NCBI GenBank assembly: GCA_002791575.1
Contig: PFXI01000004.1
Coordinates: 1-32,163, forward strand
Length of the DNA stretch: 32,163 nt
Direction: 5' to 3'
Source of the DNA: Zetaproteobacteria bacterium CG_4_9_14_3_um_filter_54_145
GTDB taxonomy: Bacteria; Pseudomonadota; Zetaproteobacteria; Mariprofundales; Mariprofundaceae
The notes under the pieces: model-generated
Databases searched by the model: none
What the model was told of the DNA's origin: nothing
Seen by the model: only the letters and a program-made list of their open reading frames with translations
Program-made: the position numbers and the translations under genes
Shown: positions 1 through 32,163 of the stretch, piece after piece
Layout of the letters: every line of letters begins with the position of its first letter
Position numbering within the stretch: the first letter of the stretch is position 1

Positions 1-95
1 AGATCAGCAACAGGCTCCCAAAGGGGGTGTCGACTTCACCGGAATAGGGTGTCGCGTTCGACTGGAATCAGGTGCCGACTTCACCGGAATACGCA
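1..95. mobile_element. Terminal repeats of an IS21-family-like insertion sequence
   Basis: Three imperfect direct repeats of about 21-25 bases lie head to tail at 26-46, 48-70 and 71-95. Each starts GGTG(T/C)CG and ends in GGAAT(A/C). The last ends in ACGCA at 91-95. Multiple short terminal repeats and a terminal CA dinucleotide are typical of IS21-family ends. No istA/istB reading frame lies inside the window, so the body of the element, if still present, is to the left. The family assignment is from pattern memory, not from a search. Confidence 0.5.
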
Positions 96-460
96 GTTAT
101 TAAAGGCACAACTGTATCCTCCGTGAAAATTGGCGGATAATACACAGCTGTGCGTTGAGCATAGTGACCGCCATCACAAGAAGCGCATAAATCACTATGG
201 CGTGGTGAAGTAACTATTAAACACCGGTGCGCTCTTATTCACAGGGAAGCTGATCCCGGTGAGCAGATACCAACACACTAAACTCTTCTGGCTCCAACTC
301 CTGCTCGCATCCCAACAAGACAAGCCGAGCCCTGATGACCAGCCTAGAAATCGTCAGTAAATCGGCAGATCAACCACTATACCAGCCCTGCTGCGCAAGC
401 CACTGCTCAGGGCCTTGAAGCAGAGCCGGTTTAAAGACGATACAAAGCCGGCAGATACAG
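96..460. other. Gene-free stretch between IS end and chemoreceptor
   Basis: No reading frame with credible start, ribosome site and composition was found on either strand. An open stretch on the minus strand around 230-350 resembles nothing I recognise. The downstream end of the chemoreceptor transcript falls here. An imperfect hairpin (GCCGG...CCGGC, about 430-452) lies just past its stop codon, but no T-run follows it, so I do not call a terminator. Confidence 0.4.
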
Positions 461-2161
461 TTAGCCAACCTTGTCGTCACGCAGATTTGTGAGGAAGCGG
501 TCAATCTGTTCACGCAAGCACTGTACCTGGTCAAGCATTGCGGTACTGCTGTTAAACGCCACTGTTGATGCGAGGTCAACTTCATCAGCAGCAATGGCGA
601 CATCACCAGAGGCCGCTTGCACACTCAGCATCCCCTCTTTTGTATGATGTGCACCAATCGATATCTCCTGGGTGGCAGCATCTTGCTGCTCCATTGTAGT
701 CGCCACATTCATACTGGCTTCATTCATGGCAACAATGGTGTTGGTAATACTTTTTATTGCCTGAATTGCTCCCCGCGTCTCAGTCTGCATACTGTGAATC
801 TGTGCCTCAATCACATCTGTCGCTTTTGCCGTTTCCTGCGCCAGATTTTTCACCTCATCTGCAACCACAGCAAAACCACGTCCTGCTTCACCTGCCCGTG
901 CTGCCTCAATACTGGCATTGAGGGCAAGCAGGTTAGTCTGCTCGGCAATTTCTGTAATTGTCGCCAGCACAGAACCTATTTCAGTTGAAACAGCCACCAT
1001 CTTGCCAACTTTTTCGTTTGTAGACTCCGCCTCACCAACAGCCTGTTTGGAAATACGCAGCATATCCACGACCTGTTCATTTACCGTTGAAATCGAGGCA
1101 CTCATCTGCTCGGTAGCGGCAGCAGTTTGCTCTACATTCTTCACCCCTGCGTTGATACCGGCCATGGAAAAATCCGACTGTTGTTTCAGCTTCTCGGCAA
1201 TACTGGACAGTCCTTCGGATGAGCGGAGGGCTTCTTGTACACGTTCGCCCAGATCAGTAACAAGTGCACCAACGCTGGCATCGAATTCATCGGCAGTAGC
1301 TTTTTCATTAGCAATAATAGCCTGCAGCTGCTGTTGATCCTGGCGGATCTTGTCCTGCTCAGCCTGGGCCCGCTCACGCTCACTCTCTTTGAAATGAAGA
1401 CGCATATTATCCATCGCTGAAAACAACTGACCAAGTGCATCCGCAGAGTTTGGCTCAATGCGTGTATCCAGGTCACCACTGATGATACGTTGAGCGGCAT
1501 CCCTTGCCTGGTTGATGGGTTTAATAACTATATTTTTCAGCATTAAGTTGACCACAATAAGTCCTGCAATCATAAAGCCGATATTGAGCAAGACGTTCAC
1601 CAGCAAGTCATCCTGGATAGCCTGATCCACCGAGGCCAATGAAGCACTGACCCTGATCCCGCCATTCACACTACCGCTCTTCACGTTATGACAGGCCAGG
1701 CAGTTAACGCCGCGTGTATTATCTGTAGCAAAATAGGGAATACCTACTGTCAAAACACGGCCATGCTCATTCTCGCCTACCTCTACAATCTCTTCCCCGC
1801 GTAGCAGGCGCTTATCAAACTCATCCTTGACCTGTTCTTCCGGCTCACCATCACCGAACTGGGCTTTTACACCATCACCGCGAACAACCCTGAGCCCCTC
1901 AATCCCGTCAGCAGCCATAAATTTGCCTCTAAGAACCTCCCGATCATCCATCGCGCCGGTCAACATCAGGGTGTTCAGGCTGTCAAAATAATTACCATTC
2001 AGGTCCTTAAGATTTTGTGTGGCAATCTCCAGAACCCGGTGCTTCTCTTCCTGATAGGAGGCAACCGCAGAAAACAGCGTTATTAGCAAAAATACAATAA
2101 ACACCGTCATGTTTATTTTCGTAGATAAACCCAGCTTGTAAAAGATCGTCCTATTTCCCAC
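461..2161 (-). CDS. Methyl-accepting chemotaxis protein with periplasmic c-haem motif
   Basis: A 566-residue chemoreceptor. A first membrane segment lies at about residues 18-36. The periplasmic sensor (about 40-185) contains CLACH at 154-158, a CxxCH covalent haem-attachment motif. A second membrane segment (about 187-207) is followed by a HAMP domain (about 208-262), a coiled coil and the signalling domain. The hairpin tip [20 protein letters not shown] at about 404-423 is the conserved CheA/CheW contact. The start is GTG at 2161 behind GGAGG with a short 4-base spacer; no better start is seen. The haem motif suggests redox, oxygen or NO sensing, as known for other c-haem chemoreceptors; the ligand is inferred. 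No che genes are nearby, so it is an orphan receptor. No C-terminal CheR-tethering pentapeptide is seen. Confidence 0.93.
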
Positions 2162-2523
2162 ATTACCTCCCCGATATTGTTACAGCTGCCAAAGACTTAA
2201 CCAGCATGACTGGTAAGCAAGATTGTCGCCACATAATTAATAAGCTTTTATGTGTTGAATGGCGTACGCGTAAATAATTACAACGCAACGTAACACAACA
2301 ATCGATCACCATTATTAACAGATAGCGCTGAATCACTCATCTCATTTGTCAGAAGGTAGACGGAAGAGCTGCTGGATAGCGTCAAATTCTGCGATTGTTG
2401 ATCCCTGTTTGCAGAACACCTGTTCTGGAGCGGGAAACCGGATGAGTAATCAACTCAGTTCCGCTGGGCGGTTGGGGCAAGTCCTGCAGATCGGCCACAC
2501 GGTAAAACCGTTCCATTTGGCAC

Positions 2524-2565
2524 AAATAAAGAAGCCCCACTTAAGATTTCTCTTGCCGATGGGGC
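2524..2565 (-). terminator. Possible rho-independent terminator on the minus strand
   Basis: Read on the minus strand, GCCCCA (2565-2560) pairs with TGGGGC (2539-2534). An inner AAGA-GAAA-TCTT hairpin lies between them, and the T-rich tail TTCTTTATTT (2533-2524) follows. No recognised gene lies upstream on that strand, so it would end an unknown transcript starting somewhere in 2600-3280. Confidence 0.4.
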
Positions 2566-3008
2566 CTGGAGTAAAAAGTAATCACGATTAATCAACAGGG
2601 CGACCTTCTGATTGTTGAAAGCTGACGTCGCAGGCATCCCGAGACAGCAGATTGAGCAGCCGCATAACTGACCGAAGGGCAAGAGGCAGGATGCTGCGAA
2701 TCACCATTGTTCAGGATTGGTGTATTGATCGCCACAACGTGGCGGCTCCGAAGGAGTGCAAGGCATGGCTATGGCTACACTTGGGAGCGTCAAATATGTG
2801 GAGTAGCAGGGGCAAGTAGCGGCGTCACCGCTTCGCGATAGAGGAACTTCAGTGTGCCGAATCACGAACCTACAGGATAGTAGATTCGGACGGCGAATTG
2901 CCGCCCAAAGGGTGAGGCACATGGATGTGCGGAATCAAAATGTCCAACTTGTTCAATACAGAGCCTATCGCGCGGGGGGGTAACGCCGCTTGCTCCTCAT
3001 ACGAGCCA

Positions 3009-3050
3009 TTCACTACAGCTGCTGCATCCGCAGCTTGTTCCTGTAGTGAA
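3009..3050. repeat. Nested inverted repeat (hairpin)
   Basis: TTCACTACAG at 3009-3018 is a perfect 10-base inverted repeat of CTGTAGTGAA at 3041-3050. Inside it GCTGC (3021-3025) pairs with GCAGC (3030-3034). No T-run follows on either strand, so it is more likely a structured RNA, a mobile-element remnant or a protein site than a terminator. Confidence 0.55.
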
Positions 3051-3158
3051 TAACTCTATTCGGCAAATCTATAAGGGGGAATCAAGCGGCATTATCCCTC
3101 CGTGCACAGGAATGAACTAATATCTCCCTCGTCAATAGCGAGACAGGAAACGCCATCA

Positions 3159-3176
3159 GTGTATCTTTACTAACAC
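3159..3176. promoter_or_regulatory. Candidate Crp-type operator upstream of duf190-crp
   Basis: GTGT-N10-ACAC at 3159-3176 contains the TGT-N10-ACA geometry of Crp-family sites (consensus TGTGA-N6-TCACA), although the inner bases match poorly. It lies about 110 bases upstream of an operon that itself encodes a Crp-family regulator, so autoregulation is conceivable. This is a pattern match only. Confidence 0.22.
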
Positions 3177-3228
3177 GAGTTCCCGGACTTCCGCGATGAA
3201 CCGTAAAAAAGCCTGTTGCTTGCAAGCT

Positions 3229-3255
3229 TTAGCGCCCGCGCTAAGCTAAGCGGGC
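3229..3255 (+). promoter_or_regulatory. Mutually exclusive leader hairpins before duf190
   Basis: TTAGCG-cccg-CGCTAA (3229-3244) and GCCCGC-N10-GCGGGC (3234-3255) share bases, so only one can form at a time. The second ends about 18 bases before the ribosome site GGAGGG (3274-3279) and 31 bases before the DUF190 start codon. Such an arrangement could control translation, but no known riboswitch consensus was recognised. Confidence 0.3.
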
Positions 3256-3286
3256 ATCATCCTGAGAGTATACGGAGGGCAAGCAG

Positions 3287-3619
3287 ATGATCGAAGGCTC
3301 GTGTCTACGCATATACCTGACCGAATCGGGAAAAATAGATGGAAAACCGGCGATGGAAGCGATTCTTGAGCTCTGCCGCCAAGCCGGCCTGAGCGGCGTA
3401 TCGGTGCTGCGCGGCATCGAGGGCATGGGTGAAGGTGGTGTTCATTCCGCCTCGTTCCTCTCCCTCTCGGCCGACCTGCCGCTGCTGGTGGAAGCGATCG
3501 ACAGTCGCGAGAAAATTGAGCATGCCATGGAACAGATGCGCCCCCATCTCGCCCACTGCCTGGTGGCCTGCTGGCCTGTTTCACTGATGCGCACGGAGTA
3601 TTTACATGGACATGATTAA
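3287..3619 (+). CDS. DUF190 family PII-like protein
   Basis: A 110-residue protein. The start LRIYLTESGKIDGKP, the middle segment GLSGVSVLRGIEGMGEGG and the tail around LLVEAIDSREKIE are the conserved blocks of DUF190, whose solved members have the ferredoxin-like PII fold. It begins at ATG 3287 behind GGAGGG with a 7-base spacer. Its last 14 bases overlap the next gene, a Crp-family regulator, which implies translational coupling. Family members are often found beside fluoride exporter (CrcB) genes, but none is here. A small-ligand-sensing role is inferred from the fold and is unproven. Confidence 0.9.
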   Translation: MIEGSCLRIYLTESGKIDGKPAMEAILELCRQAGLSGVSVLRGIEGMGEGGVHSASFLSLSADLPLLVEAIDSREKIEHAMEQMRPHLAHCLVACWPVSLMRTEYLHGHD

Positions 3620-4295
3620 ATTACTGCGAAAAGTACCGCTGTTTGCCGAGCTGAATGAGGCTGAGCTGACATCTATTGCCACGCTCGCCTCCAGCATTGA
3701 AATAGCCAAGAAAAACATCGTCGTACAGGAGTTCGAGCCGGGCGACTCGATGTATGTCATCCTCGATGGTGAAGTAAAAATATCCACCTATTCGATTGAC
3801 GGCAGGGAGGTGGTGCTGGCGCTGCTCGGCAAGGGCTCGTTTTTCGGCGAGATGTCGCTGCTGGATGAAGAACCCCGCTCGGCCACCGTCACCACAATGA
3901 CCGACTCAAAGCTCGCCCATATCCGCAGGCGTGATCTGGTACCGCTGCTGATGGAGCGCCCCGCCATCACGCTGAAACTGTTGAAGGAGATCACCTCCCG
4001 ACTGCGACGCACCAGCCGCATACTCGAGCGCATCAGCAGCATGGATGTGCCGCATCGCCTGTATGCCTATATCGTCGATCACTGCCAGCGCTTCGGGCAG
4101 CCGAAAAATGATGGCCGCTATGCCGCCGTACTACCGACCCATCAGCTGCTGGCGGATCAGCTATCCACCAGTCGCGAAACGATTTCGCGCGCCATCAGCG
4201 CACTGAAAAAAGACGGCACACTTGTGCAGGGAGACAGTCGCGGCAAGGTGAGCGTCGATGTTGATGCGCTGGAAGAGCGACTCGAAGATTTCTAG
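3606..4295 (+). CDS. Crp/Fnr-family transcription regulator
   Basis: A 229-residue regulator. The N-terminal cyclic-nucleotide-binding fold (about 11-125) includes the phosphate-binding cassette FGEMSLLDEEPRSATV at 80-95, with the G-E and R-S residues that bind cAMP in E. coli Crp. The C-terminal winged helix has its recognition region around THQLLADQLSTSRETISRAI (178-197). There is no N-terminal cysteine cluster, so it is not an Fnr oxygen sensor; the only cysteine is C160. This makes cyclic-nucleotide binding plausible. The ATG at 3606 has GGAG at 3595-3598 inside the preceding gene, and the two genes overlap by 14 bases. Targets are unknown; a candidate self-operator lies at 3159-3176. Confidence 0.93.
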   Translation: MDMIKLLRKVPLFAELNEAELTSIATLASSIEIAKKNIVVQEFEPGDSMYVILDGEVKISTYSIDGREVVLALLGKGSFFGEMSLLDEEPRSATVTTMTDSKLAHIRRRDLVPLLMERPAITLKLLKEITSRLRRTSRILERISSMDVPHRLYAYIVDHCQRFGQPKNDGRYAAVLPTHQLLADQLSTSRETISRAISALKKDGTLVQGDSRGKVSVDVDALEERLEDF

Positions 4296-4388
4296 GAGAC
4301 TCTCCAAGCACAGGAATGGTCACGAGGAAAAGCGGGTACTGGCTGTTTTTCCGCAGCAGGTTCGTCCCTGCCCGGACAGCCTCCCGGG

Positions 4389-5234
4389 CTAAAGCGAAAG
4401 CTGTACGGAATACCCGGTTGCGCGAATACGCTCAGCCAGCTGCTCCATCCAGCCCTGCGCCAGCGCTGACAGATGCACCGCTTCAGCCTGCATCGATGGT
4501 CTGGCCAGACCGTAGAGCAACACCCCGTGTATCGGCACGTCCGCCGCCTGCAGTGAGCGCAGAAAATCAACATAGGCAGTAAGCTCTGCTTCCGATGGCG
4601 GCAAACCATCCCATGCAGCCATGCAGGTCTGAATCCAGCTCGGGCACAGTTGCGCCATCGTTTTCACCTGATGAAACAGCCGCTCGGGCGACAGGGATAC
4701 GCCATTGATGCGCCGGATACCGGCAACCGTGGCGCTATCCACCTTGACCCACACTTCGCCATGATACGCAGCCATACGCGCTAGTCCCTGCTGCACAACC
4801 GCCTTATCGGCGTATGAGCCGTTACTGATCAGGCGCAGCGGCAGGTCCAGTTCGAAGCTGTCCATCACCTCGACAATGACAGCGATCACCTTGTCAAAAT
4901 CACGACTGCCGGTCGGCTCACCATTACCCGAGATGGCAATATCGCACAGGCGGCGACATGCTGCCGGCACATGCTGCTGCATAAACACACCATGCAGAAT
5001 ATTCGTCAGCATGGCCGAGAGCTCTGATGTCAGTAGCGCCAGATCAATAGCCGGCGCTGTGCCGCGTACCAGGTCGGGCACCTGACAGTAGGCACAATGC
5101 CAGTCGCAGGCGCTGTTCGGATTCAGATTGATACCGACCGATACACCACCGGCACGGCGCGACACAACCGGGTAGACATAGGTCATGCCGACAGCGTCCC
5201 TGTCATGGTTGGATGTATTCAGCTGCAAGCTCAT
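4389..5234 (-). CDS. Radical SAM protein (COG0731-like)
   Basis: A 281-residue radical SAM enzyme. CDWHCAYC at 43-50 gives the CxxxCxxC [4Fe-4S] ligands, and SGNGEPT around residue 101 is the SAM-binding GGE-type motif. The N-terminal block YVYPVVSRRAGGVSVGINLNPN is shared with proteins often labelled as wyosine-synthesis-like radical SAM proteins. In bacteria these are of unknown function, since wyosine itself is archaeal and eukaryotic. There is no SPASM-like cysteine cluster at the C-terminus. The ATG at 5234 follows the stop of the 99-codon gene by 3 bases, suggesting coupling; a later ATG at 5186 is also possible because no clear ribosome site precedes either. The substrate is unknown. 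Confidence 0.85.
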   Translation of the reverse strand: MSLQLNTSNHDRDAVGMTYVYPVVSRRAGGVSVGINLNPNSACDWHCAYCQVPDLVRGTAPAIDLALLTSELSAMLTNILHGVFMQQHVPAACRRLCDIAISGNGEPTGSRDFDKVIAVIVEVMDSFELDLPLRLISNGSYADKAVVQQGLARMAAYHGEVWVKVDSATVAGIRRINGVSLSPERLFHQVKTMAQLCPSWIQTCMAAWDGLPPSEAELTAYVDFLRSLQAADVPIHGVLLYGLARPSMQAEAVHLSALAQGWMEQLAERIRATGYSVQLSL

Positions 5235-5237
5235 GAA

Positions 5238-5537
5238 TCAGACAAAAATATCGATCGTGCGACCACCGGTGGCGAGCATGTTGGTGGTATTCTGCCCCTT
5301 ATGCGTGTAGGTCAGCGGAGGTTCTTTGGCCGAATCCTGATAGGCCGCACTGCTGCGCAAGTCGTTGCGCAGGCCGGCTCCACCGCCGGCGGCTTCGGAG
5401 GATTTGGTCACCGGCGTAACATCAATGACCGGATTTTTGAATTGGGTAGCAGCCTGTTGCGGCGATATCAGCGGCGGCACAGCCACCGCCTGAGGGTAGC
5501 TGTCGAAGCGCATGACAAAGCCCAGCGTCAGTGACAT
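5238..5537 (-). CDS. Small hypothetical protein upstream of the radical SAM gene
   Basis: A 99-residue protein of no family I recognise. It is rich in A, G, P and T and has no membrane segment or signal peptide. The C-terminal half (PPLTYTHKGQNTTNML...RTIDIFV) looks more ordered than the middle. An alternative ATG lies at 5513. It is 3 bases upstream of the radical SAM gene and probably cotranscribed with it; it could be a partner or substrate, but nothing in the sequence proves that. The ribosome site is weak at both possible starts. Confidence 0.55.
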   Translation of the reverse strand: MSLTLGFVMRFDSYPQAVAVPPLISPQQAATQFKNPVIDVTPVTKSSEAAGGGAGLRNDLRSSAAYQDSAKEPPLTYTHKGQNTTNMLATGGRTIDIFV

Positions 5538-5580
5538 CGAGTCACTTTAACCGCTTGCACGCGCTTGATCAATACAGCTA

Positions 5581-6861
5581 TCACATCGTCACACTACGCA
5601 TTGCAGCCGTCACCTGCGCAAGATCATCACTCCGGATCACAAACGGCGGCATGGTGTAGAGCAGTCGCCCGAAGGGCCTGAGCCATACACCGCGTGCAAT
5701 CAGCTGCTGCTGTACATGCACAACATCGATCGGATCCTTCATTTCAATGACACCGATCGCGCCTTTCACGCGCACTGCCTGCACCCGTTCGCTCTCCCGG
5801 CAAGGGGAAAGCTGTTGATGCAACTGCGTCTCAATCGCGGCCACCCGCTGCTGCCAGGGGGAAGCCAGCAACAGATCGATACTGGCCAGCGCCACGGCAC
5901 AGGCCAGTGGATTGGCCATAAAAGTCGGCCCGTGCATCAGTACGCCCTGGCCATCGGCATGAATGCCCGCACAGACACCGGCCGTGCACAATACCGCCGC
6001 CAGCGTCATATAGCCGCCGGTCAATGCCTTACCAACGCACAGGATATCGGGCGCAATCTGCGCCTGCTCACAGGCAAACATCGTACCTGTACGGCCGAAA
6101 CCGGTGGCAATCTCATCGGCAATCAGCAGCACATCGTAGGCATCGCACAGGCTGCGTACCTGACGCAGAAATTCCGGTGCATACACACGCATACCACCGG
6201 CGCCCTGCACGATAGGCTCGAGAATGACCGCCGCAATCTGGCTGTGGTGCGCCTCGATCAGGCCGCGGAAGGAGGTCATCTGTTCATCATCCCAGACATC
6301 ATCGCTGGCAGCCGTTGGCGCATCGGCAAAAAAGTGGTTGGGCAGCTGATCGGCAAACAGATGATGCATGCCGGCAACCGGATCGCAGACGCCCATGGCG
6401 CCGAAGGTATCGCCATGATAACCGTGACGTATGCTCAGCAGCTTTGTTTTCCGGCTCTGCCCCTGTGCCTGACAGTACTGCAGCGCCATCTTGATCGCCA
6501 CTTCCACCGCTACCGAACCTGAATCGGCAAAAAACACATGCTGCATACCGGCCGGCGCAATACTGAGCAGCCGCTCGGCCAATAGTGCAGCCGGTGCATG
6601 CGTCAGGCCGCCGAACATCACATGCGCCATTTTACCCAGCTGCTGCTCAATGGCGGCATTGAGTTGCGGCACATTATAGCCGTGGATCGCACACCACCAT
6701 GAAGCCATACCATCGATGACCCGGCGCCCGTCTTCAAATTCCAGACGTACGCCATCAGCACTTTTCACCGCATAGACCGGCGCGGGATCAAGCATCGAAG
6801 CATAGGGGTGCCAGACATGCGCCTGCTCAAATGCCTGCCAGGCCGGCTGCCTGTTATTCAT
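5581..6861 (-). CDS. bioA: Adenosylmethionine-8-amino-7-oxononanoate aminotransferase
   Basis: Converts KAPA to DAPA in biotin synthesis, using SAM as amino donor and PLP as cofactor. About 426 residues, the usual family length. Visible motifs are HVWHPYASM near the N-terminus, GMASWWCAIHGYN, the PLP-phosphate region DSGSVAVEVAIKMA, the aspartate in LIADEIATGFGRTG, and the Schiff-base lysine in CVGKALTGGYMT (K278). I chose ATG 6861; a GTG at 6873, directly after the holA stop, would add four residues. It follows holA closely and is likely read from the leuS-lptE-holA transcript. No other bio gene is in the window. Confidence 0.95.
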   Translation of the reverse strand: MNNRQPAWQAFEQAHVWHPYASMLDPAPVYAVKSADGVRLEFEDGRRVIDGMASWWCAIHGYNVPQLNAAIEQQLGKMAHVMFGGLTHAPAALLAERLLSIAPAGMQHVFFADSGSVAVEVAIKMALQYCQAQGQSRKTKLLSIRHGYHGDTFGAMGVCDPVAGMHHLFADQLPNHFFADAPTAASDDVWDDEQMTSFRGLIEAHHSQIAAVILEPIVQGAGGMRVYAPEFLRQVRSLCDAYDVLLIADEIATGFGRTGTMFACEQAQIAPDILCVGKALTGGYMTLAAVLCTAGVCAGIHADGQGVLMHGPTFMANPLACAVALASIDLLLASPWQQRVAAIETQLHQQLSPCRESERVQAVRVKGAIGVIEMKDPIDVVHVQQQLIARGVWLRPFGRLLYTMPPFVIRSDDLAQVTAAMRSVTM

Positions 6862-6873
6862 GCGGCCAACCAC

Positions 6874-7863
6874 TCATACGCCCAACCGGCCTGCCGCCAC
6901 CAGATCCAGCGTCAGCCGCTCCATCACCACCGGCTTCTCCTCCAGCGAGGCGCCCTTGATCAGCTTTTCCGCATCACTGATGCGTTTGATTGCCGCACTC
7001 AACTCGGCCCCGCGCCAGCAGCGCGCCTCGGCACTCACCTGCGTGCGCGCGTCGCCAAACACTTTGGCCGCCTGCAACGGATTGCGCTCATGTTGCGACT
7101 GATACCAGCAGTACATCAGCAACTGCTGCATGCGCGTACCCAGCCAGGAGAGCATCTGCACTTCAGCCACCTGCTGCTCAACAAGCAGTCGGTGCGCCAG
7201 CCCCACGGCATGGGCTTCACGCATGGCCACGGCATGGCACCATGCCTCCAGCGCACCGGGTGCACGCTCACCCAGCAATTCGCCCACCACATCCATACCC
7301 AGCAACGCACCCTCGCCGCCGTCGTAGCACTGCAACCGCTCCAGCAGGCGACGGGTGGCCTGGCGCATGCCGCACAGCCTCTCGCCCATCCACTGCAGCG
7401 TTGCCGGCGCCAGCTGCAGGCCGGCCGTGTTCACCTCATCAGCCAGCCAGCGGGTAAATCCCGCCGCATCCGGCGCGGAGAACTCGCACTGCGGCAAGCT
7501 GTTCTCCGCTTTCATCTTTTTATGCAGCGCCTTGCGCCATTCGATACCCGGCGCACAGATAATCAGGCGATTACCGGCAACAACCGAGCGGCTCATCTTC
7601 AGCAGATGCTCGGTCTGTTTCACATTGGCTGACTGGGCATTACGCACCAGTGCATAGCAGTAGGAGGGGCCGAACAGACCTCTGTTGCGCGATGCCTCCT
7701 CAATACGGGCGAGCTCCGTAACATCGACACGCATGCGCGTTGCAGCCGTGTCGCCATCGGCCAGCAGCAGCTCGGCCGCTTCAACCAGCGCATCCTGATC
7801 TTCACCATGCAGGTAGTAACAGCCGTGTTGTGCAGGCAGCAAACGCGCAGGGGTCAGGCGCAT
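6874..7863 (-). CDS. holA: DNA polymerase III subunit delta
   Basis: A 329-residue clamp-loader subunit that opens the beta sliding clamp. The N-terminal segment RLLPAQHGCYYLHGEDQDALVEAAELLL, the pattern NRGLFGPSYCYALVRNA (beta-clamp contact region) and the helical C-terminal part match HolA proteins. The length is normal. It lies directly after lptE (gap 16 bases) and before bioA, reproducing the leuS-lptE-holA order of gammaproteobacteria. Sequence conservation in this family is low, so synteny adds much to the call. Confidence 0.92.
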   Translation of the reverse strand: MRLTPARLLPAQHGCYYLHGEDQDALVEAAELLLADGDTAATRMRVDVTELARIEEASRNRGLFGPSYCYALVRNAQSANVKQTEHLLKMSRSVVAGNRLIICAPGIEWRKALHKKMKAENSLPQCEFSAPDAAGFTRWLADEVNTAGLQLAPATLQWMGERLCGMRQATRRLLERLQCYDGGEGALLGMDVVGELLGERAPGALEAWCHAVAMREAHAVGLAHRLLVEQQVAEVQMLSWLGTRMQQLLMYCWYQSQHERNPLQAAKVFGDARTQVSAEARCWRGAELSAAIKRISDAEKLIKGASLEEKPVVMERLTLDLVAAGRLGV

Positions 7864-7879
7864 GCAGACTCAGCCCGCA

Positions 7880-8383
7880 TCAGAAACCGGAGCGTACGCG
7901 TCCGACCGCATCCGAGACCCACTGCTTCTGTAAATCACTCAACAGCCGCGTACGCGATGCATCAATACTGGCCGGACCGCCGGAAACATAGACATCGCCC
8001 TGACGCTGAATCGGGCCACTCTGCCACAGCGTTTTACCATCCTGCTCCAGCATCAGCGAACCGGTGAAGGTCATGCGGTACTGCGTGGCAACGCCCGACA
8101 GATCATAGGCCGAGGGCACAAAGGCGAGCGGATTAAGCTGCACATGCAACAGTGCATGATGTGCCGTATCGGCAATCGCTCCGCCATCAATCAACTGGTA
8201 GCGCTGTGAAACCAGACGTTGACGCAACATCGAAAGCAGCCTGGCATCGGCATTGCCGGTGATGGTCACCGTATGCACGTCCGCCGGAATAGCGCCGGTA
8301 CCCTCGCCATGGCCAACCAGATGATAGCCACAGGAGCTCAGCAGCATCAATGCAACCATGACAGCACAGGCGCGAGCAATCAT
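7880..8383 (-). CDS. lptE: LPS-assembly lipoprotein LptE
   Basis: A 167-residue outer-membrane lipoprotein that plugs the LptD barrel for lipopolysaccharide insertion. The signal peptide ends in the lipobox LLSSC (C18), followed by GYHLVG, the typical LptE start of the mature protein. Its ATG overlaps the leuS stop by 4 bases (ATGA), so translation is coupled. Position between leuS and holA matches the conserved locus. Confidence 0.93.
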   Translation of the reverse strand: MIARACAVMVALMLLSSCGYHLVGHGEGTGAIPADVHTVTITGNADARLLSMLRQRLVSQRYQLIDGGAIADTAHHALLHVQLNPLAFVPSAYDLSGVATQYRMTFTGSLMLEQDGKTLWQSGPIQRQGDVYVSGGPASIDASRTRLLSDLQKQWVSDAVGRVRSGF

Positions 8384-10836
8384 GCCGGTTTAACCACAAT
8401 ATTGAGCAGGCGGCCGGGCACCAGAATCACCTTGACGATCTGCATACCATCCAGCCATTTATGGATGGCATAATCGGCCTGTGCCGCAGCCAGCGCTTCA
8501 TCCTGTCCGGCATCCTTGCCGATCACGATCTCGCCGCGCTTTTTGCCCTGCACCTGTACCACCAGCGTAATCTCATCCTGCTCCAGTGCTGCCTGATCGG
8601 CTACCGGCCAGGGCGCCAGCACGGCGACCTGCTCCATGCCCAGCCGCTCGCCCATTTCGCAGGCAAAATGAGGCACGAATGGCGCCAGCATCGTGGCCAG
8701 CACCTGCACGCCTTCACGGTAGGCGGCCTTGCCGCTTTGCCCCTGCGGCAGAAAATCCTGCAACGCGTTGGCCAGCTCCATCTGCGCCGCAATGGCGACA
8801 TTAAAAGCAAAGCCATGCTCAAAGGCATGCGTCACGCGCTCAATCGTCGTATGTATGGTACGGCGCATCAGCTTCACTGCCGCCGCATCGTCATCCCCGT
8901 CAGACGCGGCATCAACCTTCTCCAGCAGACGCCAGACGCGCTTGAGAAAGCGGTGAGCGCCCTCCACACCGGCATCATTCCACTCCAGCTCTTTCTCGGG
9001 CGGAGCGGCAAACAGGGTAAACAGGCGCGCGGTATCGGCACCGAAGCGCTCGATAATGGCTTTCGGATCGACGGTATTACCCTTGGACTTGGACATCTTG
9101 GTACCGTCTTTGAGCACCATGCCCTGCGTCAGCAGGTTCTTGAACGGCTCATCGCCGCACTGCTCGCTGGTAAACAGCCCGGCATCGCGCATCAGCTTGT
9201 GATAAAAACGGGCATAGAGCAGATGCAGCACCGCATGCTCGACGCCACCGATATACTGATCCACCGGCGCCCAGCGTGCCATATCACCGGCATCCACCAT
9301 GGCATCGGCACTGCGCGGGCTGGTATAGCGATTCATATACCAGGAGGATTCCATGAAGGTATCAAAGGTATCGAGCTCGCGTTCGGCCGGCTTGCCGCAA
9401 CGCGGGCAGTCGGTGTGCCTGAAGGCCGCACAATCGTTCAGCGGTGAGGCGCCGCCCGTAGGCTGCAGGTCGGTTGGCAGCACAACCGGCAACTGCTCGT
9501 CCGGTACAGGCACCGCACCGCAATCAGCGCAGTGAATAACAGGAATCGGTGCACCCCAGTAACGCTGACGCGATACCAGCCAGTCGCGCAGACGGTACTG
9601 TACCCGCTCGGATCCCTTGCCGTTTTTGGCCAGCCAGCCGGTAATCGCCGCTTTGGCATCCGGAGATGGCAAGCCATCAAACTGAGCTGAGTTGATCAAC
9701 TGCCCCTGCTCGGTAAAAGCGGCAGCAGTGATATCCCAGTCGCCTGTTTCCGGCGCAATCACCTGTTTGACCGGCAGATCATATTTGCGGGCAAAATCAA
9801 AATCGCGCACGTCATGCGCCGGTACACTCATCACCGCACCCGTGCCGTAGCCCATCAGCACAAAATTGGCGACCCAGACCGGTACACTGGCACCGGTGAT
9901 CGGATGCACGGCATTGAAACCGGTTGCCATGCCCTTCTTCTCCATGGTTTCGACATCGGCTTCCTTGGTGGAGATCTTGCTGCACTCTTCGAGAAAGTCG
10001 GCCAGATCGATATTGGCTTCAGCCGCCTTTTTCGCCAGCGGGTGAGCCGCCGCTACAGCCATATAGGTCACACCCATCAGTGTATCGGGGCGGGTGGTAA
10101 AGACCTCCAGTGTCTCATCGGATCCTTCCAGGCGGAAGCTGACCTCGGCACCGGACGATTTGCCGATCCAGTTGCGCTGCATGCCGATTACCTTCTCCGG
10201 CCAACCATCCAGCTTATCCAGATCGGCCAGCAACTCCTCGGCATAATCGGTAATACGGATAAACCACTGCTTCAGATTCTTGCGGATGACCGGCGTATCA
10301 CAGCGCCAGCAGGCACCTTCCACCACCTGCTCATTGGCCAGCACCGTATGGCAGGGATCACACCAGTTCACTTCCGCCCGCGCCTGATATGCCAGCCCTT
10401 TTTCCATCAAACGGGTAAACAGCCACTGCTCCCAGCGGTAATATCCGGGGTGGCAGGTGGCAATCTCGCGCGACCAGTCATAGGAGAGGCCGAGACGCTT
10501 GAGCTGGACACGCATCTGGTCGATATTGGCATAGGTCCACTCAGCAGGGGGGCGTTTGTGCTTGATGGCGGCATTTTCGGCCGGCAGACCGAAGGCATCC
10601 CAGCCGATCGGATGTAGCACATTGAAACCGTGCATGCGTTTGTAGCGTGCCACCGCATCACCCAGACAGTAGTTGCGCACATGGCCCATATGCAGATTTC
10701 CTGACGGATAGGGGAACATCACCAGACAGTAATAGGACTCCCTGTCATCGTCATCGCATGCTGCATCGATACCGGATGCATGCCATTGCTGCTGCCATTT
10801 GGCTTCTATTTCCTGTGCTTCGTAACGCTCGGACAC
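8380..10836 (-). CDS. leuS: Leucyl-tRNA synthetase
   Basis: An 818-residue class I aminoacyl-tRNA synthetase that charges tRNA-Leu. The HIGH motif is HMGH at 49-52 in PYPSGNLHMGHVRNY. The KMSKS motif is at 580-584. Zinc-type cysteine pairs lie in the insertion (NWCDPC, CWRCD). The editing domain shows TTRPDTLMGVTYM and GYGTGAVMSVPAHDVRDFDFA. The anticodon-binding domain and C-terminal extension are complete. It is the first gene of the run leuS-lptE-holA-bioA. The 108 bases upstream must hold its promoter; I see no clear box set. Confidence 0.98.
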   Translation of the reverse strand: MSERYEAQEIEAKWQQQWHASGIDAACDDDDRESYYCLVMFPYPSGNLHMGHVRNYCLGDAVARYKRMHGFNVLHPIGWDAFGLPAENAAIKHKRPPAEWTYANIDQMRVQLKRLGLSYDWSREIATCHPGYYRWEQWLFTRLMEKGLAYQARAEVNWCDPCHTVLANEQVVEGACWRCDTPVIRKNLKQWFIRITDYAEELLADLDKLDGWPEKVIGMQRNWIGKSSGAEVSFRLEGSDETLEVFTTRPDTLMGVTYMAVAAAHPLAKKAAEANIDLADFLEECSKISTKEADVETMEKKGMATGFNAVHPITGASVPVWVANFVLMGYGTGAVMSVPAHDVRDFDFARKYDLPVKQVIAPETGDWDITAAAFTEQGQLINSAQFDGLPSPDAKAAITGWLAKNGKGSERVQYRLRDWLVSRQRYWGAPIPVIHCADCGAVPVPDEQLPVVLPTDLQPTGGASPLNDCAAFRHTDCPRCGKPAERELDTFDTFMESSWYMNRYTSPRSADAMVDAGDMARWAPVDQYIGGVEHAVLHLLYARFYHKLMRDAGLFTSEQCGDEPFKNLLTQGMVLKDGTKMSKSKGNTVDPKAIIERFGADTARLFTLFAAPPEKELEWNDAGVEGAHRFLKRVWRLLEKVDAASDGDDDAAAVKLMRRTIHTTIERVTHAFEHGFAFNVAIAAQMELANALQDFLPQGQSGKAAYREGVQVLATMLAPFVPHFACEMGERLGMEQVAVLAPWPVADQAALEQDEITLVVQVQGKKRGEIVIGKDAGQDEALAAAQADYAIHKWLDGMQIVKVILVPGRLLNIVVKPA

Positions 10837-10920
10837 CGACTCAAACTCCTCATTGCAACCGTGCCCGTTCCCGCACTGCTTACGGACACCCAGCGCCGGA
10901 TGATGAAGCCATCACAGACG

Positions 10921-10940
10921 AAAGAAAAGGCTTACGCCTG
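10921..10940 (-). terminator. Weak terminator after the channel gene
   Basis: On the minus strand, a few bases after the channel stop codon, AGGC-GTAA-GCCT forms a 4-bp hairpin with a tetraloop, followed by TTTCTTT. The stem is short, so efficiency is doubtful. Confidence 0.3.
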
Positions 10941-10944
10941 CAGC

Positions 10945-13764
10945 TCAGCACCTGCGTATGACAATCAACTCTACAATATGATCCTGATGATCACGCCAGA
11001 CCTTGAGACTTTGCGGGTTCCCCATCGGATTGATCATGATCTCCAGTTGCCGCAGACACTGGAACTCATGGCGACGGGGAAACAGACGCATCACCATATT
11101 CGGCTTCATGGCACCGGCAACAATGGCGGAATCAATACGAAAACCGATCCAGATCAGATCCTGCTGCAACAGGCTGGCAAACAGCCCGGCAGCATCCATA
11201 TCCCTTTCGTACGACCGGCATGGCAACACATCCAGCGCCAGCGGTACGCCTTCACCGACATCGGAGCTCATCAGGCTGTCGAGCAGATAGCGTAGCGAGC
11301 GATGCATATCGTAGACCTGCGGCGTTGTGGAGGCATACATCAGATAGGATGTATGCGCCGCATAAATGCCGTAAAACTCCATCGGCACAACCACATTCAC
11401 ATCCATCTCTATGGGAAAGCGGTCCAGCTCATTCTGCAGCATGCGCGCCTGATTACGGGTGTCGACAATAGCAAACATCTCCGGCCTGCACGCCTCCTCC
11501 TCGGCCAGCGAAAAGGTGTGCGACAGCACCGAGGCCACCATGGCATGGGGCTTTTTCACCACATGCGCAGGCCTGGATACAACCACCTTGTCCGCCCGTT
11601 GCACATGCTCGCGCAGCGCCTCCATATCGGAAAAGTTCCAGCGCCTGATATCAACAGTCACCCGTTTCAGTGCGCCCTCCATCTCGCCAAGTCGCCGCTG
11701 CACATAATCGCTCATATCGACCTGCTCTTTGCGGCTCATATCATCGAGCAAGGTCACATGGATAACATCAAAGGAGTCCAGCAGGCGTTTGAGCATCAAC
11801 GGCAGTGCGCCAATCCAGCCGACCGCCAGCAGCTGCAGATCTCTCTTCTGTTGCAGTACGACAGGCATCGGCTCTTCTCCGCCAGCAGGCGCCCGCTCCA
11901 CCTCCCCCATCTGCAGGCAGTATTCGAACTCGCCGTAGAGGGTGGCATGATCCACGGCAATCCCCTGCACTGAAGTCACCTGCACCTCCGCCTGCAGAGA
12001 GGAGAGCGGGTGCACCTGTAAACCGGCATCCGCCACGGCCACCAGAATCACCCCCTGCTCAAAGCAGCGCAGCATCATCTCCCGGACGCTGATCGTATGT
12101 GTCCCGTCAACAAAAAACCATGTCCCGGACTGTCGGACAATGCGTCCGTCCCACTCCACAACATGCATGGCCGATTCATCCTCTCGCTCGGGAATCATCA
12201 AGCGTGAGAGCACCTGATCGACATCCTGATAGACCAGTACATTACGAATCAGATTGGCACGCATATCCGGCTCGGAGATCAGCACGGTCGGCTTGTTGTA
12301 GTAGCCCGCCTTATCCCAGCCGACCTGCAGCATATGGTTATAGGATTGCAGGCGCGGCTGCACCATGCCCATCACCGTATAGGAGACCGGTATATCCGGA
12401 TTCACCTGACGGATCGCCATCAGTGAAAACAGATTCTGCGACAGCTCTTCAGCCGCATTCAGCGTCTCATCGGTACAGACCAGCGCCTGTCTGGCCGAGC
12501 CCAGATTCACCCGCTGCATTGACTCGGCATCTTCCGTGTCACCCCAACGGAATGTGACCCAGCTCTCCAGCTCATCCGGCCGTTTTTTGGTCTCGCCGAG
12601 AAACACCAGCTTCAGCCTGGCGAAACGCTGATCGGAGAGTTGCTTCAACTTTTCAATAATAAACGGCGATGCGCTGTTCCAGCCTATCATCACCAGATGG
12701 TTGGCTATCATCAGTTTTTCATTGCGCAACTTGGCCATCAGACCGGAAATAATGCTCGAGCCGATACCGATGAAAAATGCCAGAATAAACATGCCCAGCA
12801 CCACGCTGAACACCGAAAACAGCGCCAGATTATCATCGCCAAGCGGATCACTCACCAGATTACCTGCCGCCATCAGCGTACGGAATGCGAACCAGATCTG
12901 TACAAACAGATTCTCATCCACCGCCGAGAGTACGCCATCCTGGGAGAAATCGAATCCGGACATGGTAAAGTGACCCACCACACCGCCGCTAATCGAGAGC
13001 ATGGCCAGCAGCAGTACCACCAGTATAATCTCCTGACTGTAATCACCTTCGCGGAATACCTTGCCCAGATTACGCAGGATCACCATCCATGGCCTGAACA
13101 GTCGTACCAGCCGGATAGCCCTGAGTGCATTGCCATATGGGATAGAGGTCAGTCCCGGCACCATGACAACCGTGGCCAGCAGATCAATGCCCCAGAACCC
13201 CCACTCCACCATGCGCTCCCGACGGGTTGAAAAGGTCATGTTCCTCAGCAGCACAAAACGGATCACCACCTCGACGGAAAAGTAGACGATAATCCCCCAC
13301 AACAGCTGCCCTTCAACAAAGAAAGAGAGCATCACCACCAGTGAGATAAACATGCCATAACCGGGTGAAAACATCAGGCTCTGCATATCGATATAGCGGA
13401 ACAGCCTCAGCGCCCTGAGCAGGTATAGCGCCCGCAGGAAGCGGGCAGCGGCACCCTCCTCGCCGAGCATCATCTGCAGATCGAATGCTGTCGCCAGCAG
13501 TGACAGCAGGGCCAGTGTGTCAAAAAACAGAAACAGCACGTCAAGTTTCAGGTTCAGCGAGGATTTATACGGATTGGTCTTGCGCTTGTAGCGCATCAGT
13601 GCCGCACGCAGTCCCAGCTCAGCCATAAACAGCAGGCCCAGCACCGCCGCAATAGCCTGACTCTGGGTGAATGAGAGCAGAATCAGCAGCAGCATCAACA
13701 GCCCATAGCGATGATGCGACATCACCCACTCGGCATAATAATAAAAGTTTGTTCTCTGGCCCAT
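10945..13764 (-). CDS. Channel-like protein: two voltage-sensor-like units, one pore, two RCK-like domains
   Basis: A 939-residue inner-membrane protein. Unit 1 (about 18-125) has four helices; the fourth carries R108, R111, R117, R120 and R123. Unit 2 (about 136-232) repeats the plan, with E165 and R169 in its second helix, D194 in its third and R215, R218, R221, R224 at perfect three-residue spacing in its fourth. A pore module follows: helix 245-266, re-entrant segment with AAGNLVSD at 299-306, helix 313-345. The filter resembles the A-x-x-GN filter of CASTOR/POLLUX channels, not the potassium TVGYG. The cytosolic part has two Rossmann/RCK-like segments starting at about 355 (HLVMIGWN) and 644 (QLLAVGW). 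The start ATG has GGGGGG four bases upstream. Ion selectivity and gating are inferred. No pore lies between the two sensor units. Confidence 0.8.
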   Translation of the reverse strand: MGQRTNFYYYAEWVMSHHRYGLLMLLLILLSFTQSQAIAAVLGLLFMAELGLRAALMRYKRKTNPYKSSLNLKLDVLFLFFDTLALLSLLATAFDLQMMLGEEGAAARFLRALYLLRALRLFRYIDMQSLMFSPGYGMFISLVVMLSFFVEGQLLWGIIVYFSVEVVIRFVLLRNMTFSTRRERMVEWGFWGIDLLATVVMVPGLTSIPYGNALRAIRLVRLFRPWMVILRNLGKVFREGDYSQEIILVVLLLAMLSISGGVVGHFTMSGFDFSQDGVLSAVDENLFVQIWFAFRTLMAAGNLVSDPLGDDNLALFSVFSVVLGMFILAFFIGIGSSIISGLMAKLRNEKLMIANHLVMIGWNSASPFIIEKLKQLSDQRFARLKLVFLGETKKRPDELESWVTFRWGDTEDAESMQRVNLGSARQALVCTDETLNAAEELSQNLFSLMAIRQVNPDIPVSYTVMGMVQPRLQSYNHMLQVGWDKAGYYNKPTVLISEPDMRANLIRNVLVYQDVDQVLSRLMIPEREDESAMHVVEWDGRIVRQSGTWFFVDGTHTISVREMMLRCFEQGVILVAVADAGLQVHPLSSLQAEVQVTSVQGIAVDHATLYGEFEYCLQMGEVERAPAGGEEPMPVVLQQKRDLQLLAVGWIGALPLMLKRLLDSFDVIHVTLLDDMSRKEQVDMSDYVQRRLGEMEGALKRVTVDIRRWNFSDMEALREHVQRADKVVVSRPAHVVKKPHAMVASVLSHTFSLAEEEACRPEMFAIVDTRNQARMLQNELDRFPIEMDVNVVVPMEFYGIYAAHTSYLMYASTTPQVYDMHRSLRYLLDSLMSSDVGEGVPLALDVLPCRSYERDMDAAGLFASLLQQDLIWIGFRIDSAIVAGAMKPNMVMRLFPRRHEFQCLRQLEIMINPMGNPQSLKVWRDHQDHIVELIVIRRC

Positions 13765-13837
13765 ATCGCCCCCCTGAGCAAACGCAGATCAGTTGAGCAA
13801 GTCCTGCGCCAAGCTGCCCGATTCAGCCGCGGCTGTT

Positions 13838-13866
13838 TTCACGCTGGCCCGATCATTGCTTATATT
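13838..13866 (+). promoter_or_regulatory. Candidate promoter of the lipoprotein gene
   Basis: TTCACG (13838-13843) and TATATT (13861-13866) are separated by 17 bases, 44 bases upstream of the lipoprotein start codon and in the divergent gap with the channel gene. The -35 box is a poor match. Confidence 0.25.
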
Positions 13867-13909
13867 AGACAGCACAGCTGTTACCACTACATCTGCAATG
13901 GAGTACCGT

Positions 13910-14653
13910 ATGAAACAACTGAATCAATGCTGCCGGGTGATACTGCCTGTATTGCTGCTTATGCTGGGCGGCTGCGTCACGGTGCAGGATGTCATGGAAT
14001 CCGACCCCTCCGGGCTGCTCTCGTCGCTTGCGGAAAAAACTGCAGCAACGCCGGCAGAGGTCATCAACAAGCGCATGCTGCATGCCGATCAGGCCAGTGA
14101 CCGGATAGGCGCCAGAAACAGCCTGATAGGTGAACTTATTAGCGATGCGGATCAGGTTTGCCATCATCGGCTTGCCCTACTCCCTCAGCAGATTGAAAAA
14201 TGGACACTGGCGATTCACCGGCGTGATAAACTGGCAATCCTGCTCAATGATGGCATCTCGCAAAGACCGCTGGACCACATCAACCCCGATCTGGCCATTG
14301 CGCTGCCCGAGCCGGGCCCTGACCCGAAACAGCAACTGGCCGATGCCATGGTCGCCATCATCACCGCACAGCGCGAGGCGATCCGCACCACGCTGACAGC
14401 ACGGGAAGAGCTGGATATCCATCGCTATCCGATCAAACAGGCTCTGCTGGATGTACGCACGTATCACCTCGCATGCTCTGCCGAGTTAGGCCTGAGCGGC
14501 GTGACCCATGCCTCTTCATCACAACGCATGACAGTCGAAGAGAAACAGATGAAAGTCGAATCCCTGATACAGCTGCGCCAGACCCTGATGGAACAGGGGC
14601 TCAGCACACGCACCATACAGAAACAGATCGATGCGGTGATTCTGGCCGATTAA
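13910..14653 (+). CDS. Lipoprotein of unknown function
   Basis: A 247-residue predicted lipoprotein. The signal peptide MKQLNQCCRVILPVLLLMLGGC ends in an L-G-G-C lipobox (C22), so the mature protein is lipid-anchored. The rest is soluble and mainly helical, with a region rich in Q and R (about 150-247, e.g. IITAQREAIRTTLTAREE) and no domain I can name. Start ATG 13910 has GGAG six bases upstream; the frame is open further 5' but those starts lack a ribosome site and would hide the signal peptide. It diverges from the channel gene. Confidence 0.75.
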   Translation: MKQLNQCCRVILPVLLLMLGGCVTVQDVMESDPSGLLSSLAEKTAATPAEVINKRMLHADQASDRIGARNSLIGELISDADQVCHHRLALLPQQIEKWTLAIHRRDKLAILLNDGISQRPLDHINPDLAIALPEPGPDPKQQLADAMVAIITAQREAIRTTLTAREELDIHRYPIKQALLDVRTYHLACSAELGLSGVTHASSSQRMTVEEKQMKVESLIQLRQTLMEQGLSTRTIQKQIDAVILAD

Positions 14654-14759
14654 GTGTACTGAGCGAACAGCAACCCTGACGCCTGCCGCGCATGATCATT
14701 GGCTGAACCGCCCGGCTGCGCTATGCTGGGTGACATTGACAATGCCGCAGGAGATAGCC

Positions 14760-14999
14760 ATGAACTTACTTATTTTTTTGCTGATCGGTGCAGTTGCCGG
14801 CTGGATTGCAGGTAACCTGACCAAAGGCGGCGGTTTCGGACTGCTCGGCAATATGGTGATCGGTGTGGTCGGTGCCTTTATCGGAAAATTCGTCTTCGGC
14901 TTTTTCGGTTTTGCCTTCGCCGGCATGATAGGAACACTGATGGCTGCAGTGCTGGGCGCCGTGATTCTGATCTTCATTGTCGGGCTGATTAAGCGCTAG
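14760..14999 (+). CDS. GlsB/YeaQ/YmgE-family small membrane protein
   Basis: A 79-residue protein made almost entirely of hydrophobic, glycine-rich helices, with GAVAGWIAGNLTKGGGFGLLGN and GVVGAFIGKFVFGFFG, hallmarks of the transglycosylase-associated (GlsB/YeaQ/YmgE) family. Members are small stress-linked inner-membrane proteins; the enzyme-related name is misleading. ATG 14760 has AGGAG at 14749-14753. It stands alone between a lipoprotein and a conserved unknown gene. Confidence 0.9.
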   Translation: MNLLIFLLIGAVAGWIAGNLTKGGGFGLLGNMVIGVVGAFIGKFVFGFFGFAFAGMIGTLMAAVLGAVILIFIVGLIKR

Positions 15000-15074
15000 T
15001 GCACAACAGCATAGAGGCTGCGCATGTTTCACCAGCCATGCCGGCAAACAAAAAAGTATTCCGGCAGGTAGAGC

Positions 15075-15668
15075 ATGAACAGTCGCGTTAAAGCCCTGAT
15101 TGATCAGATGAAACAGCTGGAAGAGGAGCTAAGCAGTGAACTCCAGCAGCAGGAGGATTCGCTGCTCTTCCAGCTTAACGGCAAAAAAGTGGAGTTTGAG
15201 CAAAGCATCAGGCAGGCCCACCGCAAATTAAAAATTAATGTATGGTGCTGGCTGGTGGGCGTTCGCCCGATCAACATCATTACCGCACCGATCATCTACG
15301 GCATGATCATCCCGCTGCTGATTGTCGACCTCTCCATCAGCTTCTATCAGTTCAGCTGCTTTCCGATCTACAAGATCGCCAAGGTGCGCCGCCGCGATTA
15401 CATCGTATTTGACCGCCATCACCTTGCCTACCTGAATATCTTTGAGAAGTTCCACTGCCTCTACTGCGCTTATGGCAACGGGCTGATTGCCTATGTGCAT
15501 GAGATTCTGGCACGTACAGAGCTCTACTTCTGCCCGATCAAGCACGCCCACAAACTGCTCGCCACCCACAGGCACTATCGCCATTTCATCGCTTATGGGG
15601 ATGCTAAAGATTACCCCGCCAGGCTTGAAGCCATGCGCCAGAGCCTGGCTGAAAAACCGAAGTCGTAG
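15075..15668 (+). CDS. Conserved membrane-associated protein of unknown function
   Basis: A 197-residue protein. The N-terminus (1-55) is a charged coiled coil (QMKQLEEELSSELQQQEDS). Hydrophobic segments follow (about 56-100, VWCWLVGVRPINIITAPIIYGMIIPLLIVDL). The C-terminal half has a cysteine- and histidine-rich core: FEKFHCLYCAYGNG, then LARTELYFCPIKHAH. I recall near-identical blocks (CxYCxYxNG ... CPIKHA) in conserved hypothetical proteins of many proteobacteria, so it is a real family without known function. The CxxC pairs could bind metal. Start ATG 15075 has only a weak AGG site. Confidence 0.8.
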   Translation: MNSRVKALIDQMKQLEEELSSELQQQEDSLLFQLNGKKVEFEQSIRQAHRKLKINVWCWLVGVRPINIITAPIIYGMIIPLLIVDLSISFYQFSCFPIYKIAKVRRRDYIVFDRHHLAYLNIFEKFHCLYCAYGNGLIAYVHEILARTELYFCPIKHAHKLLATHRHYRHFIAYGDAKDYPARLEAMRQSLAEKPKS

Positions 15669-15725
15669 CGGCTATGCGCTCTCACCCATAACGCCGAGAG
15701 CAGTGCTACCCGTGTACAACCGGCA

Positions 15726-16550
15726 TCATTGCGCTCCCATCGATTCGCGCAGTTTAAACATCGCCCGCGCCTCGATTTGCCGTATGCGCTCCATGGAGAC
15801 GCCGAACTCTTCGGAGAGCTCTTTCAGCGTAGCCGGCTCATCCGCCAGATGGCGGCGCTGTATAATCAGGCGATCACGTGCCGGCAGACTGCCCATGGCT
15901 TGTGACAGCAGTGTCTGCTGATGATCCGCCCAGTTACTTTCGGCCACAATCTCTTCCGGTGAAGCGTCGAGCGATGGCAGTCCGTGCACCATCGCATCGC
16001 CATCCTCATCGCAGGCATAATCCAGCGACAGATCGCGCTGCAAAAAGGCACCGGCCGCCTCCTGATATGCGGCACCGCTGATGCCGAAATCGGCACCCAC
16101 ATCATCGGCCTTGCTGCCATCAAGTGCGGCAATGGCATTTTTCGCTTTCTGCAGGCCGGCAAAGATGCGACGCTGCAGCTTGTTGGTACCGAGCTTGACG
16201 ATACTCCACGAGTGCAGGATAAATTCATGGATGGCGGCACGTACCCACCATGAGGCATAGGTCATCAGGCGAAAACCACGCTCCGGATCAAAGCCTTTGA
16301 CCGCATGCATCAAGCCCAGCGTCCCTTCCTGAATCAGATCCATCTCCGGCAGGCCAAAGTGCCGGTACTCCCGGGCGATAGCCGCCACACCACTCAGGTT
16401 GGCAACCACCAGCTGTCGCGCCGCTTCACGATCACCCTGATCACGCCACAGCCTGGCCAGACGCGTCTCTTCCGCCCGGTCCAGCCGGGGTGCCTTGCGC
16501 ATCTCGCGTGAAAACAGGGAAAGACTGGAAAGCTCCAGTGTTGCTGCCAT
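15726..16550 (-). CDS. rpoH: RpoH-like RNA polymerase sigma factor
   Basis: A 274-residue sigma-70-family factor of the heat-shock type. Region 2 shows NLSGVAAIAREYRHFGLPEMDLIQEGTLGLMHAVKGFDPERGFRLMTYASWWVRAAI. The following SIVKLGTNKLQRRIFAGLQKAK corresponds to the RpoH box that separates RpoH from RpoS and RpoD. Region 4 ends in the helix-turn-helix LKELSEEFGVSMERIRQIEARAM. ATG 16550 has GGAGG eight bases upstream; a GTG three codons earlier lies within that site's spacer and is less likely. It follows ligA in the same direction, 103 bases away, and is convergent with the preceding unknown gene. Confidence 0.9.
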   Translation of the reverse strand: MAATLELSSLSLFSREMRKAPRLDRAEETRLARLWRDQGDREAARQLVVANLSGVAAIAREYRHFGLPEMDLIQEGTLGLMHAVKGFDPERGFRLMTYASWWVRAAIHEFILHSWSIVKLGTNKLQRRIFAGLQKAKNAIAALDGSKADDVGADFGISGAAYQEAAGAFLQRDLSLDYACDEDGDAMVHGLPSLDASPEEIVAESNWADHQQTLLSQAMGSLPARDRLIIQRRHLADEPATLKELSEEFGVSMERIRQIEARAMFKLRESMGAQ

Positions 16551-16653
16551 TGAACCCACCTCCGGAAAACAGTCGGGCGCACTACGCCACTCCGGGTATT
16601 TGTAGGGTTGAAAACAGGCTCATTCAAGGGTTGTGGCAGCAGAGAGGTGCGGA

Positions 16654-19216
<2,563 letters not shown>

Positions 19217-19220
<4 letters not shown>

Positions 19221-19483
19221 GCTCCGCACTCCGCACTACCGATATCCGCCAACGCAGCCTGCAATTGCTCGGCTGTCACCCGGTGTTTGAATAACATCTT
19301 TCCCTCACAGACAAGTACAGGCACATCCATGCCGTAGCGGACAAGCAAGCCCTTGTCCCTGTCCACATTTACAGCTTCCCAGCTGCACAGCCCCTGCTCC
19401 GCCGCCGCCTCAATCACGGCTGCGGCAACATCGCACAGGCTGCACTGCCGGCGGGTCATCATCTGAATATGCGGCAATGACAT
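19217..19483 (-). CDS. Glutaredoxin-like (DUF836-type) protein
   Basis: An 88-residue thioredoxin-fold protein. The active site CSLC is at 14-17 (TRRQCSLCDVA) and the cis-proline is in DVPVLVCEGKML (P56). It has no signal peptide and is probably cytoplasmic. It starts 11 bases after the Do-protease gene and overlaps the TlpA-like gene, so it is in one operon with both. Confidence 0.88.
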
Positions 19484-19493
19484 CGTGTGCGTA

Positions 19494-20900
19494 TCAGTTC
19501 TTATCGTGCGGCGCGGGCAGCTGGATCAACGCGAACACCTGATCTCCGCCCCGATCGAGCATGACACGCAGTACGGCACCCGGCTCGAATTTACTGATCG
19601 TGGCGGTAAACTCTTTCAGGCTCTTCACATCTTCACCATTGATGCGGTAAATCACATCGCCACGGGCAATACCCGCACGTGCTGCCGGCATACCCGGCTG
19701 CACCTGCTCAACAGCCACACCCTGCTTTACACGCGCATGCAGCTGACGGGCGATATCCCTGTTCAAATCCTTGACCACGAGACCCAGACGCACCTTGCCC
19801 TGTTGGTCGCTAGCCATTGCATTGCTGGCTACCTTGTCATCAGGCATCGCTTCTACCGTGACGGTAATGGTTTTAGCTTTGCCATCGCGGATAATGCCTA
19901 CCTTCACCTTGTCGCCCGGCGCATGTCTGGCTACACGAATCGGCAGTTCATGCGCCTTTTTGATCTGCTCGCCATCGATCGACACAATCACATCACCGGC
20001 GCGAATGCCCGCCTTGTCGGCGGCAGAACCAGCCTCAACCTGCGGCACCAGCGCACCTTCGCGATTTTTCAGGCCCAGCGCCTTGGCTGTCTCCTTATCC
20101 AGATCGGTGATATGTACACCCAGTCGGGCACGTGTGATATGACCGGTTTCGCGCAGTTCACTCACGGTCGACTTGGCCAGATTAATCGGAATGGCAAAGC
20201 CGATGCCGTTATTGCCGCCACTACGGGAGTAGATTGCTGTATTAATACCGATCACTTCACCGCGTACGTTAAACAGCGGGCCGCCCGAATTGCCGGGATT
20301 GATGGCAGCATCCGTCTGGATGAAATCATCATAGGGGCCGGAGCCGATGACGCGGCCCTTGGCGGAAACGATACCGGCGGTCACTGTCTGCTCCAGGCCG
20401 AACGGATTACCGATAGCAACCACCCAGTCGCCGACGCGCAGTGCCTGGGAATCGCCCAGTGTTACTGCCTTCAGATTTTTCGCCTTTATTTTAAGTAGTG
20501 CCACATCAAGCTTCGCATCGGCCCCAATCACACGCGCCTGATGCTCGGAACCATCACGCATCTTGACCAGCACCTCATCGGCGCTGTCCACGACATGGTT
20601 GTTGGTAACGATATAACCATCGGCACTGATGACAAAACCGGTACCCAGTGCATGCTGCTCCTGTTCCGGCATATTACGCAGGAAGTCATGGAAGAACTCT
20701 TCGAAGGGTGAGCCCTGTGGAAAACCGAATCCGGGTGGCAGGCCTTGCGCAGTTTTTACACGCTTGGTGGTGCTGATATTCACGACCGAATCGGCTTGTG
20801 CCGCAGCAAGATCGGCAAAGCTGTCGGGCATGGCATTTGCAGGCAGGGCCCACATCACCGCAATCAATACTAGGGGGAATAATCGTTTGATATGACTCAA
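19494..20900 (-). CDS. Do-family periplasmic serine protease (MucD/DegQ type)
   Basis: A 468-residue envelope quality-control protease and chaperone. A signal peptide ends at about ALPANA-23. The catalytic triad is H102 (TNNHVV), D132 (KLDVALLKI) and S205 (NPGNSGGPL). Two PDZ domains follow (about 255-350 and 370-460), each with the GI-x-x-GDVI motif. The start is TTG at 20900: AAGGAG stands six bases upstream and no in-frame ATG gives a signal peptide. It follows rseC by 72 bases, echoing the mucC-mucD pair of Pseudomonas, so MucD is the likeliest orthologue. Confidence 0.95.
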   Translation of the reverse strand: MSHIKRLFPLVLIAVMWALPANAMPDSFADLAAAQADSVVNISTTKRVKTAQGLPPGFGFPQGSPFEEFFHDFLRNMPEQEQHALGTGFVISADGYIVTNNHVVDSADEVLVKMRDGSEHQARVIGADAKLDVALLKIKAKNLKAVTLGDSQALRVGDWVVAIGNPFGLEQTVTAGIVSAKGRVIGSGPYDDFIQTDAAINPGNSGGPLFNVRGEVIGINTAIYSRSGGNNGIGFAIPINLAKSTVSELRETGHITRARLGVHITDLDKETAKALGLKNREGALVPQVEAGSAADKAGIRAGDVIVSIDGEQIKKAHELPIRVARHAPGDKVKVGIIRDGKAKTITVTVEAMPDDKVASNAMASDQQGKVRLGLVVKDLNRDIARQLHARVKQGVAVEQVQPGMPAARAGIARGDVIYRINGEDVKSLKEFTATISKFEPGAVLRVMLDRGGDQVFALIQLPAPHDKN

Positions 20901-20972
20901 TCTACACTCCTTGGCAATATAATCAGACCGCTTTGTAAGCGTGTCAGATGAAAAAAAGATGAATATAACTTT

Positions 20973-21449
20973 TCAGTTTAACGGGATAGACGGTCCTGTG
21001 TTGATACAGATATCGGCACTGCGGATGACCTGCACCATGCGTGCATCGAGACTATTGCGTCCGGCCGATACACGCGCCCGAATCAGGGCATAGCAGGCCA
21101 GCACTGCAGCAATACCCGCCAAAGCGGCCATTGCATCCGGCTGCCACCATGCCATTTCCACAGCCAGCGCACGCGTCAGCGCGCCGACAAACACAAAGGC
21201 CAGCATGGGTAAGGCATACAACTGGAAGGATACTTTTAACAACAGAGCGTCCGGCACATCCAGCAGCACCTGATCGCCAACCCGTGCTTGCAGGGTGTTT
21301 TTCACCCGCAACTCGGCAACGCGTTCCACCCAGGAGCCCATGGTCGAGCAGGAGCTCTGGCCGGCGCATTTGCCGCAGGCGGTCGCCCGCTTACCCTGCA
21401 CCAGCACCATATCTCCTTCGATAGCCACGACACTTACCTGTTGTTCCAA
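20973..21449 (-). CDS. rseC: RseC/MucC-family membrane protein
   Basis: A 158-residue inner-membrane protein. An N-terminal cytoplasmic part carries the cysteine cluster C25-C28-C34 (ACGKCAGQSSC), with a beta-rich stretch NTLQARVGDQVLLDVPDALLL. Two membrane helices (about 74-92 and 106-124) follow. RseC proteins take part in SoxR reduction and in control of envelope stress factor RpoE. The start is TTG at 21449 with GGGAG five bases upstream. It is followed by the Do protease and is divergent from nadB. Confidence 0.9.
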   Translation of the reverse strand: MEQQVSVVAIEGDMVLVQGKRATACGKCAGQSSCSTMGSWVERVAELRVKNTLQARVGDQVLLDVPDALLLKVSFQLYALPMLAFVFVGALTRALAVEMAWWQPDAMAALAGIAAVLACYALIRARVSAGRNSLDARMVQVIRSADICINTGPSIPLN

Positions 21450-21589
21450 ATAGACTCCCGCATGCCATATTCCGGCTGTAAACCACAGCTTGCGGAGCGT
21501 ATCTTACACAGCGACTTCAGCGGCACCAGTGCAGAATAAACACCTTTCGCTTCTCCATTGTCATCGGGCAGGCGTAGTATTGCACCAAT

Positions 21590-23176
21590 ATGACGAATCA
21601 AAAATTACGCCTGGAAGCGGATTACCTGATTATCGGCAGCGGTGCCTCCGGCCTGCTGGCGGCAAGCAGGCTTGCAGAGCACGGCACGGTGCTGCTGGTC
21701 AACAAGGGGCAATTCAAGGATTCCAGCACCTGGAATGCACAGGGCGGCATCGCCAGTGTACTGTCTGCAAAAGACTCCATCGAATCGCATGTGCAGGATA
21801 CACTGATCGCCGGAGCCGGCCTCTGCCATGAAGATACGGTGCGCGGCATCATCATGCATGGCCATAGAATTGTGCAGGAACTGGCCTCCATCGGCACGAA
21901 TTTCGATACCCACGAAGGTGAACTGCATCTGACCCGTGAAGGGGGGCACAGCAACCGCCGCATCGCCCACTCCCGCGATGCCACCGGCCGCGCCATCGGT
22001 GAGGCCCTGCTGGCCAGTATTGCACCACACACCAATATCCGGCGACTGGAAGAGCATACAGCGATCGATCTGATCACCACACGCAAACTGGGCCGCGGCA
22101 GTAAGAACCGCTGCCTGGGTGCCTACCTGCTGGACCCTGCAGGTCAGGTGATCACCGTCTCTGCCGGCTGCACGATTCTTGCCACCGGCGGCGCGGGCAA
22201 GGTTTATATGTTCACCTCCAATCCGCATGCTGCCACCGGCGACGGTATCGCCATGGCCTGGCGTGCCGGCTGCCCGGTGATGAATCTCGAATTCATCCAG
22301 TTTCACCCCACCTGTCTCTATCATCGGGAGGGCTCCAGCATGCTGCTCTCCGAAGCCTTGCGCGGCGAAGGGGCGCATCTGGTGGATGCCAATGGCCGGC
22401 GCTTCGCCTTCGACTATGACGAACGCGGCGAAATGGCTGCACGCGATATTGTCGCACGCGGCATCGATCATGAGATGAAAAAGCAGGGTGCGGATTGTAT
22501 GTATCTCGATGCCAGACCGATCGGCCGCGATATGATCCTCAACCACTTCCCCAACATTCATGCCCGTCTGCTGGAGCTGGGGCTGGATATGACAACTGAG
22601 CCGATCCCGATTGTACCGGCCGCCCACTACCTCTGTGGCGGCGTTCAGACCGATATGCACGGTAAAACAGCCATTGATGGACTCTATGCGATTGGCGAGG
22701 CGGCCTGCACCGGCCTGCACGGGGCCAATCGTCTGGCCAGCAACTCGCTGCTCGAATGTCTGGTCATGGCCGACTACTGTGCCGCCGATATTCTGAGCCA
22801 TCCGCGTGCCACGCTGCTTAGTGCACCACTATGGGATGATAGCGGTATCGAACCGGAACATGAACGCATCCAGATCAAGCAGAACTGGGATGAGATACGC
22901 GCCACAATGTCACATTATGTTGGTATCGTGCGCTCGGATGAGCGCTTGCGCCGGGCCAGACGGCGTCTGCGCATCATCCACGAAGAGATTGAGGTCTATT
23001 ACTGGAAACATCCGGTCAGCCGGGATCTGATCGAATTGCGTAATCTGGAGCAGATGGCCGAGCTGATTGTCAGGAGTGCCCAGAACCGCCATGAATCGCG
23101 CGGCCTGCACTACTCGACCGATTACCCTGACACCCTGCCCGAGCCGCACGATACCATCCTCACCCCGGATTACTGA
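21590..23176 (+). CDS. nadB: L-aspartate oxidase
   Basis: A 528-residue flavoenzyme that oxidises aspartate to iminoaspartate, the first step of NAD synthesis. The FAD-binding motif is LIIGSGASGLLAA at 13-25. Other signatures are NAQGGIASVL, EFIQFHPTCLY, EALRGEGAHL and the C-terminal flavin contact GLHGANRLASNSLLECLV. Family length is normal. The ribosome site before ATG 21590 is weak. It overlaps the acylphosphatase gene by one base. The divergent rseC gene shares its 140-base upstream region. No nadA or nadC lies nearby. Confidence 0.97.
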   Translation: MTNQKLRLEADYLIIGSGASGLLAASRLAEHGTVLLVNKGQFKDSSTWNAQGGIASVLSAKDSIESHVQDTLIAGAGLCHEDTVRGIIMHGHRIVQELASIGTNFDTHEGELHLTREGGHSNRRIAHSRDATGRAIGEALLASIAPHTNIRRLEEHTAIDLITTRKLGRGSKNRCLGAYLLDPAGQVITVSAGCTILATGGAGKVYMFTSNPHAATGDGIAMAWRAGCPVMNLEFIQFHPTCLYHREGSSMLLSEALRGEGAHLVDANGRRFAFDYDERGEMAARDIVARGIDHEMKKQGADCMYLDARPIGRDMILNHFPNIHARLLELGLDMTTEPIPIVPAAHYLCGGVQTDMHGKTAIDGLYAIGEAACTGLHGANRLASNSLLECLVMADYCAADILSHPRATLLSAPLWDDSGIEPEHERIQIKQNWDEIRATMSHYVGIVRSDERLRRARRRLRIIHEEIEVYYWKHPVSRDLIELRNLEQMAELIVRSAQNRHESRGLHYSTDYPDTLPEPHDTILTPDY

Positions 23177-23445
23177 TGCGCTGCCTGTTACTGCGCATTC
23201 GCGGCCGCGTGCAGGGGGTCGGCTTCCGATATTATACGCAGGCTCAGGCGGAGTGCCTCGGCATCACCGGCTGGGTCCGGAATATGTCCGATGGCAGTGT
23301 GGAAACCTGCATCTGCGGTAACAGTGAGCAGCTGGCCGCCATGCAGGCCTGGCTTGCGCACGGCCCGGCCAGCGCCCGTGTCGATCATGTTGATGAGCAT
23401 CCCGCACCGGAATCCACACCCCCGCCCCGCTTCACCATCATCTGA
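23176..23445 (+). CDS. Acylphosphatase
   Basis: An 89-residue enzyme hydrolysing carboxyl-phosphate bonds. The signature GRVQGVGFRYYTQ carries the catalytic arginine R18, and GWVRNMSDGSVE carries the catalytic asparagine N36. The start codon overlaps the nadB stop (TGATG), so it is translated with nadB. A decayed copy of its 3' part lies at 24270-24446, beyond the GAF gene. Confidence 0.95.
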   Translation: MRCLLLRIRGRVQGVGFRYYTQAQAECLGITGWVRNMSDGSVETCICGNSEQLAAMQAWLAHGPASARVDHVDEHPAPESTPPPRFTII

Positions 23446-23518
23446 AACTGCCATTACCAGTATGGAACCTAAAGGTAAACGGTGCAGCGCTGATTCTGGC
23501 GTCCGCCCCGGTAATTGC

Positions 23519-24193
23519 TTAGGTGAACTGCTTGATCTCCTTTTCGTAGCACTGTGGGCAGATACCATGCGAGGCCATCGCACCTGAGATATCACGGACA
23601 TACTGTTCCACAGAAACCCACTCACCTGTATCCTCTTTGATTTTCTTACAATAACAGCAGATCGGATAAATCTTGCTCAAATCATGAAGCAAACGATCAC
23701 GGCTGCTTATCTCCTTTTGGGCTAAAATAATGCGAAGAGTCAATTCAACCATTCTCTTGATCTGTTCGACCACCTTGATGTGCAATTCATTATGAGCATT
23801 TTGCTTGTTGTCTATGAAACACACTGTCCCGAACTGTCCCCCATCGGGATAGTTAATCGGCATCCCTAAATAAGAGACCATGTGCATGCCGACTGCAGCA
23901 GCATTGTCTTTCCACTGGGGATCCTGGAGTGCATCTGGAATCAGATTTAGCCCTCTGCTTTTCAGCGTATGCTCGCAGTACCATCCGGAATCAGGGTACT
24001 GTGACGTGTAGTTTGCAGGGTAAGGGTTTCCCTCGGTCTCACTGGAAAGGAGAATCTCGATTTCGTTACCGTCAACACGTGTAATCAGACCAGCAGGAAC
24101 GCCAAAGATGTCAGCCACATCATTGAGCATGTGCTGCCATTCATGCAAAATATCTTCGGTAAGCGATTCGCGATTGAAAGGTTTTTTTTTCAT
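23519..24193 (-). CDS. GAF-domain protein with C-terminal cysteine motif
   Basis: About 224 residues. A GAF domain (about 20-165) contains TRVDGNEIEILLSS, SGWYCEHTLKS and the block MVSYLGMPINYPDGGQFGTVCFID, typical of sensory GAF domains. A short helix leads to the C-terminal segment YPICCYCKKIKEDTGEWVS ... SHGICPQCYEK. This motif, with two CxxC pairs, recurs at the ends of PAS/GAF/receiver proteins and probably binds zinc. There is no kinase, cyclase or DNA-binding output. Either ATG 24193 or an in-frame TTG at 24202 (behind GGAGG) may be the start. Its AT-rich codons differ from the GC-rich neighbours. It sits between acylphosphatase and a decayed copy of that gene's end, which suggests late arrival. 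Confidence 0.85.
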   Translation of the reverse strand: MKKKPFNRESLTEDILHEWQHMLNDVADIFGVPAGLITRVDGNEIEILLSSETEGNPYPANYTSQYPDSGWYCEHTLKSRGLNLIPDALQDPQWKDNAAAVGMHMVSYLGMPINYPDGGQFGTVCFIDNKQNAHNELHIKVVEQIKRMVELTLRIILAQKEISSRDRLLHDLSKIYPICCYCKKIKEDTGEWVSVEQYVRDISGAMASHGICPQCYEKEIKQFT

Positions 24194-24269
24194 GTCCTTC
24201 AATATCACCTCCAAAATATCTTATCAGTCAAATTAGCATACAGACTAAGCTCAACCGAGGCAGGCCGCA

Positions 24270-24446
24270 ATGCAGTCTGACGTCGGCTGGTGCGAACTGT
24301 TGGGTTCGTGGCACCCTCCACATACTCAACAGCTGGATGCCATGCAGGTCTGGCTTGCGCACGGGCCGACCAGCGCCCACGTCGATCATGTTGAGCTTTG
24401 CCCTGCACCGGAACAGATGCCTCCGCCCGGCTTCACCATCATCTGA
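24270..24446 (+). pseudogene. Decayed duplicate of the acylphosphatase 3' end
   Basis: From 24342 the frame reads MQVWLAHGPTSAHVDHVE and ends PPPGFTII-stop. The intact gene reads MQAWLAHGPASARVDHVD and ends PPPRFTII-stop. DNA identity is high over about 110 bases (23340-23445 against 24341-24446) and fades upstream, where only traces such as the SD-G pattern remain. The catalytic arginine and asparagine region is missing, so it cannot be an active enzyme, although the remaining 59-codon frame is open. Confidence 0.85.
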
Positions 24447-24968
24447 TCTCTATGTCTCGCAGGGCTTTATAAGATAATATGAATGACTGTTCCCGGCCAA
24501 CTCCTGTCATTCGCCGACAATCAGTATTTAACTGATTACTTCACTTTTATGTTAAGACGTTCAGGCGGAACCTGGGCTTGGCCTCTAATATGCTGACACT
24601 GGTAAAGCACCATGAGGAGTAAATCCATTGAGGCTAAGATTGAAAAAAGGGCTGACCCAGCGATTGGCATTGGCTGCCGCCTGTAAGCTAACCAGGCGCG
24701 TAATTCGCAGCTTTGTCTATGACAGAAAAACGGGCATTGCTTTTCTGAATTAGTCCCTCAGTGGGTGAATCTTTATCGAGGCAGAAAATCGTGGAGCATG
24801 GCAAATTTTACCACATTCACATAGATGATCAGATTCCGAAGCCTGGCCTATCGAATAACTGTTACTGGCCGGTTGAGGCCATTCGAGAAGAAGCGCCCTT
24901 ATCTACTAAATGAGGCGCGTAGCACTGCGTGATTGTCTCTTTGTTGTCGGCAGGTTACTTTTGCAAAC
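24447..24968. other. Intergenic region before rmuC with possible gene remnants
   Basis: No complete gene is seen. Two short plus-strand frames overlap slightly or abut: 24628-24753 (listed separately) and 24761-24913. The second reads like protein (KIVEHGKFYHIHIDDQIPKPG, then NNCYWPVEAIREEA) but has no ribosome site before its GTG. They may be pieces of one decayed gene. The promoter of rmuC must lie here, but no clear boxes were found. Confidence 0.4.
24628..24753 (+). CDS. Possible small basic protein (41 residues)
   Basis: TTG at 24628 follows GAGGAG (24614-24619) with an eight-base spacer. The product, RLRLKKGLTQRLALAAACKL then TRRVIRSFVYDRKTGIAFLN, is strongly basic with no recognised family. 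It could be a real small protein or the remnant of a larger broken gene continuing in another frame at 24761-24913. Confidence 0.25.
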   Translation: MRLRLKKGLTQRLALAAACKLTRRVIRSFVYDRKTGIAFLN

Positions 24969-26411
24969 ATGTTTGAAATCACCGATAATCTGATCATCGT
25001 CCTCTCCCTGCTACTGCTTGTCCTGATTCTATGGCTACTGAGCTATCGCAAGCAGCAGGAGCGCATCGCATCGTTGCAGGCGGCCGCTGCCGAGCTGGAA
25101 GATACTGTCTCCGCACGCCAGTCACTGATCGACAGCCAGAACCGGGAGATCGGCGATCATCGGGTGGCCAGCGCCTCCATAGGCGAGCGCCTGAATAACA
25201 ACGAGGCGCTCAGGACAGCGCTGGAATCCCGATTGGCGGAGAAAGAGGCGGCACTGGCCGAGCTTGCTGCCGTCAGCTCTCGCCATGAGGCGCATATTGC
25301 CGAGCTGAATATTGCCATCAGCAAGGATCGCGAAGCCGCCGCCGAGAAACTGGCTTTGCTGGAAGAGGCGAAAACGAAGCTGGGGCATGAGTTCAAGCTG
25401 CTGGCCAACCAGATTTTCGAGGAGAGGGGCAAAACCTTCTCCGAGCAGAACCGCAGCAGCATCGATGAGGTACTCAAACCGATGCGCGAGCAGATGGGCG
25501 AGTTCCGCAAACGCGTTGATGAAGTACATCTCAATGATGCCAAGGATCGTGCCTCGTTGCGCGAGCATCTGAACCAGCTGGAGAAGCTGAATCGCCAGAT
25601 GTCCGAGGATGCCATTGGCCTGACCCATGCGCTGAAAGGGCAGAGCAAGGCGCAGGGCAACTGGGGCGAGATGATTCTTGAGCGCATTCTGGAAACCTCC
25701 GGCCTGCGCGAAGGTAAGGAGTTCGCCCGCGAACAGTCGTTTACCGGTGAGGATGGCAAGCGCCTGCGGCCGGATGTGGTCGTCTACATGCCGGGCGACA
25801 AGCAGGTGATTATCGATTCCAAGGTATCACTGACCGATTATGAGCGCGCCGTCTCGGCAGAAGATGACGACAAACGCAAACTGGCGCTCACCGCCCATGT
25901 CAGAAGCCTGAAAAGCCATATCCAGGGACTCTCTTCAAAAAACTATCACCACCTGCCCAATGTCCATACACCCGATTATGTGCTGATGTTTGTGCCCATT
26001 GAGGGCGCCTACCTGATGGCCATCGAGGCCGATCCGGGTGTGTTCGAGGCGGCGTTTGAACAGCGGGTGGCCGTGGTTACCCCCTCCACCCTCTATGCGA
26101 CACTGAAACTGATTGAGCAGCTGTGGCGCTATGAGCGGCAGAGCGAGAATGTGGTTAAGCTGATCGACCGGGCCGGAAAACTACACGACAAGATGGTCTC
26201 ATTTATCGAGTCGTTTGAGGAGATCGGTGCACGTCTCGAGCAGGCGCGATCGGCTTATGACACCTCACTGAACCGCATCCGTACGGGTCCAGGTAATGTT
26301 ATCAACCAGATCGCCACGCTGGGCAATCTGGCCGGCAAGACCAAAAAGGAGCTGCCGAAGCATCTGATCGAGGCTGCTGCACTCTCCGATCCGTCGGCTG
26401 ATCACGACTGA
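24969..26411 (+). CDS. rmuC: DNA recombination protein RmuC
   Basis: A 480-residue protein linked to control of recombination and inversion at repeats. An N-terminal membrane anchor (LIIVLSLLLLVLILWLLSY) is followed by a long coiled coil (about 30-210). Then comes the RmuC domain with GNWGEMILERILETSGL, DVVVYMPGDKQVIIDSKVSL and DYVLMFVPIEGAYLMA, a PD-(D/E)xK-like fold. I chose ATG 24969 because the membrane anchor starts directly after it; an upstream TTG would add 12 residues without benefit. cvfB follows 66 bases later in the same direction. Confidence 0.95.
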   Translation: MFEITDNLIIVLSLLLLVLILWLLSYRKQQERIASLQAAAAELEDTVSARQSLIDSQNREIGDHRVASASIGERLNNNEALRTALESRLAEKEAALAELAAVSSRHEAHIAELNIAISKDREAAAEKLALLEEAKTKLGHEFKLLANQIFEERGKTFSEQNRSSIDEVLKPMREQMGEFRKRVDEVHLNDAKDRASLREHLNQLEKLNRQMSEDAIGLTHALKGQSKAQGNWGEMILERILETSGLREGKEFAREQSFTGEDGKRLRPDVVVYMPGDKQVIIDSKVSLTDYERAVSAEDDDKRKLALTAHVRSLKSHIQGLSSKNYHHLPNVHTPDYVLMFVPIEGAYLMAIEADPGVFEAAFEQRVAVVTPSTLYATLKLIEQLWRYERQSENVVKLIDRAGKLHDKMVSFIESFEEIGARLEQARSAYDTSLNRIRTGPGNVINQIATLGNLAGKTKKELPKHLIEAAALSDPSADHD

Positions 26412-26477
26412 TCTGTTTGCACTGCCTGTATAAAGCTGCGCGTGTCGCATGCAGTATTGGCAGCATGAGGTTTTCTG

Positions 26478-27338
26478 ATGGTTGAAATAGGCAAGCTTAA
26501 CAGACTGAAAGTGGTCAAGGAGGTCGATTTCGGCCTCTATCTGGATGGCGGCGAGCAGGGCGAGATCCTGCTACCGATCCGTTACGTGCCCAAAAGCTGG
26601 CAAGTCGACGCAGAGCTGCCGGTATTTATCTACCGCGATTCGGAAGACCGCATCATCGCCACCACGGAAAAGCCCTATGCGATGGTCGGCGATTTCGCCT
26701 GCCTGAAGGTCATATCGATCACACGCATGGGGGCATTCCTCGACTGGGGACTATCGAAAGATCTGCTGGTGCCCTTCTCCGAGCAGATTCACGAGATGGA
26801 AGAGGAGAAGCGCTATGTGGTGCGCGTCTACCTCGATGAGAGCAGCAACCGCATCGTAGCCTCGGCCCGGCTGGATGATTTTCTCTATGAAGAGAGTGAA
26901 GACGATTTTGAAGCCGGTGAAGAGGTGGATCTGTTTGTCGCCAACAAGTCAGACCTCGGTTACAAGGTGATCATCAACAACACCCACTGGGGACTGCTGC
27001 ATAATCAGGAAGTTGTGCATCCGCTCAAGCGCGGCGAACGGCTGAAAGGCTTTGTCAAAAATATCCGCGAGGATGGTAAAATCGATATTGCCCTGCATAT
27101 GCGAGCACGCGACAAGACCGATGATGCCTGCGACATCATCCTCAAGGCGCTCAAGCGCGGCGGCGGTTTTCTCGCCATCACCGACAAGAGCTCACCCGAT
27201 GAGATCAGAGCACTGTTCAGCCTCAGCAAGGCGATGTACAAAAAAGCTGTCGGCTCGCTCTACAAGCGCAAGATCATACTGATCACCAATGAAGGCATTC
27301 GCCTGCAGGAAAACGACAGCGCACAGAAACAGGGCTGA
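26478..27338 (+). CDS. CvfB-like S1-domain RNA-binding protein
   Basis: A 286-residue protein of the CvfB family. It has tandem S1-like domains: LKVVKEVDFGLYLDGGEQGEILLP near the start, FACLKVISITRMGAFLDWGLSKDLLVPFSEQ at about 75-105, and a third at about 150-215 with LFVANKSDLGYKVIINNTHWGLLHN. A C-terminal winged-helix part (RALFSLSKAMYKKAVGSLYK) follows. CvfB homologues bind RNA and affect virulence gene expression in Staphylococcus; the role here is unknown. ATG 26478 follows GAGG. A strong terminator stands 80 bases after its stop. Confidence 0.9.
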   Translation: MVEIGKLNRLKVVKEVDFGLYLDGGEQGEILLPIRYVPKSWQVDAELPVFIYRDSEDRIIATTEKPYAMVGDFACLKVISITRMGAFLDWGLSKDLLVPFSEQIHEMEEEKRYVVRVYLDESSNRIVASARLDDFLYEESEDDFEAGEEVDLFVANKSDLGYKVIINNTHWGLLHNQEVVHPLKRGERLKGFVKNIREDGKIDIALHMRARDKTDDACDIILKALKRGGGFLAITDKSSPDEIRALFSLSKAMYKKAVGSLYKRKIILITNEGIRLQENDSAQKQG

Positions 27339-27419
27339 GCCCGGCATCCTCTCCTGGAGAGATGGCAGAACCTGCTCAAGTAGTGAACCTCTGCCGCGAT
27401 AAATAAAGTACAAACGCTG

Positions 27420-27456
27420 AAGGCCTGCCAGCCCCGTGGCGGGCCTTCTTCGTTTT
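27420..27456 (+). terminator. Rho-independent terminator after cvfB
   Basis: AAGGCCTGCCA (27420-27430) pairs with TGGCGGGCCTT (27437-27447) through 11 bp with one T-G wobble. The loop has six bases and the tail is CTTCGTTTT. It ends the rmuC-cvfB transcript and lies between two convergent genes. Confidence 0.85.
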
Positions 27457-27476
27457 ACCGGTTCAGCATGGATCGA

Positions 27477-28862
27477 TCAATGGCCGCCACGAAGCTCTCG
27501 AAAGCTTGCCTGCCAGCCACCGAAATCATCCCGGAACACGCGGTAATCGACGACAGTATCGAATGCCACCACCTGCTCATTTCCCTTGGCGATCTCCAGC
27601 TTGCATGTGCCTTTGACACGCAAACGGTACGGCCAGAACTCATGCCGATGGTTAAATCGCCCTTGCAGACGCACGCTTATGCTGGCGACCTGCACATCCT
27701 CGGTATAGCCGCGATGCGCATCGTGCAGCCAGCTAAGCGGTATGCCCTGCTGCACACTCTGCTGTACAATATGGATGAGCTGACCACCGTCCGGCGGTAC
27801 AAAGTAGGCTGCCCTTGCCGCCATAACGCGGGCATCACGAAAGCCAGGGACAAACTGATCCGACTGCTCGAATGAACGGGCAGCCTCGGCAAAGCGATCC
27901 GCCTGCATCAGCTCCACCCCCTGCGCGTAATAGCGGTCGGCATCCGCCCTGTTGGCCAGCTCCGTGTAACGGGCGGCCAGCAGCGAAGCGTCGCGAAAGC
28001 CCGGCACAAATGAGAGCGCCTCTGTAAATGCCGCCGCCGCTTCCCTGTAGTGCTGACTTGCAGCCAGCTGCTCGCCGCTCTGGTAACGCAGCAGCGCATC
28101 AGCCCTGTCGGCCAGCGTCTTATATTTTGCGGCCAGCGTATAGGCATCCCGGTAACCGGGAATAAACCCGTCCGCTCTGGCAAAGGCGATGGAGGCCGCC
28201 CTGTAGTCCCGCTGTTGCACGGCCTGCACAGCCCGCCCGTAATAGATTTTGGCATCCGCAAGATCGGCCAGATGTCCGTTCTTCTCAGCCGCTACCCCCG
28301 CATCCCTGTATGGATTGAGAAACGACAGCGCCCCGGCGAACTCCGCCTGCGCCTGCCGATAGGCGCGGCCTTTGGCATAGCGCTGGCCGTTGGCATAGTG
28401 CGCCGCCGCCGCATTTTGGTACGCCTCATCGCGCAGCACACCCACATCATGCGGCGCCATGGCCAGCATCGTGTTGATCGCCGCCCTGTTGGCTTTTGAT
28501 GTATTCACCCGGTTGCCGAATGTTGCCAGCGCCTGCTGCAACTGATTGAGCGTCCGATTCATGGCAGTGACGCGATCATAACCATAGGCCGCCCGGTCCC
28601 AGTCACGCGTCTGTTTATGCTGCTCGATCCCGCTCAGCTGTTGCGCATAGGCCTGATCAGCGATGCCGGGAAACAGGCCGATCATCTTATAATTGCCGAT
28701 ATTCGCCTGCAGCGACTGCGCCGCCTGATCAAAGGCCGCACCATAATCACCCTGCTGCACGCTCTGTTGCGCCAGTGCAAATTTCTGCTCCGACACTGTC
28801 GCGCAAGCGCCCAGCAGAAAAACAAGCCCAAGCCCGATCACTATCCTGTTGCTGATCCGCAC
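27477..28862 (-). CDS. Lipoprotein with FVPGFRDA tandem repeats
   Basis: A 461-residue lipoprotein. The signal peptide MRISNRIVIGLGLVFLLGAC has its lipobox cysteine at 20. The start is GTG at 28862, behind GGAGG with a six-base spacer; starts further upstream lack such a site. The middle has about four helical repeats of roughly 52 residues in the TPR style, each centred on F-(I/V)PG-(F/Y)-RDA: SFLNPYRDAG, GFIPGYRDAY, SFVPGFRDAS and QFVPGFRDAR. A beta-type C-terminal domain follows (about 370-461; VQVASISVRLQGRFNHRHEF). The repeats point to protein binding in the periplasm. The family is unknown to me. Confidence 0.8.
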   Translation of the reverse strand: MRISNRIVIGLGLVFLLGACATVSEQKFALAQQSVQQGDYGAAFDQAAQSLQANIGNYKMIGLFPGIADQAYAQQLSGIEQHKQTRDWDRAAYGYDRVTAMNRTLNQLQQALATFGNRVNTSKANRAAINTMLAMAPHDVGVLRDEAYQNAAAAHYANGQRYAKGRAYRQAQAEFAGALSFLNPYRDAGVAAEKNGHLADLADAKIYYGRAVQAVQQRDYRAASIAFARADGFIPGYRDAYTLAAKYKTLADRADALLRYQSGEQLAASQHYREAAAAFTEALSFVPGFRDASLLAARYTELANRADADRYYAQGVELMQADRFAEAARSFEQSDQFVPGFRDARVMAARAAYFVPPDGGQLIHIVQQSVQQGIPLSWLHDAHRGYTEDVQVASISVRLQGRFNHRHEFWPYRLRVKGTCKLEIAKGNEQVVAFDTVVDYRVFRDDFGGWQASFRELRGGH

Positions 28863-28984
28863 TAACCACCTCCTGATACACACAGCGTACCATACGCGGT
28901 GAATCGATTCGTGCAGTAGCAAATACAGCGCAGCCGGCGTTTATTTTCCGCTATAGCCTGTGCAATCCTGCCACAGCAGTTGTT

Positions 28985-29116
28985 GTGCCGGTTGACGCAG
29001 AGCGGCTGGCAGCGACACTCGCCGCCATGAACACGTACTTTGTGCACAAAAAGGTAGCGCTATCCCGCTGGCTCATCGCCCGCTGGAACCACTGCCTGTG
29101 CCCCGGAGTATGTTGA
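28985..29116 (+). CDS. Possible small ORF before a strong terminator
   Basis: GTG at 28985 opens a 43-codon frame with coding-like content (VDAERLAATLAAMNTYFVHK, then ALSRWLIARWNHCL). It ends 28 bases before the terminator at 29145. The same frame is open further upstream without a stop. No clear ribosome site was found. It may be a gene remnant, a small protein, or part of an untranslated RNA ended by that terminator. Confidence 0.25.
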   Translation: MPVDAERLAATLAAMNTYFVHKKVALSRWLIARWNHCLCPGVC

Positions 29117-29144
29117 TTCGTTAACCACTGAATCAGTTATTGAA

Positions 29145-29182
29145 CGGCCTCGGGTTTTGATGAACCCGGGGCCGTTTTTTTT
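29145..29182 (+). terminator. Strong rho-independent terminator
   Basis: CGGCCTCGGGTT (29145-29156) pairs with AACCCGGGGCCG (29163-29174) through 12 bp with one T-G wobble, followed by eight T residues. It reads on the plus strand, yet no established plus-strand gene lies upstream back to cvfB, whose own terminator is at 27420. It must end an unrecognised transcript within about 28870-29144. Confidence 0.88.
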
Positions 29183-29205
29183 GTACCACTAAAACTGTTA
29201 TCTGT

Positions 29206-29302
29206 ACCACGCAGTTCACAAAGATCACGCAGAGAGCATCAGCGGAATATGGGGTAATGCAGTTCCATGGCCTTTCTCTCTATTTTTCGTGGACTGCGTG
29301 GT
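29206..29302. repeat. MITE-like inverted-repeat element upstream of the EamA gene
   Basis: ACCACGCAGTTCACAAA (29206-29222) matches the reverse complement of 29286-29302 (ACCACGCAGTCCACGAA) in 15 of 17 positions. The 97-base unit encodes nothing. It ends 15 bases before the ribosome site of the next gene, so it would form part of its mRNA leader. Similar ACCACGCAG/ACCGCAGAG repeats recur in intergenic DNA of many bacteria (recollection, not a search). Confidence 0.6.
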
Positions 29303-29327
29303 GAATAGTAGAAATAAGGAGAAGAGC

Positions 29328-30221
29328 ATGTCAGTTCCATCGGCATATTTAGGCGTCATACTTATCTGGAGCACCACCCCGCTGGCCATTCTGTGGAGCA
29401 GCCAGGAGGTCGGTTTTGTCTTCGGCGTCACCAGCCGTATGCTGATCGGTGCCGTGCTGGCGCTGATCGTTGCTGCACTGATGGGTTCCGGACTTATCTG
29501 GCATCGTCGTGCCCTGCTGGCCTATATGGCTGCAGGCTTCGGCATTTTCGGCAGCATGATGAGTGTCTACTGGTCTGCGCAATACATCCCTACCGGCTGG
29601 ATTTCGGTTATTTTCGGCATCTCACCAATTGTCACCGCCCTGATGGCGCGCCTCTGGCTGGATGCGGAGCCGCTGACCCGCCCGCGCCTGTTCGGCATGC
29701 TGATCGGGCTCTCCGGCCTGCTGGTGATGTTCGGCAGCAGCTTTAAGCTGCAAGATCAGGCTGCCCTCGGTGTGCTCGGCATGCTGGTATCGGTAAGCAT
29801 TCATTGCGCCAGTGCTGTATGGATCAAGCGGATCAGGCCCGAGGTGCCTGCCATTGTCCAGACCAGCGGTGGCCTGCTGTTTGCTGCACCGCTGTTTCTG
29901 ATCGCCTGGCTGCTCAGCGGTGCAACATTGCCGGATCAGCTCTCCACCCGCACGATCGGCGCCATCGCTTATCTGGCGCTGTTGGGCTCGGTGCTGGGCT
30001 TTGCACTCTACTATTATGTGTTGAGCAAGGTCGATGCAACGCGGGTGGCACTGCTGACGCTGATTACACCGCTCTGCGCGCTGGCGCTGGGCAACTGGCT
30101 CAACCAGGAACCACTGAGCCTGCAGATTATCCTGGGATCGCTGTTGATCCTCAGCGGCCTTGCCACCTTTGAATTAAGCGGCAAGACAGAGCGGATCAGG
30201 GCACGTTTCCTGCGCTATTAA
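29328..30221 (+). CDS. EamA-family (DMT) transporter
   Basis: A 297-residue inner-membrane exporter of the drug/metabolite transporter superfamily. Ten hydrophobic helices form two EamA repeats (about 4-138 and 150-285). Diagnostic segments are VILIWSTTPLAILWS, YIPTGWISVIFGISPIVTALMARLWLDAEPLTRPRLFGMLIGLSGL and, in the second repeat, YYVLSKVDATRVALLTLITPLCALALGNWLNQEPLSLQIILGSLLI. ATG 29328 has AGGAG six bases upstream. It is a single-gene unit between a terminator with an inverted-repeat element and its own terminator. The substrate cannot be told from sequence. Confidence 0.93.
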   Translation: MSVPSAYLGVILIWSTTPLAILWSSQEVGFVFGVTSRMLIGAVLALIVAALMGSGLIWHRRALLAYMAAGFGIFGSMMSVYWSAQYIPTGWISVIFGISPIVTALMARLWLDAEPLTRPRLFGMLIGLSGLLVMFGSSFKLQDQAALGVLGMLVSVSIHCASAVWIKRIRPEVPAIVQTSGGLLFAAPLFLIAWLLSGATLPDQLSTRTIGAIAYLALLGSVLGFALYYYVLSKVDATRVALLTLITPLCALALGNWLNQEPLSLQIILGSLLILSGLATFELSGKTERIRARFLRY

Positions 30222-30223
30222 CG

Positions 30224-30260
30224 CCATAAGAAGGCCCTGCATTGCAGGGCCTTCTTATGG
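30224..30260. terminator. Perfect 17-bp hairpin terminator after the EamA gene
   Basis: CCATAAGAAGGCCCTGC (30224-30240) and GCAGGGCCTTCTTATGG (30244-30260) are perfect inverted repeats with a three-base loop. The GC core GCCCTGC/GCAGGGC followed by CTTCTT serves as terminator for the plus strand, and the symmetrical A-rich flank makes it usable on the minus strand too. Confidence 0.8.
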
Positions 30261-30390
30261 TTCGTCGCATATTAACAGGAAGGACCCATCCCCTTGCAAC
30301 AGAGAGTCATGATCTGCTTTGCGCGCGCATACATGCACTTGTTCGCTCCTGACGATTCACTGCTGCCAAGAATCAGAGTCAAAAGCATTT

Positions 30391-30528
30391 CACCGCAGAG
30401 GACGCGAAGGACGCAAAGGCAAAGCAAGACAATGAAGGGGAATGCCGGTAATACTGCGTCGCACTCGATCGGGTTCATCCGAGATATACCAGAGACGCCA
30501 TTCATCTACGTCGTCTTCCTCTGCGGTG
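30391..30528. repeat. MITE-like element with 12-bp perfect inverted ends
   Basis: CACCGCAGAGGA (30391-30402) is exactly complementary to TCCTCTGCGGTG (30517-30528). The left end continues as the GGACGC-type direct repeats (GACGCGAAGGACGCAAAGG). It resembles the element at 29206-29302 in size range and in its AC-rich CGCAG ends, and the two bracket the EamA gene. Confidence 0.55.
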
Positions 30529-30547
30529 CATGCTTTGGACTATCGCG

Positions 30548-30579
30548 CGCAGAGGAGCGCCGGCACTTGCTCCTCTGCG
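30548..30579. repeat. Hairpin sharing the GCAGAGGA core
   Basis: CGCAGAGGAGC (30548-30558) pairs perfectly with GCTCCTCTGCG (30569-30579) around a ten-base loop. The GCAGAGGA core is the same as in the ends of the element 20 bases to the left, so it may be a truncated relative or a second end of it. No T-run follows. Confidence 0.5.
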
Positions 30580-30678
30580 GCAAGGTGAATGGTGACCGCA
30601 GGAAATGCCTGTGGTGCGCAGCCAGAGAAGGTGCCCTGAGGCATGCAGGCCTTTGACCATCACTGGATTAGCTGCCTG

Positions 30679-31044
30679 CTACCGGCCTCGCTGACCGCCG
30701 CCCATACCCGGTCCCATTCCCTGCCCCATACCGCCGCCACGACCGGCGCCCTGGCCCATGCCCTTTCTGCGCTCGCCAACCTCGGCCGGAACCTGTTTAC
30801 CCTGCTCCCTAGCCCGCTGCTGCATGCGCTCATGCTGCTCAGCCCGATACTGCTCACGCTCTGCTTCATTCATGTTACGCATCTTCTGTCGCTGCTCACT
30901 GCGCTCCTGCTCGCTCATCAGCTCACGCCCGTACACCATCGGCTTATCATCGCCGGCGTATGCGGCAGTGGAGCCGGCCGCCACAGTCAGTGGCATAGAC
31001 AGCATCATGACCATATAAATGTTCCGCTTCATCTTCATCTTCAT
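30679..31044 (-). CDS. Small periplasmic protein with charged helix and Gly/Met-rich tail
   Basis: A 121-residue protein. The Sec signal peptide (MKMKMKRNIYMVMMLSMPL...AAYA) is followed by YGRELMSEQERSEQRQKM and a long helix rich in E, R and Q (to about residue 85). A tail of glycine, methionine and arginine (GMGQG, GGGMGQ, GMGPGM, GGGQ) ends it. I recall the YGRELM(T/S)xxE start from proteobacterial hypothetical proteins. Function unknown. ATG 31044 has GAGG eight bases upstream. It lies 88 bases after the cytochrome c gene and may share its transcript. Confidence 0.75.
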   Translation of the reverse strand: MKMKMKRNIYMVMMLSMPLTVAAGSTAAYAGDDKPMVYGRELMSEQERSEQRQKMRNMNEAEREQYRAEQHERMQQRAREQGKQVPAEVGERRKGMGQGAGRGGGMGQGMGPGMGGGQRGR

Positions 31045-31132
31045 CTTCAGTACCTCTACAGGGAGTAGTTTTCCCGCATCCTATGATAGACGATCAGAAG
31101 CATGCATATCATAGGACATATTGTCGCAGCTG

Positions 31133-31591
31133 CTATTTGCACATGCGGTTGTACATCATCTGATCTTTTTTGGCGTGCTGCATATCGCCGCGTGCCTTGG
31201 CTGCCTTGATACTCGCCTGCCAGTGCGCGCACGGCGGGGCAAAGGTCTCATCATGGATATAGGCGGCAATCTTGCGCACATCGGCCTCTTCTGCGCCGAT
31301 ATCGGGCATGACACCAAGCAACTCGACTGCATTGATCATGACCGACTCATCCTCGCTGAGGTGCAACGTGAATGCGGTCAGCTGCTCGATAAACTCATTC
31401 CGGTCGGCAGTGGCCATTTTATATCGCTTCTGCACCGCAAACATCGGCGGCCCCATGGGTGGATCCAGATCGGCATTGTGACAACCCATGCAGTTATCCT
31501 GCAGTAACTGCTTGCCCTCAAGCTGGCTGTCGCCTGCCCAGACATTGCCGGCAAACAGCATGGCTGCCGCCAGTACAATCGATTTTCTCAT
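31133..31591 (-). CDS. Periplasmic cytochrome c
   Basis: A 152-residue monohaem cytochrome c. The signal peptide is MRKSIVLAAAMLFAGNVWAG, and CMGCH at 34-38 binds haem. GVMPDIGAEEADVRKIAAYI follows the usual c-type pattern, its methionine being the likely second iron ligand. A C-terminal extension with two more cysteines (about residues 120 and 151; FAPPCAHW ... YNRMCK) is unusual and could form a disulfide. ATG 31591 has GGGAG five bases upstream. It is presumably an electron carrier; the partner is unknown. Confidence 0.9.
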   Translation of the reverse strand: MRKSIVLAAAMLFAGNVWAGDSQLEGKQLLQDNCMGCHNADLDPPMGPPMFAVQKRYKMATADRNEFIEQLTAFTLHLSEDESVMINAVELLGVMPDIGAEEADVRKIAAYIHDETFAPPCAHWQASIKAAKARGDMQHAKKDQMMYNRMCK

Positions 31592-31821
31592 ATACACTCC
31601 CTGTCCGGTTTCGTGCCTGTTCCGGTTGCGTGTAGATACTAGCATCTTTACCGGCCCGGCCAAAGACACTGCTTGCCGGCGTCACGGCAGATCACGCATA
31701 ACATGGCGGCATTGTACTTTCGCCTAGGTGGGGAAAATGATGAAAGCGCGCGCGAGACTTGCTATACAGGCTCAGGCCCTATCATGCGCAATAGCATCAA
31801 AGGGCCTGCCCTGTTTATTGA

Positions 31822-32163
31822 TCAGTTGTTTGCCTGTTCAATAGCATACGGACCATTGAGCAGACCTCTCACTTGATTATTGAGTGAACTATTGTTTGCA
31901 ATACGGGAAAGCTCAGGCGTTCTGTCGACCATAGAGCCCGCTATCTGATCAACAACTGCGCCAATCAGGGCACCAGCCAGACCGCCGCCACCATCACTGG
32001 ATTGTTGCACGGCAAAAGCCTCCGCATCCCATAGTAGCTCGCCGTTTTTGCAATCTACCAATCTCAATTTGGCACGAACCACCGCTTTGGAAGAGATGAC
32101 CTGATACTTCTGCCCCCACTCATCAATGGTGACATACAGTACGGCATCGGCACCAATATATTG
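31822..32163 (-). CDS. DUF799/GNA1162-family lipoprotein, 5' end cut off
   Basis: The C-terminal 113 residues of a protein running off the right edge. YIGADAVLYVTIDEWGQKYQ, VVRAKLRLVDCKNGELLWDA and GGGLAGALIGAVVDQIAGSMVDRT match the DUF799 (Neisseria GNA1162-like) family of outer-membrane-associated lipoproteins. Genes of this family usually sit with a CsgG-like protein and a DUF4810 lipoprotein; if so, those would be upstream, outside the window. The signal peptide and lipobox are not in view. Confidence 0.85.
   Translation of the reverse strand, partial: QYIGADAVLYVTIDEWGQKYQVISSKAVVRAKLRLVDCKNGELLWDAEAFAVQQSSDGGGGLAGALIGAVVDQIAGSMVDRTPELSRIANNSSLNNQVRGLLNGPYAIEQANN

Follow-up and report, generated by a model that had tools for sequence, protein, structure and literature searches.

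Sequence comparison and structural modelling show, at the level of predicted domains, that a gene in the 32,163-nucleotide stretch of DNA analysed here (the window) encodes a channel in which a CASTOR/POLLUX-like pore and a tandem-RCK gating ring follow a tandem-duplicated pair of voltage sensors, VSD1 and VSD2. The best overall explanation, to which we give slightly better than even credence, is that the protein belongs to a duplicated-sensor, CASTOR-like channel family of the Mariprofundales, in which paralogues B and C signal to motility and the window copy, paralogue A, differs from them.

Results

Predicted architecture of the window channel

The open reading frame of paralogue A is exact, with an ATG start and 939 codons for amino acids (Table 1), and lies in a genome of 2.85 Mb in 124 contigs, which its relatives place in the Mariprofundus group. 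Five further genomes in the genus have orthologues at 70–82% identity, and Mariprofundus ferrooxydans PV-1 holds a copy 82% identical to the window channel. In an AlphaFold2 monomer model built from 50 family sequences (pLDDT 82.9, pTM 0.81), eight helices are placed ahead of the pore, at residues 18–30, 36–63, 70–93, and 97–124 for VSD1 and 134–147, 153–175, 181–200, and 211–239 for VSD2, followed by S5, the pore helix, and S6, and then by two alpha/beta RCK domains (Table 1). The least confident helix in the model is S4 of VSD1 (pLDDT 54–58). The eight helices and the gap of about 10 residues from one unit to the next were also seen in a model of the TM region only.

The first-pass annotation of the window had described two consecutive four-helix sensor units, about 10 residues apart and each ending in an arginine-spaced helix, ahead of a single pore with an AAGN filter and two RCK domains. 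The models bear out the helix count and the spacing, and homologues cover the two units end to end. Both S4 ladders were found, including R215/R218/R221/R224, the AAGN filter lies at residues 299–302, and the fold comparison with Slo1 and CASTOR agrees with two RCK domains.

Table 1. Features of the channel gene, with residue ranges and positions in the window.
Feature	Position	Strand	Basis
Whole gene, paralogue A: double-VSD, single-pore, double-RCK channel	10945..13764	-	ORF, orthologues
VSD1, residues 18-124	13393..13713	-	model helices; KCNQ2 VSD profile match; invariant F46, E49, R53, D82
VSD1 S4, R108/R111/(Y114)/R117/R120/R123	13396..13443	-	near-invariant in all 3 subfamilies
VSD2 including S4-S5 linker, residues 134-239	13048..13365	-	model; KvAP TM-profile match; hhalign homology to VSD1
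VSD2 S4, R215/R218/R221/R224	13093..13122	-	conserved in A and B; two Arg in C
S5, residues 242-267	12964..13041	-	model
Putative EF-hand-type Ca2+ loop of periplasmic turret, residues 272-283, DFSQDGVLSAVD	12916..12951	-	motif
Pore helix, residues 286-298	12871..12909	-	model
Selectivity filter AAGN, residues 299-302	12859..12870	-	B and C have D-P-G-N/T/A here
S6, residues 311-347	12724..12834	-	model
RCK1, about residues 355-620	11905..12702	-	Foldseek to Slo1 and LjCASTOR gating rings; weak Pfam Slo-like_RCK
RCK2, about residues 642-939	10948..11841	-	Foldseek; hhalign to bacterial CASTOR-like channel

Both units resemble voltage sensors

The charge-transfer centre of VSD1 comprises F46 and E49 of S2, within an F-x2-E-x3-R motif ending in R53, and D82 of S3, and that of VSD2 comprises F162 and E165 of S2, within the same motif ending in R169, and D194 of S3; the spacing of both motifs is that of F290-E293-R297 in Shaker. 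The S4 ladder of VSD1 consists of R108, R111, R117, R120, and R123, with Y114 filling the gap. Over 51 family members, F46, E49, R53, D82, R108, R111, Y114, R120, E165, R169, D194, R215, and R218 are invariant. Each unit thus has the features expected of a VSD, namely four helices, F-x2-E in S2, an Asp in S3, and Arg at three-residue steps in S4.

The first-pass annotation had called for each unit to be compared with known sensors. When a profile of the 51 TM regions was compared with solved structures, the KCNQ2 voltage sensor matched VSD1 at residues 38–123 (E 0.002) and the sensor and pore of KvAP matched residues 137–341 (E 0.008), both E-values being modest. These two matches fall on separate units, which makes each unit independently VSD-like. 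A search of solved structures with VSD1 by itself found KCNQ channels, that with VSD2 by itself gave no match at E 1, and a plain single-protein sequence search of the PDB gave no useful match. Foldseek comparison of the TM-only model listed Kv and KCNQ channels, none of which matched significantly over the whole length, as is to be expected if a single pore preceded by two VSDs is absent from all solved chains.

The VSD1 and VSD2 profiles aligned with each other at an hhalign probability of 97.6% (E 3.6e-12, score 69.9), whereas their scores against Kv-type sensors of other bacteria were only 28.2 and 24.0. The two units are therefore mutually closest relatives, and the simplest reading of these profile comparisons is that the pair arose by tandem duplication.

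It had been proposed in the first-pass annotation that the first sensor might be vestigial, which would suit its odd position with no pore behind it. However, in no subfamily is VSD1 less well conserved than VSD2, and the residues of its F/E/D centre and its S4 arginines hardly vary among A, B, and C, whereas it is VSD2 that degenerates. The S4 arginines of VSD2 are kept in A and B, with Lys replacing Arg at 224 in two members. For subfamily C, R221 is changed to V/I/L and R224 to N in 18 of 19 members, and F162 to L in 17 of 19, so that the S4 of VSD2 drops to two Arg while the key residues of VSD1 are retained. An eroded VSD2 beside an intact VSD1 amounts to an experiment of nature that speaks against VSD1 being vestigial, and this reading, which we consider extremely improbable, was rejected on conservation.

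VSD1 could instead be a voltage-immobile structural or docking domain, for example for the VSD2 of the neighbouring subunit, for lipid, or for a partner, with VSD2 alone gating the pore. Such a role would be consistent with the lack of a direct connection to the pore, the interruption of the Arg ladder by Y114, and the low model confidence of the VSD1 S4. Against it stand the near-invariance of the F46/E49/D82 triad and the five Arg in A, B, and C and the observation that C has lost R3 and R4 of VSD2 yet keeps VSD1, as expected of a working sensor. We therefore regard a docking role as rather unlikely and favour a VSD1 that works as a sensor.

Selectivity filter and gating ring

The filter segment of the window copy reads LMAAGN, with Ala at position 299. 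All six A members in the tree have this Ala, whereas all 47 non-A members have Asp, as does every member outside A whose filter can be read. The A+B profile aligned with a bacterial Castor_Poll_mid-bearing channel (hhalign probability 97.2%), the alignment spanning 507 columns and bringing together the two filters and both RCKs, in keeping with the CASTOR/POLLUX-like pore suggested in the first-pass annotation. Pfam Castor_Poll_mid recovers bacterial 2-TM channels with the filters TDPG and MDAG (L095–L097), and it had no match in the window channel's own genome nor in 33 family members, of which 10 showed a weak match to Pfam Slo-like_RCK. In Foldseek comparisons, Slo1 channels were the best whole-chain structural matches (E 1.7e-17), and the gating rings of LjCASTOR and MtDMI1 (6o7a/6o6j/7vm8) matched with target TM values of 0.69–0.73.

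An ordinary Kv or Slo (BK) K+ channel with an extra domain would explain why Slo1 gives the best whole-chain match and why KvAP aligns with VSD2 and the pore. This explanation is improbable, since a TVGYG-type K+ filter is absent from the window copy, whose relatives carry DPGN/DPGT/DPGA, the filter and the ring align with CASTOR-type proteins, and Pfam Ion_trans stays below its cut-off for the window channel.

The first-pass annotation had also envisaged a nucleotide bound by the RCK domains. This part found no support: the GxGxxG Rossmann motif is absent from both RCKs, which carry GWNSAS (361–366) and GWIGAL (649–654) instead, with the GW motifs at 361–362 and 649–650, and the nearest solved rings are those of LjCASTOR, MtDMI1, and Slo1. 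A nucleotide-binding (KTN) RCK was dismissed in view of the missing motif.

CASTOR is a Ca2+-regulated Ca2+ channel with the filter AD265S(A)GNHA, in which the Asp is essential, the D265N substitution abolishing current (PMC6697748). The presence of Ala in every A member and of Asp in B and C suggests that, of the three, the window copy is the least probable candidate for a plain Ca2+ channel, and paralogue A probably passes monovalent cations or alters B by joining it in mixed tetramers. A narrower proposal is that A is a non-conducting or modifying subunit, which would lower or change the Ca2+ permeation of B in mixed tetramers. The AAGN filter in six of six A members where others have DPGN, the loss of current in CASTOR D265N, and the B or B-like copies held by all six A-bearing genomes are consistent with this proposal. 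However, the A pore looks intact otherwise and, with an identity to B of 48%, so that about half of the residues differ, A may simply self-assemble with a different selectivity. We consider the modifying-subunit proposal possible, although not the expected outcome.

A putative Ca2+ loop in the periplasmic turret

A putative EF-hand-type Ca2+ loop, recognised by its motif, is conserved in the turret between S5 and the pore helix, which is periplasmic by topology. The EF-hand/dockerin-type motif was found in 46 of 53 members, in 27 of them strictly. The motif tested was D-x-[DNS]-x-[DNS]-G-x5-[DE], to which the window loop fits; an example of the loop in paralogue C is DINDDGDVNMAD. Shuffled turrets gave a mean of 0.18 motif matches, and strict matches outside the turret numbered 0 in 54,091 residues. 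The loop is absent in six related B-branch members and in one C member (L045).

Distribution and paralogues

A search of other genomes for the full-length architecture, the second check proposed in the first-pass annotation, was positive in 55 of 78 Mariprofundales (Zetaproteobacteria) genomes, which carry 1–4 double-VSD channels each by profile search; the carriers are a group of iron-oxidising marine bacteria. Among 398 genomes sampled across the phylum, the profile search found no counterpart outside the Mariprofundales. The sole match from outside the order was an ordinary 290-residue frame (E 4e-6), compared with about 1e-93 for near-complete members, and the gap between them was empty. 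When 84,980 species genomes were scanned from a motif seed, only Mariprofundus-group genomes turned up, and no plasmid homologues of the sensor region were found. More than 90 homologues span both sensor units end to end, which excludes chance or misassembly as the origin of the architecture; a misassembly or fusion artefact was thereby ruled out.

The tree resolves three paralogues. Paralogue A has six members (support 99/100) and the filter AAGN, paralogue B has the filter DPGN, and paralogue C, which is parted from A and B by a very long branch, has a length of 1000–1700 aa and the filter DPGT/A/V/S/N. The window genome has one copy of each, A in the window and B and C on contig 24. PV-1 has A and B, and a search for CheB in it found none. 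One family member (G212:C105:891-1941) lies in two frames, matching the profile at 3–188 and 190–350, and is broken within VSD2; this split may reflect a frameshift or a sequencing error in an incomplete MAG.

Gene neighbourhoods and the link to flagella

Paralogue A lies 108 bases from leuS, likewise in PV-1, and no motility genes adjoin it. A divergent gene (13793-14653, +) for an unknown protein, which starts some 30 bases away from the channel gene, is also found beside the PV-1 copy and has no Pfam match. The window also holds a chemoreceptor gene with HAMP and MCP-signalling domains (461-2161, -), about 9 kb from paralogue A.

For paralogue B, the locus in the window genome (contig 24, about 37.7–40.5 kb; L120/L121) belongs to the flagellar basal-body cluster and lies between a motE-like gene and fliK, in the order flgB-flgC-fliF-fliG-fliH-fliI-fliJ?-motE-like-B-fliK-flgD-flgE, and flagellar neighbours were found at 20 of 29 B loci.

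For paralogue C, the locus in the window genome (L119:2923-6573) contains genes for PAS and MCP proteins, the C channel, and then cheY, cheA, cheW, cheY, cheB, and cheR. The C channel gene begins 9 bases past the MCP gene and has a 4-base overlap with cheY, suggesting translational coupling. An MCP gene lies directly upstream at 23 of 25 C loci and cheA lies downstream at 22 of 25, most of the exceptions being contig ends.

The C-terminus of paralogue C (e.g. the last about 125 aa of L003) is a long acidic low-complexity tether with EVAEAEVAET repeats, at whose end is a conserved helical domain, in some cases duplicated, with a near-invariant D-R-V-x-Q. A CheZ-like CheY phosphatase was considered for this domain; CheZ is absent in all 41 Mariprofundales genomes checked, whereas hhalign comparison with CheZ gave a probability below 1% and Pfam gave nothing meaningful. 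With the absence of CheZ and the D-R-V-x-Q in favour and hhalign and Pfam against, this assignment was rejected and serves only as a lead.

Among 39 high-quality genomes, 26 of the 29 with FliG carried the channel, as against 0 of the 10 lacking FliG (Fisher 4.5e-7, shared ancestry uncorrected). Over all 78 genomes, the channel/FliG table was 50/5/3/20 (Fisher 3.7e-11, shared ancestry uncorrected); the five channel-only genomes are MAGs with 70–86% completeness, and three flagellated genomes are without the channel.

Discussion

The component parts of the window channel are already known; what sets it apart is their VSD-VSD-pore order. CASTOR, POLLUX, and DMI1, plant nuclear Ca2+ channels, and bacterial relatives such as L097 share with the window channel an x-D/A-x-G-N-type filter, two tandem RCKs, and the gating-ring fold (PMC6697748). 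L097 also has the GW motif in both RCKs, as in the window family, but is a 2-TM pore module without a VSD, whereas the window family has two VSDs before the pore. In pore and ring, the window channel would work like CASTOR/POLLUX, although we do not file it as a member of that group because the family gives no Castor_Poll_mid match and the window copy has no filter Asp. The Slo/BK channels share with it a voltage sensor, one pore, and a tandem RCK ring, and hence voltage and ligand input, at about 12% identity in the Foldseek alignment. Unlike the window channel, they have a K+ filter and, for each pore, a single VSD (plus S0). The Kv channels resemble it in VSD1 (KCNQ2) and in VSD2 plus pore (KvAP), but have one VSD per pore and a K+ filter and lack a comparable tandem RCK. 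Several VSDs per chain also occur in two-pore channels and four-domain Cav/Nav channels, but there a pore follows every VSD, whereas the two VSDs of the window channel share one. All voltage-gated channels known to us have one sensor per pore module, and we know of no VSD-VSD-pore case. Two sensors feeding one pore in this order were not described in the papers found by our literature search, and the Zetaproteobacteria genome papers that were searched for channel terms make no mention of double-VSD channels.

We infer that the family most likely consists of voltage- and ligand-gated cation channels, probably for Ca2+, that serve motility. Four subunits around one pore would bring together eight voltage sensors. 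VSD2 would pull the pore through the S4-S5 linker, and VSD1, whose only route to the pore would be through VSD2 or contacts with the adjacent subunit, would work in series through the 10-residue linker that leads into S1 of VSD2, where it would contribute gating charge or bias it. Such a serial arrangement could make the voltage dependence steeper or displace it, and in C, with two Arg in VSD2, VSD1 would sense and VSD2 relay. The cytoplasmic RCK ring would add gating by an ion, by homology Ca2+ or another cation and most likely Ca2+, and the turret loop may sense or funnel periplasmic Ca2+. B and C, with an Asp like D265 of CASTOR, would probably pass Ca2+ upon a change in the membrane potential, which would be driven by respiration and hence by the O2/Fe(II) supply, and the resulting cation signal, probably Ca2+, would serve as an input to the flagellar motor or the CheA/CheY array. 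The C channel may communicate with CheY via its tethered C-terminal domain.

A more far-reaching version is an excitability module for swimming, in which Ca2+-permeable channels with eight sensors per pore and both periplasmic and cytoplasmic Ca2+ sensing would be co-produced, as B and C, with the basal body and the chemoreceptor-CheA-CheY array, so that the membrane potential would steer motility directly; we hold this version to be doubtful. The overall explanation that we prefer remains the duplicated-sensor, CASTOR-like family with signalling to motility by B and C and a differing A. Against this explanation weigh the missing filter Asp of the window copy and its place outside a motility operon, the lack of a Castor_Poll_mid match, the three flagellated genomes without the channel, the seven members without the turret loop, and the low model confidence of the VSD1 S4.

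Since nature provides a family in which the sensors are duplicated, and in which VSD2 is eroded in one branch, the coupling of two sensors in series to one gate can be put to the test. The flagellar and chemotaxis placement of B and C hints at electrical control of swimming, and this operon context offers a genetic handle on the long-standing question of whether voltage-gated channels, probably for Ca2+, act in bacterial chemotaxis.
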